Part shown: positions 1 through 64,000 of the stretch, piece by piece | Layout: every line of letters starts with the position of its first letter | How positions within the stretch are numbered: position 1 is the stretch's first letter | Assembly (NCBI RefSeq): GCF_030269365.1 | Contig: NZ_BSTF01000005.1 | Span: forward strand, 1-64,000 | Origin: Lentzea sp. NBRC 102530 | GTDB lineage: Bacteria; Actinomycetota; Actinomycetes; Mycobacteriales; Pseudonocardiaceae | Direction: 5' to 3' | DNA: 64,000 nt | The notes under the pieces: generated by a model | Databases searched by the model: none | Seen by the model: only the letters and a program-made list of their open reading frames with translations | Told to the model about the DNA's origin: nothing | Program-made: the position numbers and the translations under genes

Positions 1-185
1 GGGTGGGTGGGTGGGTGGGCCGGGAGGCTGGCCGTGTTGGGGAGTGGCCGCCTCCCGGCCCGCCCTGGCGGGCTGCTTCGGCGCGCAACGGGGTCGCGCC
101 GGTGCTCCACCGCCGGGGGAGGTCGGCGGGAGCGCCCGCTGCAGCGCCTGCGGTGGTGTCCGGGGTCACCGCGGCGCGGGACTGA
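1..185. other. Window edge, no gene assigned; G-quadruplex-type repeat
   Basis: Bases 1-19 are five GGG runs separated by single T residues, a textbook intramolecular G-quadruplex pattern. The rest is very GC-rich, several frames stay open, and no frame gives a recognisable protein. The stretch lies downstream of the leftward M23-like gene and could be the edge of a neighbouring gene. Confidence 0.5.
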
Positions 186-713
186 TCAGCCGCCTCTCGG
201 TGGGGTGGCTGGGGTCTTGGGGGGCGACGGGGGCAGGGGGAGGAGGCGGACTCTGCCTGTGCTCACCAGGCGGAGCGGGTCCAGGTAGGTGTCGGCCTTG
301 CGGGCTCCCCAGTGCAGGCACGGGGTGGTGGGGCAGTGGCCCGCCTGGAGGTGGCCGATGACGTCGCCCTGGCGGACCTTGTGGCCTGCGGTGACGGTGG
401 GCGCTACCGGTTCGTAGGTGGTGCGCAGGCCCGCTGGGTGTTGCAGGGACACGAGGGTTCTGGCTGCTACGGCGCCCGCGTAGACGACGGTGGCGTCGGC
501 TGTCGCGAGGACCGGGGTGCCTGCCGGGGCTGCCAGGTCGGCGCCCCGGTGGCCTGGGCCGAAGGGGGTCGTGGGGGCCTCGAAGGTGCGCACCACCTGG
601 TGCGGGGGCGGGAGGGGCCAGGTGTGGCGGGAGGTCGGGGGTGCGGCGAGGGCCAGGGCGAGGGTGCCGGGGAGGAGGGCCGTCGTCAGGAGTGTGGTGG
701 GGAGGAGGGGCAT
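186..713 (-). CDS. Secreted M23 (LytM-like) peptidase-family protein
   Basis: A 175-aa exported protein with a hydrophobic N-terminal signal (about residues 5-24) and a single LytM/M23 beta-barrel domain. The first metal motif is visible as H55-R-G-A-D59. The second motif reads C132-L-H134-W-G where active enzymes have HxH, so the zinc-ligand histidine is kept but the usual catalytic-base histidine is Cys. M23 enzymes cleave peptidoglycan crossbridges; with this substitution the protein may be inactive or regulatory. From memory, M23 genes next to rpsB in other actinobacteria carry the same CLHWG form, so this looks like a lineage trait. It faces away from rpsB. The start is the ATG at 713, which gives an intact signal peptide. 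Confidence 0.8.
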   Translation of the reverse strand: MPLLPTTLLTTALLPGTLALALAAPPTSRHTWPLPPPHQVVRTFEAPTTPFGPGHRGADLAAPAGTPVLATADATVVYAGAVAARTLVSLQHPAGLRTTYEPVAPTVTAGHKVRQGDVIGHLQAGHCPTTPCLHWGARKADTYLDPLRLVSTGRVRLLPLPPSPPKTPATPPRGG

Positions 714-855
714 GGGGTCAACGTTGGGGGGTGGGGACCTCGGGGACCAGCGGGGATCTGGGATCTGTGGATTACTCGCCGGTTGTGGACAAGTCGGGTG
801 GGGGTGCGGGGGGCGATTCGAGATTTGACGGGGGGTCGGAGTAGACTTTCGGGCG

Positions 856-877
856 CGTCCCGTCTGTGCGCGGGACG
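856..877 (+). repeat. Hairpin in the rpsB upstream region
   Basis: A perfect 7-bp inverted repeat (CGTCCCG at 856-862, CGGGACG at 871-877) with an 8-nt loop lies about 210 bp before rpsB. If transcription begins upstream of it, it would sit in the long rpsB leader. No function is assigned. Confidence 0.35.
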
Positions 878-1083
878 ACTTCGCGTGCCAACGCAGATCC
901 GACCCGCTGGTTCAGCGTGGTCGAGTCACGACGTCCGACGGTCCTGACGGTGCAGAGATGCGCCGCGGGTGCGGGCCGAGGCGGTGGCACCAGGGCGGAA
1001 GGCCGAACAGGCCGGAAGCGACAACCGGACTGACGCGCAAAGGCGAGACCTCGCGCGTCCTACAGATGAGGTGCGAACCGGCC

Positions 1084-1914
1084 ATGGCCGTCGTAACCAT
1101 GAAGCAGCTGCTCGACAGCGGCGTGCACTTCGGGCACCAGACCCGGCGCTGGAACCCGAAGATGAAGCGCTACATCCTCACCGAGCGCAACGGCATCTAC
1201 ATCATCGACCTGCAGCAGACGCTGACCTACATCGACCGGGCTTACGAGTTCGTCAAGGAGACGGTCGCGCACGGCGGGTCGATCCTGTTCATCGGCACGA
1301 AGAAGCAGGCGCAGGAGGCCATCGCCAACGAGGCGCTCCGCGTCGGCATGCCTTACGTGAACCAGCGCTGGCTGGGCGGCATGCTCACCAACTTCTCGAC
1401 GGTCCACAAGAGGCTTCAGCGCCTCAAGGAGCTCGAGTCGATGGAGCAGACCGGCGGTTTCCAGGGTTTCACCAAGAAGGAAATCCTGATGATGAACCGC
1501 GAGAAGGACAAGCTGGAGCGCACGCTCGGCGGTATCCGCGACATGTCCAAGGTGCCCAGCGCCGTGTGGATCGTGGACACCAAGAAGGAGCACATCGCGG
1601 TCGGTGAGGCTCGCAAGCTGAACATCCCGATCGTCGCGATCCTCGACACCAACTGCGACCCGGACGAGGTCGAGTTCCCGATCCCGGGCAACGACGACGC
1701 GATCCGTTCCGCCGCCCTGCTGACCAAGGTCGTGGCCGAGGCCGCCGCCGCCGGTCTCATGCAGCGCTCCGGTGCTCGCCGCGACGCCGCCGAGGGCCAG
1801 GACAAGCCCGAGGTCGCTGTCGACGAGCCGCTGGCGGAGTGGGAGCAGGAGCTCCTCACCAACAACGCGGCCCCCGCGGCCGAGGCCCCGGCCGAGCAGC
1901 CCGTCCAGTCCTGA
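1084..1914 (+). CDS. rpsB: 30S ribosomal protein S2
   Basis: Ribosomal protein uS2, a 276-aa subunit of the 30S ribosome. The N-terminus ([20 protein letters not shown]) is the conserved S2 start, followed by the RRWNPKM segment, and the length is normal for actinobacterial S2 with its acidic Ala/Glu-rich tail. The reading frame is open upstream as far as 958, but family alignment places the start at the ATG at 1084. The gene opens the rpsB-tsf-pyrH-frr-cdsA cluster. It is separated from tsf by a strong hairpin that may lower read-through. A roughly 370-bp upstream region precedes it, enough for promoter and autoregulatory leader, although I could not identify a convincing promoter. Confidence 0.98.
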
Positions 1915-1921
1915 TCTCCCC

Positions 1922-1955
1922 CACGAGGTGCCCGCGAACCAGCGGGCACCTCGTG
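1922..1955 (+). terminator. 14-bp hairpin between rpsB and tsf
   Basis: A perfect inverted repeat has arms at 1922-1935 and 1942-1955 and a 6-nt loop. There is no T-tract, as is common in high-GC actinobacteria. It can act as a partial terminator or as a 3'-end stabiliser that sets the rpsB:tsf ratio. Confidence 0.75.
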
Positions 1956-1986
1956 ACCTAAGCGCGTACATCGCAGAAGGAAAACG

Positions 1987-2802
1987 ATGGCGAACTACAC
2001 CACCGCGGACGTCAAGAAGCTCCGCGAGCTGACCGCCGCCGGCATGATGGACTGCAAGAAGGCGCTCGACGAGGCTGACGGCGACTTCGACAAGGCCGTC
2101 GAGATCCTGCGCATCAAGGGCGCGAAGGACGTCGGCAAGCGCGCCGAGCGCACCACGTCCAACGGCCTCGTCGCCGTCAAGGACGGCGCGATGGTCGAGC
2201 TGCGCTGCGAGACCGACTTCGTGGCCAAGAACGCCGACTTCATCGCCCTGGCCGACGACATCGTCGCGATCGCCAAGGCGAACAAGGTCGCCGACGTCGA
2301 CGCCCTCAAGGCGGTCGAGGTCGACGGCAAGACCGTGGACGCGCTGGTCCAGGAGTTCTCCGCCAAGATCGGCGAGAAGCTCGAGCTGGCGAAGGCCGTC
2401 GACTACGACGGCACCGTCTCGGTCTACCTGCACAAGCGCGCTGCCGACCTGCCGCCCGCCGTGGGCGTGCTCGTCGAGTACACCGGTGACAACGCCGAGG
2501 TCGCGAAGGGCGCCGCGATGCAGATCGCCGCCATGCGTCCGAAGTTCGTCACGCGTGAGGACGTCCCGGAGGAGCTGGTCGCCAACGAGCGCCGCATCGC
2601 CGAGGAGACCGCTCGCGAGGAGGGCAAGCCCGAGGGCGCGCTCCCCAAGATCGTCGAGGGTCGCGTCAACGGCTTCTTCAAGGACGTCGTGCTCCTCGAG
2701 CAGGCTTCCGTGACGGACAGCAAGAAGACGGTCAAGGCTCTTCTGGACGAGGCCGGCGTGACGGTGACCCGTTTCGCTCGGTTCGAGGTCGGCCAGAGCT
2801 GA
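1987..2802 (+). CDS. tsf: Elongation factor Ts
   Basis: EF-Ts, the guanine-nucleotide exchange factor that regenerates EF-Tu-GTP in the cytosol. It is 271 aa, normal for actinobacteria. The N-terminal UBA-like module with [16 protein letters not shown] (about residues 10-25) and the TDFVAKN motif (about 77-83) are diagnostic. The ATG at 1987 has an AGAAGGA Shine-Dalgarno just upstream. Hairpins on both sides (1922-1955 and 2811-2844) divide the cluster into segments that could be expressed at different levels. Confidence 0.98.
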
Positions 2803-2810
2803 TTCGCATG

Positions 2811-2844
2811 AGGGCGGGGTTGCACGTACCAGCGACCCCGCCCT
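2811..2844 (+). terminator. Hairpin between tsf and pyrH
   Basis: Arms AGGGCGGGGT (2811-2820) and ACCCCGCCCT (2835-2844) pair perfectly over 10 bp and can extend by 3 bp (one a G-T pair) into the loop. No T-tract follows. It probably acts as an intercistronic terminator or attenuator. Confidence 0.7.
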
Positions 2845-2887
2845 TGGCGTGTCCACACCAGTTTCCCAGGGCGCGAGGAGAGGACCT

Positions 2888-3634
2888 GTGAGCGAAGAAG
2901 GTAGCCACGGCTACAACCGGGTGATGCTCAAGCTCGGTGGCGAGATGTTCGGCGGCGGTGGCGTCGGAGTTGATCCCGACGTCGTCCAGACGGTCGCCAA
3001 GCAGATCGCGGCCGTCGTCCGCTCCGGCGTGCAGGTCGCCGTCGTGATCGGTGGCGGCAACTTCTTCCGCGGGGCCGAGCTCCAGCAACGCGGTATGGAC
3101 CGGTCGCGCGCCGACTACATGGGCATGCTCGGCACGGTCATGAACTGCCTGGCGCTGCAGGACTTCCTGGAACGCGAGCACGGCATCGACACGCGCGTGC
3201 AGACGTCGATCCAGATGACGCAGGTCGCCGAGTCCTACATCCCCCGCCGCGCGATGCGCCACCTCGACAAGGGCCGCGTCGTGATCTTCGGCGGCGGTGC
3301 GGGCCTGCCGTACTTCTCCACCGACACCACCGCCGCCCAGCGCGCGCTGGAGATCGGCTGCGAGATCGTCCTGATGGCGAAGGCCGTCGACGGCGTCTAC
3401 ACGGCCGACCCCAAGATCGACCCGGACGCGCTGATGTTCGACAACATCACCCACCGCGAGGTGCTGGAGCGCGGCCTCAACGTCGCCGACGCCACGGCCT
3501 TCAGCCTCTGCATGGACAACAACATGCCGATCCTCGTCTTCAACCTCCTCACCGAGGGCAACATCGCTCGCGCGGTGCGTGGTGAGAAGATCGGCACTCT
3601 GGTCAGCACCCCCGGTGGCCGTCCGGCCTTCTAG
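2888..3634 (+). CDS. pyrH: UMP kinase
   Basis: Amino-acid-kinase-fold uridylate kinase, which phosphorylates UMP to UDP in pyrimidine nucleotide synthesis. It is 248 aa from the GTG at 2888, which has a GAGGAG ribosome binding site 5-6 nt upstream; the open frame beginning at 2849 only adds unrelated residues. Visible family motifs are [11 protein letters not shown] at the N-terminus, the GGGNFFRG phosphate loop (about residues 57-64), the ARADYMGML-like segment (here SRADYMGML) and the nucleotide-binding DGVYTADPK motif. Its place between tsf and frr is conserved across bacteria. Confidence 0.97.
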
Positions 3635-3695
3635 ACCTGGTGGGATCTCTCCAGGACCGGGAATTGGGCACGAACACGCAGAGCAAGGAGCAGTC

Positions 3696-4253
3696 GTGAT
3701 CGACGAGACCCTCCTCGACGCCGAGGAGAAGATGGAAAAGGCGGTTTCGGTGGCGAAGGAGAACCTCTCCTCCGTCCGGACCGGTCGTGCGACTCCCTCG
3801 ATGTTCAACCGCATCCACATCGACTACTACGGCTCGATGACGCCGCTGAACCAGATGGCCAGCATCACGGTCCCCGAGGCGCGCATGGCGGTCGTGAAGC
3901 CGTACGACGCGGGCCAGCTGAACGCCATCGAGAAGGCGATCCGGGACTCCGACCTGGGCGTCAACCCGAGCAACGACGGCTCGATCATCCGCATCGTCAT
4001 CCCGCAGCTCTCCGAGGAGCGCCGCCGGGACATGGTGAAGGTCGCCAAGCAGAAGGGCGAGGACGCGCGCGTCTCCGTCCGCGGCGTCCGCCGCAAGGCG
4101 AAGGAAGAGATCGACAAGCTCGTCAAGGACGGCGAGGTCGGCGAGGACGACGGTGCTCGTGGTGAGAAGGAGCTCGACGCTCTCACCCACAAGTACGTCG
4201 CCCAGGTCGACGAGCTCGTGAAGCACAAGGAAGCCGAGCTTCTCGAAGTCTGA
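3696..4253 (+). CDS. frr: Ribosome recycling factor
   Basis: RRF, which with EF-G splits post-termination ribosomes. It is 185 aa, the standard length. The start is the GTG at 3696, preceded by an AAGGAG Shine-Dalgarno (3685-3690); the longer open frame from 3579 overlaps pyrH and is rejected. Family motifs include [13 protein letters not shown] near the N-terminus and the [20 protein letters not shown] helix in the middle. It lies 61 bp after pyrH and is probably cotranscribed with it. Confidence 0.98.
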
Positions 4254-4270
4254 TCCCCTTCTGATGGTTC

Positions 4271-4311
4271 GCCCGGCCGAGTCGCGGCAGGCGTGATGGC
4301 CCTGGCCGGGC
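4271..4311 (+). repeat. Inverted repeat between frr and cdsA
   Basis: GCCCGGCC (4271-4278) pairs with GGCCGGGC (4304-4311) across a 25-nt loop. The 3' arm touches the cdsA ribosome binding site, so the structure could be a weak terminator or could limit cdsA translation. Confidence 0.35.
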
Positions 4312-4321
4312 GGAGGTCTTG

Positions 4322-5176
4322 ATGGGAGCACAGGTGGCAGGCGGTCCCGCGGACGTGCCCGCGTCGAAGCCGTCGCGCGCGGGACGTGACCTGCGGGCGG
4401 CGATCCTCGTCGGCGTCGGGCTCGGCGCGGTGATCATCGCGTCGCTGCTGACCGTCAAGGAGACGTTCATCGGCATCGTCGCCGCCGCGGTGGCGGTGTC
4501 GACGTGGGAGATCGCCAACGCCTTCAAGAAGGCGGGCATCACCGTCGCCCTCTGGCCCGCCCTGATCGGCGGGCAGGCGATCCTCTGGCTGTCCTGGCCG
4601 CTGGAGCGCACCGGCATGATGACCGCGTTCGTGGTCACGGTGCTGGTGTGCATGATCTGGCGGTTCCGGGGCGGTTCCGACGGCTACCTGCGCGACCTGA
4701 GCGCCTCGGTGTTCACCGTCGCGTACGTGCCGTTGTTCGCGGCTTTCGCGGCCATGCTCGTCGTTCCCGACGACGGCGTGGGCCGCGTGTTCGCGTTCAT
4801 CATCGGTGTCGTGCTCTCGGACGTCGGCGGCTACGCGGCGGGCGTCTTCCTCGGCAAGCACCCGATGGCGCCGTCGATCAGCCCGAAGAAGTCCTGGGAG
4901 GGCTTCGGGGGTTCGCTGGTCGCCGGCATGGTCGGTGGCGCGATCACCCTGACGACGCTGCTGGACGGCCAGTGGTGGCACGGCGTGCTGTTCGGTGCCG
5001 CGCTGGTCGTCACGGCCACCGCGGGCGACCTGGTCGAGTCGCTGATCAAGCGTGACCTCGGCATCAAGGACATGGGCACGCTGCTGCCCGGCCACGGCGG
5101 CCTGATGGACCGGATGGACTCGCTCCTCCCGTCCGCCGTCGTCTCCTGGCTGCTGCTGCACCTCTTCGTGCAGTAG
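4322..5176 (+). CDS. cdsA: Phosphatidate cytidylyltransferase
   Basis: CDP-diacylglycerol synthase, an integral membrane enzyme that makes CDP-DAG from phosphatidate and CTP for phospholipid synthesis. It is 284 aa with about eight hydrophobic segments. The C-terminal CDS signature is intact: SLIKRDLGIKDMG followed by LLPGHGGLMDRMDS (about residues 240-265). The ATG at 4322 follows a GGAGG ribosome binding site by about 5 nt; an in-frame TTG just before it is less likely. The gene follows frr by 68 bp, as in many bacteria, and probably ends the operon. Confidence 0.97.
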   Translation: MGAQVAGGPADVPASKPSRAGRDLRAAILVGVGLGAVIIASLLTVKETFIGIVAAAVAVSTWEIANAFKKAGITVALWPALIGGQAILWLSWPLERTGMMTAFVVTVLVCMIWRFRGGSDGYLRDLSASVFTVAYVPLFAAFAAMLVVPDDGVGRVFAFIIGVVLSDVGGYAAGVFLGKHPMAPSISPKKSWEGFGGSLVAGMVGGAITLTTLLDGQWWHGVLFGAALVVTATAGDLVESLIKRDLGIKDMGTLLPGHGGLMDRMDSLLPSAVVSWLLLHLFVQ

Positions 5177-5186
5177 CCGGCCCGCG

Positions 5187-6005
5187 CTAGTCGTCGAACG
5201 GGTCGTCCACCTCGGTGCGCGGCTCGGCCTCGATCACGCGGGACTGGTCGATCACGGAGAACGCCATTCCCGCGTGGTCCTCGACCACGGTGATGCGTCC
5301 GAACGGGGTGTCGTAGGGCTCGACGGTCACGCGGCCGCCGAGCTCCAGCACCCGGTACGCCACCGAGTCCGTGCCGATCTCCGGCGCGGCGTTGAAGTAC
5401 ACCATCCAGTGGGAGCGCTCTCCGTATGGGAACTCGCGCCCCATCTTCTGCCGCCCGATCACCTCGGTGCCCTCGACGGACCACGACGCGTAGTCCAGCC
5501 GGTGACCGTCGCCGATCTGCGTGATGTCGTAGTGGCACAGCTCGCCGAAGAACTCGTCGGCCGCCGCGCCGTCGCGGGTGTTGAGCTCGGCCCACGCGTA
5601 GGAACCATGCCCGCCCATGCCGAACCGCCAGTCCGGCGGTACGTGCCGGAACCCGACGACGGCGCCGGTCGGGTCGGCGATCACCGTGCTCTGCGTGTGG
5701 TCGGCGGCGTCCTCGGGGTTGCGCAGCACCGTGCCGCCGAGGTGGAAGGCCTTCTCCGCAGTGGCCCGCGCATGAGGTGTGACCAGGTACAACCGCCACG
5801 CTTCCGAATCACCCTGGGGCAGTCCGGCGACGGGGATGCCGTCGACCATCGCGACGGTGTAGCCCGCGTCGTCGGCGTAGTGCCAGCCGAACAGGCCTGT
5901 GTAGAACTCGATCGCGCCCTTGAGGTCGTCGACGGTTCTCTCGACCCAGCACGGACTTCCGGACAGCAACGGCGCGAGTTGGGGTGTGTTGGGCGCGATC
6001 GACAC
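5187..6005 (-). CDS. Two-domain VOC (glyoxalase-fold) protein
   Basis: A 272-aa protein of two tandem vicinal-oxygen-chelate domains (about residues 18-130 and 145-260), each with the beta-alpha-beta-beta-beta pattern. The domain pair, the GSPCWVERTVDDLKGAIEFY opening and the length match the actinobacterial family that includes M. tuberculosis Cfp30B; members of that family are not enzymatically defined. The start is the GTG at 6005, chosen because AGGAGG lies 5 nt upstream; the open frame extends to 6035. It converges on cdsA with a 10-bp gap and is divergent from the methyltransferase gene. The substrate is unknown. Confidence 0.85.
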   Translation of the reverse strand: MSIAPNTPQLAPLLSGSPCWVERTVDDLKGAIEFYTGLFGWHYADDAGYTVAMVDGIPVAGLPQGDSEAWRLYLVTPHARATAEKAFHLGGTVLRNPEDAADHTQSTVIADPTGAVVGFRHVPPDWRFGMGGHGSYAWAELNTRDGAAADEFFGELCHYDITQIGDGHRLDYASWSVEGTEVIGRQKMGREFPYGERSHWMVYFNAAPEIGTDSVAYRVLELGGRVTVEPYDTPFGRITVVEDHAGMAFSVIDQSRVIEAEPRTEVDDPFDD

Positions 6006-6088
6006 TGACGCCTCCTGCAGGGGGAGAGATGCCACAACGCTACGCCGTGATTGGACGAATTCGTACGGTCAATGACAAATGGAAGCCC

Positions 6089-6094
6089 TACAGT
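6089..6094 (+). promoter_or_regulatory. -10 element TACAGT of a leaderless gene
   Basis: TACAGT lies 7 nt before the GTG at 6102 and no Shine-Dalgarno is present. The transcript would begin at or next to the start codon. Confidence 0.5.
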
Positions 6095-6101
6095 GGCTTT
6101 T

Positions 6102-6845
6102 GTGAGGGGATTCGTGCGGGCGGCGCTGAACGCGGTGCGTCCGGCAGATGTCGTGCCCAGTCCGAACATCTGGCATTGGCCTGACGTGTACGAGGTCGAG
6201 AACCGCGCGCAGGACGCGCACGGGGCGATCTGGGCGGCGATACGCGAAGAATGTCCGTTTGGCGGGCGTGATGTCGTGGACGTGGGCTGCGGTGATGGAT
6301 TTCATCTGCCGTTGTTCGCGGAGACCGCGAAATCTGTCACGGGCGTGGAACCGCACCCGCCGTTGGTCGCGCGGGCCAAGCGCAGAATTGCTTCGCTGAC
6401 GAATGCACGCGCGGTCTCCGGACCCGCGCAGGGGTTGCCGCTCGACGACTCTTCCGCAGATCTCGTGCACGCCCGCACCGCCTATTTCTTCGGGCCCGGA
6501 TGTGAACCGGGACTGCGTGAGGCGGACCGGGTGCTGCGGCCGGGCGGGGCGTTGGTGATCGTGGACCTGGACGGGCTCGCCGATCCGTACGGGCCGTGGT
6601 TGCGCGCCGACGAACCGCGCTACGACCCCGTGGTGGTCGAGAAGTTCTTCGCGGACAACGGGTTCTCCCTCCGGCGCGTCACGGCCGAGTGGCGGTTCGA
6701 GCGGCGTGAGGACCTGGAGGCGGTGTTGCGCATCGAGTTCTCCGAGAAGGTCGCCGAACGCGCGATCGCCTCCGTGGCCGGGCTGAGCTTCCCCGTCGGC
6801 TACCGGGTGCACGTGCGGCGCAAGCCAGCCGGGCTGATCGTGTGA
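6102..6845 (+). CDS. Class I SAM-dependent methyltransferase
   Basis: A 247-aa Rossmann-fold methyltransferase. Motif I is DVVDVGCGDGFHLP (about residues 57-70), followed by the acidic GVEPHP strand end and a VLRPGGALVIVDLDG motif typical of Methyltransf_11 proteins. The acceptor is not deducible. In-frame GTG codons exist at 6093, 6102 and 6114, and the frame is open from 6051. The GTG at 6102 is preferred because a TACAGT -10 element ends 7 nt upstream. The gene is divergent from the VOC gene and 20 bp before the aldo/keto reductase gene, which has its own promoter. Confidence 0.85.
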   Translation: MRGFVRAALNAVRPADVVPSPNIWHWPDVYEVENRAQDAHGAIWAAIREECPFGGRDVVDVGCGDGFHLPLFAETAKSVTGVEPHPPLVARAKRRIASLTNARAVSGPAQGLPLDDSSADLVHARTAYFFGPGCEPGLREADRVLRPGGALVIVDLDGLADPYGPWLRADEPRYDPVVVEKFFADNGFSLRRVTAEWRFERREDLEAVLRIEFSEKVAERAIASVAGLSFPVGYRVHVRRKPAGLIV

Positions 6846-6853
6846 TCCGCGAC

Positions 6854-6859
6854 TAGGCT
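6854..6859 (+). promoter_or_regulatory. -10 element TAGGCT of a leaderless gene
   Basis: TAGGCT lies 6 nt before the GTG at 6866 with no ribosome binding site. It immediately follows the upstream methyltransferase stop codon. Confidence 0.55.
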
Positions 6860-6865
6860 CGGTTC

Positions 6866-7843
6866 GTGGAGACGCGAAACGCAGGTAGGTTGGGCCGCCA
6901 GGTCGGTGTCGTGGGGCTGGGCTGCTGGCAGCTCGGCGCCGACTGGGGCGAGGTGGACGAGAGCGACGCGCTCGCGTTGCTGCACGCCGCGGCGGACACG
7001 GGGGTCGACTTCTTCGACACCGCCGACGTCTACGGCGACGGTCGCAGCGAGACGCTCGTCGGGCGTTTCCTCAAGGAGCGCAAGGACGACGGGATCTTCG
7101 TCGCCACGAAGATGGGGCGGCGGCTGCCGGCGCAGGTCAGCGAGGGGTACAGCAAGGAGAACTTCCTCGCGTGGAACGACCGTAGCCGCCGCAACCTGGG
7201 GGTCGACACCCTGGACCTCGTGCAGCTGCACTGCCCGCCGACCGCGGTGTACAGCCGCGACGAGGTGTACGACACCTTGGACGAAATGGTGGAGCAGCAA
7301 CGGATCGCTGCTTACGGCGTGTCGGTGGAGAAGGTCGAGGAGGCGCTGGAGGCGATCAGGCGTCCGCACGTGGCCAGCGTGCAGATCATCCTGAACGCGT
7401 TCCGGCACAAGCCCCTCGAGCAGGTGCTGCCCGCGGCCGCCGAGGCCGGTGTGGCGATCATCGCGCGGGTGCCGCTCGCGTCCGGTCTGCTGACCGGGAA
7501 GTACGACAAGGCAACGACTTTCGGTGCGGACGACCACCGCAACTACAACCGCAACGGTGAGGCGTTCGACGTCGGCGAGACCTTCTCCGGCGTGCCGTTC
7601 GAGGTCGGCCTGGAGGCGGTGGAACGCCTGCGGCCGCTGGTGCCGGAGGGGGCCACGATGGCGCAGTTCGCGCTCAGGTGGATCGTGGACCAGTCCGGCG
7701 TCACGGTGGTGATTCCCGGTGCTCGCAACGTGGAGCAGGCGCGGGCGAACTCGCACGCGGCGTCGTTGGAGCCGGTGGACGGCAAGGCCGTCACCGAGGT
7801 CTACGACGAGCTGATCCGGCCGCACGTGCACGACCGGTGGTAG
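6866..7843 (+). CDS. Aldo/keto reductase
   Basis: NAD(P)H-dependent aldo/keto reductase of 325 aa with a TIM-barrel fold. The catalytic tetrad is visible: Asp and Tyr in FFDTADVYGDG (about residues 50-60), Lys in FVATKMGRR, and His in VDTLDLVQLHCPP. The C-terminal cofactor motif VVIPGARNVEQARAN is that of the YajO/Tas-like subfamily, which usually reduces aldehydes or ketones. The start is the GTG at 6866, probably leaderless. The gene is convergent with the PadR regulator, with a 1-bp gap. Confidence 0.92.
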   Translation: METRNAGRLGRQVGVVGLGCWQLGADWGEVDESDALALLHAAADTGVDFFDTADVYGDGRSETLVGRFLKERKDDGIFVATKMGRRLPAQVSEGYSKENFLAWNDRSRRNLGVDTLDLVQLHCPPTAVYSRDEVYDTLDEMVEQQRIAAYGVSVEKVEEALEAIRRPHVASVQIILNAFRHKPLEQVLPAAAEAGVAIIARVPLASGLLTGKYDKATTFGADDHRNYNRNGEAFDVGETFSGVPFEVGLEAVERLRPLVPEGATMAQFALRWIVDQSGVTVVIPGARNVEQARANSHAASLEPVDGKAVTEVYDELIRPHVHDRW

Positions 7844-7844
7844 G

Positions 7845-8348
7845 TCACTCCTCGGCGAGGATGGCGTACAGCTTGCGCCGCAACTCGGTGTAGAGCTCGG
7901 CCGCGCGGGTCTTCTGCTCCGGCGTGCCCGCGTGGGAGATCTGCTCCATCGCGGCGCCGAGCAGCCGGACCGCGGTGCGCAGTTCGCCGTCGACCGGGTC
8001 GAGCTGGATGTCGATGTCGTGCCAGGGCGGGGCCGTGTGCTCCGCCCTGCCGTGTTCGGTGACGGTGAACAGCTTCTTGCCGCTCTCCTCGTTCGCGGCG
8101 ACGAGGCCTTCGTCGGCGAGCATCTGCAGCGTCGGGTAGACCGAGCCGGGGCTCGGGCTCCACACGCCGCCGGTGCGTCGCGCGATCTCCTGGATGATCT
8201 CGTAGCCGTGCATCGGCCGTTCTGCCAGCAAGGACAGAACCGCCGCCCGGACGTTGCCGCGCCTCTGGCGGCCGCCCCTGCCGCCGCCCCCGAAGGGACC
8301 GCGGCGATGCCTGTGGTGGTGCTCTCTGTGGTGTGGTTTCATCATCAT
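7845..8348 (-). CDS. PadR-family transcriptional regulator
   Basis: A 167-aa regulator with a His/Gly/Arg-rich N-terminal segment (about residues 1-30), a PadR winged helix (VRAAVLSLLAERPMHGYEII ... GSVYPTLQMLADEGLV) and a C-terminal dimerisation helix, so it is a class with a long C-terminal helix. PadR proteins are usually ligand-responsive repressors. The ATG at 8348 is chosen because the minus-strand hexamer TATCGT is 7 nt upstream; that hexamer lies inside a near-palindrome that overlaps the start, consistent with autorepression. The His-rich stretch (HHREHHHRHRRG) might bind metal. It is divergent from rlmN. Confidence 0.9.
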   Translation of the reverse strand: MMMKPHHREHHHRHRRGPFGGGGRGGRQRRGNVRAAVLSLLAERPMHGYEIIQEIARRTGGVWSPSPGSVYPTLQMLADEGLVAANEESGKKLFTVTEHGRAEHTAPPWHDIDIQLDPVDGELRTAVRLLGAAMEQISHAGTPEQKTRAAELYTELRRKLYAILAEE

Positions 8349-8362
8349 GTCGTTAACGATAT
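8347..8362. promoter_or_regulatory. Candidate PadR operator
   Basis: The 16-mer ATGTCGTTAACGATAT is palindromic except for one base pair. It covers the padR start codon and its TATCGT -10 element. The ATGT/ACAT-type outer arms resemble known PadR operators, which suggests autoregulation. Confidence 0.5.
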
Positions 8363-8425
8363 ATCGGAAGCTATCGCGATGCAACGGTCTTGGTCCGGCG
8401 AACTTCGTGGGACACTGGGTGTGCT

Positions 8426-9532
8426 ATGACTTCGCTTCCCCTTGTCTTCGACGCGCCCAAGCGCGGCCTGCCGCCGCGCCACCTGGTCGACCTCTCGCCC
8501 GCCCAACGCGCGGAAGCCGTTGCGGCCCTTGGTGAGAAGCCGTTCCGGGCGAAGCAGCTGTCGAACCACTACTTCAGCCGTCTGACCGTCGACCCGGCCG
8601 AGATGACCGACATCCCGGCGTCCACGCGCGACAAGCTGGTGGCCGACCTGATGCCGCCGTTGTTCACGGTCGTGCGCAAGGTCACCACCGACGAGGGCAC
8701 CACAGCGAAGACGCTGCTGCGCGCGCACGACGGCACGCTCATCGAGTCCGTCCTCATGCGCTACCCGGACCGCGCGACGCTGTGCATCTCCTCACAGGCG
8801 GGCTGCGGCATGGCGTGCCCGTTCTGCGCGACCGGCCAGGGTGGCCTGCAGCGCAACCTGTCGACCGCGGAGATCGTGGACCAGGTCCGGATGGGTGCCG
8901 CCGCGATGCGCGACGGCGACCTGCCCGGCGGCCCCGGCCGGCTGTCGAACATCGTCTTCATGGGCATGGGCGAGCCGCTCGCGAACTACAAGCGGATCCT
9001 CGAGGCCGTGCACCGCATCTGCGACCCGGCACCGGACGGTCTGGGCATCTCGCAGCGGCACGTCACCGTGTCGACCGTCGGCCTGGTGCCGGCGATCAAG
9101 AAGCTGACCGAGGAGAACCTCCAGGTGCGGCTCGCGGTGTCGCTGCACACGCCGGACGACGAGCTGCGCGACACGCTGGTGCCGGTCAACACGAAGTGGA
9201 ACGTCTCCGAGGTGCTGGAGGCGGCCCGCGGGTACGCGGACAAGACCGGTCGCCGCGTCTCCATCGAGTACGCGTTGATCCGCGACATCAACGACCAGGG
9301 GTGGCGCGCGGACCTGCTCGGCAAGAAGCTGCGCAAGCACCTCGGCCAGCTTGTGCACGTGAACCTGATCCCGCTGAACCCGACGCCGGGCAGCAAGTGG
9401 GACGCGTCGCCGAAGCCCGTCGAGCGGGAGTTCGTGCGGCGGGTGCGGGAGCAGGGCGTCGAGTGCACCGTGCGCGACACCCGTGGGCAGGAGATCGCCG
9501 CGGCCTGCGGTCAGCTCGCTGCCGAAGGCTGA
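8426..9532 (+). CDS. rlmN: Dual-specificity 23S rRNA/tRNA A2503/A37 methyltransferase
   Basis: Radical-SAM RlmN, 368 aa, which makes 2-methyladenosine at 23S rRNA A2503 and tRNA A37. The cluster motif CGMACPFC (CX3CX2C, about residues 123-130) and SAM-binding VFMGMGEPL are present, as is the C-terminal [15 protein letters not shown], whose Cys forms the methyl-transfer adduct. The start is the ATG at 8426. Position after frr/cdsA matches other actinobacteria. The TGA stop overlaps the ATG of the next gene (TGATG), so the two are probably translationally coupled. Confidence 0.96.
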
Positions 9533-10008
9533 TGGACGCCGCGCAGATCGGCGCCGCCCTCGACGAGGTCTTCGACCACGCGCTCGTCTTCCACGGCTTC
9601 ACCGACTACCTGCGCGACTACGACGTCTTCGTCCACGTCACGTCCGATCCCGTCACGGGCATCCCGCCAGAACACCTGCGGTACCGGTTCAAGCACTGCG
9701 TTCACGCCGCCGTCACGACCACGGTGGCACCGCAGACGTGGCGCGGGTCGCTCGACGACGCGTTCGTCGACGGCTGGGAGGACCGGGACGACCTGGACGG
9801 GTACGTCTGGGGCGTGCGCTGGCAGGTGCTCTACCCCGGCGCGAAGCTCGTCGCGGACTCCGCAGCCGCCGCCACGTGGTCCGAGCGGCTCGGGATGCCG
9901 ATGCACGAGGTGGTGGTCGAGGCCAACGGGCACCACATCACGCTGGTGTTCGCTGACCTGGTGGTCGACCGCGTCGAGCCAGGTCATGTGCCTTTCGCGG
10001 TGACCTGA
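9532..10008 (+). CDS. Unknown protein coupled to rlmN
   Basis: A 158-aa cytosolic protein without signal or membrane segment. It is rich in aromatic and acidic residues (FHGFTDYLRDYDVFVHVTSD near the N-terminus; a paired His in EANGHHITLVF near the C-terminus). The ATG at 9532 overlaps the rlmN stop codon, which makes the start firm and implies coexpression. I do not recognise the family. The reading frame has normal codon use and faces the exported-protein gene convergently. Confidence 0.75.
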   Translation: MDAAQIGAALDEVFDHALVFHGFTDYLRDYDVFVHVTSDPVTGIPPEHLRYRFKHCVHAAVTTTVAPQTWRGSLDDAFVDGWEDRDDLDGYVWGVRWQVLYPGAKLVADSAAAATWSERLGMPMHEVVVEANGHHITLVFADLVVDRVEPGHVPFAVT

Positions 10009-10024
10009 CCCGACGCGTTGACGG

Positions 10025-10990
10025 TCAGACGTCGGTGTACCAGTGGACGCCGAGCGTGCCGCGGTTCGCGATGCGGTTCTGCGCCTCGATGCCCACCCAG
10101 CCGCGGAACTGCTGCGCGTCGTCGATCACCTGCAGTTGCGGCTTGAGGTGCGAGCCGCCGGCGTAGCAGGTGTTGCCGCCCTGCAGCAGGCACGTGCAGA
10201 AGTGCTCGTAGTAGTTCTTGCGGCCCCCGTCGGACGCCAGGTAGTAGCGGACGGCCTTCTGCTCACCCGGTTTGCAGGCCGAGCAGGCGGTCGAACCGTC
10301 CGCCACCGCGATCGCGGCGCTGAGGCAGTTGCCGTTGCACTTCTTGAACTCCTGCAGGTTGATGCCCGAAGTGCCCCAGTCCGAGGTCAGCTTCTCGTTC
10401 TTGGCGTCCCAGGCGTTGTAGCGGAACTCGCCGGGGTAGCGCTTCTTCGGGATGTCGTCGAGCGGCACGGAGACGGTGGTCCTGACGTTGCTGCCGTAGC
10501 CCTTGCCGACGTTCGCGCCGTAGCTCGAGCCGGTCAGCGCGATCACGCTGATGCCGGTCTCCGGGCGGCTCACCGTCCAGTTCTCGGTGGAGCCGTTGCT
10601 CCAGGTGATGGCCAGCTTGTCGCCGGTGACGGTGTAGGTGCCGCGCAACTCCTTGACCTCGGCGCCGTTCTGGAAGCCGCCGGCGGTGTGGATCTTGCAG
10701 TTGTCGCAGCCCGCCGAGGTCGGGGCGATGGTGGCGGCCGGGTAGCCGATGTTCCAGCTCCAGAACCAGAACGCCTCGCGCACGGTGCCGTCGAGGGCGA
10801 AGTAGTACATCGCGAGCCTGGCGAACTCCTTGCCCGTCGGCGGTGTGCCTTCCGGCGCCACCTGACCGATGCTGACGGCGTAACTCTCCTTGCCGCCCGG
10901 GCGTTCGGCTGCCTGCGCCGGGACCGGCGACACCAGTGCGAGGAGAACCCCGATCACGACGAGGCCAGAGAGCTTGCGTTTCAACGTCAT
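10025..10990 (-). CDS. Exported Cys-rich protein of unknown function
   Basis: A 321-aa protein with a clear Sec signal (KRKL, then a hydrophobic core, cleavage after PVPAQA near residue 24). The mature part has nine cysteines, mostly in close pairs (CDNC, CNGNC, CSAC, CTC), suggesting disulfides or metal binding outside the cell, and aromatic-rich stretches (FWFWSWNIGYP). I do not recognise the family. ATG codons at 10990 and 10993 follow a GGGGG run; 10990 is taken for spacing, and the frame is open to 11029. It is divergent from the unknown gene at 11127. Confidence 0.8.
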   Translation of the reverse strand: MTLKRKLSGLVVIGVLLALVSPVPAQAAERPGGKESYAVSIGQVAPEGTPPTGKEFARLAMYYFALDGTVREAFWFWSWNIGYPAATIAPTSAGCDNCKIHTAGGFQNGAEVKELRGTYTVTGDKLAITWSNGSTENWTVSRPETGISVIALTGSSYGANVGKGYGSNVRTTVSVPLDDIPKKRYPGEFRYNAWDAKNEKLTSDWGTSGINLQEFKKCNGNCLSAAIAVADGSTACSACKPGEQKAVRYYLASDGGRKNYYEHFCTCLLQGGNTCYAGGSHLKPQLQVIDDAQQFRGWVGIEAQNRIANRGTLGVHWYTDV

Positions 10991-11112
10991 CATCCCCCTG
11001 AAGACGTGGTGTGCAATCGTTCGGAACATAGCAGCGTGATCGGACGGTTACGCAGAGTTTCATCAGGTTGGGGGAAGTGCGTAAATCTGTAGCCCTGGGT
11101 GGAGCAGCGCTC

Positions 11113-11118
11113 TAGCGT
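11113..11118 (+). promoter_or_regulatory. -10 element TAGCGT of a leaderless gene
   Basis: TAGCGT lies 8 nt before the ATG at 11127 and there is no ribosome binding site. The same hexamer is used at 41836 and, on the minus strand, at 39797-39802. Confidence 0.5.
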
Positions 11119-11126
11119 TGCCTGCG

Positions 11127-11768
11127 ATGAAACTCGAGGGGGAACGCTGGCGCACGCTCGTCAGCAACGTGCGGCTGGGCAAGGACGAGTACCGCGTGGT
11201 GCAGCCTGTCCGGCCGCCGAAGCACGCACCGCTGTACGAGGGGTATGCGGGCGTCGAGTCCTGTGTGGACAAAGAGGGGGCGCGGACCGTCGCGATGGCG
11301 TGGGAGATCGCGATGCGGTCGCCGCGCACGCTTGTGCACCTGCCGCTGAGGCAGAGCGATCCGCGGTGTTCGTGGAGTGACGGGCCGTTTCTGGACCTGG
11401 TGCTGATGCACCACAGCCTGGGGTTCCGGCTGTCGAAGTGGAAGGACGTGCGCGCGAGGCTGCGGGGCGGGCGGCCGCACACGTTCGACTGCAGGGGCTT
11501 CCGGCCGGTGGACGACTACGACTGGCGCTACGACCGGGAGAACAGGGACCTGTTGCGCGGCGAGATCGTCGGCGAGACCGCGTTCGTCGTCGGCAGCGCG
11601 CGGGCGTTCAACTTCGAGGGACTGCGCTTGCAGGACTTGGTCGAGGACGGCCCGCGGCAGATGCACGAGGACCCCGGGATGCATTGCTGCGCGGAGATCA
11701 CCGAGAGCCTGTGGCACTGGAAGTGGCTGCACGTGGTGTACTGCGAAGAACATCGCGTGCACGCCTGA
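11127..11768 (+). CDS. Unknown protein, 213 aa
   Basis: A soluble 213-aa protein without signal or membrane segment. Trp, His and Cys are frequent in the C-terminal half (DPGMHCCAEITESLWHWKWL). I do not recognise the family. The start is the ATG at 11127 behind a TAGCGT -10 hexamer; the frame is open from a TTG at 11118. The next gene begins 13 bp downstream on the same strand, so the two may form an operon. Confidence 0.7.
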   Translation: MKLEGERWRTLVSNVRLGKDEYRVVQPVRPPKHAPLYEGYAGVESCVDKEGARTVAMAWEIAMRSPRTLVHLPLRQSDPRCSWSDGPFLDLVLMHHSLGFRLSKWKDVRARLRGGRPHTFDCRGFRPVDDYDWRYDRENRDLLRGEIVGETAFVVGSARAFNFEGLRLQDLVEDGPRQMHEDPGMHCCAEITESLWHWKWLHVVYCEEHRVHA

Positions 11769-11781
11769 GGGGGCAACGAAA

Positions 11782-12210
11782 ATGGGCGTCCTGTACGACT
11801 ACTTCACCGCGCCGTCGGACGACGAGGCCGCGACCGTGGTCCTGGGTGGACCCGTGCGGCGGTTCCCGACGGTGGAGACGAAGTCGCTCGACCCCGCGGT
11901 CGTGATGGGACAGCTGGAGGAACTGCTCACCGGGCGCCCGTACGACGATATCTGCGACGACCCCGGGTGGGGTGACGACGTCGCCATGGAGCACGGCGGC
12001 GACGTGCTGGTCCTCACGGTCACCGACGGCCTGCGGGACGGGCTCGCGGACGCCGGTGACCTGGACGGGGTCGCGGTGCGGTGGGCCGGGATCGAGGAAC
12101 TGGAGGGGTTCGACCCGATGGTGCTCGCCGAGATCCTGAAAGACCTCAAAACCCTTGCCGTGCAGGCGAAAGAGAGCGGCCAGCGGCTCTACTGCTGGGC
12201 CAGCCTCTAG
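11782..12210 (+). CDS. Unknown small acidic protein
   Basis: A 142-aa acidic cytosolic protein beginning MGVLYDYFTAPSDDEAA and ending in an amphipathic helix. Similar hypothetical proteins with this MGVLYDYF start are common in streptomycetes and relatives (recalled, not searched), but no function is known to me. It probably follows the previous gene in an operon. Its TAG stop shares two bases with the stop of the convergent carbonic anhydrase gene in the tetranucleotide CTAG (12207-12210). Confidence 0.75.
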   Translation: MGVLYDYFTAPSDDEAATVVLGGPVRRFPTVETKSLDPAVVMGQLEELLTGRPYDDICDDPGWGDDVAMEHGGDVLVLTVTDGLRDGLADAGDLDGVAVRWAGIEELEGFDPMVLAEILKDLKTLAVQAKESGQRLYCWASL

Positions 12211-12698
12211 GGCTTCACCTCGGTCAGGGCGCCGGTCGCCACGTCGAACACGAAGCCGCGCACCGAATCCTTCACCGGCACGAAAGGGTTGCCGGTGATG
12301 CGCGAGATCGACTGCCGCACGTCCTCCTCCAGGTCGCCGAACGCCTCGGCGGACCACGCGGGCTTCACGCCGACCTCGTCCTGGATCGACCGCTTGAACT
12401 CGTCGTCGGTGAACGTCAGCATGCCGCAGTCGGTGTGGTGGATGAGGATGATCTCGCGCGTGCCGAGCAGGCGCTGGCTGATGGCGAGCGACCGGATCTC
12501 GTCCTCGGTCACGACGCCGCCGGCGTTGCGGATGACGTGCGCCTCGCCTTCCTGCAGGCCCAGCACGCGGTACACGTCGATGCGGGCGTCCATGCACGCC
12601 ACGACGGCCACCTGCTTGGCGGGCGGCAGCGGCAGCGGCCCGGAGAACTGGGAGGCGTAGGTGGCGTTGTTGGCGAGCAGTTCGTCGGTCACCGACAT
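12207..12698 (-). CDS. Beta-class carbonic anhydrase
   Basis: A 163-aa beta-carbonic anhydrase interconverting CO2 and bicarbonate in the cytosol. The zinc ligands are visible: Cys in VVACMDAR (about residue 35), and His and Cys in HHTDCGM (about residues 88 and 91); the Asp/Arg dyad in CMDAR is intact. It is short, like the M. tuberculosis Rv1284 type. The start is the ATG at 12698 with a GAGAGGAC ribosome binding site. An inverted repeat covers its promoter. It ends in a stop overlapping that of the convergent gene. Confidence 0.93.
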   Translation of the reverse strand: MSVTDELLANNATYASQFSGPLPLPPAKQVAVVACMDARIDVYRVLGLQEGEAHVIRNAGGVVTEDEIRSLAISQRLLGTREIILIHHTDCGMLTFTDDEFKRSIQDEVGVKPAWSAEAFGDLEEDVRQSISRITGNPFVPVKDSVRGFVFDVATGALTEVKP

Positions 12699-12710
12699 GG
12701 TTCAAGTCCT

Positions 12711-12732
12711 CTCACCTGGATGTATAGGTGAG
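12711..12732. promoter_or_regulatory. Inverted repeat over the carbonic anhydrase promoter
   Basis: CTCACCT (12711-12717) and AGGTGAG (12726-12732) form a perfect 7-bp inverted repeat with an 8-nt spacer. The minus-strand -10-like TATACA lies within the spacer, so a bound regulator would block the promoter. Confidence 0.45.
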
Positions 12733-12780
12733 CAAACTGTCGTATGCGCATACCTGCAACAGCGCCCGAAAGGTGGGAAA

Positions 12781-12808
12781 GGCCCCCACCCAGACACAAG
12801 CGGGGGCC
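12781..12808 (-). terminator. Terminator of the lectin remnant
   Basis: GGCCCCC (12781-12787) and GGGGGCC (12802-12808) form a 7-bp stem with a 14-nt loop. On the minus strand it is followed by a pyrimidine-rich stretch. It lies just after the stop codon of the ricin-type remnant, so the original 3' end of that gene survives. Confidence 0.6.
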
Positions 12809-12817
12809 GACACATCC

Positions 12818-12925
12818 CTAGAGCGTCCAGTTCTGGTTCGCGCCGCCCGTGCACGTCCAGATCTGCAACCGCGTGCCGTCGGCGGACGAGCCGCCCGCCG
12901 CGGTCCAGACCTTCTCGAACGGTGG
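12818..12925 (-). pseudogene. 3' remnant of a secreted ricin-type (CBM13) lectin protein
   Basis: Reading leftward to the TAG at 12818-12820, one frame encodes the last beta-trefoil repeat of a ricin B/CBM13 domain: VWTAAGGSSADGTRLQIWTC followed by TGGANQNWTL and stop. The QIW and NQNW signatures are characteristic of the final repeat in actinobacterial glycosidase lectin domains. Upstream of about 12925 the similarity stops and no start or signal peptide is present, so only the last 35 or so codons remain. The intact terminator downstream supports a truncated real gene. The 5' part was probably lost when the kinase genes or the carbonic anhydrase segment came to lie here. Confidence 0.7.
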
Positions 12926-12990
12926 TGAACCCGGCACGCGCTGTCAGCGGACAGAGCCGGACAGGGAACCGGCCGACACGACCGTGCGGC

Positions 12991-12996
12991 TACCAT
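12991..12996 (+). promoter_or_regulatory. -10 element TACCAT of the kinase operon
   Basis: TACCAT lies 8 nt before the GTG at 13005, with no ribosome binding site. It implies a leaderless transcript for both tandem kinases. Confidence 0.5.
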
Positions 12997-13004
12997 GCCG
13001 CGAC

Positions 13005-14564
13005 GTGGGGGAAGAAACGAGGCTGGTCGCGGGCAGATACGCGACGATCCGGGAGCTGGGCCGGGGCGGCATGGGGGTCGTCTGGCTCGCCGAGGACAAG
13101 GTCATCGGACGGCAGGTCGCGCTCAAGGAGCTGCGCACGACCGAGACCGAACGGGTGCTCCGCGAAGCACGCACGGCAGGGCGTCTGAACAGCCCGAACG
13201 TCGTCGGCATCTACGACGTCATCGTCGAGCACGGCGCGACGTACCTGGTCATGGAGCTGGTCGAGGCGCCCACGCTCTCGCAGGTCATGACCCGCAGGCA
13301 GCTCACCGAGGACGAGGTGGCGGACATCGGGCTGCAGGTCCTCAACGCCCTGGAGGCGGCGCACGCGGCGGGGATCGTGCACCGCGACGTCAAGCCCAGC
13401 AACATCATGGTGCTGCCCGACGGACGCGTGAAGCTCGCGGACTTCGGCATCGCTCGCGCGATGGACGACTCCGGGCTGACGGCGACCGGCGGCATCATGG
13501 GCTCGCCGGGGTACATGGCGCCGGAGTTGTTCGCGGGCAAGCAGCCTTCGCCGGCGAGCGACCTGTGGGCGTTGGGCGCCACCATGTTCCACGCCGTCGA
13601 GGGCCGTTCGCCGTTCCAGCGCGACACGACCGCGGCCACCATGCACGCGATCATGTACGAGGAGCCGGTCCTGCACCGGACCAGCGGACCGCTCGCCGAC
13701 ACGATCATGGCGTTGCTGACCCAGGACGACACGCGCCGGCTCACGGCCGCGCAGCTCAAGCTCCGGCTCAGCGGCGCGACGACGGTGGTCAAGCCGCACA
13801 CGCCGTCCGAGCAGACCGTCGTCATCGAACCGGTCACCAGCTACGTCACCCCGAGCACGCCGACGCACGCGGACTGGGACGACCAACCCCGGTCGCGCAA
13901 GAAGATCGGTGTCTTCGCGGGTGCGGCGGCCGCGCTCGTCGTGATCGCGCTCGTCGCGGTCTTCGTCCTCAAACCCGATGCACAGCAAGGAATCGCGTCC
14001 GCTCAGCAGAGCGCGAGTTCGGCCCAGCCGACCGGGACCACGAGCAGCACGGCCTCCAGCGCACCGGCGAGCAGCAGCAGCGCGGCACCCAGCAGCAGCT
14101 CCGCACCGCCGTCCAGCCAGGCGTCGCAGCCCGTTCAGGCACCCCCGCCGCAACAGACGACGACGCAATCGAAACCGCCGCGCCAGACCGTCGCGTTCAC
14201 GCGGTACATCAAGAACGGCACCGCCTTCCACTACAGCGGCACCCCGCAGCTCGGCCCGCCCGCGGGCTTCAGCGTCGAGGACACCGGCGGCCTCGGCAAG
14301 CTCCTGGTGAACGAGGAACCGGGTACCCGGATGCTCTACGCCTGCCGCCTCATCAACTCCGAGGACCACATGACCTCGACGCAGCCGAACTGCGAGGGCC
14401 AGACCGTCCTCGGCAAGCTCGGCTACGTCTTCATCCACCAGCCGGCGGACGTCCCCGCGCTGCCGGTGTACCGGTGCCTGTTCAAGGGCACGCACTTCGA
14501 CTCGATCCACGCGAACTGCGAGGGGCAGCAGCCCGAGTTCCAGTTCGGCTGGACCGTCCGGTGA
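13005..14564 (+). CDS. Receptor-type Ser/Thr protein kinase (first of tandem pair)
   Basis: A 519-aa PknB-like membrane kinase. The kinase domain (about residues 10-275) has LGRGGMGVVW, catalytic K41 in VALKE, HRDVKPSN with D128, and DFG with D146. One transmembrane helix (about 303-324) follows, then a Ser/Pro/Gln-rich linker and a C-terminal extracytoplasmic region with two copies of a short motif, roughly YxC...(D/H)xxxSxxxNCEG...(G/F)G(Y/W). No PASTA domains are present. The repeat resembles small Cys-containing modules of secreted actinobacterial proteins and is presumably the sensor. The start is GTG 13005; the frame is open from 12849. The stop overlaps the next kinase start. Confidence 0.93.
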   Translation: MGEETRLVAGRYATIRELGRGGMGVVWLAEDKVIGRQVALKELRTTETERVLREARTAGRLNSPNVVGIYDVIVEHGATYLVMELVEAPTLSQVMTRRQLTEDEVADIGLQVLNALEAAHAAGIVHRDVKPSNIMVLPDGRVKLADFGIARAMDDSGLTATGGIMGSPGYMAPELFAGKQPSPASDLWALGATMFHAVEGRSPFQRDTTAATMHAIMYEEPVLHRTSGPLADTIMALLTQDDTRRLTAAQLKLRLSGATTVVKPHTPSEQTVVIEPVTSYVTPSTPTHADWDDQPRSRKKIGVFAGAAAALVVIALVAVFVLKPDAQQGIASAQQSASSAQPTGTTSSTASSAPASSSSAAPSSSSAPPSSQASQPVQAPPPQQTTTQSKPPRQTVAFTRYIKNGTAFHYSGTPQLGPPAGFSVEDTGGLGKLLVNEEPGTRMLYACRLINSEDHMTSTQPNCEGQTVLGKLGYVFIHQPADVPALPVYRCLFKGTHFDSIHANCEGQQPEFQFGWTVR

Positions 14565-16054
14565 TCGCGGGTCGGTACCGCCTGGTCCGCGAACTCGGCC
14601 GGGGCGGCATGGGCGTGGTCTGGCTCGCCGAGGACCAGGTCATCGGACGCCGGGTCGCGCTCAAGGAGCTGCGCACGACCGAGGTCGAGCGGGTGCTCAG
14701 CGAGGCGCGCACGGCAGGCCGTCTGAACAGCCCGAACGTCGTCGCGATCCACGACGTCGTCACGGACGGCGGCGTCACGTACATCGTCATGGAACTGGTC
14801 GAGGCGCCCACTCTGACCGACCTCGTGGCGCGCCGGACGTTCACCGAGGACGAGGTCGCGAGCATCGGCCTGCAGACGCTGAGCGCGCTCGAAGCGGCGC
14901 ACGCGGCGGGGATCGTGCACCGGGACGTCAAGCCCAGCAACATCATGGTGACGCCGGACGGCACGGTGAAGCTGACCGACTTCGGCATCGCCCGCGCGAT
15001 GGACGACCCCGGCTTGACCGCTACCGGCGGCATCATGGGCTCGCCCGGTTACATGGCACCGGAACTGTTCGCCGGACAACGCCCGTCGCCGGCGAGCGAC
15101 CTGTGGGCGTTGGGCGCCACCATGTTCCACGCGATCGAGGGCCGCTCACCGTTCCAAAGGGACACCACGGCCGCCACGATGCACGCGATCATGTACGAGG
15201 AGCCGGTGATCCAGCGGGCTCGCGGGCCGCTCGCGCACGTGATCACGGGGCTGCTGCACCAGAACCCGGTGCACCGCCTCACCGCAGCCCAGGTCCGCGC
15301 GCGGCTGGGGTCGCCGTCCGAACGCACGGTCGTCATCGAGCCCGTCACCACGTTCGTCACCCCGACCAGGGAGAACTTCGAGGACGCGCCGAAGAAGCGG
15401 CGCACCGGCCTGATCGCGGGCTCCGGGGCGGCCGTCGCCGCCGTGATCGCGCTGGTGGCGTTCCTGCTCACGAGACCCGACGACCAGCCGGTCACGACCG
15501 CGGCCCAGCAGAGCGCCGTGACGACCACGACGACCGAGTCGAGCCAGACCGCGTCCAGCAGTGCCGCTCCGTCGTCATCGAGCGCGTCGAGCGCACCACC
15601 GTCGAGCCAGGCGAGCACGCCGAGGTCCACCGCGGCCCAGCCACCTCCGCCGCCGGTGAAACTCCAGCGCAAGACCGTCGCACTCCAGCGCTGGAACGAT
15701 GGCAGGTGGTACTTCACCGCCTCGCCGCTCGCGCCGAAGCCCGGCCAGTTCTCGAAGCTGGACGGCCCGGCGGGCTGGCTCGCCGAGACCTACGAGCAGG
15801 GCACCCGCGAGCTGTACGCGTGCAAGGTCGGTGACCAGGGCGACTACATGACCGCCGTCAACGCCGACTGCGACCGGCACCAGAACGTCGGCCTGCTCGG
15901 CTTCATCTTCACCACGCCGCCCGCCGAGGGCCAGGTCGTGCCGCTCTACCGCTGCACCAGGGACAACGGCAGCCGGCACTTCGACGCCCTCGACGCGAAC
16001 TGCGAGGGCGAGCACCGCGACGGGCAGCTCGGCTGGGTGCTCAGCGGGCCGTAG
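14561..16054 (+). CDS. Receptor-type Ser/Thr protein kinase (second of tandem pair)
   Basis: A 497-aa paralogue of the preceding kinase, with long identical blocks in the kinase domain and the same overall design. Catalytic residues are K35, D122 (HRDVKPSN) and D140 (DFG); the transmembrane helix lies at about 285-307. After a Ser/Thr-rich linker the C-terminus has two Cys-motif repeats (YACKVGDQGDYMTAVNADC; YRC...HFDALDANCEG). The linker and ectodomain have diverged far more than the kinase, which suggests different ligands. The start is the GTG at 14561 in the overlap GTGA, so translation is coupled to the first kinase. Its last 14 bp overlap the convergent HxlR gene. Confidence 0.93.
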   Translation: MIAGRYRLVRELGRGGMGVVWLAEDQVIGRRVALKELRTTEVERVLSEARTAGRLNSPNVVAIHDVVTDGGVTYIVMELVEAPTLTDLVARRTFTEDEVASIGLQTLSALEAAHAAGIVHRDVKPSNIMVTPDGTVKLTDFGIARAMDDPGLTATGGIMGSPGYMAPELFAGQRPSPASDLWALGATMFHAIEGRSPFQRDTTAATMHAIMYEEPVIQRARGPLAHVITGLLHQNPVHRLTAAQVRARLGSPSERTVVIEPVTTFVTPTRENFEDAPKKRRTGLIAGSGAAVAAVIALVAFLLTRPDDQPVTTAAQQSAVTTTTTESSQTASSSAAPSSSSASSAPPSSQASTPRSTAAQPPPPPVKLQRKTVALQRWNDGRWYFTASPLAPKPGQFSKLDGPAGWLAETYEQGTRELYACKVGDQGDYMTAVNADCDRHQNVGLLGFIFTTPPAEGQVVPLYRCTRDNGSRHFDALDANCEGEHRDGQLGWVLSGP

Positions 16055-16427
16055 CGGGCTCCAGGCCGACGGGTTCCGAGGCGTCGAACGTCTCGCGCGC
16101 CTCGGCCACGGACTCGTAGTTGCGCTGCGCCCACAACCGCAGCGCGGCCAGCGGTTCGGTGACGCTGCGCCCGAGTTCGGTCAGCTCGTACTCGACGCGC
16201 AACGGCACCGAGGGGTACACCGTGCGCGTGACGAGCCCGTCGCGTTCGAGAGTGCGCAACGTCTGCGTGAGCATCTTCTGGCTGATGCCCTCCAGCCGGC
16301 GCTTCAGCTCACCGAACCGGCGCGGCCCGTCCTCGAGGTCGCCGATCACCAGCGCCGTCCACTTGGACGCGACCATGTCCAGCAGGTCGCGGCACGGGCA
16401 CATCTTGAGATAAACGTCCCTGATCAC
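16041..16427 (-). CDS. HxlR-family transcriptional regulator
   Basis: A 128-aa MarR-fold regulator with the HxlR winged helix: CPCRDLLDMVASKWTALVIG, then RRFGELKRRLEGISQKMLT and the wing TRTVYPSVPLRVEYELT. The N-terminal CPC cysteines are typical of redox- or electrophile-sensing members. It is divergent from an NADPH oxidoreductase gene, the usual partner, and probably controls it. The start is GTG 16427 or ATG 16403; the longer form is given. It overlaps the kinase gene by 14 bp at its 3' end. Confidence 0.9.
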   Translation of the reverse strand: MIRDVYLKMCPCRDLLDMVASKWTALVIGDLEDGPRRFGELKRRLEGISQKMLTQTLRTLERDGLVTRTVYPSVPLRVEYELTELGRSVTEPLAALRLWAQRNYESVAEARETFDASEPVGLEPATAR

Positions 16428-16441
16428 AGATGGTTTCTATC

Positions 16442-16466
16442 AGGTACCTAGTGCACAAGATAGTGC
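16442..16466. promoter_or_regulatory. Candidate HxlR operator region
   Basis: The segment between the two divergent genes holds the 8-bp palindrome AGGTACCT (16442-16449) and, further on, the related half GTGCC, giving an imperfect two-arm site typical in position of HxlR operators. Confidence 0.3.
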
Positions 16467-16470
16467 CTAA

Positions 16471-16499
16471 TTGCTCTCAGAGACCTGGTCTCTCATGCT
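16471..16499 (+). promoter_or_regulatory. Promoter of the oxidoreductase gene
   Basis: TTGCTC (16471-16476) and CATGCT (16494-16499) are spaced by 17 bp. The -10 element ends 7 nt before the ATG at 16507. Confidence 0.5.
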
Positions 16500-16506
16500 T
16501 GGGAGC

Positions 16507-17406
16507 ATGCGAGCGATCATCCAGAACGAGTTCGGCGGCCCCATCACCCTCACCGACGTCCCGAAGCCTGCCCCACTGCCGACGGAGGTGCTGGTCAGGG
16601 TGCACGCGGCGGGCGTCAACCCGGTCGACTGGAAGACCCGCGCGGGCAGCGGCATGGCGGGTGTGCAGACGTTCCCGTTCATCAACGGCTGGGACGTCTC
16701 CGGCGTGGTCGAGGAGGTCGGCTTCGGCGTCACGACCCTGAAGCCCGGTGACGAGGTCTACGGCATGCCGTGGTTCCCCCGTGCCGCGGGCGCCTACGCC
16801 GAGTACGTCACGGCGCCGTCGCGGCACTTCGCGAAGAAGCCGCAGAGCCTGACCCACGTCGAGGCGGCCGCGCTGCCGCTGGCCGCGCTGACCGCCCACC
16901 AGATCCTCATCGACACCGCTGACGTGCAGAAGGGCCAGAAGGTCCTGATCACGGCCGCGGCGGGCGGCGTCGGCCACCTGGCCGTGCAGATCGCGAAGGC
17001 CCACGGCGCGCACGTCATCGGCACGGCGCGTGAGCCCAAGCACGCCTTCCTGAAGGACCTCGGCGCCGACGAGGTGGTCGACTACACCAAGGGCGACTAC
17101 GAGGGCACCGACGTCGACCTGTTCGTGGACCTGGTCGGCGGTGCGTCACCGGCGCCGGTGCGGCCCGGCGGGTTGTTCGTCGGCGTGCCGTCCGGAGTGG
17201 ACAGGCCGATCCGCGACGACATCAGGACCAGCCCGATCCTGGTCGAACCCGACCGCGCGGGCCTGGAGGCCATCACGGCGCTGGTCGAGTCGGGTGAGCT
17301 CAGGGTGCACGTCGACGCGACGTTCCCGCTGGCCGAGGCCGGAAAAGCACATGCCCTGGGCGAGACGGGCCGCACCCAGGGCAAGATCGTGCTGGAGATC
17401 GACTAA
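16507..17406 (+). CDS. NADPH-dependent quinone oxidoreductase (zinc-free MDR family)
   Basis: A 299-aa medium-chain reductase of the quinone-oxidoreductase (QOR) type. The N-terminal GroES-like domain lacks structural zinc cysteines. The Rossmann motif is AAAGGVGHLAVQIAKAHGA (about residues 152-170), and KIVLEI closes the protein as in family members. It likely reduces quinones or enones as a detoxification step, controlled by the divergent HxlR regulator. The ATG at 16507 follows GGGAG and a CATGCT -10 hexamer. The last four bases CTAA (17403-17406) contain both its own TAA and the stop of the convergent DUF2631 gene. Confidence 0.9.
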   Translation: MRAIIQNEFGGPITLTDVPKPAPLPTEVLVRVHAAGVNPVDWKTRAGSGMAGVQTFPFINGWDVSGVVEEVGFGVTTLKPGDEVYGMPWFPRAAGAYAEYVTAPSRHFAKKPQSLTHVEAAALPLAALTAHQILIDTADVQKGQKVLITAAAGGVGHLAVQIAKAHGAHVIGTAREPKHAFLKDLGADEVVDYTKGDYEGTDVDLFVDLVGGASPAPVRPGGLFVGVPSGVDRPIRDDIRTSPILVEPDRAGLEAITALVESGELRVHVDATFPLAEAGKAHALGETGRTQGKIVLEID

Positions 17407-17672
17407 CGGCGCCAGGGCTTCTTGCGGCGCGCGGCGTCCCACACCAGCAGGGCGATGATCGAGACGCCCGACGCGACCAGCCAGATGTTCTCGGTCTGGC
17501 CGTGGTGGTTGCCGATCAGCATCAGGAAGCAGAAGATCGCGGAGAGCCAACCGGCGATGCGCGTGCCCTTGGGCAGCTGGCCGTGCCAGCCCCACTCGTG
17601 CGACGGCTCCTCGTGCGGGTCGACGGCAGGACGCTTGTCCAGTTCCGAGGACGTGGCCACGGTTTCCTCCAC
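17403..17672 (-). CDS. DUF2631 small membrane protein
   Basis: An 89-aa protein: a polar N-terminus with the HEWGWHG motif (about residues 25-31), then two transmembrane helices (about 38-55 and 60-78) and a basic tail RRKKPWRR. The WGWHG motif before paired helices is how I recall DUF2631, found in actinobacteria in the dxr-rseP neighbourhood. Function unknown. The start is the GTG at 17672; no strong ribosome binding site is visible, so it could be shorter. It converges on the oxidoreductase with overlapping stops. Confidence 0.8.
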   Translation of the reverse strand: MEETVATSSELDKRPAVDPHEEPSHEWGWHGQLPKGTRIAGWLSAIFCFLMLIGNHHGQTENIWLVASGVSIIALLVWDAARRKKPWRR

Positions 17673-17768
17673 TGCTCATCCGGATTACGAGGTCATCGTC
17701 GCACATGTGGGTCAGCGCGGATGTGTGAGGTCGCGCGCGCACGACTGACGGGCGAGGTCGGACGGCAT

Positions 17769-17774
17769 TAGGCT
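17769..17774 (+). promoter_or_regulatory. -10 element TAGGCT upstream of the ABC importer genes
   Basis: TAGGCT lies 44 nt before the TTG start at 17819 and would leave a leader of about 35-40 nt containing the GAAGG ribosome binding site. Confidence 0.4.
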
Positions 17775-17818
17775 CTGCCCGGCCCACCCGTTCGATCTCT
17801 GCGAAGGCGCCTCGACCC

Positions 17819-18958
17819 TTGACCGGCTTCTCTCCCGCCGAGGCCTCCACCCCGGACACGTTCGCCCCCGTCGAGATCGGTCTCCACGGTGTGCGCAAGC
17901 GCTTCTCCGACCAGGTGGCGGTCGACGGCATCTCGCTGAACGTCCACGAGGGCGAGTTCTTCTCGGTGCTCGGCCCGTCCGGCTGCGGCAAGACCACGGT
18001 CCTGCGCATGATCGCCGGGTTCGTGGACCCGGACGAGGGCCGCATCGAGCTCGACGGCAACGACATGGTGGGCGTCCCGCCCTATCGACGGGACGTCAAC
18101 ACCGTGTTCCAGTCGTACGCGCTGTTCCCGCACATGTCGGTGTGGGACAACGTCGCGTACGGCCTCAAGCGCAAGAAGGTGCGCGGCGACGAGCTGAAGA
18201 AGCGCGTCGGCGAGCACCTCGAACTGGTCAGGCTGTCGCAGTTCGCCAAACGCAGGCCCACGCAGCTCTCGGGTGGTCAGCAGCAGCGCGTGGCCATCGC
18301 CCGTGCGCTCGCTGCCGGTCCGCAGCTGCTGTTGCTCGACGAACCGCTGGGCGCGCTCGACGCCAAGCTCCGCAAGGAGTTGCAGATCGAGCTGATGCGC
18401 ATCCAGCGCGAGGTCGGCACGACGTTCCTGTACGTCACGCACGACCAGGAAGAGGCGCTGGTCCTCTCGCACCGCATCGCCGTGATGAACGCGGGCAAGA
18501 TCGAGCAGGTCGGCTACCCCGAGGACGTCTACGAACGGCCGGCGACGCGGTTCGTCGCCGGGTTCATCGGCACGTCCAACATCCTCGACGCCGAGGTGTC
18601 CGGTGTGGACGGTGGGCTGGTGTCGCTGACGGCTCCGGGCGCGACGAACCTGCGGGCGAAGTTCTCCGGCAGCGTCGCGCACGGCCGCAAGGTCGCCGCG
18701 ACCGTGCGCCCCGAGAAGGTGCACCTGTTCAACGAGACCGCCGAGCCGCCGACGGGCTGGTGCGTGCTCCAAGGGGTCGTCCAGGACGTCGTCTACACCG
18801 GCGTGTCGACGCAGTTCGTGGTCGAGACGCCGGGCGGTGTGCTGACGGCGTTCGTGCAGAACGCTCAGCGCATCGACGACGCGGGCGCGCCCGGCCAGAC
18901 CGTGCGGATGGCGTGGGACCCCGAGTTCACCGTGCTGCTGGAGTCCGGCGATGGGTGA
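17819..18958 (+). CDS. Polyamine-type ABC transporter ATP-binding protein (PotA-like)
   Basis: A 379-aa ATPase of the spermidine/putrescine importer type. Walker A is GPSGCGKTT (about residues 52-60), the signature is LSGGQQQRVAIARAL, Walker B is LLLLDEPLGALD and the H-loop is YVTHDQEEAL. A C-terminal TOBE domain (about 290-375) contains the RPEKV motif. It energises uptake through the two permeases encoded at 21750-23395. The start is a TTG at 17819 with a GAAGG sequence upstream; a GTG or ATG further in would remove N-terminal residues of unknown importance. It overlaps the solute-binding gene by 8 bp. Confidence 0.92.
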   Translation: MTGFSPAEASTPDTFAPVEIGLHGVRKRFSDQVAVDGISLNVHEGEFFSVLGPSGCGKTTVLRMIAGFVDPDEGRIELDGNDMVGVPPYRRDVNTVFQSYALFPHMSVWDNVAYGLKRKKVRGDELKKRVGEHLELVRLSQFAKRRPTQLSGGQQQRVAIARALAAGPQLLLLDEPLGALDAKLRKELQIELMRIQREVGTTFLYVTHDQEEALVLSHRIAVMNAGKIEQVGYPEDVYERPATRFVAGFIGTSNILDAEVSGVDGGLVSLTAPGATNLRAKFSGSVAHGRKVAATVRPEKVHLFNETAEPPTGWCVLQGVVQDVVYTGVSTQFVVETPGGVLTAFVQNAQRIDDAGAPGQTVRMAWDPEFTVLLESGDG

Positions 18959-20081
18959 GCTGCGGATCGCCCGGCTGTGGGACGTCGACAGCCCTCGGGT
19001 GACCCGGCGCACCATGCTCGGCTCGATGGCGTTCTTCGCGCTGGCCGCCTGCGCGGTCGGCCCGGCGCCGACGAACACCGGCGGCCCGAGCGCGGGCAAG
19101 GCCGTCAACCTCACCGACGAGCCGAAGCTCAACTTCTACAACTGGACCGACTACATCGCGCCGGAGACGTTGCCGGGCTTCACCTCGATCAGCGGCATCG
19201 AGGTCACCTACGACAACTTCTCCACCAACGACGAGATGGAAGCCAAGATCGCGTCCGGCCAGGCGGGCTACGACCTGGTGGTGCCGTCGGACAACTTCCT
19301 GCGGCGGTTCCTGCGCTCCGGCCTGCTCCAGCCGCTCGACCACGACGCGATCCCGAACCTGCGCAACCTCGAACAGCGGTTCGTCGAGGCCGAGTACGAC
19401 CCCGGCAACCGGTTCTCCGTGCCGTGGGCCTGGGGCACCACGGGTCTCGCGTACTCGAAGTCGCAGATCGGCGGCGAGGTCACGAGCTTCGACGCGTTCG
19501 ACCTGCCGAACGCCCAGGGCCGCAGCTCGATCCTGGACGAGGCCCGCGACGGCATGGCGATCGGCCTGCTCAAGCTCGGTCACGACCCGAACACCACGGA
19601 CGCCGGGCAGATCGACGACGCGGCGAACTTCCTGCTGTCGCTGAAGAAGAAGCTCGGCCAGATCACCTCGGACGTGATCGAACCGCTGACCTCCGGCCAG
19701 GTGCGGCTCGCGCAGTCGTACTCCGGTGACGCGTTCCAGGCCAGTGACACCAACGACGACATCGGTTACGCGATCCCGTCCGAGGGCGGACTGTCCTACG
19801 TGGACCTCCTCGTCATCCCGAAGGACGCGCCGCACGCCGGCAACGCGCACCGGTTCATCGACCACATCCTGGGTGCGGAAGCGGGTGCGGCACTCTCCAA
19901 CGCCGTCCGGTACGGCAGCCCCAACGCCGCCGCGAAGCCGTTGATGGACAAGGAACTGCTGAACAACCCGGTGGTCTACCCGCCGGACGAGCAGCTCGCG
20001 AAGCTCCCGTTCACCAAGGACCTCGGCGGCGACGCCGAAGCGCTGTACGCGGACGCCTGGACGAAGGTCAAGACCGGCTGA
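18951..20081 (+). CDS. Polyamine-type ABC transporter solute-binding lipoprotein (PotD-like)
   Basis: A 376-aa extracytoplasmic solute-binding protein. The N-terminus has twin arginines (R19-R20, TRRTMLG) before a short hydrophobic stretch and a lipobox LAAC with Cys34, so it is probably exported (possibly by Tat) and lipidated. The mature start LNFYNWTDYIAPETL and the IKSGxxGYDLVVPSD-like segment (IASGQAGYDLVVPSD) are characteristic of PotD/PotF. The ATG at 18951 lies inside the end of the ATPase gene. The genes for its permeases are displaced downstream beyond a P450/TetR pair. Confidence 0.93.
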   Translation: MGELRIARLWDVDSPRVTRRTMLGSMAFFALAACAVGPAPTNTGGPSAGKAVNLTDEPKLNFYNWTDYIAPETLPGFTSISGIEVTYDNFSTNDEMEAKIASGQAGYDLVVPSDNFLRRFLRSGLLQPLDHDAIPNLRNLEQRFVEAEYDPGNRFSVPWAWGTTGLAYSKSQIGGEVTSFDAFDLPNAQGRSSILDEARDGMAIGLLKLGHDPNTTDAGQIDDAANFLLSLKKKLGQITSDVIEPLTSGQVRLAQSYSGDAFQASDTNDDIGYAIPSEGGLSYVDLLVIPKDAPHAGNAHRFIDHILGAEAGAALSNAVRYGSPNAAAKPLMDKELLNNPVVYPPDEQLAKLPFTKDLGGDAEALYADAWTKVKTG

Positions 20082-21180
20082 CCGGGAAGTTCCTGATGCC
20101 GCGGATCACCACGGAGTCGCGGAACCTCAGCGGGCCCGTCTGCCGCAGCTCGGGCATCTTCCTGGCCAGCGCGCGGAACGCCACCTCGCCCTCCATGCGC
20201 GCGAGCGTGGCGCCCAGGCAGTAGTGGATGCCGCTGGAGAACGCCAGGTGCTCCGGCTTGTGCACGCGCATGACGTCGAACCTGTGCGCCTCCGGGTACA
20301 CCTCGGGGTCGCGGTTCGCGGCGCCGATCAGCACCGTGACCATCTCGTCCTTGCCGATCAGGTCGACGTCCTCGTGCGCGATCCGGCTGGTCAGCTGCAC
20401 CGGCGGCGCCCACCGCAGCGTCTCCTCGACCACGGCCGGCGCGAGTTCCGGGTTGGCCTTGAAGAGCTTCCACTGCGCCGGGTGCTCGAGCAGCGCGCGC
20501 GTGCCGTTGCCGATCAGGTTCACCGTCGTCTCGAAGCCCGCGACCAGCAACAACACCAGCGTGCCGAGCATCTCCTCCGGGGTGAGTTTCTGGTCCGCCT
20601 CGGCGGCGACCAACGAGCTGATCACGTCGTCACCGGGCGTCCTGCGGCGTTGCGCGATGAGCCGGTCGAACAGCGCGAGCACCTGGTCGTTGGCGTTGGC
20701 CATCTCGGTCGTGACGCCGCTGTCGAACGAGGCGGCGACGAGCGCGCCGTAGTCGGCGAACTCGGCGGTGTCCGCGTCCGGGATGCCCAGCAGGTCGCTG
20801 ATCACCGAGATCGGCAACGGCGCGGCGAAGTCCGTGATGAGGTCGAACTCGTCGGAGTCCAGCAACGAGTCCGCGACCTTCTCCACCCGTGTGCGGTACT
20901 CGTCGATCTTCTTCGGGCTGAACGCGGGCGCGGCGAGCCGGCGCAGCCGCGTGTGGTCCGGTGGGTCCTGCTCCAGGAACGACTCGGGCAGCAGGCTCCC
21001 GTTGGCCGGGTAGCTGCCGTCGGCGAAGCGGACGCCGAACCGGCGGTCGCGCAGGATCTTGTTGGCCAGCGGGTGGCTCGTCGTGAGCCACATGCCGCCG
21101 TCGCGCGTCAGCGGGCCGTGCGCGCGTAACCGTTCGTAGATCGGGTGCGGGTCTTCATGTCCGGTCAGTTGCTCCAGCAC
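20068..21180 (-). CDS. Cytochrome P450
   Basis: A 370-aa soluble bacterial P450. All key elements are present: I-helix AGFETT (about residues 217-222), K-helix ETLR, and heme-binding loop FSSGIHYCLGATLAR with the Cys ligand (about residue 325). Substrate unknown. It is translated from a GTG at 21180 with a GAGGGGG sequence upstream, and its start overlaps the 3' end of the TetR gene by 26 bp, so the two form an operon. Its own 3' end overlaps the PotD-like gene by 14 bp. Together with the TetR gene it interrupts the ABC importer cluster on the opposite strand. Confidence 0.94.
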   Translation of the reverse strand: MLEQLTGHEDPHPIYERLRAHGPLTRDGGMWLTTSHPLANKILRDRRFGVRFADGSYPANGSLLPESFLEQDPPDHTRLRRLAAPAFSPKKIDEYRTRVEKVADSLLDSDEFDLITDFAAPLPISVISDLLGIPDADTAEFADYGALVAASFDSGVTTEMANANDQVLALFDRLIAQRRRTPGDDVISSLVAAEADQKLTPEEMLGTLVLLLVAGFETTVNLIGNGTRALLEHPAQWKLFKANPELAPAVVEETLRWAPPVQLTSRIAHEDVDLIGKDEMVTVLIGAANRDPEVYPEAHRFDVMRVHKPEHLAFSSGIHYCLGATLARMEGEVAFRALARKMPELRQTGPLRFRDSVVIRGIRNFPVSRS

Positions 21181-21694
21181 TTGCTACCCCCTCGAACACC
21201 GTGGTGAGCACGAACCGGGGAGCGTCCAGCGGCGCCAGACGGCCGTAGCTGATCGCCTCCCAGGCGTTGAAGAGCCCGGCGTAGAGGGTGTGCAGGATCC
21301 ACCACGCGGGCAGGTCGCGGCGCAGTTTCGTCCCCTGCAGCCGGGTGATCAGGTCGAGCACGGGCTCGTCCATCGCCTCGATGCGGGTCCGCAGCTCCGC
21401 GTCGCGTTCGAGGCCGGGGAAGCGGAGCAGGAACTCCACCCGCGGGCCGAGCGCGACCAGGCGCGTGATGAGGTCCTCGATCGCGTCGTCGCGGTCGAAG
21501 TCCACCTGGCAGGACACCGAGTCGATCAGGTCTAGAGCGTCGTTCGCGACCGCGCGGACCAGCGCCGCGCGGGTCGGGAAGCGCTTGTGGAGTGTGGTCC
21601 TGCCAACACCCGCGGCCCGTGCGACGTCGCCCAGGGACGCGGTCGGGTCCTTGAGCAGCACAGACGTCGCCGTCTGGAGCAGGTGAACACTCAT
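21155..21694 (-). CDS. TetR-family transcriptional regulator
   Basis: A 179-aa TetR-type repressor. The N-terminal HTH is ASLGDVARAAGVGRTTLHKRF (about residues 20-40); the rest is an all-helical ligand-binding domain. The start is the ATG at 21694, giving the normal short N-terminus; the open frame to 21868 runs antisense through the permease gene start and is not used. A perfect inverted repeat covers the start codon, so it probably represses itself and the downstream P450. The ligand is likely related to the P450 substrate. Confidence 0.9.
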   Translation of the reverse strand: MSVHLLQTATSVLLKDPTASLGDVARAAGVGRTTLHKRFPTRAALVRAVANDALDLIDSVSCQVDFDRDDAIEDLITRLVALGPRVEFLLRFPGLERDAELRTRIEAMDEPVLDLITRLQGTKLRRDLPAWWILHTLYAGLFNAWEAISYGRLAPLDAPRFVLTTVFEGVASAGATDRT

Positions 21695-21700
21695 GTTCAC
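21683..21700. promoter_or_regulatory. Candidate TetR operator
   Basis: GTGAACA (21683-21689) and TGTTCAC (21694-21700) are a perfect 7-bp inverted repeat with a 4-bp spacer. The site overlaps the tetR start codon. A further TGTTC half-site lies at 21715-21719, towards the divergent permease gene. Confidence 0.65.
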
Positions 21701-21749
21701 AACGGTACACGGATGTTCGACGTTGGTTCGGGTGGCAGGATGTCGATCC

Positions 21750-22589
21750 GTGCTCCGACGCTGGCTGAAAGCCAACGCCCTGCTCGTCCCCACCGGGGTC
21801 TGGCTGGGGTTCTTCCTCATCGCGCCACTGGTCGTGGTCGTCGAGTTCAGCATCGCCACGCGGGACACCGGCGTCGCGCGCGCCGTGCTGCCGTGGACGA
21901 TCGACGCCTACCGCACCGCGCTCGACCCGGCGTTCCTGCCGATCTTCGGGCGGACGCTGCTGTACGCGGCGGCGACCACGCTGGCGTGCCTGCTGCTCGG
22001 CTTCCCGCTGGCGTGGTTCATCGCGCGGCACGGCGGGAGGTGGCGGACGGCGCTGCTCGCGGCGGTGCTGATCCCGTTCTGGTCGAGCTACCTCGCGCGG
22101 ATCTACGCCTGGAAGGCGTTGCTGGACGGCGAGGGCCTCGCGAACACCGTGCTCGGCTGGGTCGGCCTCGACCGCGACGGCGGCTTCCTGCTGACCGACG
22201 GCGCCGTGGTGCTCGGCCTGACGTACGGGTTCCTGCCGTTCATGGTGCTGCCGCTGTACGTGGCGTGCGAACGGTTCGACGTGCGGCTGATGGAGGCGTC
22301 CTACGACCTCGGGCACGGGCGCGTGTCGACGTTCTTCCGGGTGGTGCTGCCGGGCGTGATGAGCGGCGTGCTGGCCGGGTCGTTGCTGGTCCTGGTGCCG
22401 GCGGCGGGCGACTTCGTGACGCCGAAGCTGCTCGGTGGCGTGGAGCAGTCGACGTTCGGGTCGGTGATCGACGACCAGTTCCGCGGCGGCAACAACTGGC
22501 CCCTGGGTTCGGCGATGGCGGTGCTGCTGCTGGTGCTGGTGGTGGCCGTGCTGGTGCTGCGCGGACGCCGTGGGGAGGACGTGCTGTGA
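21750..22589 (+). CDS. Polyamine-type ABC transporter permease (PotB-like)
   Basis: A 279-aa inner-membrane permease with six hydrophobic segments and the EAA loop MEASYDLGHGRVSTFFRVVL (about residues 180-199), which contacts the ATPase. It pairs with the next permease to form the channel. The start is the GTG at 21750, which gives the VLRRWLKANALLVP N-terminus; CAGGAT 8 nt upstream is a -10 candidate. The open frame from 21693 extends into the tetR operator. The stop overlaps the next start in GTGA. Confidence 0.92.
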   Translation: MLRRWLKANALLVPTGVWLGFFLIAPLVVVVEFSIATRDTGVARAVLPWTIDAYRTALDPAFLPIFGRTLLYAAATTLACLLLGFPLAWFIARHGGRWRTALLAAVLIPFWSSYLARIYAWKALLDGEGLANTVLGWVGLDRDGGFLLTDGAVVLGLTYGFLPFMVLPLYVACERFDVRLMEASYDLGHGRVSTFFRVVLPGVMSGVLAGSLLVLVPAAGDFVTPKLLGGVEQSTFGSVIDDQFRGGNNWPLGSAMAVLLLVLVVAVLVLRGRRGEDVL

Positions 22590-23395
22590 ACCGTCGTCCG
22601 TGGGTGCTCGGCGCTGTCGTCGTCTTCGTCTTTCTGTTCCTGTACGCACCGATCGCGTGGCTCGCCATCGCGTCGTTCAACTCGTCACGGTCGTTGTCGC
22701 GCATCAGCGGGTTCTCGTTGCAGTGGTATTCGGAGCTGGCGGACGACACGCGCGTGTTCGCCTCGCTGCAACTGACGCTGCAACTGGCGTTGGCGTCGGC
22801 GCTGATCTCGACGGTCATCGGCACGTTGGCGGCCTTCGGGCTGAGGCGGGCGTTCCCCGGCCGTGGGCTGTGGACGGTGCTGTTGTCGCTGCCGCTGGTG
22901 GTGCCCGAGGTCGTCATGGGCGTGGCGATGCTGGGGTTCTTCGTGAAGCTCGCCGGGATCCCGCTGGGGTTCGGGGCGCTGCTGTTCGCGCACGTGGCGT
23001 TCTCGCTGAGCTTCGTGGTCGTGGTGGTGCGGTCGCGGGTGTCCGGGATGGACGCCCGGATGGAGGAGGCCGCCGCCGACCTCGGGGCGTCGCCGTTCGT
23101 CGCGTTCCGGACCGTGACGCTGCCGCTGGTGGCGCCCGCGGTGGCGGCGGGCGCGGCGTTCGCGTTCCTGCTGTCGTTCGACGACGTGGTGATCTCGTCC
23201 TACCTGACCGGCGTCGGCTCCACGACGTTGCCGGTGTTCGTCTACGCGCAGGCGTCGAAGCGCGGGATCTCGCCGGAGATCGTGGCGCTGTCGACGCTGA
23301 TGGTGACGGCGACGGCGCTGCTCCTGATCATCGGTGTGGTGTTCGCGTCCTGGCGTGCTCGCAGGGCGGGATCAGTCGCGAAGCTGGCCGGGTAG
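22586..23395 (+). CDS. Polyamine-type ABC transporter permease (PotC-like)
   Basis: A 269-aa membrane protein with six hydrophobic helices and the EAA loop EEAAADLGASPFVAFRTVTL (about residues 160-179). It is the second permease of the importer and is translationally coupled to the first (GTGA at 22586-22589). With the ATPase and lipoprotein upstream, the complete PotABCD-type set is present, although split by the P450/TetR pair. Substrate specificity within the polyamine class cannot be read from sequence. Confidence 0.92.
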   Translation: MNRRPWVLGAVVVFVFLFLYAPIAWLAIASFNSSRSLSRISGFSLQWYSELADDTRVFASLQLTLQLALASALISTVIGTLAAFGLRRAFPGRGLWTVLLSLPLVVPEVVMGVAMLGFFVKLAGIPLGFGALLFAHVAFSLSFVVVVVRSRVSGMDARMEEAAADLGASPFVAFRTVTLPLVAPAVAAGAAFAFLLSFDDVVISSYLTGVGSTTLPVFVYAQASKRGISPEIVALSTLMVTATALLLIIGVVFASWRARRAGSVAKLAG

Positions 23396-23455
23396 TCAAC
23401 TTTCGTCGCGCCGATTCGATACTCCAGCGTGCCGCGCGAGACCTGGGACGTCTCG

Positions 23456-23461
23456 TAGCTT
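23456..23461 (+). promoter_or_regulatory. -10 element TAGCTT of the two-component operon
   Basis: TAGCTT lies 6 nt before the GTG at 23468. No ribosome binding site is present, so the kinase mRNA is probably leaderless. Confidence 0.5.
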
Positions 23462-23467
23462 GGCAGC

Positions 23468-25072
23468 GTGATTACTGCTGTGCGGGCGAGGGCGGAGGCG
23501 TTCCGCGCCGACACCCTGGCCCGGCTCCGCGGCCTGACGCCGGTGCGGCTCGCCGGCGACCTGCTCGTGATGGTCGCCGCGATCCTGCTGGACGTGTGGC
23601 CGGGGCCGTGGGCCGAGCCGAAGACGTCGGCCTGGGCGCTCGCCGGGGTCTTCGCCATCTACGTCGTGCTGCTGCCCCTGCGGCACCTGTTCCCGGCGAC
23701 GGCCATGATCGGTGGAGCGGCGATCCCGTTGCTCGGGCCCGCGATCATGGTCGTGCTGAGCTACACGGCCGGCCGCCGGATCGAGTCGTGGGCCAAGGCG
23801 ATCGTGTCGACCGTGCTCACGTTCGTCGTCGTGACGGTGGTGTGGGACTGGGAAGCGCGGCCGCTCGACATCGACCCCGCCTACGGGATGCTCATCCTCG
23901 TCACGATCTTCGGTGTGGGCGTGGCGCTGCCGTTCCTGGTGGGGCGTTATCTCGCGCAGCGCGAGGCGTTGGTGCAGGCCATGCAGGACCGCGAGGAACG
24001 CATGCGCGGCGAGCACAAGCTGCTGTCACGGCAGGTGCGGTTGCGGGAGCGCAGCCGCATCGCCCAGGACATGCACGACAGCCTCGGCCACCGGCTCTCG
24101 TTGATCTCGGTGCACGCCGGGGCGCTGGCGCTCGACCCGTCGCTCGGAGAGAAGCAGCGCGAGGCCATCGGGGTGCTGCGCTCGGCCGCGTTGACCGGCA
24201 TGGGGGAGTTGCGGGCGATCATCGGCGTGCTGCGGTCCGAGGACGGCCCCGACGACGACCCCGCCACACGCACAGCGGAATCCATCGACTCGTTGGTGAG
24301 CGACGCGCGCAAGGCAGGTGTTCTGGTCAGTCTGGTGCGCGGCGGACAAGCACACCCGTTGCCGTCCCGTGTCTCTCACGCCGCCTATCGCGTCGCACAG
24401 GAGGGTTTGACCAACGCCGCGAAGCACGCGCCGGGTGCCGCGGTGCAGGTGACGGTGAAGTACGAACCGGACGCGCTGGTGGTGGAGGTGCGCAACAACC
24501 CGTCGCGCAACGGTTCCGCCGTCGGCACGCCCGGTGTCGGGCTCATCGGCCTCACCGAACGCGTGCGCGTCGCAGGCGGGATCCTGCACGTCGGCGCGTT
24601 GCCGTCCGGTGGTTTCCGGATCGCCGCCGTGCTGCCGTACGAGGAGACGCCGCTGCCCGACGAGCCCGAGGACGAGCAGGACGAGACCGTGTCGCCGGGC
24701 GTCTTCCGCAAGTGGGCGGGCGTCGGTTCGATCGCGGGCGCGTCCCTGGTGCTGGCCGTGATCATCGGCGGCTTCACCTACCTCGGCGCGCAACCGGTGA
24801 CGCAGGTCGTCTCGCAGGAGAACCTCGACCGCATCCAGGTCGGCCAGTCCGAGTCCGACGTGCTGGCGCTGCTGCCCTCCGGCGACGAACCGCTGGTGGC
24901 CGACGGCGAACGCAGGTCGCAGGCCTCGCCGGAGCCTTCGGGGGCCCGGTGCGTCTACCACATCACCGACGAGCAGTCGTACCTCGCGAAGGGCACGCGG
25001 GTGGTGCGTTTCTGCTTCCGAGACGGCAAGCTGGTCGAGAAGAAGATCCACGTGCAGAGGACAGGTCAATGA
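23468..25072 (+). CDS. NarL-type sensor histidine kinase with extra C-terminal extracytoplasmic domain
   Basis: A 534-aa membrane kinase. Residues about 25-160 form several transmembrane helices. The dimerisation/phosphoacceptor motif is SRIAQDMHDSLGHRLSL with H203; the HATPase has an N-box with GLTNAAKHA (about 314-322) and a G-box with GVGLIGLTERV (about 355-365). Unusually, after the ATPase comes another transmembrane helix (about 417-440) and a roughly 95-residue domain that must lie outside. Its DRIQVGQSESDVLALLPSGD start resembles a BamE/SmpA-type repeat, and it has two Cys that could form a disulfide. The stop overlaps the response-regulator start (ATGA). Confidence 0.9.
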   Translation: MITAVRARAEAFRADTLARLRGLTPVRLAGDLLVMVAAILLDVWPGPWAEPKTSAWALAGVFAIYVVLLPLRHLFPATAMIGGAAIPLLGPAIMVVLSYTAGRRIESWAKAIVSTVLTFVVVTVVWDWEARPLDIDPAYGMLILVTIFGVGVALPFLVGRYLAQREALVQAMQDREERMRGEHKLLSRQVRLRERSRIAQDMHDSLGHRLSLISVHAGALALDPSLGEKQREAIGVLRSAALTGMGELRAIIGVLRSEDGPDDDPATRTAESIDSLVSDARKAGVLVSLVRGGQAHPLPSRVSHAAYRVAQEGLTNAAKHAPGAAVQVTVKYEPDALVVEVRNNPSRNGSAVGTPGVGLIGLTERVRVAGGILHVGALPSGGFRIAAVLPYEETPLPDEPEDEQDETVSPGVFRKWAGVGSIAGASLVLAVIIGGFTYLGAQPVTQVVSQENLDRIQVGQSESDVLALLPSGDEPLVADGERRSQASPEPSGARCVYHITDEQSYLAKGTRVVRFCFRDGKLVEKKIHVQRTGQ

Positions 25073-25719
25073 TCCGGGTGCTCATCGCCGATGACGAGCC
25101 GTTGATGCGGGCCGGCATCAAGGCCATCCTCGGCACCGCCGACGACATCGAGCTCGTGGCGGAGGCCGGCGACGGCCGCGAGGCGCTGCAGATCGTGCGC
25201 GAGCGCAGGGTGGACGTGGCGGTGCTCGACATCCGCATGCCCCGCATGGACGGTCTGGCGTGCGCGAAGGAACTCCGCGTCGTCGCGCCCTCGGTCCGGG
25301 TCGTGATGCTCACGACGTTCGGCGAGGACGACAACATCGTGCGCGCGCTGTCGGACGGTGCCGCGGGCTTCCTGCTGAAGGACTCCGCGCCCGAGGAACT
25401 GCTGCGGGCCGTGCGGGCGGTGAACAACGGCGAGGCCTACCTGTCGCCGATGGTCACGTCGCGGGTGGTCGGCATGGTGGCGACCTCCGGGCAGCCGAAG
25501 CGGCAGGAGGCGCAGAAGGCCGTCGAGGGGCTGACCGACCGCGAGGTCGAGGTGCTGGCGCTGCTGGGGCAGGGGATGTCCAACGCGGACATCGGCGCGA
25601 AGCTGCACATGTCGGAGGCGACGGTGAAGACCTACGTGTCGCGCCTGCTGGCGAAGCTCGGTCTGACGAACCGCGTCCAAGCGGCCTTGATGGCACGAGA
25701 CGCGGGCATCGCGAACTGA
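25069..25719 (+). CDS. LuxR/NarL-family response regulator
   Basis: A 216-aa response regulator: receiver domain (residues 1-120) with phosphoacceptor D54 in VAVLDIRMPRMDG and conserved Lys in FLLKDSAP, then a LuxR-type HTH (about 148-210) with LTDREVEVLALLGQGMSNADI. It is the cognate partner of the upstream kinase, with the ATG at 25069 inside the kinase stop. Targets are unknown; no obvious regulated gene is adjacent. Confidence 0.95.
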   Translation: MIRVLIADDEPLMRAGIKAILGTADDIELVAEAGDGREALQIVRERRVDVAVLDIRMPRMDGLACAKELRVVAPSVRVVMLTTFGEDDNIVRALSDGAAGFLLKDSAPEELLRAVRAVNNGEAYLSPMVTSRVVGMVATSGQPKRQEAQKAVEGLTDREVEVLALLGQGMSNADIGAKLHMSEATVKTYVSRLLAKLGLTNRVQAALMARDAGIAN

Positions 25720-25740
25720 GGGCGGGAAACGTGGGCGAAG

Positions 25741-25760
25741 CCGGTTGAGCCGAGAACCGG
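25741..25760 (+). repeat. Short inverted repeat after the response regulator
   Basis: CCGGTT (25741-25746) and AACCGG (25755-25760) can form a 6-bp hairpin 21 bp after the stop codon. Together with the stronger hairpin downstream it may end transcription. Confidence 0.3.
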
Positions 25761-25837
25761 GTCTGCGAGTTCGCGCCGGACGACCAGCTTCCCGGCGAAC
25801 TCGCCGGAGTCTGCGGAGCAGCGACCAAAAGCACGAA

Positions 25838-25866
25838 GGGCCGTTCGGGTGTCACCCGAACGGCCC
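25838..25866. terminator. Strong bidirectional terminator
   Basis: Perfect 13-bp arms (25838-25850 and 25854-25866) surround a GTC loop. It separates the response regulator and the convergent GlsB-like gene and can serve both. An AAAA run just 5' of it (25827-25830) gives a T-run on the minus strand. Confidence 0.85.
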
Positions 25867-25881
25867 CAAACGTCTGAACGG

Positions 25882-26148
25882 CTAAGCGTGGGTTCGTCGA
25901 CCCGCGACCAGGCGGTAGATGCCCAGCAGGATCAACGATCCGACAATGGCCAGCAGCCACGTGCGGATTTCGAAGAACGAGCCCAGATCGGTCCCGAAGA
26001 CGGCAGATCCGATGAATCCGCCCAGGATCGCGCCAACGATGCCGATCAGCATCGTGATGATGATTCCGCCCGGGTCCTTGCCCGGCATGATCGCCTTGGC
26101 GATGGCTCCGGCCAACAGGCCGAGCACGATCCATCCGAGGATGCCCAC
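25882..26148 (-). CDS. GlsB/YeaQ/YmgE-family membrane protein
   Basis: An 88-aa membrane protein with three hydrophobic segments and the family core WIVLGLLAGAIAKAIMPGKD followed by GGIIITMLIGIVGAILGGFI. Such transglycosylase-associated proteins are often stress-induced; the molecular role is unclear. The start is the GTG at 26148, with AAGGAGA 6 nt upstream; the frame is open to 26208 but lacks a better signal. It is divergent from dxr and ends near the strong terminator. Confidence 0.9.
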   Translation of the reverse strand: MGILGWIVLGLLAGAIAKAIMPGKDPGGIIITMLIGIVGAILGGFIGSAVFGTDLGSFFEIRTWLLAIVGSLILLGIYRLVAGRRTHA

Positions 26149-26223
26149 CGAGAGTCTCCTTCCAACGAACTTGACGACGCTGGAATGCCCTCGATCTGGT
26201 GACTTCACACCTCCAAAACCGGT

Positions 26224-26241
26224 CCGTTATCAAAGTAACGG
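26224..26241. repeat. Inverted repeat in the glsB/dxr intergenic region
   Basis: CCGTTA (26224-26229) and TAACGG (26236-26241) flank TCAAAG. It lies between the divergent genes and could be an operator for either. Confidence 0.35.
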
Positions 26242-26284
26242 GCTGTGCCGGGCTCTCAGGCACTCTCCGGAACAATGAGGGGCG

Positions 26285-27415
26285 ATGAGTACTCCACGCA
26301 CTGTCCTGATCCTGGGGTCGACCGGCTCGGTCGGGACCCAAGCGCTCGACGTCATCCGGCGCAACCGCGACCGCTTCCAGGTCGTGGGGCTCGGCGCGGG
26401 CGGGCGTCAGCTGGACCTGCTGAAGCAGCAGGCCGCCGAGTTCGACGTGCCGGTCGTGGCGGTGGCCAACGGGGCCGAGGTGCCCGGTGTCAGGACGCTG
26501 ACCAGCATGGTCGACCTGATCGAGGCCGCGCCCGCCGACGTCGTGCTGAACGGCATGGACGGGTCCAGGGGGCTGGAACCGTCGCTCAAGGCCCTGGAGA
26601 CCGGGGCGACGCTCGCGCTCGCGAACAAGGAGTCGCTCATCGCGGGCGGGCCGCTCGTGCTGGGGGCGGCGAAGCCCGGCCAGATCGTGCCGGTCGACTC
26701 CGAGCACTCGGCGCTCGCGCAGTGCCTGCGCGGCGGCACCGAGAACGAAGTGCACAAGCTGATCCTGACGGCGTCGGGCGGTCCTTTCCGGGGCAAAACG
26801 CGCAAAGAGCTCGAAACGGTCACCGTGCAGCAGGCGATGGCGCACCCGACGTGGTCGATGGGACAAGTCGTCACGATCAACTCGGCGAACCTCGTCAACA
26901 AGGGCCTGGAGCTGATCGAGGCGCACCTGCTGTTCGGGGTCCCGTACGACCGGGTCGAGGTCGTGGTGCACCCTCAGTCCATCATTCACTCGATGGTCAC
27001 CTTCACGGACGGTTCGACGCTCGCGCAGGCGTCGCCCCCGGACATGCGCCTGCCCATCTCACTGGGGCTGGGGTGGCCCGAGCGCGTCGCGGGTGCCGCG
27101 CCCGCCTGTACCTTTGACACCGCCTCCGCGTGGACCTTCGAACCCCTGGACGACGTCACGTTCCCAGCGGTCGAGCTCGCGCGGCAGGCCGGCACCGCGG
27201 GCGGTTGCGCGCCCGCGATCTACAACGCCGTGAACGAGGAGGCGCTCGCCTCCTTCGTCGCCGGCAACACGTCGTTCCTGTCGATCGTGGACACCATCGG
27301 CCAGGTTCTCGGCGAGGCGAACGAATGGCATCACGACCCCGCGGACGTCGCGGAGGTCATGGCCGCCGAGGACTGGGCACGCGCACGTGCCCGCGAGCTG
27401 GTTGGAAGGAACTGA
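26285..27415 (+). CDS. dxr: 1-deoxy-D-xylulose 5-phosphate reductoisomerase
   Basis: DXR, the second step of the MEP isoprenoid pathway, converting DXP to MEP with NADPH. It is 376 aa. The N-terminal NADPH motif ILGSTGSVG (about residues 9-17), [12 protein letters not shown], the metal/substrate segment PVDSEHSA and the flexible-loop motif AHPTWSMG are all present. The start is the ATG at 26285; GAGG just upstream is a modest ribosome binding site. It leads the dxr-rseP-ispG cluster. Confidence 0.97.
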
Positions 27416-27422
27416 ACGTCTC

Positions 27423-28634
27423 GTGAACACATTCATCAACATCCTCGGGGTGCTGTTGTTCGCGTTCGGCATCGCGGTGTCCATCGCGTTGCACGAGTTC
27501 GGGCACCTGCTGACCGCGAAGGCCTTCGGCATGAAGGTCACCCGCTACTTCATCGGCTTCGGCCCGAAGCTCTTCTCGTTCCGCAAGGGCGAGACCGAGT
27601 ACGGCCTGAAGGCGATCCCGGCCGGCGGGTTCTGCGAGATCACCGGCATGACGGCGCTGGACGAGGTGCACCCGGACGACCGCAAGCGCGCCTTCTACAA
27701 CCAGAAGGTGTGGAAGCGCGTCGTCGTGCTGTCCGCCGGGTCGATCACGCACTTCATCCTCGGCTTCATCATCCTGCTGATCCTCGCGATGTCGCTCGGC
27801 CTGCCGAACAACAAGGACCTGCCGGTCCTCGCCGAGATCACGCCGTGCGTCCAGGACCACACCGTGGGCCTCACCGCGCCGTGCCAGCCGGGCGCCCCCG
27901 CCCCGGCCAAGGACGCCGGTCTGCAGGCCGGTGACGAGGTCACGGCCATCGCCGGCAAGCCGATCTCGACGTGGTCGGAGATGCTCAAGGTCACCCGCGA
28001 CCTGAAGGGCCCGACCGAGTTCAAGGTGCTGCGCGACGGCAAGGAGCTCGCGCTCACGGTGAACGTGCCGCAGGTCACCCGCGAGGTGCTCGACGGCAAG
28101 GGCGGCCGTGAGGTCAAGGAGGTCGGCGCCATCGGCGTCACCTGGCAGCAGAACTTCGAGTACAGCCCGCTCGCGGCCGTTCCGGCGTCCATCGCGTTCA
28201 CCGGCGACATGTTCGTGAACACCTGGAAGGGCCTCATGCGCTTCCCGGAGCGCATCCCGGCCGTGGTCAAGGCCATCGGCGGCGGCGAACGCGACCTCGA
28301 CACGCCCATCTCGGTGGTGGGCGCGTCACGTCTGGGTGGTGACGCGGCCGAACGCGGTCTGTGGGCGTTCTTCATCCTTATGCTCGCGGGTCTGAACTTC
28401 TTCGTCGGTGTGTTCAACCTCCTGCCGCTGCTCCCGCTTGACGGTGGTCACATCGCCGTCAACCTCTACGAACGGGTGCGAGACTGGGTGAGGAAGCTGC
28501 GCGGGAAGCCCGCCGGCGCCCCGGTCAACTACATGCGCCTGTTGCCGCTCACCTACGTGGTCATCTTCATCGGCGGCGCCATCACGCTGCTGACCGTGAC
28601 CGCCGACATCGTCAACCCGATCAGGTTGCAATAA
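27423..28634 (+). CDS. rseP: Site-2 intramembrane metalloprotease (RseP/Rip1-like)
   Basis: A 403-aa zinc protease in the membrane that cleaves anti-sigma factors and other substrates by regulated intramembrane proteolysis. The HEFGH motif (H24 to H28) sits in the first helix, a PDZ domain ([17 protein letters not shown]) lies at about residues 160-235, and the second metal motif is LLPLDGGHI near residue 338. It corresponds to M. tuberculosis Rip1, which occupies the same dxr-ispG context. The start is the GTG at 27423; the longer frame into dxr is not needed. Confidence 0.95.
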
Positions 28635-28660
28635 GTGAATTACGGAAAGGTGCACAACCC

Positions 28661-29815
28661 ATGAGTGACGGCGTGATGCTCGGAATGCCGGCACTGCCGC
28701 CGCCGGTGCTGTCGGAACGTCGCAAGACCCGCCAGCTGATGGTGGGCAACGTCGGTGTGGGCAGCGAGTTCCCCGTCTCCGTCCAGTCGATGACGACGAC
28801 GCTCACGTCGGACGTCAACACGACGTTGCAGCAGATTGCGGAACTCACCGCGGCCGGCTGCGACATCGTCCGCGTCGCCTGCCCCTCGCAGGACGACGCC
28901 GACGCGCTGCCCGCGATCGCGCGCAAGTCCCAGATCCCGGTCATCGCCGACATCCACTTCCAGCCGAAGTACGTCTTCGCCGCCATCGAGGCTGGTTGTG
29001 CCGCTGTCCGGGTCAACCCCGGCAACATCCGCAAGTTCGACGACCAGGTGAAGGAGATCGCGGCCGCCGCGAAGGACCACGGCACCCCGATCCGGATCGG
29101 GGTCAACGCCGGTTCGCTCGACCCGCGCCTGCTCGCCAAGTACGGCAAGGCCACGCCCGAGGCGCTGGCCGAGTCGGCGATGTGGGAGGCGTCGCTCTTC
29201 GCCGAGCACGACTTCCACGACATCAAGATCTCCGTCAAGCACAACGACCCGGTCGTCATGGTGCGCGCGTACGAACTGCTGGCCGAGCAGTGCGACTACC
29301 CGCTGCACCTGGGCGTCACCGAGGCCGGCCCCGCCTTCCAGGGCACCATCAAGTCGGCCGTGGCGTTCGGCGCCCTGCTGCGTCAGGGCATCGGCGACAC
29401 CATCCGGGTGTCGCTGTCCGCGCCGCCGGTCGAGGAGATCAAGGTCGGCCACCAGATCCTCCAGTCGCTCAACCTGCGCCCGCGCAAGCTGGAGATCGTC
29501 TCCTGCCCGTCGTGCGGCCGCGCCCAGGTCGACGTGTACACGCTCGCCGAGCAGGTCACGGCCGGTCTGGAGGGCATGGAGGTGCCGCTGCGCGTCGCCG
29601 TCATGGGCTGCGTCGTGAACGGCCCCGGCGAGGCCCGCGAGGCCGACCTGGGTGTCGCGTCCGGCAACGGCAAGGGCCAGATCTTCGTGAAGGGCAAGGT
29701 CATCAAGACCGTGCCGGAGCACGCGATCGTGGAGACGCTGATCGAGGAGGCCATGCGCCTCGCCGAGGAGATGGAACCGGTCGAGGGCGAGTCCCCGGCC
29801 GTCACCGTCGGCTAG
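28661..29815 (+). CDS. ispG: 4-hydroxy-3-methylbut-2-en-1-yl diphosphate synthase (flavodoxin)
   Basis: IspG/GcpE, the [4Fe-4S] enzyme that makes HMBPP from MEcPP in the MEP pathway. It is 384 aa and starts at the ATG at 28661 after a GGAAAGG ribosome binding site. Cluster cysteines are visible in [11 protein letters not shown] and in [11 protein letters not shown] (about residues 283-325). The N-terminal TIM-barrel motif [10 protein letters not shown] is intact. It ends the dxr-rseP-ispG operon, with a very strong hairpin downstream. Confidence 0.97.
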
Positions 29816-29821
29816 TTCTGC

Positions 29822-29874
29822 CGCACGCGGGGACCTTTCGTTCGCTTGGACCGAACGAAAGGTCCCCGCGTGCG
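29822..29874 (+). terminator. Very long terminator hairpin after ispG
   Basis: Arms 29822-29844 and 29852-29874 are perfectly complementary over 23 bp around a 7-nt loop. This is the longest perfect hairpin in the window. It starts 7 bp after the ispG stop codon. Confidence 0.9.
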
Positions 29875-29955
29875 TTCGGCCTGGGTGTGTCGTCACTGAC
29901 AGTAGGCACTGTTGGCTGATGTCACGAGGACGTTTCATCTGGCACGCTAGGTGAC

Positions 29956-30807
29956 GTGCTGAGGCTGGCCGGAGCGCGCGTTCTCGACGAACGCGACCTG
30001 ATCGACGTGCGCGGGGTGTTCGACGCCGACCCCGTGGCGGCGTGCATGGTCGCGGCCAGGGTCGAGGTCGCCGGCCTCGACCCGTGGCGCCTCGGCGGCG
30101 AGATGTGGGGCTCCGACTCCAAGCCGATCCGGGGCCGGATCGAGGGTCTCTGCTTCTCCGGGCCGAACCTGATCCCCCTCAAGGGCAGTGCCGCGGCCAT
30201 GCGCATGTTCGCCGACCGGGCGCGCAGGAGAGGCCGCATGTGCTCGAGCCTCGTCGGCCCGGCCGAGCAGGTCCTGACGTTGTGGGACGAGCTCCAACCG
30301 GACTGGGGGCCGGCCCGCGAGGTGCGCGGCGACCAGCCGTTGATGGCCATCTCGGGCACGCCGAAGATCACCCCGGACCCGCTGGTGCGCCAGGTGCGGC
30401 CCAGCGAGATCGGGCGCTACCTGCCCGCCGCCATCTCGATGTTCATCGAGGAGGTCGGCATCGACCCGTGCGCCGAGGACGGCGGCGCGGGTTACCGGGC
30501 GAGGGTCACCGAGCTCATCGCCGCGGGCCGGGCGTTCGCGCGGTTCGAGCACGGCGAGGTCGTGTTCAAGGCCGAGATCGGCGCCATGTCGTCCAAGGTC
30601 GGGCAGATCCAGGGTGTCTGGGTGCGGCCGGACCGGCGGGGCGAGGGCATCGGCACGGCGGGCACGGCGGCGGTGGCCGATCGGCTCACCAGGGTGCTGA
30701 ACAGGACCGCGAGCCTCTACGTCAACGGCTACAACCACGTGGCGCAGGCCGCCTACCGCCGAATCGGTTTCGAACAAGTCGGGCAATACGCCACTGTCCT
30801 CTTCTGA
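29956..30807 (+). CDS. GNAT acetyltransferase with N-terminal DUF4081-type domain
   Basis: A 283-aa two-half protein. The N-terminal half (about residues 1-120) is of the DUF4081 type, and the C-terminal half (about 135-280) is a GNAT fold with the acetyl-CoA motif VRPDRRGEGIGTAGTAAV (about residues 226-243) and the closing AAYRRIGFEQVGQYATVL. Its place right after ispG matches M. tuberculosis Rv2867c. The substrate is unknown. The start is the GTG at 29956; no ribosome binding site is seen and the upstream hexamer CTAGGT is a weak -10. Confidence 0.88.
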   Translation: MLRLAGARVLDERDLIDVRGVFDADPVAACMVAARVEVAGLDPWRLGGEMWGSDSKPIRGRIEGLCFSGPNLIPLKGSAAAMRMFADRARRRGRMCSSLVGPAEQVLTLWDELQPDWGPAREVRGDQPLMAISGTPKITPDPLVRQVRPSEIGRYLPAAISMFIEEVGIDPCAEDGGAGYRARVTELIAAGRAFARFEHGEVVFKAEIGAMSSKVGQIQGVWVRPDRRGEGIGTAGTAAVADRLTRVLNRTASLYVNGYNHVAQAAYRRIGFEQVGQYATVLF

Positions 30808-30812
30808 ACGGG

Positions 30813-30818
30813 CATACT
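30813..30818 (+). promoter_or_regulatory. -10 element CATACT of the penicillin-binding lipoprotein gene
   Basis: CATACT lies 7 nt before the GTG at 30826, with no ribosome binding site; a leaderless start is likely. Confidence 0.4.
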
Positions 30819-30825
30819 CGCGCGA

Positions 30826-32616
30826 GTGCGCCTTCTCGCGACGATCACGGTTCTGCTGGTGACGGTGAGCGGCTGTGGGCTGTTCAAGTCGGAACCCGGG
30901 GCTCCGGAGATCACCAACGACTTCCTGGCGAAGCTCGCGTCCGGTGACGTGGCCGGTGCCGCCGGGATGACCGACAACCCGAACGAGGCCAAGGACACCC
31001 TGGAGAAGTTCAGGGGCGCGCTCAAGCCGGAGGGGCTGAGCAGCAAGGTCGACCAGATCCGCAAGAACGGCGAACTCGCGTCGGAGGCCTCGGTCACGCT
31101 CGACTGGGACCTCGGCAAGAACCGCCACTGGACCTACCCGACCAAGTTCGACGTGCGCCAGGAGGGCGACACGTGGAAGGTGCACTGGGCGTCGTCGGTG
31201 GCGCACCCGAAGCTCGCGCCGCAGCAGAACGTCAAGCTCACCGAACTCACGCCCGACCCCGCGCCGGTGCTGGACCGCGACGGCACGCCGTTGCTGGCCC
31301 CCGAACGCGTCGTGTCGGTGCTGCTGGTCGCGAAGGAGGCCGGTGACCTCCCGGCGGTCACCAAGGCCCTCGCGGACGCGCTGAACCCGCTCGACCAGGC
31401 CATCACCCAGCAGACCATCACCGACGGCGTGGGCAAGACGCCGGAGGGCCAGGCCTACCAGGTGGCCGCGTTGCGCGACGCCGACTACCAGTCGGTGAAG
31501 CCGAAGATCTACGAACTGCCCGGCGTCCGGTTCAGCGCGCAGACGTCGTTGCTCGCGCCGAGCCGGACGTTCGGCTCCCAGGTGCTGCCCGCGGTCCGCA
31601 AGCTGATGGAGAACGACATCGCGGGCAACGCGGGCTTCCGCGTCAGCACCGTCGACGCGCAGGGCACCGAGGTCGAGGAACTGCACTCGAAGGCCGCCGA
31701 ACCCGCGAAGGCCGTCAACGTCGCCCTGTCCCGCATCGTCCAGGCCGCCGCCGAGGACGCCGTCGAACCCATGACCGCCCCCACGATCCTGGTGGCGATC
31801 CAGCCGTCGACCGGCGACATCCTGGCCGTGGCGCAGAACGACCCGGCCGACGCCCAGGGCGCTCTCGCGCTGACGGGCCGCTTCCCGCCGGGTTCCACGA
31901 TGAAGGCCGTCTCGGCGCTCGCCGCGATCGGGTCCGGCAAGGTCACCGCCGACACCCCGCTGCCGTGCCCCGGCAAGACCACCATCGACGGCCGCCGGAT
32001 CGTGCCGAACTCCAGCGAGTTCGACAAGGGCACCATCCCGCTGCACTCGGCGTTCGCGTTCTCCTGCAACACGACCTTCGCCCAGCTCGCCGTCGACATG
32101 CCCGCGGACCTGCTGACGAACACCGCCCTGTCGCTCGGCCTCGGCGTCGACTTCGACGTCCCGGGCCTCACCACGATCACCGGCTCCGTGCCGCCCGCGA
32201 CCGACGTGGTGGAACGGGCGGAGGACGCGTTCGGCCAGGGCAAGGTGCTGGCGTCGCCGTTCGGCATGGCACTGGTGTCGGCGTCCATCGCCAAGGGCTC
32301 CATGCCGACGCCGCAACTGGTGCGCGGCAAGGAGACCAAAGCGGACAAACAGCCCACCGCGCCGCCCGCGGCGTCGCTGGAACCGGTGCGCGCCATGATG
32401 CGCGAGGTCGTCGAGTCGGGCACTGCACCGCAACTCAAGCCGTACGGAGACGTGCGCGGCAAGACTGGTACCGCACAGTTCGGCGACGGCGTGCACTCAC
32501 ACGGGTGGTTCATGGGCTACCGGGGCGATCTCGCGTTCGCGACCTTGGTGCTCAGCGGAGAAACTTCGACTCCAGCCGTGGAGGTGGCGGCGAGGTTCCT
32601 CAAGGCGGTGCCGTGA
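30826..32616 (+). CDS. Penicillin-binding lipoprotein (class B transpeptidase)
   Basis: A 596-aa D,D-transpeptidase anchored outside as a lipoprotein (lipobox VSGC, Cys about residue 17). An NTF2-like/MecA_N domain (about 25-140) and a dimerisation domain come first. The transpeptidase motifs are STMK (Ser about residue 358), SCN (about 413) and KTG (about 546). It crosslinks peptidoglycan. It corresponds in position to M. tuberculosis Rv2864c. The start is the GTG at 30826. Its stop overlaps the ATG of a 42-codon ORF (TGATG). Confidence 0.93.
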   Translation: MRLLATITVLLVTVSGCGLFKSEPGAPEITNDFLAKLASGDVAGAAGMTDNPNEAKDTLEKFRGALKPEGLSSKVDQIRKNGELASEASVTLDWDLGKNRHWTYPTKFDVRQEGDTWKVHWASSVAHPKLAPQQNVKLTELTPDPAPVLDRDGTPLLAPERVVSVLLVAKEAGDLPAVTKALADALNPLDQAITQQTITDGVGKTPEGQAYQVAALRDADYQSVKPKIYELPGVRFSAQTSLLAPSRTFGSQVLPAVRKLMENDIAGNAGFRVSTVDAQGTEVEELHSKAAEPAKAVNVALSRIVQAAAEDAVEPMTAPTILVAIQPSTGDILAVAQNDPADAQGALALTGRFPPGSTMKAVSALAAIGSGKVTADTPLPCPGKTTIDGRRIVPNSSEFDKGTIPLHSAFAFSCNTTFAQLAVDMPADLLTNTALSLGLGVDFDVPGLTTITGSVPPATDVVERAEDAFGQGKVLASPFGMALVSASIAKGSMPTPQLVRGKETKADKQPTAPPAASLEPVRAMMREVVESGTAPQLKPYGDVRGKTGTAQFGDGVHSHGWFMGYRGDLAFATLVLSGETSTPAVEVAARFLKAVP

Positions 32617-32744
32617 TGAGCAAGACCACAGAGCTGACGATGCGCGAGCGCCTGATCCGGGCGGGCGTGCTGCTGCCCGCGCCGAGGCTGCCGGAGCCGC
32701 GGGCGGAGGACCAGGTTCAGGGCGGGGAACGCCTGCAAGGCTAA
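32616..32744 (+). CDS. Small 42-aa protein coupled to the penicillin-binding gene
   Basis: An ORF of 42 codons whose ATG (32616) overlaps the upstream TGA and whose TAA (32742-32744) lies inside the TAATCT -10 element of map. The peptide begins [20 protein letters not shown], an amphipathic helix, followed by a Pro/Arg/Glu-rich tail. No signal peptide. Tight coupling and a plausible helix suggest it is translated, perhaps to act with the transpeptidase; conservation is untested. Confidence 0.6.
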
Positions 32745-32747
32745 TCT
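32742..32747 (+). promoter_or_regulatory. -10 element TAATCT of map
   Basis: TAATCT lies 7 nt before the ATG at 32755. A GGAG sequence also lies in the gap, so either leaderless or SD initiation is possible. The upstream small ORF ends within it. Confidence 0.5.
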
Positions 32748-32754
32748 GGAGCGC

Positions 32755-33612
32755 ATGGCTGTTCGTGCTCCACTGCAACCCGGTGTGCAATCCCCGCGTC
32801 GTCAGGTGCCCTCGCGCATCGTGCGTCCCGAGTACGTGGACAAGCCCGCGCCGCAGAAGAGCACCGACCCGTGGGTGCAGCCACCCGAGGTCATCGAGGC
32901 CATGCGCGTCGCCGGCCGCCTCGCCGCCCAGGCGTTGCAGGAGGCCGGCAAGGTCGTCGCCCCCGGCGTGACGACGGACGAGATCGACGCCGTGGCGCAC
33001 GAGTTCCTGTGCGACAACGGCGCGTACCCGTCGACGCTCGGCTACCGGGGCTTCCCGAAGTCGTGCTGCACCTCGCTGAACGAGGTCATCTGCCACGGCA
33101 TCCCGGACAGCACGGTCGTCGAGGACGGCGACATCGTGAACATCGACGTGACGGCGTTCATCGGCGGCGTGCACGGCGACACGAACGCGACGTTCTTCGC
33201 GGGCACCGTCTCCGAGGACGCCAAGCTCCTCGTCGAGCGCACCCACGAGGCGACCATGCGCGCCATCAAGGCCGTGAAGCCCGGCCGTGAGCTCAACGTC
33301 GTCGGCCGCGTCATCGAGGCGTACGCCAAGCGGTTCGGGTACGGCGTGGTGCGCGACTTCACGGGTCACGGCATCGGCCGCACGTTCCACAGCGGGCTCG
33401 TGGTGCTGCACTACGACGAGCCGTCGGTGAAGACCGTGCTGGAGCCCGGCATGACGTTCACGATCGAGCCGATGATCACGCTCGGGGACTACGAGGGCGA
33501 GATGTGGGACGACGGCTGGACCGTCACCACCAGGGACAAGAGCTGGACCGCGCAGTTCGAGCACACCATCGTCGTGACCGAGACGGGCTCGGAGATCCTC
33601 ACAGTCTGCTGA
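32755..33612 (+). CDS. map: Methionine aminopeptidase type I
   Basis: MetAP that removes N-terminal Met from nascent proteins. It is 285 aa with the roughly 40-residue N-terminal extension of actinobacterial MapB (Rv2861c has the same length). Metal ligands are in [19 protein letters not shown] (two Asp), TGHGIGR (His), FTIEPM (Glu) and [10 protein letters not shown] (Glu). The ATG at 32755 follows a TAATCT -10 hexamer. Its last 14 bp overlap the convergent alpha/beta hydrolase gene. Confidence 0.97.
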
Positions 33613-34279
33613 TCACCGATCGCAGTGCGGCCGCGACCGTCGAGGGCGACGTCGCGGCCGCCAGGTGGTGCGACTCGACGCGCTCGACCGGCCAGCCCAA
33701 CTCTTCCGCCTTCGAAGCCGCGTCCTCGTAGACCGGCGACAGCAGGACGTACCCGCACGCCCCGGACCACTCGACGCTCGGGCGCTGCTCCTTCATGAAC
33801 TCCCACGGCACCTCGGGTGCCTCGTCGCGCATCTCCTCGCGCAGTCCGGCGGGCACGAGCCGCAACGGGTCCGAGTCGAACCAGCGGTCCCAGCGCGGCA
33901 GCCGGCCGTCGCGCACCGACGCCTTGACCTGACGGGCCAGCGCGGGGTCGACGGTCTCGCGCCAGGCGCGACCGGGAGTGGGCAGGTCGGAGTCCAGGAA
34001 CACCAGGCCGGCCACGTCGAGTTCCAGCGCGTCCGCGAAGGCCGGCAGCAACGGGCCCGCGCCGCTGTGCCCGACGAGCACGAGCGGCCCGTCGACCCCG
34101 GAGTCCTCCAGGGCGTCGGCGAACGCGCCGATCAGCCGCTGGTGCACCGGTGCCTCGTTGATCGTCATCTGCAGGTCGGCCAGCAGGACGGCCATCCCGT
34201 CGGAGGCCAGTTCGTCGGCGAGCGGGCGCATGCTCGAAGGGCCGAGGAACGGGCTGTGCATGAGCACGACGGAGACCAT
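33599..34279 (-). CDS. Alpha/beta hydrolase
   Basis: A 226-aa hydrolase-fold protein. The nucleophile elbow is [11 protein letters not shown] (Ser in GHSGAG, about residue 77), an Asp is in VFLDSDLP, and a candidate catalytic His is in [10 protein letters not shown] near the C-terminus. Substrate unknown. The open frame continues upstream through the cobQ start, but the ATG at 34279 gives a normal hydrolase N-terminus ([13 protein letters not shown]); a CATCAT hexamer 7 nt upstream could be its -10. It is divergent from cobQ with only 28 bp between start codons. Confidence 0.85.
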
Positions 34280-34307
34280 GGAGGTGATGATGGCAGCATT
34301 GGCGTCC

Positions 34308-35810
34308 ATGCGGGGCGCGATGTTGATCTGTGGGACGACCTCGGACGCGGGCAAGAGCGTCCTGGTCGCCGGTCTGTGCCGCTTCCTGGCACGCCAGGGC
34401 GTCGACGTCGTGCCGTTCAAGGCGCAGAACATGTCGAACAACTCGTTCGTCACACTCGACGGCGGCGAGATCGGGCGTGCGCAGGCGTTGCAGGCGCGGG
34501 CGGCGTTCAAGGAGCCGAGCGTCCGGTTCAACCCGGTGCTGCTCAAGCCCGGCAGCGACCGCACGTCCCAGGTCGTGGTGCTCGGTCAGGCGGTCGGCAC
34601 CGTGTCGGCGATGAGCTACCGGGAACGCAAGCAGGCGCTGCTCGAGACGGTCCTGTCCACTTTGGACGGGCTGCGGCGAGACCACGAGGTCGTGATCTGC
34701 GAGGGCGCGGGCTCCCCGGCCGAGATCAACCTGCGGCCCAACGACATCGCGAACATGGGCCTCGCGACGCGGGCGGACCTGCCGACGCTGGTCGTCGGCG
34801 ACATCGACCGGGGCGGGGTGTTCGCGCACCTCTTCGGCACGGTCGCGGTGCTCGACGCGGCCGACCAGGCGTTGATCTCCGGCTTCGTCGTCAACAAGTT
34901 CCGCGGCGACGCAAGGCTGCTCGAACCGGGCCTCCGGCAGATCCGAGCCCTGACCGGACGGCCGGTGCTCGGTGTGCTGCCGTGGCGCGAGGAGCTGTGG
35001 CTCGACGCCGAGGACTCGTTGTCCTACAACGCGGACGGCGTCGTCGGCAGGCCGCAGCCGCCGGTGAAGGACTGGCTGCGGGTCGCGGTGGTCCGGTTGC
35101 CGCGCATCTCGAACGCCACCGACGTCGAGGCCCTCGCCTGCGAACCCGGTGTGTCCGTGCGGTTCGTGACGGAGCCGTCCCGCCTCGCCGACGCCGACGT
35201 GGTCGTGCTCCCCGGCTCGAAGGCGACCGTCGACGACCTCGCGTGGCTGCGCGAAACCGGCCTGGCGCAAGCGATCCAGCGCTTCGACGGCCCGGTCCTC
35301 GGCATCTGCGGTGGTTTCCAGATGCTGGCCAAGCGGATCGAAGACGACGTGGAGTCGAAGCACGGCACCGTCGAAGGTCTCGGCCTGCTCGACGTCGACA
35401 TCCGCTTCCAGGACCGGAAAACCCTCGCCACCCCGTCCGGTGAGGCCTGGGGTGAGCCCGTCACCGGTTACGAGATCCACCACGGCCAGGTCGTCCGCAG
35501 CACCGAACGCCCGGTGATCGGCGACGAGGGCGCGCAGACCGACCGGGTCGTCGGCACGCACTGGCACGGTCTGCTGGAGAACGACGCGTTCCGCCGCAGG
35601 TTCGTCAGCTGGGCCGCGGCCGTGGCGGGCCGGGACTTCGAGCCCGCGCCGGACGTGAGCTTCCAGGCCGCCCGCGAGGCCCAGCTGGACCTGCTGGGCG
35701 ACCTGGTCGCCGATCACCTGGACACCAGGGCCGTCATCGACCTGCTGGAACGAGGGGCTCCGGCAGGACTGCCGTTCGTGCCGCCCGGCGCCCCAGCAGC
35801 TGCGGAATAG
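34308..35810 (+). CDS. cobQ: Adenosylcobyric acid synthase (glutamine-hydrolysing)
   Basis: CobQ/CbiP, 500 aa, amidates four carboxyl groups of adenosylcobyrinate a,c-diamide in cobalamin synthesis. The N-terminal dethiobiotin-synthetase-like domain has GTTSDAGKS (about residues 9-17), [11 protein letters not shown] and [12 protein letters not shown]. The C-terminal class I amidotransferase domain has the nucleophile Cys in [11 protein letters not shown] (about residue 335) and a His in YEIHHGQV. The start is the ATG at 34308, 28 bp from the divergent gene. No other cobalamin genes are adjacent. Its 3' 77 bp overlap the convergent EamA gene. Confidence 0.95.
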
Positions 35811-36627
35811 CGAGCCCGGCCAGCACCAGCGCACCGGCCCCGAGCTGCACCGCGCTCATCTGCTCGCCGAGGATCGCCCAGGCCGAGAACATCCCGAACA
35901 CCGGCACCAGCAACGAGAACGGCGCCACGACCGACGACTCGTACTGACGCAGCAGGAAGCCCCAGATGCCGAACCCGAGCAGCGTCGAGATCCACGCGAC
36001 GTACCCGACGGCGGCCGCGCCGGAGAGGTCGAGGCGGCCGAGCGCGCTCATGTCCTCGGTCAACGCCGACAGCGCGAACAGCGGCACCACCGCCACGGCG
36101 CTCACCCACACCATGAACCGCAGCGTGTCGGTCGGCCTGGCGTAGCGCATCAGCACGTTCGACACGCCCCAGCAGGCCGCCGCGATGATCACCAGCGCGA
36201 AGCCGAGCAGCGGTGACGAGATCCCGTAGTCCCACGCGATCAGCCCGATGCCCGCGATCGCCAGCGCGATGCCGCCGACCTGCACGGACTTCGGCCGCTC
36301 GTGCAGCACGACCGCCGCGATCGCGGTCGTGAAGATCACCTGGCTCTGCAGCACCAGCGAACCCAGACCGGCGGGCATGCCGACCTTGAGGCCGACGAAG
36401 AGAAAGCTGAACTTGGCCACGCCGAGCACCAGCCCGACCGCGATGATCCAGCGCCACGGCACCGAAGGCCGGCCGACGAAGAAGATCGCGGGCACGGCGG
36501 CCGCGAGGAACCGCAGCGCGGAGAACAGGATCGGCGGGAACTCGTCGAGGCCGACCTTGAGCACCACGAAGTTGAAGCCCCAGATGGCGGCCACCAGCAC
36601 AGCGAGCAGGACGTGACGTGGACTCAT
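35734..36627 (-). CDS. EamA/DMT-family transporter
   Basis: A 297-aa inner-membrane protein with ten predicted helices in two EamA repeats (starts WGFNFVVLK and [10 protein letters not shown]). Family members export amino acids or metabolites; the substrate is unknown. The ATG at 36627 has the hexamer CAAGCT 7 nt upstream on the minus strand. It is divergent from a LysR gene, which likely regulates it. The C-terminal 25 residues are encoded antisense to the end of cobQ. Confidence 0.92.
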
Positions 36628-36643
36628 GCGGTCAAGCTTGCGC

Positions 36644-36661
36644 GTGCTAACTGTTTAGCAC
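36644..36661. promoter_or_regulatory. Candidate LysR operator
   Basis: GTGCTAA (36644-36650) and TTAGCAC (36655-36661) are a perfect 7-bp inverted repeat with a 4-bp spacer, between the divergent eamA and lysR starts. A third half-site, TTAGCAT (36688-36694), overlaps the lysR -10 element, which fits autorepression with activation of the transporter. Confidence 0.65.
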
Positions 36662-36688
36662 CAGTTCCGCTTTCTAAGGTGATGGGTT

Positions 36689-36694
36689 TAGCAT
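36689..36694 (+). promoter_or_regulatory. -10 element TAGCAT of the LysR gene
   Basis: TAGCAT lies 6 nt before the ATG at 36701 and no ribosome binding site is present. It coincides with a half-site of the proposed operator. Confidence 0.5.
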
Positions 36695-36700
36695 CACTAC

Positions 36701-37588
36701 ATGCTCGATCTCGGCAGGCTGAAGGCACTGCACGCCATCGCGACCCACGGCACGGTCGGCGCCGCCGCCGAGGTGCTCGGCTACACGCCGTCCGCGGTCT
36801 CGCAGCAGATCGCCAAGCTCGAACGCGAGACCCGCACCACGCTGCTGGAACGCAACGGCAGGGGTGTCCGCCTCACCGACGCCGCCCGGCTGCTCGCCGA
36901 GACCGCGGACCAGGTGCTGAAGCTCGTCGAGGAGGCCGAGGTCGCGCTGGAGGAACAGCGCGGCGCCGCGATCGGCCGGCTCTGCATCGGCGCGTTCGCC
37001 ACGGCCTCGCGCGGCCTGCTGCCCGAGGTCCTGGTGAGCCTCGGCGAGCAGCACCCGGCGCTGGACGTGCGGCTCACGGAGATCGACCCGCCCTACGCCA
37101 CCGAGGCCGTCGCGCGCGGCGAGCTCGACCTGGCGATCGTGCACGACTGGGCCAACACGCCGTTGCCCGTGCCGGAGTCGCTGTCCCGCGAGTTCATCGG
37201 CGAGGACGTGGCCGAGGTGCTGGTGCCCGAGTCGAACCCGTTGTCGCGCAAGGAGTTCCTCGAACCGATCGACCTCGCCGGCGAGCGGTGGATCTGCCAG
37301 GTCGAGGGGTCGATCTGCTTCGACTGGCTGGAGCGGACGTTCCACGGCGCGGGCATCGAACCCGTGGTGGCGTACCGGATCAGCGAGTACCACACGCAGA
37401 TGGCCTTGCTGGCCAAGGGAATCGGTGTCGCGCTGATCCCGCGGCTCGGCAGGGGAGAGGTGCCGGGCAACGTCCGGATCGTGCCGCTGCGGCCCACGCC
37501 GACCCGCCGGCTGTACGCGGTGTGGCGGACCCAGGCCTCGCGCAGGCCCGCCATCACCGCGACGCTGGACGTGATCAGGAAGCGCTGA
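36701..37588 (+). CDS. LysR-family transcriptional regulator
   Basis: A 295-aa LysR regulator. The N-terminal winged helix is LKALHAIATHGTVGAAAEVL followed by TPSAVSQQIAKLERE; the rest is a periplasmic-binding-like effector domain. It is divergent from the EamA exporter, with a palindromic site between them, so it most likely senses the exporter's substrate. The start is the ATG at 36701. The next gene downstream is convergent with a 9-bp gap. Confidence 0.94.
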   Translation: MLDLGRLKALHAIATHGTVGAAAEVLGYTPSAVSQQIAKLERETRTTLLERNGRGVRLTDAARLLAETADQVLKLVEEAEVALEEQRGAAIGRLCIGAFATASRGLLPEVLVSLGEQHPALDVRLTEIDPPYATEAVARGELDLAIVHDWANTPLPVPESLSREFIGEDVAEVLVPESNPLSRKEFLEPIDLAGERWICQVEGSICFDWLERTFHGAGIEPVVAYRISEYHTQMALLAKGIGVALIPRLGRGEVPGNVRIVPLRPTPTRRLYAVWRTQASRRPAITATLDVIRKR

Positions 37589-37597
37589 TCGGCGAGG

Positions 37598-38689
37598 CTA
37601 AGGAGCCACGATGACGTGCGGCTTCCTCGGTGCCATCACCTTCAGCACCGCCTTGGCCTCGCGGATCACCCCGGCCATGTCCTTCTTCGTGGTCTTCACG
37701 TAGGGCTCGATCGTGAGCGTCGCCGCGTCCTTGTTCTCCACGACGTTCCAGGTGCCGCGCAGGAACCCGTCCACGAGGAACGTCGGCGGGAACACGCCGT
37801 TGCGCACCGCGCCCCACCGCGACCGGGCGTCCTCGCTCATGATCCGCTGCCGGTCCGCGTGCCCGAGCAGCACGTTGTCGAACGCGGGCAGCAGCCGTGC
37901 GGGCGCCGGCACGTCCTCGGACACGATCAGGCCGTCCGGCACGTCCAGCAGCACCTTCCCGGCCTCGTTCCGGTATTCGACGAGGTCCAGGCCGGCCGCG
38001 TGCGCCTTGAGCCCGATGAGCCGCGACCACGCCTGCATGTCCGCGAGCGTCGCCGGCCCGAACGCCCGCAGGTACCGCTTGATCAGCTCGGGAACGGCCG
38101 CTTCCGAGGGCAGTTCGCGGCCGAGCCACGACGCCATCGCGACGTTCTGCGGCACGCCGCCCACGCCCCAGATCCCGCGCGGCGGCACCTGGATCATCGG
38201 CACCAGCATCTGCGCCTGCGTGGACATCTCGCGCGCCTTGGCCTCGGGGAAGTGCTCCTCGAGGTGTGCGCCGATCTCCGCGACCGTGCGCGGTTCGGCG
38301 TCGATGTACTCGCGGGTGATGCGCGCGAGTTTCTCCAGGTCGATCTCGACGCGGGTCGCGGGCGGCATCACGATCTTCGCCCACTTGTTCAGCTCCGGCT
38401 GCAACGCCGTGCGCATCAAGTACACGTCGTTGGCGGAGATGAGGTGCAGGGTGCCGCGCCACAACGTCATCCGCACCAGCGAGCGGTCGATGATGAGCTT
38501 GCTCAGCGCGTCGACCTTGTACGGCTTGAGCCGCGTCCAGAGGGCGAGGTACGGCGGGATGGGGGCCTGGGCCTGGAGGCCGCCGAGGTGCTCGACGGCG
38601 TCCACGATCGGCATGGACGTCCGCTCCAGCAGCAACTGCCGCGCGAGCAGCGTGCGGTTGAGGGTGCGGTTCGAGAGTGTTGTGCTCAC
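37598..38689 (-). CDS. Winged-helix AlkZ-like DNA-binding protein
   Basis: A 363-aa protein of the HTH_42/AlkZ-YcaQ family, whose studied members are DNA glycosylases for bulky or crosslinked lesions. The N-terminal LARQLLLER ... [11 protein letters not shown] contains the QxQ-type motif at the family's catalytic position; three winged-helix regions follow. Actinobacteria carry several paralogues, some in antibiotic clusters for self-protection, so glycosylase activity is plausible but unproven. The start is the GTG at 38689 in an overlap GTGA with the epoxide hydrolase stop, so the two genes are coupled. Confidence 0.85.
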
Positions 38690-39789
38690 AGCGATTTGAA
38701 GAACTTCCTGATGTCTTGGACCAGCAGGTCCGGCTCCTCCATCGCGGCGAAGTGACCGCCGCGGTCGAACTCGGTCCAGTGCACGATCGTCGGGATCATC
38801 TTCTCCGCGAGCGACCGCACCGGCAGGCTCAGGTCGTGCGGGAAGACCGCGACGCCGGTCGGCACCGTCGACGGCTGCTGGTTGCCCCAGTTCGCCGACT
38901 GCTCCTTGTACAGCGCCGCCGACGAGCCCGCCGTGCCGGTGAACCAGTAGATCGACACGTTGGTCAGCATCTGGTCGCGGTCCACCGCGTCCTCGGGTGC
39001 GCCCTCGTTGTCGGTCCAGTCGTGGAACTTCTCCGCGATCCACGCGAGCTGCCCGACGGGGCTGTCGGTGAGCGCGTAGGAGAGCGTGCGCGGCCGGCTG
39101 CGTTGCAGGTGCATGTAGCCGGAGAGTTCCTTCTGGTAGTGGTCGAGCGACTCCAGCGCGCGCAGCTCCTCGTCGCTCAGGTCGTTCACGCCCTGCGGCC
39201 GGAACGTCTGGAGCATGTTCACGTGCACACCGATGACCTGTTCCGGGAACACCCGGCCGATCTCCTGCGCGATGCCCGAACCCCAGTCGCCGCCCTGCGT
39301 GCCGTAGCGGTCGTAGCCGAGGCCCTCCATGAGCTTCGCGAACGCCCACGAGACGCGCAGGACGTTCCAGCCGGGCTTCTTCGTCGGGCCGGAGAAGCCG
39401 AAGCCGGGGATCGACGGGATCACGAGGTGGAAGTCCTCGGAGAGCGGCTCGATGACGTTGAGGAACTCGACGAACGAGCCCGGCCAGCCGTGGATCAGCA
39501 GCAACGGCGTGGCGTCCGGGTTCTGCGAGCGGACGTGCAGGAAGTGGATGCGCTGCCCGCTGATCTCCGTCGTGAACTGCGGGTAGGAGTTCAGCCGTTC
39601 TTCCTGCGCCCGCCAGTCGAACCCGTCTCGCCAGTACTCGGCCAACGGGCGCAGGTAGCTGCGCGGGATGCCGTAGGACCAGCCGACGCCCGGCAGGTCC
39701 TCCTCGGGCCACCGCGCGTTCGCGAGGCGGGCGCGCAGGTCCTCGACCTCGGCCTGCGGGATCTCGATGCGGAACGGCGTGATCTCCAT
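38686..39789 (-). CDS. Epoxide hydrolase (EHN family)
   Basis: A 367-aa alpha/beta hydrolase of the microsomal-type epoxide hydrolase family. The EHN N-terminal region (about residues 1-105) contains [12 protein letters not shown], then HGWPGS for the oxyanion hole, GGDWGS with the nucleophilic Asp (about residue 172), and a C-terminal [15 protein letters not shown] with the catalytic His. It opens epoxides to diols. The start is the ATG at 39789, 7 nt after a TAGCGT hexamer. Pairing with an AlkZ-like gene suggests joint handling of electrophilic (DNA-damaging) epoxides. Confidence 0.92.
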
Positions 39790-39796
39790 GGCCCCC

Positions 39797-39802
39797 ACGC
39801 TA
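39797..39802 (-). promoter_or_regulatory. -10 element TAGCGT of the epoxide hydrolase operon
   Basis: On the minus strand TAGCGT lies 7 nt before the ATG at 39789. The gap is a G-rich run that could also serve weakly as a ribosome binding site. Confidence 0.5.
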
Positions 39803-39835
39803 TGAGCTCGTGCGGACAGCCTTCGTCCGCGTTGT

Positions 39836-40507
39836 TCAGCAGAACTTCTCGATCAGCTCCTCGAAGAAACCGCCTGCCTCTATCGCCGCCTTCTCCTGGT
39901 CACCGTCGCGGACCGCGTGCAACAGCCCGGTGTGCGACACCTGGTCCTGACCAGGCTGGCTGGTGTCGACAGAGGCCGCCACCGAAGCTTTGACGGCCTC
40001 GGTCAAGCCCTGGTAGAGCTCCGCTAGGAGCGCGTTGTGCGAGCACTGGACGAGCAGCACGTGGAACGCCGTGTCGTGCTCGATCACCTCGGCCCACTGC
40101 TCGTTCTCCATGGCCGCGTCGCGCTTGGCCAGCACTTCGGTGAGGCGGGCGAGCTCGGCCTCGGTGCGGTGCTTGGCGGCCAGCCGGGCGCCCTCCATCT
40201 CGAGAGTGCGGCGCACCTGGAGGACCTCCTTGAGCTCCGTTCCGCACATGCGGCGGACCGCGCCGGAGAGTTCGCTGGTCGCGCGGACGAACGTGCCGTC
40301 GCCCTGCCGCACCTCCAGCAGTCCGGCGTGGGAGAGCGCGCGCACGGCCTCGCGGACCGTGTTCCTGCCCACCCCGAGCGCGGTGACCAGCTCGGGCTCG
40401 GGCGGGATGCGCTGCCCGACGGGCCATTCACCAGTCGTGATCGCGCCCCGCATCTGCTCGATCACCTGGTCGACCAGGCCCGCCCGTCGGGTAGTGGCCA
40501 ACGGCAC
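39836..40507 (-). CDS. FadR-subfamily GntR transcriptional regulator
   Basis: A 223-aa regulator: GntR winged helix ([31 protein letters not shown] split around residues 34-64) and an FCD C-terminal domain, with metal-ligand-like Asp and His residues ([20 protein letters not shown]). It is divergent from an MFS exporter gene 48 bp away and probably controls it. The start is the GTG at 40507 with AAAGGAC upstream. Confidence 0.93.
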
Positions 40508-40542
40508 AGCGTCGTCCTTTCATCCGAACATCCTACGTCTGC

Positions 40543-40548
40543 GATAGT
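40543..40548 (+). promoter_or_regulatory. -10 element GATAGT of the MFS gene
   Basis: GATAGT lies 7 nt before the GTG at 40556; no ribosome binding site is present. Confidence 0.4.
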
Positions 40549-40555
40549 GAAGCGC

Positions 40556-41800
40556 GTGACGATGAAGCAGACGACTCTTGCCGCACAGACTGCCACCGAT
40601 CCGGGTCGCAGGGTGACGGTCGTCCTGAATCGTCACGTTCCGCTGGTCGGGTCCGCGTTGCTCGCGATCGGGGTCGCCCTCGCTGCCGCGAATCTCCGTC
40701 CGGCGGTGACCAGTCTGGCCTCGGTGCTCGGTGATGTCCGCGCCGCCCTTGGGGTTTCGGCCGCATGGACCAGTGCGCTGACGGCCGTTCCGGTGCTTTG
40801 TTTCGGCTTCGCGGCGTTCGCCGCACCTTGGCTGGGTCGCCGCCTCGGCATGGCCCGCGCGATCGGACTTTCACTGGGGGTGCTCACGCTCGGCTTGGTG
40901 CTGCGCGTGATCGACGGTCCGTGGGTCGTGCTGGGCGGCACCTTCATCGCGTGTGCGGGCATCGCGGTGTCCAACGTGCTGATCCCGGTCGTGGTGAAGG
41001 CGTCGTTCCCTTCCCGCGTAGGGCTGATCACCGGTGTCTACACGGGCACCTTGTCCGCCGGCGCCGCGCTGGCGGCCGCGTTGACGCCTCGGCTGGAGGA
41101 GTGGACGGGGTCGTGGCGGCTCGCGGTCGGCGCCTGGGCGTTGCTGTCGCTCGGGGCTGTCGTCGTCTGGTTCGCCGGAGCCCGGCACGGATCTGCTGCC
41201 TCGGTGGTGCGGTCGGCCGCGCCTGCGGAGAAGCGCTCGTTGCTGCGCAGCCCGCTCGCGTGGGTGATCACCGTGTTCTTCGGCCTGCAGTCGCTGTTCG
41301 CCTACACCGTCATGGGCTGGTTGCCGGCGATGCTCGTCGACTCCGGCGTGGACCGGAACACCGCCGGGATGCTGCTCGCCGTCTCGATGCTGCTGAGCGT
41401 GCCGGTCAGCCTGCTCGTGCCGCCGATCGCCGCCCGGTTCTCCAGCCAGGGGCCGATGGTGCTGGTGCTGGGCGTGCTGTCGTTCGCGGGCATGCTGGGG
41501 ATGCTCGTGGCGCCTGCCGCCGCTCCCGGGCTGTGGGTGGTGCTGATCGGGTTCGGGATGGGCATGTTCCCGCTCGCACTGTTGATCATGTCGCTGCGCA
41601 CCAAGTCCACTTCGGACACCGCTCGGCTGTCGGCGATGGCGCAGAGCCTCGGGTACCTGATCGCGGCCTCCGGACCGTTCGCGTTCGGGGTGCTGCGGGA
41701 GGCCACCGGGACGTGGACGGTGTCGTTGACGGTGCAGCTGGTGCTGCTGGCGGCGCTGACCGTGCTGGGTGTCGTCGCCGGGCGTCCGCGGTACATCTAG
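40556..41800 (+). CDS. MFS transporter, CynX/NimT type
   Basis: A 414-aa membrane protein with twelve hydrophobic helices. The AANLRPAVTSLASVLGDV N-terminus is the mark of the CynX/NimT (cyanate/nitroimidazole) MFS subgroup. It is presumably an exporter regulated by the divergent GntR/FCD protein. The start is the GTG at 40556, or an ATG two codons later; the frame opens far upstream antisense to the regulator, which is not coding. Confidence 0.9.
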   Translation: MTMKQTTLAAQTATDPGRRVTVVLNRHVPLVGSALLAIGVALAAANLRPAVTSLASVLGDVRAALGVSAAWTSALTAVPVLCFGFAAFAAPWLGRRLGMARAIGLSLGVLTLGLVLRVIDGPWVVLGGTFIACAGIAVSNVLIPVVVKASFPSRVGLITGVYTGTLSAGAALAAALTPRLEEWTGSWRLAVGAWALLSLGAVVVWFAGARHGSAASVVRSAAPAEKRSLLRSPLAWVITVFFGLQSLFAYTVMGWLPAMLVDSGVDRNTAGMLLAVSMLLSVPVSLLVPPIAARFSSQGPMVLVLGVLSFAGMLGMLVAPAAAPGLWVVLIGFGMGMFPLALLIMSLRTKSTSDTARLSAMAQSLGYLIAASGPFAFGVLREATGTWTVSLTVQLVLLAALTVLGVVAGRPRYI

Positions 41801-41835
41801 TCAGGAATCGAGAAGCAGGGCGTTCTCGCTGGTCC

Positions 41836-41841
41836 TAGCGT
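41836..41841 (+). promoter_or_regulatory. -10 element TAGCGT of the VOC gene
   Basis: TAGCGT lies 7 nt before the ATG at 41849, with no ribosome binding site. Confidence 0.5.
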
Positions 41842-41848
41842 TGTCGGC

Positions 41849-42253
41849 ATGGACATCACGATTCACGCCACGTTCCTGCCGCACACCGATCCCGACGCCT
41901 CGCTGGCGTTCTACCGCGACCTGCTCGGCTGGGAGGTCCGCGCGGACGTCGGCAAGGGCGCCATGCGGTGGATCACGGTCGCGCCCGCCGGTGCCGTGTC
42001 GTCCGTCGTGCTGGAACCACCGGCGATGGCGGACGGGTTGACGGACGCTCAGCGCACCGTGATCTCCGAGATGATCTCGAACGGCTCGTACGCGTTCATC
42101 AACCTGGCTTGTCCGGACGTCGACAAGGCGTTCGACGAACTCCAGGCCGGGGGCGCGGACGTCGTGCAGGAGCCGACCGACCAGCCGTGGGGTGTGCGGG
42201 ACTGCGTGTTCCGCGACCCGGCCGGCAACACGGTCCGGATCCAGCAGGCCTAG
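41849..42253 (+). CDS. Single-domain VOC protein
   Basis: A 134-aa glyoxalase/bleomycin-resistance-fold protein (FLPHTDPDASLAFYRDLLGW at the N-terminus, DPAGNTVRIQQ at the end). A metal or ligand site is likely but the reaction cannot be assigned. The gene is probably leaderless. Its TAG shares two bases with the stop of the convergent flavodoxin-like gene in CTAG (42250-42253). Confidence 0.88.
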   Translation: MDITIHATFLPHTDPDASLAFYRDLLGWEVRADVGKGAMRWITVAPAGAVSSVVLEPPAMADGLTDAQRTVISEMISNGSYAFINLACPDVDKAFDELQAGGADVVQEPTDQPWGVRDCVFRDPAGNTVRIQQA

Positions 42254-42663
42254 TTCGACGCGAAACCGCGGTGCAGGACGGTCAGCTGGTCGGCGAGGTA
42301 GCGGGCCCAGGCCTTGGCGCGGTCCCAGTCGGGGGCCGCACCGCCGAAGCTGATCGGCCCGCTCGCACCCAGTCTGCGGATCATGCGCGTGACGTCGTGC
42401 GGCACCGGCGGCGTGCCGCGGTGGAACAGCCACAGGGGCGTGCTCTTGAGCGGAACCTTGTGCCGCTTGACGAACCGCTGCGCGTCGCGGGCGGCCGCGT
42501 CGCCCATGACCACGGCACCGAACCCGTCGAGCGTCTGGGCGGCGGCGATGGAGAGCACGGTGACTCTCAAGCCGCAGCCCGCGAGTTCGGTGCCGATGAT
42601 CTGGGCGATCTCGTCCGTGGCGGCGATCTGCGAGGTGTAGGCGACGAGGACTCTGTCTGTCAT
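42250..42663 (-). CDS. Flavodoxin-domain protein
   Basis: A 137-aa protein with a flavodoxin-like start, VLVAYTSQIAATDEIAQIIG, corresponding to the FMN phosphate loop, and a GAVVMGDAA second motif. It resembles the protoporphyrinogen-oxidase-like (HemG-type) flavodoxins common in actinobacteria, whose role is uncertain. It ends in CTAG shared with the VOC gene and lies 64 bp from the mycothione reductase stop. Confidence 0.85.
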   Translation of the reverse strand: MTDRVLVAYTSQIAATDEIAQIIGTELAGCGLRVTVLSIAAAQTLDGFGAVVMGDAAARDAQRFVKRHKVPLKSTPLWLFHRGTPPVPHDVTRMIRRLGASGPISFGGAAPDWDRAKAWARYLADQLTVLHRGFASN

Positions 42664-42727
42664 CGCTGCATCGTGGTCGGTTCTTCGGACTTTGTGCAGC
42701 GGCGGAAGTCCCTGTCGTTCCAGGCCT

Positions 42728-44101
42728 TCAGTCCAGCGGCAGGGCCAGCAGCGCGTTCTCGACCAGTTCCGGCATCGCCGGGTGGATCCAGTACTGCCCG
42801 CGCGCCATGGTCTTCGCGTCCAGGCCGAAGCTCATCGCCTGGATCAACGGCTGGATCACCGTCGACGCCTGCGGCCCGATGATGTGCGCCCCCAGGAGCT
42901 GACCGGTGGCAGGGTCGGCGAGTAGCTTCGCGAACCCGGTGGTGTCCTCCATGGCCCAGCCGTACGCGATGGACGCGTAGGCCTGGCTCGCGGTGACGTA
43001 CCGGATGCCCTTCTCCTTGGCCTGCTCCTCGGTGAGCCCGACGCTCGCGATCTGCGGGTTCGAGAACACGGCGGCCGGCACGAACCGGTGGTCGGACTTG
43101 ACCAGGTCGTCCGGGTGCTCCAGGTTGTGCCGCACGACCTTGGCCTCGTGGTTGGCGACGTGCTTGAGCTGGTACTCGGAGCTGATGTCGCCCAGCGCGA
43201 AGATGTGCGGCCGGCTCGTGCGCTGGAACTCGTCCACCTTGATGCGGCCGTCCGCGTGGGTGTCGAGACCGGCGTTGTCGACGTGGAGCAGGTCGGTGTT
43301 CGGCTGCCTGCCGACCGCGATCAGGAGCTGGTGCGCCTCAACGGTTTCCTCGCCGTTCGGGCCTTCGAGGTGGAGCTTGACCCCGGTCTCGGTCTTCTCG
43401 GCGCGCGTCGTCTTGCGGTTGAGCAGGACGTTCCACTTGTTCTTCGCGATCTCGGTGAAGCGCTCGGCGATGTCGAGGTCCTCGTGGCGCAGCAACAGGT
43501 TCGAGCGCGCGATCATCGTGACCTCGACGCCGAAGCTGCTGAAGACGTGCGCGAACTCCGAGGCGATGAACCCGCTGCCGACGATGATCAGGCTCTCCGG
43601 GAGCTCGTCCAGGCGCATGATCGTGTCGCTGGTGTGGAAGCCCGTGGTGTCCAGGTCCGCGATGTCCGGGACGGTGGGGCGGCTGCCGGCGGCGATGACG
43701 ACCCGGTCCGCGGTGATCGTCTCACCGGTGCCCGTGTCGATGGTGTGGGCGTCGACGAAGTGGGCGGTGCCCTCGAAGACCGTGACGTTCGCGTTCTCGT
43801 TGGCGCGCCAGTTGCGGCCGCCTTCGGCGATCGGGTCGATCCGGTTGAAGATCCGGTCCCTGATCTCCGGCCAGTGGACCGCGTCCGTGTGGGCGTCCAC
43901 GCCCAGCTTCTCGGCGTTGGCCGGGGCTGCGGCCTGGTCCGCGGTGTGGACGAACATCTTGGTGGGGATGCAGCCCACGTTCAGGCACGTGCCGCCGAAG
44001 GTGCCCTTTTCCAGGATGGCGATCTGCCAGCCTGCCATGGCTTCCGTCGGGATGCTGTTGCCGGAGCCGGTGCCGATGATGACCAGGTCGAAGTGCCTCA
44101 C
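42728..44101 (-). CDS. mtr: Mycothione reductase
   Basis: A 457-aa FAD/NADPH disulfide reductase that regenerates mycothiol from mycothione, the actinobacterial thiol buffer. The FAD motif IIGTGSGNS, redox pair CLNVGC (about residues 39-44, within GGTCLNVGCIPTKM) and the C-terminal HP...E interface motif (WIHPAMPELVENA) are present. The GTGSGNS motif distinguishes Mtr from glutathione and lipoamide reductases. The start is the GTG at 44101, aligning with the known N-terminus of Mtr; a TTG at 44113 is possible. Confidence 0.95.
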   Translation of the reverse strand: MRHFDLVIIGTGSGNSIPTEAMAGWQIAILEKGTFGGTCLNVGCIPTKMFVHTADQAAAPANAEKLGVDAHTDAVHWPEIRDRIFNRIDPIAEGGRNWRANENANVTVFEGTAHFVDAHTIDTGTGETITADRVVIAAGSRPTVPDIADLDTTGFHTSDTIMRLDELPESLIIVGSGFIASEFAHVFSSFGVEVTMIARSNLLLRHEDLDIAERFTEIAKNKWNVLLNRKTTRAEKTETGVKLHLEGPNGEETVEAHQLLIAVGRQPNTDLLHVDNAGLDTHADGRIKVDEFQRTSRPHIFALGDISSEYQLKHVANHEAKVVRHNLEHPDDLVKSDHRFVPAAVFSNPQIASVGLTEEQAKEKGIRYVTASQAYASIAYGWAMEDTTGFAKLLADPATGQLLGAHIIGPQASTVIQPLIQAMSFGLDAKTMARGQYWIHPAMPELVENALLALPLD

Positions 44102-44196
44102 GTGTGGATCCAACCATTTCGGGGGTGGCTGTGTTCCGTGGCGGGGATTACGTGGGGCTTACGGGGGCTGGGGTCGGTTGGCGGTCGGCTTTCGTC

Positions 44197-44270
44197 GGCG
44201 GTGGGGTCCCACCACAAGCCGAGCCGAGAGCAAGAGCTGTGGCGCGACTCGTGACCAGGACCCCACCGCC
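44197..44270 (-). repeat. Long-loop inverted repeat between mtr and the PEBP gene
   Basis: Arms GGCGGTGGGGTCC (44197-44209) and GGACCCCACCGCC (44258-44270) match perfectly over 13 bp with a 48-nt loop. It follows the leftward PEBP gene by about 40 bp and may be its terminator or part of the mtr leader. The rest of 44102-44311 shows no gene. Confidence 0.5.
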
Positions 44271-44311
44271 GGGACCGCTCGTTCGGGAGGCGTGAGTACG
44301 GCTCGCGTGCC

Positions 44312-44839
44312 TCAGTGCTGGTAGGTCGGGGTGATGATCGCCCGCGCCAGCGTGTGGAAGGCCAGGTTGAAGCTCACCACCGCGGCCGAGGCGTTCTCGT
44401 CCACGTCCAGCTTCTCCACGTCCACCGCGTGCACCACGAAGAAGTAGCGGTGTGGCTGGTCGCCCTTGGGCGGGGCCGCGCCGCCGAACGCTCGGGTGCT
44501 GTAGTCGGAGCGGACGTGGAAGGCGTCACCCGGAAGTGTGTCATCGGAGGCGCCTGCTCCGGTGTCCAATTGGGTGGTGGTGACCGGGAGGTTGACGGCC
44601 ACCCAGTGCCAGAAGCCCGAGGGGGTGGGGGCGTCGGGGTCGTAGCAGGTGACGGTGAAGCTGCGGGTTTCCGCCGGGAAGCCGGACCAGGAGAGCTGGG
44701 GTGAGGTGTTGCCGCCTTCGAAGACCTGGGCGTCGGGGAGCTGTTCGCCGTCACGCACGTCCGTCGAGGTGACGGTGAAGGTGCCCACCTCGGGGAGCAG
44801 CAGGTAGGGATCGGGTGCGACTGGGCGCTCAAGGCTCAT
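44312..44839 (-). CDS. YbhB/YbcL family PEBP-like protein
   Basis: A 175-aa phosphatidylethanolamine-binding-protein-fold protein. The [13 protein letters not shown] ligand-site motif (about residues 66-78) and [16 protein letters not shown] (about 120-135) are diagnostic. Bacterial members have no firm function; Raf-kinase-inhibitor is only a historical label. The ATG at 44839 follows GAGGAGGA. It is divergent from a deacetylase lipoprotein gene. Confidence 0.93.
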
Positions 44840-44927
44840 GGAGTCCTCCTCTTGTGATCAGTTCGACCCTATCCCCGTGCAACCACCGGGGGCCGCGCGA
44901 CGTCCTCCGGGGGGAGGGGGAATTGTG

Positions 44928-45698
44928 ATGTCCAGGTTGCGGCTTTTTGCTGCCTTTTTGCTGGTTGCCGGGGTGGTGTCGTGTGCGGACGCGCCTGGCG
45001 CGCAGAGTGGTTCGCCGGTGTTGACCACGTCGAACCCGCCGGTCACGACCACGACGCGGGAGCGGCCAAAGCGCATGTTCGAGCCGCCCTACACGTACGG
45101 GACGGTGCAGGCGAAGGCGCCCGCGATCGTCGACGGGATGGTGCCCGTCGTGACGCGAATCGAGACGGACAAGCCGTACGTGTTCATCACGATCGACGAC
45201 GGTGCCGTGCAGCACCCGAAGGCCCGTGAGCTGATGATGGAGGCCGGGGTGTGGCCTTCGGTGTTCCTCAACACGAAGTACGCCGAGGGGCACAAGGACT
45301 ACTTCAAGCAGTTGCCGGTGACGGTGCACAGCCACACGAGCAACCACCCGAACCTGCAGGGCAAGGGGTTCGAGTTCCAGAAGAACGAGATCTGCGGCAA
45401 CGCGGACTTCCTGGCGGGGGACTACGGGAAGCGGCCGACGTTGTTCCGGCCGCCGTTCGGGAACTACGACGCGACGACCCGGCACGCCGCGGCCAGTTGC
45501 GGGTTCAAGGCACTGGTCAACTGGACCGCCGCCGTCAACGACGGGCGGGTGCAGTTCCAGCAGGGGGACAAGCTCACCAAGGGCGACATCGTGCTGATGC
45601 ACTTCCGGACGACGTTCGTCGAGGACTTCACGGCGTTCCTCAACCGGGCGAAGCAGGACGGGCTGACGCCGGTGCCGCTGGAGGACTTCCTGGGGTGA
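44928..45698 (+). CDS. Polysaccharide deacetylase-family lipoprotein
   Basis: A 256-aa lipoprotein (lipobox VVSC, Cys about residue 19) with a NodB domain. Motif 1 reads TIDDG (about residues 84-88, usually TFDDG) with both Asp kept; motif 2 is HSHTSNHP with both metal His; motif 3 is RPPFGNYD; the late motif is DIVLMHF with the catalytic His. It likely deacetylates a cell-wall or exogenous N-acetylated sugar polymer. The start is ATG 44928 (GTG 44925 also possible) after a G-rich ribosome binding site. Confidence 0.9.
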   Translation: MSRLRLFAAFLLVAGVVSCADAPGAQSGSPVLTTSNPPVTTTTRERPKRMFEPPYTYGTVQAKAPAIVDGMVPVVTRIETDKPYVFITIDDGAVQHPKARELMMEAGVWPSVFLNTKYAEGHKDYFKQLPVTVHSHTSNHPNLQGKGFEFQKNEICGNADFLAGDYGKRPTLFRPPFGNYDATTRHAAASCGFKALVNWTAAVNDGRVQFQQGDKLTKGDIVLMHFRTTFVEDFTAFLNRAKQDGLTPVPLEDFLG

Positions 45699-45762
45699 GG
45701 CAACCGGAGGGCGGGGGTTCCGCGTGCTGTGGGCGGGCGCCTTCTGGGCAAGAGGGGGAGAG

Positions 45763-46212
45763 ATGAAGCGAGTTGCAGCAGCAGTGCTCGTCGTCGCGGG
45801 GATGGCGGCGGGTGCCGGACCGGCGGTGGCGGCCGAGGGGAACGAGCTGACGGCCGTCCGGACCGGACAGCACGCCACGTTCGACCGGGTCGTGTTCGAG
45901 TTCGACGGGCCGCGGCCGAGCGTCACGCACGGGCGGACCTCGCAGCTGGTCCACTGCGCGTCCGGCAAGGACGTCGACGCCAAGGGCGACGAGTTCGTCG
46001 AGGTCACGATGCAGCCGGCCAACGCGCACGACTACACCGGGCCGCGCAGGTTCGACACGCCTGGGCTCAAGAAGGTCCGCAGCGTCTCGAACACGTGCGA
46101 CTTCGAGGCGCACCTGAGCTTCGGGATCGGCTACGAGGCCACGGGACGGGCGTACTCGGTCTCGTTCCTGGACAACCCGAGCCGCGTGGTCATCGACTTC
46201 GACAACAGCTGA
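45763..46212 (+). CDS. AMIN-like exported protein, copy 1
   Basis: A 149-aa exported protein: signal peptide (cleavage after PAVAA, about residue 24) and one AMIN-like beta domain with VRTGQHATFDRVVFEFDGP and the closing NPSRVVIDFDN. Two cysteines (HCASG, NTCDFEA) are conserved in all three copies and may form a disulfide. AMIN-type domains bind cell-wall glycan. The ATG at 45763 has GGGGGAG upstream. First of three tandem paralogues. Confidence 0.88.
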   Translation: MKRVAAAVLVVAGMAAGAGPAVAAEGNELTAVRTGQHATFDRVVFEFDGPRPSVTHGRTSQLVHCASGKDVDAKGDEFVEVTMQPANAHDYTGPRRFDTPGLKKVRSVSNTCDFEAHLSFGIGYEATGRAYSVSFLDNPSRVVIDFDNS

Positions 46213-46224
46213 CAGGGGAGACGC

Positions 46225-46695
46225 GTGAAGAAGCGACTGGGTGCGGTGCTGCTCGCGGTGGCCGCGGTGTTCACGGCGGTGCCGGTGGCGTCGGCGAGCG
46301 GGCACGCGGAGCTGACGAACATCCGGACCGGCAAGCACGAGAACTTCGAGCGGATCGTGCTCGACCTGAACGGCCTGCCGGGCAACTCGCTGTCGCGGGA
46401 GACCGGCGAGGTCTCGAACTGCGGGTCCGGCAACCCCGTTCCGGTGGGCGGCAACGAGATCCTGGAGACGATGTTCTTCGGCGCGGCCTCGTACGACGAG
46501 AACTTCAACCCGACGTACCCGGGACCGCGCAACTTCGTGCCGCAGGGGCTCACCAACGTCAAGGGCGTCGCGATCACGTGTGACTTCGAGGCGACGCTCG
46601 GCATCGCGGTCGGGTACGACGACGCGAACTCGTGGCACAAGGTGTTCACGCTGACCAACCCGGACCGGGTCGTCATCGACATCTACTCGTACTAG
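46225..46695 (+). CDS. AMIN-like exported protein, copy 2
   Basis: A 156-aa paralogue with signal peptide (cleavage after VASA, about residue 24), IRTGKHENFERIVLDLNGLP, the Cys pair (NCGSGNP, TCDFEA) and the closing NPDRVVIDIYSY. The start is the GTG at 46225 with AGGGGAG upstream, 12 bp after copy 1, so they are cotranscribed. It is closer to copy 3 than to copy 1. Confidence 0.88.
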   Translation: MKKRLGAVLLAVAAVFTAVPVASASGHAELTNIRTGKHENFERIVLDLNGLPGNSLSRETGEVSNCGSGNPVPVGGNEILETMFFGAASYDENFNPTYPGPRNFVPQGLTNVKGVAITCDFEATLGIAVGYDDANSWHKVFTLTNPDRVVIDIYSY

Positions 46696-46761
46696 CGAAG
46701 CAACTGTGGTTCAGGTCACACGTCTTCCAGGTGTCGCAAGAGCCCTGAGAGGGGGCCGAAG

Positions 46762-47238
46762 ATGAACAGACGTCTTGTCGCTCTGCTCGTGGCGGTGCTG
46801 GCCGTGTTCACGGTGGCGCCGGTGGCGTCGGCGCAGGGCACGCCCACGCTGTCGAACATCCGGACCGGGCAGCACAACGGCTTCAGCCGCGTGGTGCTCG
46901 ACCTGTCCGGACTGCCGACCGAGCACCGGGTCAGCGAGGTCACCAGCGTGTCGCACTGCGCGTCGGGGAACCCGATCGCCATCGCGGCCCCTGGGGTGAA
47001 CGAGATCCTGTCGGTCACGTTGATCGGTGCGGCCGCGCACGACGACAACGGGAACCTGACGTACACGGGGTCGCAGAACTTCGCGACGCCCGGCTTGAGC
47101 CACGTCCGGGGAGTCGCGCTCACGTGCGACTTCGAGGCCACGCTCGGGGTCGCGGTCGGCTACAGCAATCCCTACTCGTGGCACCGGGTCTTCACGCTGA
47201 CGAACCCGAACCGGCTCGTCATCGACGTGGGCCTGTAA
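46762..47238 (+). CDS. AMIN-like exported protein, copy 3
   Basis: A 158-aa paralogue: signal peptide (cleavage after VASA), IRTGQHNGFSRVVLDLSGLP, Cys pair (HCASGNP, TCDFEATLG) and closing NPNRLVIDVGL. It starts at the ATG at 46762 after GAGAGGGG, 66 bp beyond copy 2. The array ends in a strong terminator. Confidence 0.88.
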   Translation: MNRRLVALLVAVLAVFTVAPVASAQGTPTLSNIRTGQHNGFSRVVLDLSGLPTEHRVSEVTSVSHCASGNPIAIAAPGVNEILSVTLIGAAAHDDNGNLTYTGSQNFATPGLSHVRGVALTCDFEATLGVAVGYSNPYSWHRVFTLTNPNRLVIDVGL

Positions 47239-47246
47239 ACGAAAAG

Positions 47247-47286
47247 CCTCGTGGGGGCAGCAGTCGCCGCTACTGCCCCCACGAGG
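47247..47286. terminator. Terminator between the AMIN array and lon
   Basis: Perfect 14-bp arms (47247-47260 and 47273-47286) with a 12-nt loop. An AAAA run at 47242-47245 gives a T-run for the leftward lon transcript, so it can serve both convergent units. Confidence 0.85.
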
Positions 47287-47305
47287 GGTCTGGATCAGGA
47301 AACCG

Positions 47306-49654
<2,349 letters not shown>

Positions 49655-49670
49655 CTCGTCATCCTCCAAA

Positions 49671-49691
49671 GTTGAGTCTGTACCGCTCAAC
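49671..49691. promoter_or_regulatory. HAIR-like HspR operator upstream of lon
   Basis: GTTGAGT-N7-GCTCAAC matches the HspR inverted repeat CTTGAGT-N7-ACTCAAG in spacing and in the TTGAG/CTCAA core. It lies 17 bp before the lon start, over the promoter. HspR control of lonA is established in Streptomyces. Confidence 0.75.
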
Positions 49692-49731
49692 CAACTGGAG
49701 TCTGCCGGTGTTCCCCCTGGGGTGTTCGCTC

Positions 49732-50442
49732 TCAGCGAGCAGTGGCTTTCAGGCGCCTGACCAGCGCGATCTCGCCGGTGACGCGGGCGAGCGCGGTGCT
49801 CGTGGGGCACGACGACAGCACGCCCACGGGCCTGCGCCGCAGGTCGAGACGGTCGCCGCCGGGAAATTTCACCGAGCACCGGTTGGCCGCCGCGACGAAC
49901 GGCAGCAGCGTCTCTCCCGCTTCGACCGTACGCCCGCTCAGCACGACCGCGCGGGACGTCCGGCGGGCGGGAGCGACCGGGATCGGGGTGTCGAACCGCA
50001 GCAGCTCCTCGACGGCGTCCTTCGCGAGTTCGGGGGAGTTCCGCAGCAGCGTCGCCTGATCGGGGTGGTCTTGGAGGGCGTGCAAGGCGTTGGAGAGGAA
50101 CGCCTGGGTGGTCGCGAGGGCCGTCGCGGCGAACTCCTCCACGCCGTGCGCGAGCGTGAACGCCTCGGCCGCCGCGGCCCCGACGGACCGCGCGAACGTG
50201 GCGTCGTCGGCGTCGAGCACCTCGAGCGCGCTCAGCGTGATCACCGGCCGGGCGAGCTTCACGGCGTGCGCGATGGTCCGTCTGGGTAGCGGTTCCGGGG
50301 CACCGGACTCCAGGTCGAGCACTGTGAGTACGTCGTCGTAACGGGTGATGCACCAGCCACCGATATCGGCGTCGAAGTGCACCGGCGAGCGTTCCCTGAG
50401 ATGGCGGAACCTCGCGTGGCGTTCAGCGGTGCTGGAGTGCAT
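49732..50442 (-). CDS. Cytochrome P450-like protein with degenerate heme region
   Basis: A 236-aa protein with P450 landmarks but little over half the usual length. N-terminal FRHLRERSPVHFDADIGGWCITRYDDVLTVL corresponds to the B region (quoted in part: RERSPVHFD), and VEELLRFDTPIPVAPARRTS is a genuine K-helix ExxR region. The I-helix and its Thr are missing, and the heme loop reads GVLSSCPTSTALARVTGE, without the FGxGxH residues and with one extra residue between the Cys and LAR. It probably cannot bind heme normally. It is either a decayed P450 or a P450-derived partner protein; the frame is intact. The ATG at 50442 is the likely start, divergent from the methyltransferase. Confidence 0.75.
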   Translation of the reverse strand: MHSSTAERHARFRHLRERSPVHFDADIGGWCITRYDDVLTVLDLESGAPEPLPRRTIAHAVKLARPVITLSALEVLDADDATFARSVGAAAAEAFTLAHGVEEFAATALATTQAFLSNALHALQDHPDQATLLRNSPELAKDAVEELLRFDTPIPVAPARRTSRAVVLSGRTVEAGETLLPFVAAANRCSVKFPGGDRLDLRRRPVGVLSSCPTSTALARVTGEIALVRRLKATAR

Positions 50443-50461
50443 GGTTCCTAGCACGTGTCCG

Positions 50462-50476
50462 GAACCGATCCGGTTC
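50462..50476. promoter_or_regulatory. Palindrome between the P450-like and DUF574 genes
   Basis: GAACCG (50462-50467) and CGGTTC (50471-50476) flank ATC in the divergent intergenic region and could be an operator. Confidence 0.35.
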
Positions 50477-50524
50477 GGATGTGTGGCGGTGGACACCCGT
50501 GCGGCGACAACGGAGGATGCGGGC

Positions 50525-51325
50525 GTGAAGGAAGAGCTGAAGTGGGTCCCGTCGACCGTCGACGTCACGCGCCCGAGCGTCGCGCGGATGTACGACTACT
50601 ACCTGGGCGGCTCGCACAACTTCGAAGCCGACCGCGCCGCGGCCAAGCAGGTGGAGCAGATCTTCCCCGGCGTCGCCCAGAGCGCGCAGGCGAACCGCTC
50701 GTTCCTGCGCCGGGTCGTCCGCCACCTGCTGACGCAGGGCGTGGGCCAGTTCCTCGACCTCGGTTCGGGCATCCCGACCGTGGGCAACGTCCACGAGATC
50801 GCCCAGCACGACGACCCGAACGCCCGCGTGGTCTACGTCGACTTCGAACCGGTCGCGGTCTCCCACAGCAACGCGCTGCTGGCCGACAACCCCAACGCGT
50901 CCGCGCTGCTGGCCGACCTGCGCGCCACCAAGACGGTGCTCGCCGGCGCCCGCGAGATCCTCGACTTCAGCCGCCCGGTCGGCGTGCTGATCATCGCCGC
51001 GCTGCACTTCATCCAGGACACCGACAGCCCGTACGAGGCCGTCGCCGAGTACATGAACGCACTGCCCTCCGGTTCGCACCTCGCGATCACGCACGCCACC
51101 TGGGACACGTTGAACGACGAGGAACGCGCGGAGGCCGAGCAGATCGCCAAGATCTACAGCAGCTCCGACAACCAGCTCAAGATGCGCACGCACGCCGAGG
51201 TCACCAAGTTCTTCGACGGCATGGAGGTGCTGGAGCCGGGCGTCGTCGCGGTCAACGACTGGCGCCCGGACTCCTTCGACGACGCCCACGTGGGCATCTA
51301 CGGCGCCGTCGCCCGCAAGCCCTGA
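50525..51325 (+). CDS. DUF574-family SAM-dependent methyltransferase
   Basis: A 266-aa protein of the actinobacterial DUF574 (Methyltransf_19) family. The N-terminal DVTRPSVARMYDYYLGGSHN is the family mark, followed by the SAM motif FLDLGSGIPT (about residues 76-85) and the VVYVDFEPVAV acidic strand. Targets are unknown. The start is the GTG at 50525 with GGAGG 8 nt upstream. Its 3' end overlaps the convergent PheS-like gene by 28 bp. Confidence 0.93.
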   Translation: MKEELKWVPSTVDVTRPSVARMYDYYLGGSHNFEADRAAAKQVEQIFPGVAQSAQANRSFLRRVVRHLLTQGVGQFLDLGSGIPTVGNVHEIAQHDDPNARVVYVDFEPVAVSHSNALLADNPNASALLADLRATKTVLAGAREILDFSRPVGVLIIAALHFIQDTDSPYEAVAEYMNALPSGSHLAITHATWDTLNDEERAEAEQIAKIYSSSDNQLKMRTHAEVTKFFDGMEVLEPGVVAVNDWRPDSFDDAHVGIYGAVARKP

Positions 51326-52326
51326 AGCAGCCTGTCCCTGATCTCGTTGGTCTCGCGGTCGGTGAGGGTGCGCTCCGGCGCCCTCATCGTCACGCGGATG
51401 AGCACGTTCTTCTGACCCGGCAACGCGTTCAGCCGCTCGCGGACGTGGCCGGGCAGTTGCTCGGTCCTCGTCTCGCCGAGGATCTCGATCTCCTCGACGA
51501 CGTCCTCGGGCACGAGCGCGCGGATGCGGTCGCCGAGGGTTTCGACGTCGTCGTGCTCGTCGGCCATGATCGAGACGTCCCTGATCGCGGCCGGGTGCTT
51601 CGAGATCGGCCGGTACGGGGCCAGGTCCAGCATCTGGACCGCGATCCGCGGGTCCTCGTTGCGCAGCAGGCGGATGTCCGGGATCTCCTTGCGCAGCATG
51701 AGGATCCGGTCCAGGCCGAGGCCCATGGCGAGGCCGTGCGGGTGGTGCTTGAGGACGTGCCGCGCGGCCCGCCCGCACTCACCGATCTCCACCCGTTCGC
51801 CGTCGTGCTCCACGTCGATCTGCTTGCCGTGCGTGGTGTACGGGTGTTCGGCGTCGACCGTGCGATAACGCTTGCCGGGCAACAGAGTCGTGACGACCCG
51901 GTGGATGAGCTCGTCGAGCGGTTCCTCTTCGGTGCTGACTCGCCAGACGTCGAGCTGGTGCGGGGTGCCGGTGTGCAGGCGGTCGACGGTGTCGCGGCGG
52001 TAGACGACGCCGGGGCAGACCAGCGTGACGTCCGGGGTGGCGTGCCTGAGCGCGGGCGGGATCATCGCCGAGGTGTGGCTGCGCAGCATGCACGTCTCGC
52101 TGACGTACCTGGTGTAGCGGGCATCCCTGGTGACGGCGTCCGCCGGGTAGCCGAGGAGTTCGTAGTTGTGCTCCACGGGAACCACCGGGTGGTGGCGGAC
52201 GATCAGCGGGTTGTGCAGGACGTTCGTCAGGTCGTCGACGAGGAGTTGGAGCGCGTGCGGGCCCTGCGCGGGATCGGTGAGGTCGCGGACGTTCAGGGCG
52301 TGCAGGAGTTCTTCGGTGCGGTACAC
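51298..52326 (-). CDS. Stand-alone PheS-like ligase with C-terminal FDX-ACB-like domain
   Basis: A 342-aa class II aminoacyl-tRNA-synthetase-fold protein. Motif 2 is GVVYRRDTVDRLHTGTPHQL (about residues 105-124), like the PheS GxVxRxxxxDxTHxxxFHQ pattern. Motif 3 is MGLGLDRILMLRKEIPDIRLL. The C-terminus (about 250-340), RDVSIMADEH ... RTLTDRETNEIRDRLLQGL, resembles the FDX-ACB anticodon-binding domain of PheT. The layout, alpha core plus FDX-ACB in one chain, is that of mitochondrial monomeric PheRS. No pheT follows. It matches what I recall as the 'PheS-related mystery ligase' (SrmL). Start GTG 52326 is chosen by content; no ribosome binding site is visible and two hairpins precede it. Confidence 0.85.
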   Translation of the reverse strand: MYRTEELLHALNVRDLTDPAQGPHALQLLVDDLTNVLHNPLIVRHHPVVPVEHNYELLGYPADAVTRDARYTRYVSETCMLRSHTSAMIPPALRHATPDVTLVCPGVVYRRDTVDRLHTGTPHQLDVWRVSTEEEPLDELIHRVVTTLLPGKRYRTVDAEHPYTTHGKQIDVEHDGERVEIGECGRAARHVLKHHPHGLAMGLGLDRILMLRKEIPDIRLLRNEDPRIAVQMLDLAPYRPISKHPAAIRDVSIMADEHDDVETLGDRIRALVPEDVVEEIEILGETRTEQLPGHVRERLNALPGQKNVLIRVTMRAPERTLTDRETNEIRDRLLQGLRATAP

Positions 52327-52330
52327 GAGG

Positions 52331-52380
52331 ATTCCCGTTCTGGTCGGTGTGGGGTGCGGAGTCCCCCGACCGACGGGAAT
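52331..52380 (-). promoter_or_regulatory. Leader hairpin 2 of the PheS-like gene
   Basis: ATTCCCG (52331-52337) pairs with CGGGAAT (52374-52380), and inside it GGTCGG (52342-52347) pairs with CCGACC (52366-52371), with further pairing of GGG and CCC near the loop. The structure ends 4 nt before the GTG and could control initiation. Confidence 0.6.
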
Positions 52381-52391
52381 TTCAGGCGCGC

Positions 52392-52416
52392 GCCACCCAC
52401 GCAGGTCGGGGGTGGC
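52392..52416 (-). promoter_or_regulatory. Leader hairpin 1 of the PheS-like gene
   Basis: GCCACCC (52392-52398) and GGGTGGC (52410-52416) form a perfect 7-bp stem with an 11-nt loop. It would be transcribed first if the minus-strand hexamer TAGCCT (52441-52436) is the -10 element. Confidence 0.5.
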
Positions 52417-52447
52417 CAAATCGCGTCACGGGACCAGGCTAGCGCGG

Positions 52448-54328
52448 CTACTCGGGCGGTGTCAGCCGCAAATCCGGGTCCACCGGGGGCACGCCGTCGA
52501 ACGGCCCGTCGTCCTGCAGCCGTCCGACGTGGTCGAGCGCCACCTCGATGTCGGCGCGGAACGGGTCGCCGTCGGCCGGCGGCGTGCGGAACCAGTCGTG
52601 CAGCTCGGCCGGGATCCGGAACCGCGCGAGCAGGTCCTCGTACAGGGCGTCGCGGCCGGCGGCCTGCGCGCCCAGCTCCTGGTACTCGCGCAACGCCATG
52701 CGCAGCCGGATCCAGCGGTAGCGGTCGGTGTTCTGCTGCTGCTCGAACCGTTCGCGCAGCAGGTCGCCCGCCTTCTGGCCGCGCAACGCCAGTCGCTTGA
52801 TCGTCTCGGGCGGCATGAACAGGTTCGAGCCGCCCTCGTCGTCGGACTGGCGGACGTGCGCGATGCGGCCCCGGTAGCCGGGGAGCGCCGACTGCATGGT
52901 GTCGCGCCAGTCGAGGAACGTGTTCAGGATGGACACCAGGAAGCGCGGCATCGAGTTCAGGGCCGCGTAGTGCGTGCCCGAGGTCGAGGCGTCCTGTTCC
53001 GGCAGCCACACCTCGTCGGTGTCGCCCGCGGGGTAGGGCTGCAGGCTCAGGCCGAACGTGGGCCAGCGCGGCAGCAGCGCGTCGAAGAAGTGGATCGGGA
53101 AGTTGCTGGTGATGCCGCCGTCGGAGAACCAGTGCACGCGGCCGTCGCGGCACAGCGGCACGGCGGCGATCAGGCCGGGGAACGACAGCGACATCCGCAC
53201 CGCGAGCACGACCGGCAGCCGGTCGCGATCGGGCAACGCGCGCAACGGCATGCCCTCGTGCAGCGGGCACTTCTCCGCCTCTGGTGCCCCGTTCAGCTGC
53301 TCGACGACCCTGGACGGCAGCACGTAGCCGAGGCACTCCTCGCAGTACTGCCACTTCTCCTTGAACGGCAACCGGTACGGCCGGCCCTCGGACAGGTCGG
53401 TCGTCATCAGCACGAGGTTGATGTCCCCGAGGTCGCCGAACGTCACCGCCTCGTCGGTGCCCGCGAGGTCGTCGAGCTGGTCGGCGATCCAGTCGGCCAG
53501 CGGCGGCACCCCGGTCGAGGCCGGCACGCCCGCCCTCCGGTCGAGCCACGACGGCCGGTAGTCGCCGGTGCCGGGCACGAGTCCGAAGTGGATGGACCGC
53601 GCGTTGTCCTTGAGGAACCGCTGCATCGCGTACCCGTACGTGACGATCAGCGCGCTCACCGCCGCCAGCGTCAGCACCAGCCACACCAGCACGACGATCG
53701 CCGCCGTCGCGTGGTGCCGGGAGAACGCCAGCCCGAGCACCAACGGCACGAGCGCGAACACCGCCGCGGGCCAGGGCAGGCTCGACCGCAACGGCCACAC
53801 CACGATCACCAGGCACGCCAGCGCGACCACGCCCACCACCACGGCGAGCCAGCCGGGGTAGACCGACGGCGCGAGCCACGCCGAGTACAGCACCGGCCCG
53901 CCGAGCCACAGCAACGCCATCAGCCCGAGCACGGCCTTCGCCCGCAACCCGACCGCGCCCAGCAACGCGAAGAACAGGCACGTGATCGCACTGCGCCCGG
54001 TCGTCTCGCGCTTCTGCATGGACGCCACCACGATCCGGTACAGCGCGCGCGTCTTCTCGGCGGGCTGGAACAGCTGCGCCATCCGCCACCGCTCCGCACC
54101 GGAACCCGAGGTGAACCAGTCGATCAGCCCGGCGAGCTTGTCGAACCCGCCCCTGTCGCGCCCGCGTTCGGCCGCCGCCGTGAAGCCCGCGGCGATCGCC
54201 CCGGCGGACGCGCCGCCGATCTGCTTGAACTCGTAGTGGCGGGCGAGCGAGGCGACCGCGAGCGGGTAGACGACACCACTGGTCGTGCCGCCCCGCATGG
54301 TCAGGTCGCAGTAGCGGTCGTACTCCAT
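52448..54328 (-). CDS. Membrane-anchored patatin-like phospholipase
   Basis: A 626-aa protein. The patatin nucleophile motif GGASAG has Ser41, the glycine-rich start is RGGTTSGVVYP, and the catalytic Asp lies in SDGGITSNFPIHFFDAL (about residue 400). A hydrophobic insertion between the two halves (about residues 120-215) contains several transmembrane helices, so the lipase is membrane-embedded. It probably hydrolyses phospholipid acyl groups. No nucleotide-cyclase or other defence partner is adjacent. The start is the ATG at 54328. Confidence 0.9.
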   Translation of the reverse strand: MEYDRYCDLTMRGGTTSGVVYPLAVASLARHYEFKQIGGASAGAIAAGFTAAAERGRDRGGFDKLAGLIDWFTSGSGAERWRMAQLFQPAEKTRALYRIVVASMQKRETTGRSAITCLFFALLGAVGLRAKAVLGLMALLWLGGPVLYSAWLAPSVYPGWLAVVVGVVALACLVIVVWPLRSSLPWPAAVFALVPLVLGLAFSRHHATAAIVVLVWLVLTLAAVSALIVTYGYAMQRFLKDNARSIHFGLVPGTGDYRPSWLDRRAGVPASTGVPPLADWIADQLDDLAGTDEAVTFGDLGDINLVLMTTDLSEGRPYRLPFKEKWQYCEECLGYVLPSRVVEQLNGAPEAEKCPLHEGMPLRALPDRDRLPVVLAVRMSLSFPGLIAAVPLCRDGRVHWFSDGGITSNFPIHFFDALLPRWPTFGLSLQPYPAGDTDEVWLPEQDASTSGTHYAALNSMPRFLVSILNTFLDWRDTMQSALPGYRGRIAHVRQSDDEGGSNLFMPPETIKRLALRGQKAGDLLRERFEQQQNTDRYRWIRLRMALREYQELGAQAAGRDALYEDLLARFRIPAELHDWFRTPPADGDPFRADIEVALDHVGRLQDDGPFDGVPPVDPDLRLTPPE

Positions 54329-54369
54329 GCGCTGATGATCGCGCGATCGGACGCATTAGTCAGCGAAGT

Positions 54370-55092
54370 TCACTCGCCTGCCACAGATTGCCGATAGAGG
54401 AGCTCGTAGAGATGGGCGCCCTTGATGAGGACCGAGGCCTCCACGGGACGCTCGTTGTCGCTGTAGACGACGCGAAGTTGCCGCATCACGGGTGTGCCGT
54501 CGGGAAGATCGAGAGCCTCGGCCTCTTCCACGGTCGGCGGGCGGGCCGAGATGCGGTCGACGAAAGTACGTTGCGGATAGCCGAGTTCGGCGAGCGCTTC
54601 GGGAGCACCACCACGGATCTTGGCCGTTTTGGCCAGTCTGCTGCCGACGGCGATGTCGGCGGGGTAGTACGACGCCGAGAGCTCCACGGGCTGGTCGTCG
54701 TGGAAGAGGACTCTGGTGCGGACGACGGCGGTCGCGCCGGGGACGAGCCGCAGTCCGGCGGCGACATCCGCGGGCGGTGCGGCGGTGGTGACGTCGAGCA
54801 GTTGGTACCGGTACCGGTCAGGTTCCGGCGCGATGTACGCGGCAGCGTCGACCACGAGAGGCTGCCGGTCGCGCACGTACACGCCTTTGCCGACGCGACT
54901 GTCCAGGAACCCCTCGTCCTTCAACGACTTCAGCGCGTGCTGGATGGTCGCGTTCGCCGCGCTGTACCGCGCGACGAGTTGCGAGGTCGACGGCAGCTGG
55001 GCGCCGGGCGCCAGGTCGCCGCGCATGATGAGGTCGCGCAGATCTGCCGCGATCTGCTGATGGCGGGGGCGGAGATCACGTGCGCGGGGCAA
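54370..55092 (-). CDS. GntR-family regulator with UTRA domain
   Basis: A 240-aa HutC-type GntR regulator: N-terminal winged helix (LPSTSQLVARYSAANATIQ, about residues 34-52) and a UTRA effector domain (about 90-235) with ELSASYYPADIA. The start is a TTG at 55092 with GAGGAG 5 nt upstream. A UTRA-only protein is encoded just upstream on the same strand, 33 bp away. Confidence 0.92.
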   Translation of the reverse strand: MPRARDLRPRHQQIAADLRDLIMRGDLAPGAQLPSTSQLVARYSAANATIQHALKSLKDEGFLDSRVGKGVYVRDRQPLVVDAAAYIAPEPDRYRYQLLDVTTAAPPADVAAGLRLVPGATAVVRTRVLFHDDQPVELSASYYPADIAVGSRLAKTAKIRGGAPEALAELGYPQRTFVDRISARPPTVEEAEALDLPDGTPVMRQLRVVYSDNERPVEASVLIKGAHLYELLYRQSVAGE

Positions 55093-55125
55093 ACCGGCTC
55101 CTCGTGGGGAACGTCGTCACAGCGA

Positions 55126-55659
55126 TCAGGTTGTCAGCTCGTAACGCAGCCGCCGCCCGTCCGCCGTCATCGTCATCGTGCTGGCCTCGACGGGCAGATC
55201 CTTCTCCGTGAACAGGGTGCGTGCGAGCAGCAACACGCAGGACCGGGCGTCCAAGTGCAGCACGGCTCGTTCGTGTGGATCGGCCAAGCGCGCACTGACG
55301 TCCTCGCGAACGTGGCGAGGCGGGTAGCCGAGATCGGCCAGGAGCGCGACCGCGCCGCCGGGGATCTTCCGTGCTTCCGCAAGGCGAGTGCCCCGCGCGA
55401 TGGTCGCGGGGTAGTAGGAATCCGTGATCTCGACGGGATGGTCGTCGAAGAGCATGACCCGGCGCCGGACGATCACCTGCTCGTCCGGCGTCAGGCCGAG
55501 CATGCGGGCGACGGAGGCCGGGGCGGGAATCGCGTCCACGCTGACCAGCTTCTGAGTGCCGACACCGCCGTGCGCGGAGGCTTCGGCTCCCCAGGCGTCA
55601 CCGTGTCGGCCGGAGACGTAGGGCATCGACACACTCGTCCACGGTCCGGCGTGCGCCAT
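55126..55659 (-). CDS. UTRA-domain protein lacking a DNA-binding domain
   Basis: A 177-aa protein that consists of a UTRA-like domain (VARMLGLTPDEQVIVRRRVM, then EITDSYYPATIA) and a short N-terminus with the SMPYVSGRHGDAWGAEA motif; no winged helix precedes it. SYYP and the pattern of the UTRA fold align with the neighbouring GntR protein, so the pair are partial paralogues. It could sense a ligand and act by heterodimerising. It is divergent from an XRE/DUF5753 gene, a pairing I recall in other actinobacteria. The start at 55659 is an ATG; no better one is seen. Confidence 0.82.
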   Translation of the reverse strand: MAHAGPWTSVSMPYVSGRHGDAWGAEASAHGGVGTQKLVSVDAIPAPASVARMLGLTPDEQVIVRRRVMLFDDHPVEITDSYYPATIARGTRLAEARKIPGGAVALLADLGYPPRHVREDVSARLADPHERAVLHLDARSCVLLLARTLFTEKDLPVEASTMTMTADGRRLRYELTT

Positions 55660-55734
55660 CGCTTGCCCCTTCCATGCCGGTGATGGTCCCGGTCATGAAC
55701 CTTAGTCATAAAGCAGCAAGGTGCCAGAGCAGCA

Positions 55735-55763
55735 TTGCTGCCTTTCGGATATTGCAGTAAGGT
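55735..55763 (+). promoter_or_regulatory. Promoter of the XRE regulator gene
   Basis: TTGCTG (55735-55740) and TAAGGT (55758-55763) are separated by exactly 17 bp. A GGAGGAGAGG ribosome binding site follows before the GTG at 55788. Confidence 0.7.
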
Positions 55764-55787
55764 TTGGGCGGAGGAGAGGAGCCGAGC

Positions 55788-56624
55788 GTGCCGATGAGGA
55801 TCTCGACCGTACGTGGCCGCGAGTTCGGTGCCGAGTTGAGGAGGGTGCTTGCCGCTGCTGGTCTGACCTCGCGTCAGGCAGCCGGGATCCTGGAATGGGA
55901 CGAGGCCAAGGTCTCGAACCTCGCGAACGGCAAAGGCGGTGCCAGCCAGCTCGAAGTCGCTCTGTTGCTCGGCGTCTGCGGTGTGAAATCCGACGAAGTC
56001 GCACGCCTGCTCTCGCTCTACTGTGAGAAGAACCAGCAGGGATGGTGGCGGCAGCACGGAGCACGCTCGTCTGCCGGGCTTCGCACGGTCGTAGAGCACC
56101 TGAAGGTGGCCAAGACGATGACGTGTTGGCACACGCACATGGTGCCCCACTTCCTGCAGACAGCCCGCTACATGCGGGAGGTGCTGAGTGCCTCGTCTCC
56201 TGCCTCATCGCATGAACTCGATCAGCGAGCAGACACACAACTGGCGATGCAAGCGTTCATCCAGCAAGGGACGAAGTGCACTTTCGTCATCCACGAGTTG
56301 GCGTTGCGGCTGCCGGTCGGTGGTCCGCAAGTGCATGCGGAGCAGTTGCTGAGTCTGATGTCCTCGGCGAACCGGCCGAACGTCGAGATCCGAATCTTGC
56401 CCGCCGAGTGCGGCGCACATGCCGGGATGGCAGGACCCTTCACGCGGCTGACGTTCGACAAGTACAAGCCACTGGTGTGGGTGGAAACCGAGAACTCCAG
56501 CCTCTTCGCCGAGACGGACGATGCGATCAGGGACTACGAGAGAGTCGTTGACGCACTCGAGGAAAATTCATTGGACGGGGACACATCCAGGCAACTCGTA
56601 GTTGCTTTGTACGACGCGCTTTGA
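55788..56624 (+). CDS. XRE-family regulator with DUF5753 domain
   Basis: A 278-aa protein: N-terminal XRE HTH (TSRQAAGILEWDEAKVSNL, about residues 28-46) and a C-terminal DUF5753 domain (about 95-270) with WHTHMVPHFLQTARY. Such Scr1/BldB-linked proteins act with DUF397 partners in streptomycete differentiation; no DUF397 gene is adjacent here. The start is the GTG at 55788 after a strong ribosome binding site and promoter. It is divergent from the UTRA-only gene. Confidence 0.92.
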   Translation: MPMRISTVRGREFGAELRRVLAAAGLTSRQAAGILEWDEAKVSNLANGKGGASQLEVALLLGVCGVKSDEVARLLSLYCEKNQQGWWRQHGARSSAGLRTVVEHLKVAKTMTCWHTHMVPHFLQTARYMREVLSASSPASSHELDQRADTQLAMQAFIQQGTKCTFVIHELALRLPVGGPQVHAEQLLSLMSSANRPNVEIRILPAECGAHAGMAGPFTRLTFDKYKPLVWVETENSSLFAETDDAIRDYERVVDALEENSLDGDTSRQLVVALYDAL

Positions 56625-56647
56625 GGATCGCTGCTTGGATGAGCCCC

Positions 56648-57223
56648 ATGACCGCGTACGACCTCGCCCGTGCCCTGCCCGCGATCCCGGAGCTGCGCGC
56701 GCGGTGCCGTGCACTGGCCGCGCTGGACGCCGTCATGGACCCGGACGACGACTACCGCTACCACCAGTACGACGCGGACTGGGCGCCCGGCGAGGAGATG
56801 GCGTCCATGCAGGACGGTGCGGGCAACGAGTACTCGATCACGTTCACGGCCGCCGGGGCGTTCGTGCGCGGGTTCGACCACGAGTCGGAGATGAGCCCGT
56901 ACGCCACCGATGACGGCGAGCCGTGGCCCGGTGTCGTCGCCTCCGTGCCCGAGGTGTTCCGCGCGTGCCTGGAGGAACCGGCGTTCTGCGACGAGGAGAC
57001 GCCGCGCGTCACGGTGTGCCTGTGGCGCGAGCACGGCGACACGGAATGGCGGCACGGGGACATCACGTTCCCCGGCGACGGCAACGACGACGGGGCCGGC
57101 TGGATGTTCGCCCTGCTGACCGACGGCACGCCCGAGGCGTACCGGAAGTGGGCGCAGGAGTACTACGAGACGTCGGTCGACCTCGCCGTCGTGCGGGGCG
57201 TCTTCGCTCAGTTCGCCGGCTGA
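56648..57223 (+). CDS. Unknown protein, 191 aa
   Basis: A soluble acidic 191-aa protein with many aromatic residues (YRYHQYDADWAPGEEMASM near residue 40) and no signal peptide. I do not recognise the family with confidence; the overall character resembles immunity- or SUKH-like hypothetical proteins. The start is the ATG at 56648 (an ATG at 56639 is also in frame). It follows the XRE gene by 23 bp on the same strand and its end overlaps the convergent P-loop gene by 16 bp. Confidence 0.7.
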   Translation: MTAYDLARALPAIPELRARCRALAALDAVMDPDDDYRYHQYDADWAPGEEMASMQDGAGNEYSITFTAAGAFVRGFDHESEMSPYATDDGEPWPGVVASVPEVFRACLEEPAFCDEETPRVTVCLWREHGDTEWRHGDITFPGDGNDDGAGWMFALLTDGTPEAYRKWAQEYYETSVDLAVVRGVFAQFAG

Positions 57224-57735
57224 CGCTCCACCGTCAGCCACCACGAGATCACGTCCTGCGCGACCTCGGTCACGGGCTGGTCGGCGAGCACCACGTAGTC
57301 CTCGATCCACGACGACGTGTACAGCGCGGTGAGCTCCTCGGCGCGTTCGACGTGCCACCGCAGGTCGGCCTCGCCGTGGTGGCGCCGAGCGAGCCGCTCG
57401 CGGAGCACCGGCAGGTCCGCCTTCAACCGGCAGACGTTGAGCTTGCCGCCGATCACCGACGCGTAACGCGCCCGGTCCTCCCGGCTCTCCAGCACGCCGG
57501 CGAGCACGATCCGCTGCACGCCCGCCGCGACGTAGTTGCGCACCACGGCTTCGAGGTTGCGCAGTTGCAGCTCGAAGTGGAACGGGTCGTCGGACGGCGG
57601 CGGCCAGCAGGCGGACAGCCAGTCGAGGTCGATCACCGCGTGCGGCACCCCGGCCCCGGCCAGCCGGTCGCCGACGGCTTCGGCGACCGTCGTCTTGCCC
57701 ACCCCGACCGGGCCGGTGATCAGCAGTGCCTTCAC
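57208..57735 (-). CDS. P-loop nucleoside/shikimate-kinase-like ATPase
   Basis: A 175-aa P-loop protein with Walker [14 protein letters not shown] (about residues 8-20), [11 protein letters not shown] and an [14 protein letters not shown] lid-like Arg region. It belongs to the AAA_33-like small kinases, whose members phosphorylate sugars, nucleosides or antibiotics. The start is the GTG at 57735 within the stop of the upstream acetyltransferase gene (GTGA). It is the third gene of an exporter-acetyltransferase-kinase operon. Confidence 0.87.
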
Positions 57736-58367
57736 CCCGCGACCTCGGCCAGCTCGGCGGGCGTGCCGGACATGATCACGCGGACGTGCTCGGTCACCTT
57801 CTCCACCGGCCAGTCCCACCACGCGATCCGCTCCAGCAGCGCGACCTCCTCGGGGCTGTACCGCGTCTTCAGCAGCTTCGCCGGGTTGCCGCCGACGATG
57901 CCGTACGCCGGAACGTCCGACACCACAACGGATCCGGCCGCGATGATCGCGCCGTTGCCGATGCGCACGCCCGGCATGATCAGGGCGTGGTAGCCGATCC
58001 AGACGTCGTTGCCCACCACCGTGTCACCCCGGGACGGCGCGCCCAGGGCGATGTCCAGCGTCTTCTCGCCCCAGACGCCGCCGAAGATCGTGAACGGGAA
58101 CGTCGACACGCCCGCCATGCTGTGGTTGGCGCCGGACATGATGAACCGCACGCCCTCCGCCAGCGCGCAGTAACGGCCGATGACGAGCTTCTCGGTGCCG
58201 AAGTTGTAGAGGACGTTGCGGCGTTCGAACTCCTCGGCGTGAAAGGGATCGTCGTAGTAGGTGTACTCGCCGATCTCGATCTGCGGGTTCTTCACCAACG
58301 GCTTGAGCAACACCGTGCGCGCGTAGTCCGGCAACGGGTAGAGGTTGTCGGGCGAGGGAATCGTCAC
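57732..58367 (-). CDS. Vat/CatB-type xenobiotic acetyltransferase
   Basis: A 211-aa left-handed beta-helix (hexapeptide-repeat) acetyltransferase. The SGANHSM motif holds the catalytic His (about residue 82) typical of Vat streptogramin and CatB chloramphenicol acetyltransferases. [18 protein letters not shown] and [20 protein letters not shown] are the family's hallmark coils. Actual drug resistance is not implied by family alone. It overlaps the exporter (GTGA at 58364-58367) and the kinase gene. Confidence 0.92.
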
Positions 58368-60238
58368 GGTGCTCCGATCGGCTCTTCGCTGAACTGAGTG
58401 CGGTACAGCTTGGCGTAGTGGCCCTCCTTGGCCAGCAACACTTCATGCGTGCCACGTTCGACGATTCGACCGGCGTCGACGACGAGGATCTGGTCCGCCG
58501 CGCGGATGGTCGAGAGCCGGTGCGCGATCACCAGCGACGTCCTCCCCGCCAGTGCCTCGACCAACGCCTCCTGCACCGCCGCCTCCGACCGCGAGTCCAG
58601 GTGCGCGGTGGCCTCGTCCAGGATCACCACGCGCGGCTTGGCCAGCAGCAGCCGTGCGATCGTCAGCCGTTGCCGTTCACCGCCGGAAAGACGGTAGCCG
58701 CGTTCGCCGACGACGGTGTCCAACTGATCCGGCAGCGACGACACCAGGTCCGCGAGCCGGGCCCGGCCGAGCGCGTCCCAGATCTCCTCGTCGGTGGCGG
58801 TGGGCGCGGCCAGCCGCAGGTTCGCGCCGATCGACTCGTGGAACAGGTGCCCGTCCTGCGTCACCATGCCCACGGTCTCGCGGATCGAGTCGAACGACAG
58901 GTCGCGAACGTCCACACCGGACAGCCGGACCGTGCCGGAGTCGGCGTCGTACAAGCGGGGCACCAGCGACGCGATCGTCGACTTGCCCGCACCCGACGCG
59001 CCGACCAGCGCGATCAGCGAGCCCGGCGCGGCGGTGAACGACACCCCGCCGAGCACCTCCTCGCCGCCGCGGGTGTCGAGCGAGGCGACCTCCTCCAGCG
59101 ACGCGATCGACACCTTGTCCGCGGACGGGTAGGCGAACTCCACGTTCGAGAACTCGACCTCCACCGGACCGTCCGGCACGGCCACCGCGTCGGGCTTCTC
59201 CTTGATCAACGGCGGCAGGTCCAGCACCTCGAAGACCCGCTCGAACGACACCAGCGCCGTCATCACGTCCACCCGTGCGCCGGCCAACGCCGTCAACGGC
59301 GCGTACAACCGTGTCAGCAGCAGCGCCAGCGTCACGATCGTGCCCGGCGCCATCTCCCCCTGGAACACGAACCAGCCACCCAGCCCGTAGACCAACGCCA
59401 GCGCCAACGATGAGACGAGCGTCAACGCCACGAGGAACAGCCACTGCGCCACGGCCGTCCGCACGCCGATGTCCCGCACGCGCCGAGCGCGCGCTCCGAA
59501 CTCCGCGCTCTCCAGCGCCGGACGGCCGAACAGCTTGATCAACGTGGCGCCGGGTGCGGAGAACCGCTCGGTCATCTGCGTCGTCATCGCCGAGTCGAGG
59601 TTCGCGGCCTCGCGGTGCATCGATGCCAAGCGCTTGCCCATCCGCCGCGCGGGGATCAGGAAGATCGGCAGCAGGATCATCGCGAGCACCGTGACCTGCC
59701 AGGACAGCGTCAGCATCACGGCCAGCGTCAGCACGAGGGCGATCACGTTCGTGACCACACCGGAGATCGTCTCGGAGAACGCCCGCTGCGCCGCGATCAC
59801 GTCGTTGTTCAGCCGCGAGACCAGTGCGCCGGTGCGCGTGCGGGTGAAGAACGCGATCGGCATCCGCTGCACGTGGTCGAAGACCGCCTGCCGCAGCCGC
59901 AGGATCAGGTCCTCGCCGACCCGCGCCGACTGCCACCGCTCGGCCAGCGAGAACCCGGCCTCCAGCACCGCCACGCCGGCGATCGCCAGCGCCAGCCACA
60001 CCACCAGCCCGAAGTCCTGGCCCGCGATGATCGTGTCGACCACCCGGCCGGCGAGCACCGGCGACGCCACCGCGAGCACCGCGGCGAACGAGGACGTGGC
60101 CAGAAGTCCGTACACGGCACGGCGTTGCGGACGCGCGAACCGGGCGACACGCTTCAACGTCGCCCGGCTCACCCGGCGGCTCTTCTCGTCCTGCATCGCG
60201 CTCTCGAGCGCGTACCAGGCGTTGAAGTCGATGTTCAT
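58364..60238 (-). CDS. ABC exporter, fused membrane and ATPase domains
   Basis: A 624-aa half-transporter working as a homodimer: six transmembrane helices (about residues 40-340), then an NBD with Walker [10 protein letters not shown] (about 418), signature LSGGERQR (about 516), Walker [13 protein letters not shown] and H-loop VIAHRLST. It resembles MsbA/LmrA-type drug or lipid exporters. First gene of the operon with the Vat-like acetyltransferase and P-loop kinase. It begins at the ATG at 60238. Confidence 0.94.
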
Positions 60239-60253
60239 GACGACCAGTCTCGA

Positions 60254-60273
60254 ACCTCGACCTACAACGAGGT
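60254..60273. promoter_or_regulatory. Inverted repeat at the exporter operon promoter
   Basis: ACCTCG (60254-60259) and CGAGGT (60268-60273) flank an 8-nt spacer just upstream of the exporter start, a possible operator. Confidence 0.35.
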
Positions 60274-61169
60274 CAAGCCGTTTTCAGGAACTCGTCCACC
60301 TCGGCGAAGACCGCCGCACGCACTGGCGCGGGCGACAGGAACAGGTCGTGCATGCCCGCCTTGATCTCCACGACCTTGACCGAGGAGCCGATCTTCGGGC
60401 CCCACTTGCGCATGCCCTCGACGTCGAGCACGGCGTCGGCCTGGGAGACGTCCTCGCTCCACTCCTTGGCGTTCAACATGCTCCTGTCCGAGTGCAGCAC
60501 CAGGACGGGCACCCGCACGTCGAGTCCCTTGTGGACCTTCTCCTGGCCCAGCAGCACGGCCCGGATCCACCCGGCGAGCACCGGGAAGCCCGCCAAAGGC
60601 TTCCACTTCAGGTCGAAGTCCCACTCGCCGTTGCGCGTGTTGTGGATCGCCGCGCCGTACGCCTCGCCGAGGTTCGCGCGGATCTTCACCTTCGGCGCGA
60701 CGCCGCCGAGCACCTTCACGATCTGCCGCACGAGCGGCGGTTCGACCACGTCCAGCCACGGGCTGTTGAGCACCAACGCGTCGATGAGGTCGCTGGAGCG
60801 CCGTTCGTGCGCCCACAACGACGTGGTGAGGCCACCCGTCGAGTGCCCCATGAGCACGACACGTGAGTGCTCTTCACGGATGACCGCGATCGCCGCGTCG
60901 ATCTCCTCGAAGTACACGGTGATGTCGGTCGTGTAGTTCGGCAGCTCGCCGTCGCGCATCGACCGCCCGTAACCGCGCAGGTCCACGGCGTAGAAGTCGT
61001 AGCCCTGGGCCGTGTAGTGCTCGGCCACGTGCTCCTGGAAGAAGTAGTCCGCGAAACCGTGCACGTAGAGGATCGCGCCGCGGTCGTTGGCCACCGCCCG
61101 CCTGCGGACCAGGGTCGCTGAGGCGCCGCCGCGCAGGGGGAGGACCGTGGTGTCTTCGTCGCTGCTCAC
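60273..61169 (-). CDS. Serine hydrolase, monoacylglycerol-lipase-like
   Basis: A 298-aa alpha/beta hydrolase of the Hydrolase_4 (S33-like) type. The oxyanion HGFADY and nucleophile VLMGHSTGGLT (Ser about residue 111) are clear; an Asp in LVLHSDRSM and a late His in KAGMHDLFLS complete the triad. Lipid esters are the likely substrates. The start is the GTG at 61169; the longer open frame to 61286 would invade the divergent M48 gene. The hexamer CAAACT 6-7 nt upstream may be its -10. Confidence 0.9.
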   Translation of the reverse strand: MSSDEDTTVLPLRGGASATLVRRRAVANDRGAILYVHGFADYFFQEHVAEHYTAQGYDFYAVDLRGYGRSMRDGELPNYTTDITVYFEEIDAAIAVIREEHSRVVLMGHSTGGLTTSLWAHERRSSDLIDALVLNSPWLDVVEPPLVRQIVKVLGGVAPKVKIRANLGEAYGAAIHNTRNGEWDFDLKWKPLAGFPVLAGWIRAVLLGQEKVHKGLDVRVPVLVLHSDRSMLNAKEWSEDVSQADAVLDVEGMRKWGPKIGSSVKVVEIKAGMHDLFLSPAPVRAAVFAEVDEFLKTA

Positions 61170-61226
61170 CGCGCAAGTTTGCAACGGTCTGGAGCCGATT
61201 CCGTGCAGCCTTGTCCGGATCGTGTC

Positions 61227-61232
61227 TAACCT
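61227..61232 (+). promoter_or_regulatory. -10 element TAACCT of the M48 protease gene
   Basis: TAACCT lies 7 nt before the GTG at 61240, with no ribosome binding site. Confidence 0.5.
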
Positions 61233-61239
61233 GGATGGT

Positions 61240-62262
61240 GTGACGGGGGATATTGAGCAGTCATCGAGGGTGCGGTTCCCGGGCATCAGCCCACGCGCCT
61301 ATGAGCACCCTGCCGACCGAGGCGCCCTCGCGGTGCTGAGGGCGGTGCCCGCCGTGGCACCGATCCTCAAGGCGGTCGCCGGAGCCTTCACGGAACGAGG
61401 CGAGCGCCTTCTCCAGGTGGCGTCCTCCGTCCGGGTGGGCCCGAAGCAGTACCCGCAGCTCGACCGCATCCGCAACGAGGTGGCGGCGACGTTCGACCTC
61501 GCCGAGGTGCCCGAGCTCTTCGTCGAGCGCAACTCGCAGGCGTACGGCTACACCTACGGCATCGACAAGCCGTTCATCGTGATCAGCACGGGCGCGGTCG
61601 ACCTGCTCGACAACGAGTCGCTGCGCTTCCTGATCGGTCACGAGATGGGCCACGCGATGTCGGGCCACGCGCTGTACAACACGCTGCTGCGCCGGCTCGT
61701 CGACCTGACCACGTCGTTCGCGTGGGTGCCCGCGGGCGCCATCGCGATGCGGGCGGTCATCGCGGCGCTGCGCGAGTGGCAGCGCAAGACCGAGCTCTCC
61801 TGCGACCGGGCGGGCCTGCTGGCCTGCCAGGACCCGCAGGCCGCGCTGCGCACGCACCTCGCGCTCGCGGGCGACCTCGGCGGTCAGGTCGACATCGCGT
61901 CGTTCCTCGCCCAGGCGAAGGAGTACGAGGAGGTCGAGGACATCCGCGACAGCCTCCTCAAGCTCCTGCACACCGAGCACCGCACGCACCCGCTGGTCGT
62001 GGTGCGGGCCGCGGAGCTGCAGCGCTGGTCGGCCAGCGAGGAGTACCGCGAGATCCTCACCGGCACGTACCCGCGCCGCGAGGACGACCGGCCCACGACC
62101 AACCTGACCGACGACATCAAGGGCGCCGCCCGGTCGTACCGGGAGTCCATGAACAACTCCGCCGACCCGCTGATCAAGACGATCAACGACATCGGCGAGT
62201 CGGTCATGGGCGCGGCCGGCAAGCTCTGGAGCAAGGTTGCTCCGAACGGCCCAGCGGAGTAG
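61240..62262 (+). CDS. M48-family zinc metalloprotease
   Basis: A 340-aa protease with LIGHEMGHAMSGH (H134, E135, H138) and a third ligand Glu in TELSCDRAGLLACQD (about residue 184). A single hydrophobic segment (about 155-178) lies between them, so it is probably a membrane-associated HtpX-like cousin with few helices. It may act in membrane-protein quality control. The start is the GTG at 61240, leaderless; the open frame from 61087 is antisense to the hydrolase gene. The trypsin gene follows in 15 bp. Confidence 0.9.
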   Translation: MTGDIEQSSRVRFPGISPRAYEHPADRGALAVLRAVPAVAPILKAVAGAFTERGERLLQVASSVRVGPKQYPQLDRIRNEVAATFDLAEVPELFVERNSQAYGYTYGIDKPFIVISTGAVDLLDNESLRFLIGHEMGHAMSGHALYNTLLRRLVDLTTSFAWVPAGAIAMRAVIAALREWQRKTELSCDRAGLLACQDPQAALRTHLALAGDLGGQVDIASFLAQAKEYEEVEDIRDSLLKLLHTEHRTHPLVVVRAAELQRWSASEEYREILTGTYPRREDDRPTTNLTDDIKGAARSYRESMNNSADPLIKTINDIGESVMGAAGKLWSKVAPNGPAE

Positions 62263-62263
62263 C

Positions 62264-62269
62264 TACCAT
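62264..62269 (+). promoter_or_regulatory. -10 element TACCAT of the first trypsin gene
   Basis: TACCAT lies 8 nt before the ATG at 62278. A GGAG sequence in the gap may also bind the ribosome. Confidence 0.5.
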
Positions 62270-62277
62270 CTGGAGTC

Positions 62278-63054
62278 ATGAGACGACTCCTGGTGTTGGT
62301 TCTCTCCGCTTTGCTGGCCTCCACGGGCACCGCCGCCGCCGACGAGCAGGTCGTCGGCGGCGAGCGGGCGTCCATCAAAGCCAATCCGTGGGTCGTCTAC
62401 CTGGTCGACGACCGGGGGCTCCAGTTCTGCGGCGGCACGATCGTCGCCCCCGCGAAGGTCCTCACCGCGGCCCACTGCGCCTTGGGCCGGGCCGCCCGCG
62501 AACTCCAGGTCGTCGCCGGCCGCGAGGACAAGCAGGACCGCCAGTCCGGCGTCGTCGCCGACGTGGCCAAGATCTGGATCCACAAGCAATACGTGTCGGC
62601 TGACCAGGGCGAGGACCTGGCCGTCCTCACGCTGAAGGACGAGCTCCCGTACACCCCGCTGCCGCTCGCCGAACTCACCGACCGGGCGCTCTACCAGCCC
62701 GGCACCGAACTGCGCGCCCTCGGCTGGGGCCGCACCGCCGAGAACGGCAAGACCTCCCGCTACCTGATGCAGGCCACCGTCCCGGTCCTGCCCGACAGCT
62801 TCTGCGTCGACACCTACCCGCAGTTCGTGAAGACCGACATGTTCTGCGCGGGCTTCGAGGGCGGCAAGGTCGACACCTGCCAGGGCGACTCCGGCGGCCC
62901 GATCGTGGCGGACGGCAAGCTCGTCGGCGTCACCTCCTGGGGCGAGGGCTGCGCGCGCAAGAACAAGCCGGGCGTCTACGTCCGCATCTCCCGCTACGCC
63001 AAGGACCTTCACCCGGTGGTGGACGCTGTGCCGCCGGCGGTTGTCGAGCCGTAG
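62278..63054 (+). CDS. Secreted trypsin-like serine protease (first of tandem pair)
   Basis: A 258-aa S1 protease. Signal peptide of about 21 residues, activation site ADEQ|VVGG, then His in TAAHC (about residue 64), Asp in GEDLAVLTL (about 112) and Ser in DTCQGDSGGP (about 203). The Asp three positions before the Gly of the GDSGG motif (chymotrypsin 189) predicts cleavage after Lys/Arg. All three Cys pairs expected of small S1 enzymes seem present. It is catalytically complete. Confidence 0.95.
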   Translation: MRRLLVLVLSALLASTGTAAADEQVVGGERASIKANPWVVYLVDDRGLQFCGGTIVAPAKVLTAAHCALGRAARELQVVAGREDKQDRQSGVVADVAKIWIHKQYVSADQGEDLAVLTLKDELPYTPLPLAELTDRALYQPGTELRALGWGRTAENGKTSRYLMQATVPVLPDSFCVDTYPQFVKTDMFCAGFEGGKVDTCQGDSGGPIVADGKLVGVTSWGEGCARKNKPGVYVRISRYAKDLHPVVDAVPPAVVEP

Positions 63055-63076
63055 TCCACTCGGTACTCCTGGAACC

Positions 63077-63973
63077 ATGCGACTGCCGGCGGTTCTGGTC
63101 CTGCTCGTGCTGATGGCCACTCCGGCGCACAGCACACCCAGGATCGTCGGCGGTGTGCCGGTCGACGACGTCGCCGAGGCGCCGTGGGTGGTGGCCCTGA
63201 CGACAACGTCCGGCGCGCAGTTCTGCGGCGGAGCGCTGCTCGGCCCGACGCAGGTCGTCACGGCGGCGCACTGCGTGCAGGGCCGCGAACCCGCCTCGAT
63301 CACGGTCGTCGGCGGCCGGCTGGACCTGCGCACGGACGTCGGCGTGACCACCGCCGGTGCGTCCTACCGGCTCGTCGACGGGTACGTGACTCCCTCCCGC
63401 GGCAAGGACATCGCCCTGCTGACGCTCGCGGAACCGTTGCCGTACCAGCCGCTCCCGGTCGCCGACCCCGGCGTGCACATGCCGGGCACGGTCGGGGTCG
63501 TGTACGGCTGGGGCAGGCAGGCGGAGCACGACACGAACAAGAGCCCGTTGCTGCACAAGGCCTTCGTCCCGATCTGGGCGGACGGCCAGTGCGCCGCGAC
63601 CTACGCGCGCTACGACGCGCAGTCGATGTTCTGCGCGGGCTACCCGGACGGCGGCATCGACGCCTGCATCGACGACTCGGGCGGCCCGTACGTGGTGAAC
63701 GGCCGCTTGGCGGGCATCGTCTCGTGGGGCATCGGCTGCGCCAGGCCGAACGCGCCAGGCGTCTACACGCGGGTCACGACCTACCTGACCCCGAAACCTC
63801 AGACGACCAGCCCCACTGACATCGTCAGGAACACCGCGGCGCACACCGCGTCCAGCGCGGTGGTGACCCCGGGCCGCTTCAACCGCCCGGCGACCCGGGA
63901 AGCCGCCAGCACGATCATCAACTCCCACACCGCCGCCAGCCCCAGGAACACCACGGCCAGCATGGCGAGCTGA
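63077..63973 (+). CDS. Trypsin-like protein with altered oxyanion site and long tail (second of tandem pair)
   Basis: A 298-aa paralogue of the previous gene. Signal peptide (cleavage after PAHS), IVGG activation site, His in TAAHC (about residue 65), Asp in GKDIALLTL and Ser201 in CIDDSGGP. The residue equivalent to chymotrypsin Gly193 is Asp199, which should disturb the oxyanion hole. The S1 domain ends near base 63790 but no stop occurs until 63973, so about 58 extra residues (Thr/Ala/Asn-rich) follow, read antisense to the lysE gene. The ATG at 63077 is the start; an upstream in-frame codon at 63041 is inside the previous gene. Confidence 0.88.
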   Translation: MRLPAVLVLLVLMATPAHSTPRIVGGVPVDDVAEAPWVVALTTTSGAQFCGGALLGPTQVVTAAHCVQGREPASITVVGGRLDLRTDVGVTTAGASYRLVDGYVTPSRGKDIALLTLAEPLPYQPLPVADPGVHMPGTVGVVYGWGRQAEHDTNKSPLLHKAFVPIWADGQCAATYARYDAQSMFCAGYPDGGIDACIDDSGGPYVVNGRLAGIVSWGIGCARPNAPGVYTRVTTYLTPKPQTTSPTDIVRNTAAHTASSAVVTPGRFNRPATREAASTIINSHTAASPRNTTASMAS

Positions 63974-64000
63974 GGCGCCGGTTCACCCGATCCGATGAAC
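63799..64000 (-). CDS. LysE-type amino-acid exporter, C-terminal part
   Basis: Incomplete at the window edge: the last 66 codons of a membrane protein, reading leftward to a TGA at 63801-63799. Two hydrophobic helices (LAMLAVVFLGLAAVWELMIV, then VCAAVFLTMSVGLVV) separated by ASRVAGRLKRPGVTTALDA match the C-terminal end of LysE/RhtB exporters. It overlaps the tail of the second trypsin gene by 175 bp on the opposite strand; codon logic favours this frame as the older coding sequence. Confidence 0.78.
   Translation of the reverse strand, partial: FIGSGEPAPQLAMLAVVFLGLAAVWELMIVLAASRVAGRLKRPGVTTALDAVCAAVFLTMSVGLVV

Follow-up and report, generated by a model that had tools for sequence, protein, structure and literature searches.

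A 2005 survey (PMC1262725) names Phe attenuators in gamma-proteobacteria, that of pheST among them, and reports no conserved RNA structure for phenylalanine in Actinobacteria. For tryptophan, the title of a paper by Vecchione and Sello (2010; reference list of PMC4787780) announces an auxiliary antibiotic-resistant TrpRS under ribosome-mediated transcriptional attenuation. Leaderless Cys-rich uORFs of mycobacteria have been proposed as amino-acid sensors (parts of PMC4633059), and amino-acid biosynthetic enzymes were found by Fasani and Savageau to show low cognate bias (parts of PMC4209129). The gene studied here belongs to the family of NCBIfam entry NF051887, "PheS-related mystery ligase SrmL", which supplies a name only. 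Our literature searches returned nothing in print on the Phe exclusion, leader or function of SrmL, and as far as they show, all three are new.

We analyzed a window of 64,000 nucleotides, the whole stretch of Lentzea sp. NBRC 102530 DNA under study. Judging from sequence comparison, its SrmL is probably an auxiliary single-chain Phe-tRNA synthetase that would be switched on when Phe-tRNAPhe runs short. The gene is laid out as follows.

51298..52326, minus strand: SrmL coding sequence, 342 aa, start GTG at 52326, stop at 51298, zero Phe
51637..52194, minus strand: PheS-type class II core (tRNA-synt_2d; PF01409, 91.4 bits, cut-off 19.8)
51313..51603, minus strand: FDX-ACB domain (PF03147, 34.9 bits, cut-off 31.1)
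51835..51846, minus strand: HPYT, residues 161-164, where PheRS has its amino-acid pocket motif FPFT

The name SrmL, which an earlier sequence-only reading had given, was right: the gene matched NF051887 with 454.2 bits (curated cut-off 300) over residues 44-368 of a 373-aa frame. The same reading had seen a PheS core fused to an FDX-ACB domain without a PheT partner nearby. Indeed, both Pfam domains scored above cut-off in the layout of a monomeric PheRS, and none of the five neighbor proteins scanned was PheT-like. The closest solved structures were mitochondrial PheRS chains, co-linear with SrmL across core and FDX-ACB domain. Nevertheless, SrmL stayed under the cut-offs of both TIGR00469, the mitochondrial-type monomeric PheRS (121.1 bits; cut-off 258.35), and TIGR00468, the PheT-dependent PheS (75.5 bits; cut-off 237.45). 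In the tree, SrmL formed a separate branch with 100/100 support, to be read with caution about long branches. The contig also has the regular pheS of the genome, at a distance of about 490 kb; a frame that, judged by eye, is pheT-like follows it.

SrmL proteins almost entirely lack phenylalanine. Among 108 distinct sequences of at least 300 aa (five duplicates and two shorter sequences left out), 98 had no Phe at all. Together the 108 have 38,840 residues and 16 Phe, where the background rate of 3.03% would predict 1,177. Every other residue type reached at least 0.49 of background, and only 1 of 607 background proteins of 250 to 500 aa was Phe-free. The PheS of the same genome has 22 Phe, and two controls of the same architecture, the monomeric PheRSs of two jumbo phages (L153 and L154), have 20 and 22. 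The exclusion extends across phyla. A phage SrmL in a locus of 29% GC has 0 Phe in 359 residues, compared to 4.39% Phe in the remaining long open frames of that locus, and a phage SrmL without a leader (L152) has 6. In 23 SrmL added later, which include near strains of loci already in the set, 21 matched regions were Phe-free and 22 had the leader.

Upstream of the gene, we found the following elements.

52436..52441, minus strand: -10-like box TAGCCT, ending 6 nt 5' of the leader start codon
52382..52429, minus strand: short leader ORF (GTG to TGA), MTRFGHPRPAWVARA, from comparative evidence
52418..52420, minus strand: control codon TTT (Phe), leader codon 4, from comparative evidence
52404..52412, minus strand: strand 1, CCCCCGACC, beginning 8 nt past the Phe codon's first base
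52392..52416, minus strand: hairpin 1 (strands 1:2), GCCACCC (52416-52410) with GGGTGGC (52398-52392), within the leader ORF, from sequence and folds
52363..52371, minus strand: strand 3, GGTCGGGGG, a perfect complement of strand 1
52331..52380, minus strand: hairpin 2, ATTCCCGT (52380-52373) with ACGGGAAT (52338-52331), adjoining the SrmL start, from the centroid fold

The -10-like element was found precisely where it had been proposed (52441-52436), and its position 6 nt before the leader start leads us to expect a leaderless transcript. In 76 of 85 distinct leaders, a TANNNT box ended 4 to 9 nt upstream of a leader start codon that is in frame, with a gap of 6 or 7 nt in 72 of the 76, compared to 18 of 3,814 ATG/GTG controls. 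The region between this box and the SrmL GTG had been taken for a structured leader; it is conserved and looks regulated, but it contains the short ORF (52429-52382) and is not simply untranslated. This ORF varied in its start (ATG or GTG) and stop (TGA, TAG or TAA), by an in-frame 3-nt indel and by a TTT/TTC swap, and is presumably translated. It was present at 23 of 23 Lentzea-type loci, counted with revised SrmL starts for L014 and L018. The spacing between the leader stop and the start codon of SrmL varies modulo 3, which excludes the in-frame TTG further upstream, at 52419, as the beginning of SrmL and rules out a single frame fusing leader and SrmL. A Shine-Dalgarno is absent at this SrmL, as had been noted, and several relatives do have one.

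Of 98 SrmL loci, 97 had a leader peptide whose Phe codon keeps a constant distance to the pairing strand. The control codon was TTT in 78 and TTC in 7 of the 85 distinct leaders, and the codon at +3 from it was CCC in 83 and CCT in 2; among the Phe codons of called genes, TTT makes up 281 of 12,687. An R-F-P short ORF preceded 90 of 98 SrmL genes and 5 of 1,253 other genes; together with the -10 box, the counts were 85 of 98 and 0 of 1,253. When the leader model was run on 200 genomes of the host's family, scoring 20 candidates per genome, 29 of 30 matches lay before SrmL or partial SrmL, and the 30th preceded an apparent SrmL remnant; the model failed on 8 of 33 genomes with an above-cut-off SrmL, the host's own included. 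Of 33,644 candidates in the host genome, 150 were scored, and among these no SrmL-type leader was seen before another gene.

The leader strands covary: strands 1 and 3 paired at 4.54 of 6 variable positions, compared to 3.34 ± 0.19 with swapped partners (0 of 5,000 as good). The count of pair types on a MAFFT alignment did not exceed shuffles (349 of 500 equally high). Both of the strong hairpins proposed earlier can be drawn, with strand 3 pairing with ACCGACC (52348-52342) inside hairpin 2, whose arms gave -20.5 kcal/mol (0 of 60 shuffles equal). The full leader, however, was no stabler than shuffles (z -0.33; 74 of 200 at least equal), so the evidence for it is comparative, and folding alone proves nothing. 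Only 22 of 82 leaders paired near the SrmL start so well that no more than 3 of 60 shuffles equaled them. The same limit was reached in only 18 of 82 leaders by pairing between strand 2 and the strand that faces the SrmL ribosome site, a candidate for a general antisequestor. An Rfam scan of 51000-53000 gave no family at gathering score; two matches (E 2.9 and 4.9) were noise, and no T-box match appeared up to E 5, in line with the earlier impression. We therefore rejected a T-box or known riboswitch as the identity of the leader. Control of translation by a metabolite, tRNA or protein had been suggested; the leader does look regulated, but the controller would most likely be the ribosome translating the Phe-codon leader peptide rather than a metabolite riboswitch.

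This suggests the following mechanism. Inhibition of the housekeeping PheST might cause a shortage of Phe-tRNAPhe, a PheRS inhibitor or PheRS failure presumably being the natural trigger. The ribosome translating the leader would then wait at the Phe codon and shift the choice among mutually exclusive leader helices, so that transcription or translation of SrmL is allowed. Because it has almost no Phe codons, SrmL could be completed while most other proteins stall, and the finished enzyme would recharge tRNAPhe and restore translation.

Alignment with PheRS places R110, R111 and R207 of SrmL as the arginines of class II synthetase motifs 2 and 3, and these residues, along with D112, G202, G204, T164 and A200, were invariant in 47 of 47. 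In the pocket, FPFT of PheRS is replaced by HPYT, AFG by AMG and HQLE by HQLD. T164 and A200 are the putative equivalents of E. coli PheS T251 and A294. Exchange of these two E. coli residues leads to acceptance of p-Cl-Phe (parts of PMC9329067). Several of the departures (FPFT to HPYT, AFG to AMG) replace a Phe, which is what exclusion of Phe from the entire protein would lead to. The earlier proposal that the substrate may not be Phe-tRNA is therefore doubtful, given the conserved T164 and A200 and a leader whose Phe codon ties the gene to tRNAPhe; the change to HQLD, which Phe exclusion does not explain, leaves another substrate possible. The product of this SrmL would be Phe-tRNAPhe. It seems unlikely that SrmL loads tRNAPhe with a non-Phe residue, Tyr or an analogue of Phe for instance, while Phe is lacking or toxic, the substitution keeping translation moving. 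Both HPYT and HQLD would suit such an enzyme, and it would account equally well for the Phe-codon leader and the Phe exclusion, Phe codons then being unreliable. Yet the kept T164 and A200 argue against it, and replacing Phe by His or Tyr requires no new substrate in a chain that excludes Phe throughout.

The direction of the switch was addressed by folding. A terminator with a competing strand was recognized in three lineages: the jumbo-phage leader L151, MNTNTTFNFFFSHKMV, has the form of a textbook Phe attenuator, and the Paractinoplanes and Azotobacter plasmid leaders are terminator versions. Before the 3' arm is made, the phage leader ORF holds the terminator 5' arm with a probability of 0.55-0.56 when the ribosome is at Phe, compared to 0.00 at the stop. 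With the terminator incomplete, the values were 0.72-0.77 and 0.35-0.61 in four Paractinoplanes, and 0.77 and 0.47 in Azotobacter. Full phage and Paractinoplanes leaders form the terminator (0.91-1.00) at any ribosome position; their polarity therefore depends on the order in which the RNA is made. It would also be improbable, in our view, that the leader works in reverse, with SrmL made on complete leader translation, when Phe-tRNA is plentiful, and off on stalling. This is how Azotobacter behaves at equilibrium, with the terminator at 0.90 for a ribosome at Phe and 0.00 at the stop, since the terminator 3' arm is open to capture by strand 1; a shorter competing pairing still forms with the ribosome at the stop. 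Similarly, over 85 leaders of all lineages in the set, mean equilibrium openness of the SrmL ribosome site was 0.43 free, 0.37 for a ribosome at Phe (a drop relative to free in 44 leaders, a rise in 16) and 0.48 at the leader stop, so that only the last opened the site on average; site pairing was 0.51, 0.53 and 0.09, respectively (82 of 85 leaders). Equilibrium folding thus gave no support for stalling as the ON state in Actinobacterial leaders. A reversed leader is at odds, however, with the 5' arm being held better at Phe in all three terminator lineages before the terminator is complete, and leaves Phe exclusion without evident purpose. The predicted polarity, with stalling turning SrmL on, is best supported in the phage, less in Paractinoplanes and Azotobacter, and least in the lineage of the window.

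SrmL occurs on chromosomes, on plasmids and in jumbo phages, and scored above cut-off in 33 of 200 genomes of the host's family and 24 of 296 of its class. Such a sporadic distribution would suit an enzyme supplying aminoacyl-tRNA to a biosynthetic pathway rather than to translation. We nevertheless hold this to be very unlikely: within 8 genes at 67 loci and the window, only two gene clusters reached at least three genera, at varying positions, no cross-genus partner pointed to a pathway, and Phe exclusion would have no reason. A dedicated tRNAPhe near SrmL was not found in 33 sources (the window and 32 loci); the nearest tRNA calls were tRNA-Ala, on the opposite strand and 55 bp downstream of SrmL (L070), and tRNA-Trp, about 5 kb off (L026 and L033). 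A single-sequence query found no further phage relatives. That SrmL is an ordinary PheS or PheRS paralogue, its low Phe and hairpins due to chance or base composition, is scarcely credible, since, although leader folding does not exceed shuffles, the exclusion persists across phyla and at 29% GC and no control gene has the leader with its box.

Beyond the auxiliary synthetase proposed above, we tentatively entertain a wider possibility, which we would not yet favor: SrmL may be a self-sufficient rescue synthetase, purged of its own cognate residue and so buildable without Phe-tRNAPhe, that spreads with its Phe-sensing leader via chromosomes, plasmids and jumbo phages against attack on PheRS or tRNAPhe charging. 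The attackers envisaged are unknown antibiotics, toxins or host defenses against phages, and the spread of SrmL hints at natural PheRS-attacking agents not yet known.

Compared to the described systems, SrmL shares with the mitochondrial-type monomeric PheRS (FARS2) a single chain with a PheS core followed by FDX-ACB, but it falls below that family's cut-off, forms its own branch, has no FPFT and is nearly Phe-free. The auxiliary TrpRS, reportedly a matter of Streptomyces and indolmycin, is likewise encoded by an additional synthetase gene that follows a leader peptide containing its cognate codon; there it is Trp and here Phe, and most SrmL leaders have no terminator and look translational. 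Attenuators of the pheST type have a leader peptide containing Phe codons, a form that the phage leader L151 shares, whereas most SrmL leaders have one Phe codon at the control position and begin leaderless. The mycobacterial uORFs, which Canestrari (2020) is also said to have described, are leaderless short ORFs as well, with Cys instead of Phe. The Phe-codon leader would thus be an added leader class for Actinobacteria, and a family named a mystery ligase gains a testable function. Finally, as in the enzymes with cognate bias, one needed in starvation avoids the missing residue; there the bias is statistical and concerns biosynthetic pathways, whereas SrmL, if our reading is true, represents the near-total exclusion, by a synthetase family, of the residue whose shortage must be survived.

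The SrmL gene and the short open reading frame (ORF) in its leader are located as follows:

51298-52326, minus strand: SrmL, 342 aa, GTG start
52429-52382, minus strand: leader ORF, GTG ACG CGA TTT GGC CAC CCC CGA ... TGA

The protein matched the NCBIfam family NF051887, "PheS-related mystery ligase SrmL," with a score of 454 bits (cut-off 300) and scored well under the PheS and mitochondrial PheRS cut-offs; the name given in the sequence-only reading was correct. Its coordinates and -10 box position also held, as did the proposed layout. Indeed, Pfam identified a PheS-type core and an FDX-ACB domain, and the closest solved proteins were mitochondrial PheRS chains, with both domains co-linear. 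The closest relatives of the gene were from Lentzea species, and a normal pheS lies about 490 kb away in the same 9.5-Mb genome.

We collected SrmL loci from one scan of genome contigs (67 loci) and from 200 genomes of the same family, whose scan added 30, partly from the same strains. SrmL scored over the cut-off in 33 of these 200 genomes, including all 11 of the genus, and in 24 of 296 genomes of the class, our own counted in. It was found in Actinomycetota and Myxococcota; two jumbo phages also carry it, as do plasmids of Azotobacter chroococcum and Glutamicibacter nicotianae. In a tree of 47 sequences, five Myxococcota rows grouped together (94/93) and those of the Lentzea family were scattered, a pattern consistent with lateral transfer. 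Since comparison of the loci revealed no neighbor gene in a steady place across several genera, and since some genomes carry partial or broken copies, SrmL looks like a stand-alone accessory gene. The copies in genomes G008, G022, G060, G093 and G195 are seemingly broken or split, or reflect assembly errors.

In the window, an S-adenosyl methyltransferase-like gene (PF04672; 50345-51325, plus strand) runs toward SrmL from the opposite strand and covers the final 28 bases of SrmL. A patatin-like gene (PF01734; 52448-54328, minus strand) lies directly upstream of the leader, and its cluster is the next called upstream gene in 20 of 23 Lentzea-type loci. Three similar small genes stand in tandem at 45784-47238 (plus strand), with a motif like RTGxHxxFxRVVxDLxG by eye. 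In the Glutamicibacter plasmid pGnB68 (L150), which originates from sludge near a pharmaceutical factory, SrmL directly follows a Cmx-type chloramphenicol efflux gene in the annotation.

SrmL proteins are nearly devoid of phenylalanine. Among 88 distinct proteins, 82 had none, five had one and one had two, compared to a mean of 10.4 in 607 other proteins of 250 to 500 aa from the same loci, only one of which had none; no other residue fell below 0.49 of background. Similarly, the matched region lacked Phe in 21 of 23 SrmL sequences fetched later, some of which are near strains of earlier loci and one of which (L117) covers just 85 residues. In the merged set, which omits two short sequences and five duplicates, 98 of 108 proteins were free of Phe, with 16 Phe in 38,840 residues where 1,177 were expected. 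One Phe each was present in L020, L052, L061, L086, L087, L121, L124 and L149, two in L018 and six in L152.

Base composition is ruled out as the cause by the SrmL of a 635-kb phage, which contains no Phe in a locus of 29% GC where Phe makes up 4.39% of the other long open frames. Architecture is ruled out as well, since two monomeric PheRSs from jumbo phages share this layout yet contain 20 and 22 Phe and retain FPFT, and the Lentzea PheS contains 22. These monomeric mitochondrial-type genes (L153:2372-3439 and L154:2363-3409, on contigs of 533 and 536 kb) score above the TIGR00469 cut-off. Folding apart, the loss of Phe from the protein is most readily understood if SrmL has to be produced when Phe-tRNAPhe is missing.

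Exclusion of Phe accounts for several motif changes relative to PheRS, FPFT to HPYT and AFG to AMG, but gives no explanation for HQLE to HQLD. T164, A200, R110, R111 and R207 were invariant in all 47 SrmL sequences. T164 and A200 are the probable equivalents of E. coli PheS T251 and A294. Exchange of these two E. coli residues lets PheS accept p-Cl-Phe (PMC9329067).

The two leader hairpins proposed earlier can be drawn, but shuffled sequences folded equally well (z -0.33), and comparison with relatives was therefore needed. Judged by this comparison, the leader encodes a peptide; its ORF varies in start (ATG/GTG) and stop (TGA/TAG/TAA), by one 3-base indel and by TTT/TTC swaps. A short ORF with a Phe codon and then a Pro-type codon at fixed spacing was found in 97 of 98 SrmL loci (repeats of some strains among them), and the last, L054, has a similar ORF that this rule missed. 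An earlier, stricter rule missed L014, L054 and L059 and chose the wrong ORF in L063. Across 85 distinct leaders, the Phe codon was TTT in 78 and TTC in 7, whereas called genes use TTT for only 281 of their 12,687 Phe codons; CGA preceded it in 71, and the codon at +3 was CCC in 83 and CCT in 2. Furthermore, a TANNNT box ended 4 to 9 bases before the in-frame start in 76 of the 85 (18 of 3,814 control sites), a distance typical of leaderless transcripts. When Arg was required in addition, the ORF lay upstream of 90/98 SrmL genes and 5/1,253 other genes; with the box added, of 85/98 and 0/1,253.

A covariance model built from 39 leaders gave one match in the Lentzea genome, at the SrmL leader, and 30 matches in 29 of the 200 family genomes. 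By coordinates, 29 were directly upstream of SrmL or partial SrmL and the remaining one upstream of an apparent remnant of a second SrmL. Of the 33 genomes in which SrmL exceeds the cut-off, the model failed to detect the leader in 8, and its scoring covered just the best first-look candidates, so the leader may also occur elsewhere. L152, the sole SrmL with several Phe, lacks this type of leader, and its frame overlaps the one upstream, as would be expected, in this single case, if exclusion matters only under leader control.

A second leader copy precedes an apparent decayed SrmL start in L145 (G199:C3), and in L059 (Anaeromyxobacter PSR-1) the leader upstream of SrmL is seemingly tandem-duplicated by eye. 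Toward their end, Kribbella leader peptides (L026, L027, L029-L035, L037, L039, L064, L068, L069) contain a run of two or three Cys codons, mostly in the form SCCCALS, which would fit sensing of a second amino acid.

Strand 1 of the leader RNA, which starts 8 bases downstream of the Phe codon's first base, pairs with strand 3 on the far side of the leader stop; its alternative partner, strand 2, lies within the ORF. The mean 1:3 duplex energy was -25.3 compared to -21.4 when the partner came from another genus (own partner better in 68/85), and shuffled duplexes averaged -15.9, with 0/60 shuffles as good in 59/85 leaders. With the register set by the C-run and G-run alone, 48 distinct pairs from 84 of the 85 leaders paired at 4.54 of 6 variable positions, compared to 3.34 ± 0.19 after partner exchange (0/5,000). 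On a MAFFT alignment, 84.5% of cells paired (36-66% when slid) and two-sided change cells numbered 12 against 4.6 in shuffles (0/500); this alignment gave no excess of pair types, 349/500 shuffles being as high. The SrmL ribosome site has pairing partners in strands near the leader stop, with at most 3/60 shuffles as good in only 22/82 leaders.

Equilibrium folding with ribosome masks did not find opening of the SrmL site by a ribosome at Phe; on average, only a ribosome at the leader stop opened it. For the window's own lineage, this modeling stands against a stall that turns SrmL on. Leaders of three other lineages (phage, Paractinoplanes and Azotobacter) bear terminators. The phage leader MNTNTTFNFFFSHKMV has four Phe codons, a terminator of -14.0 and a competing strand of -12.8; until the terminator was complete, the leader ORF held its 5' arm with a probability of 0.55-0.56 for a ribosome at a Phe codon and 0.00 for one at the stop. 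The model speaks clearly for a textbook Phe attenuator here, which a shortage of Phe-tRNAPhe would turn on. In four Paractinoplanes leaders, two of them covered by the terminator scan, the terminators range from -15.2 to -17.9 and the competing strands from -14.8 to -17.4, the arm being held at 0.72-0.77 (Phe) and 0.35-0.61 (stop). For the Azotobacter leader (MNNRSHRFSRPWVRSDQDRAARA), the values were -19.1, -24.0, 0.77 and 0.47. At equilibrium, by contrast, the terminator formed in complete phage and Paractinoplanes leaders whatever the ribosome state (0.91-1.00). In the Azotobacter leader it formed only when the ribosome was at Phe (0.90, compared to 0.00 at the stop), because strand 1 can pair with the terminator 3' arm. 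Arm-holding and equilibrium folds thus provide evidence on polarity that is clear for the phage, moderate for Paractinoplanes and ambiguous for Azotobacter.

The most economical reading of these sequences is that SrmL is a putative backup PheRS: a shortage of Phe-tRNAPhe would lead to its induction, and the protein could be built without Phe-tRNAPhe. An auxiliary antibiotic-resistant TrpRS reportedly under ribosome-mediated attenuation (cited in PMC4787780) offers a precedent in kind. Near-total exclusion of the cognate residue in a synthetase family was not found in the open-licence PMC literature searched. Biosynthetic enzymes use little of their cognate residue (PMC4209129), whereas in the SrmL synthetase family the exclusion of Phe is near-total.
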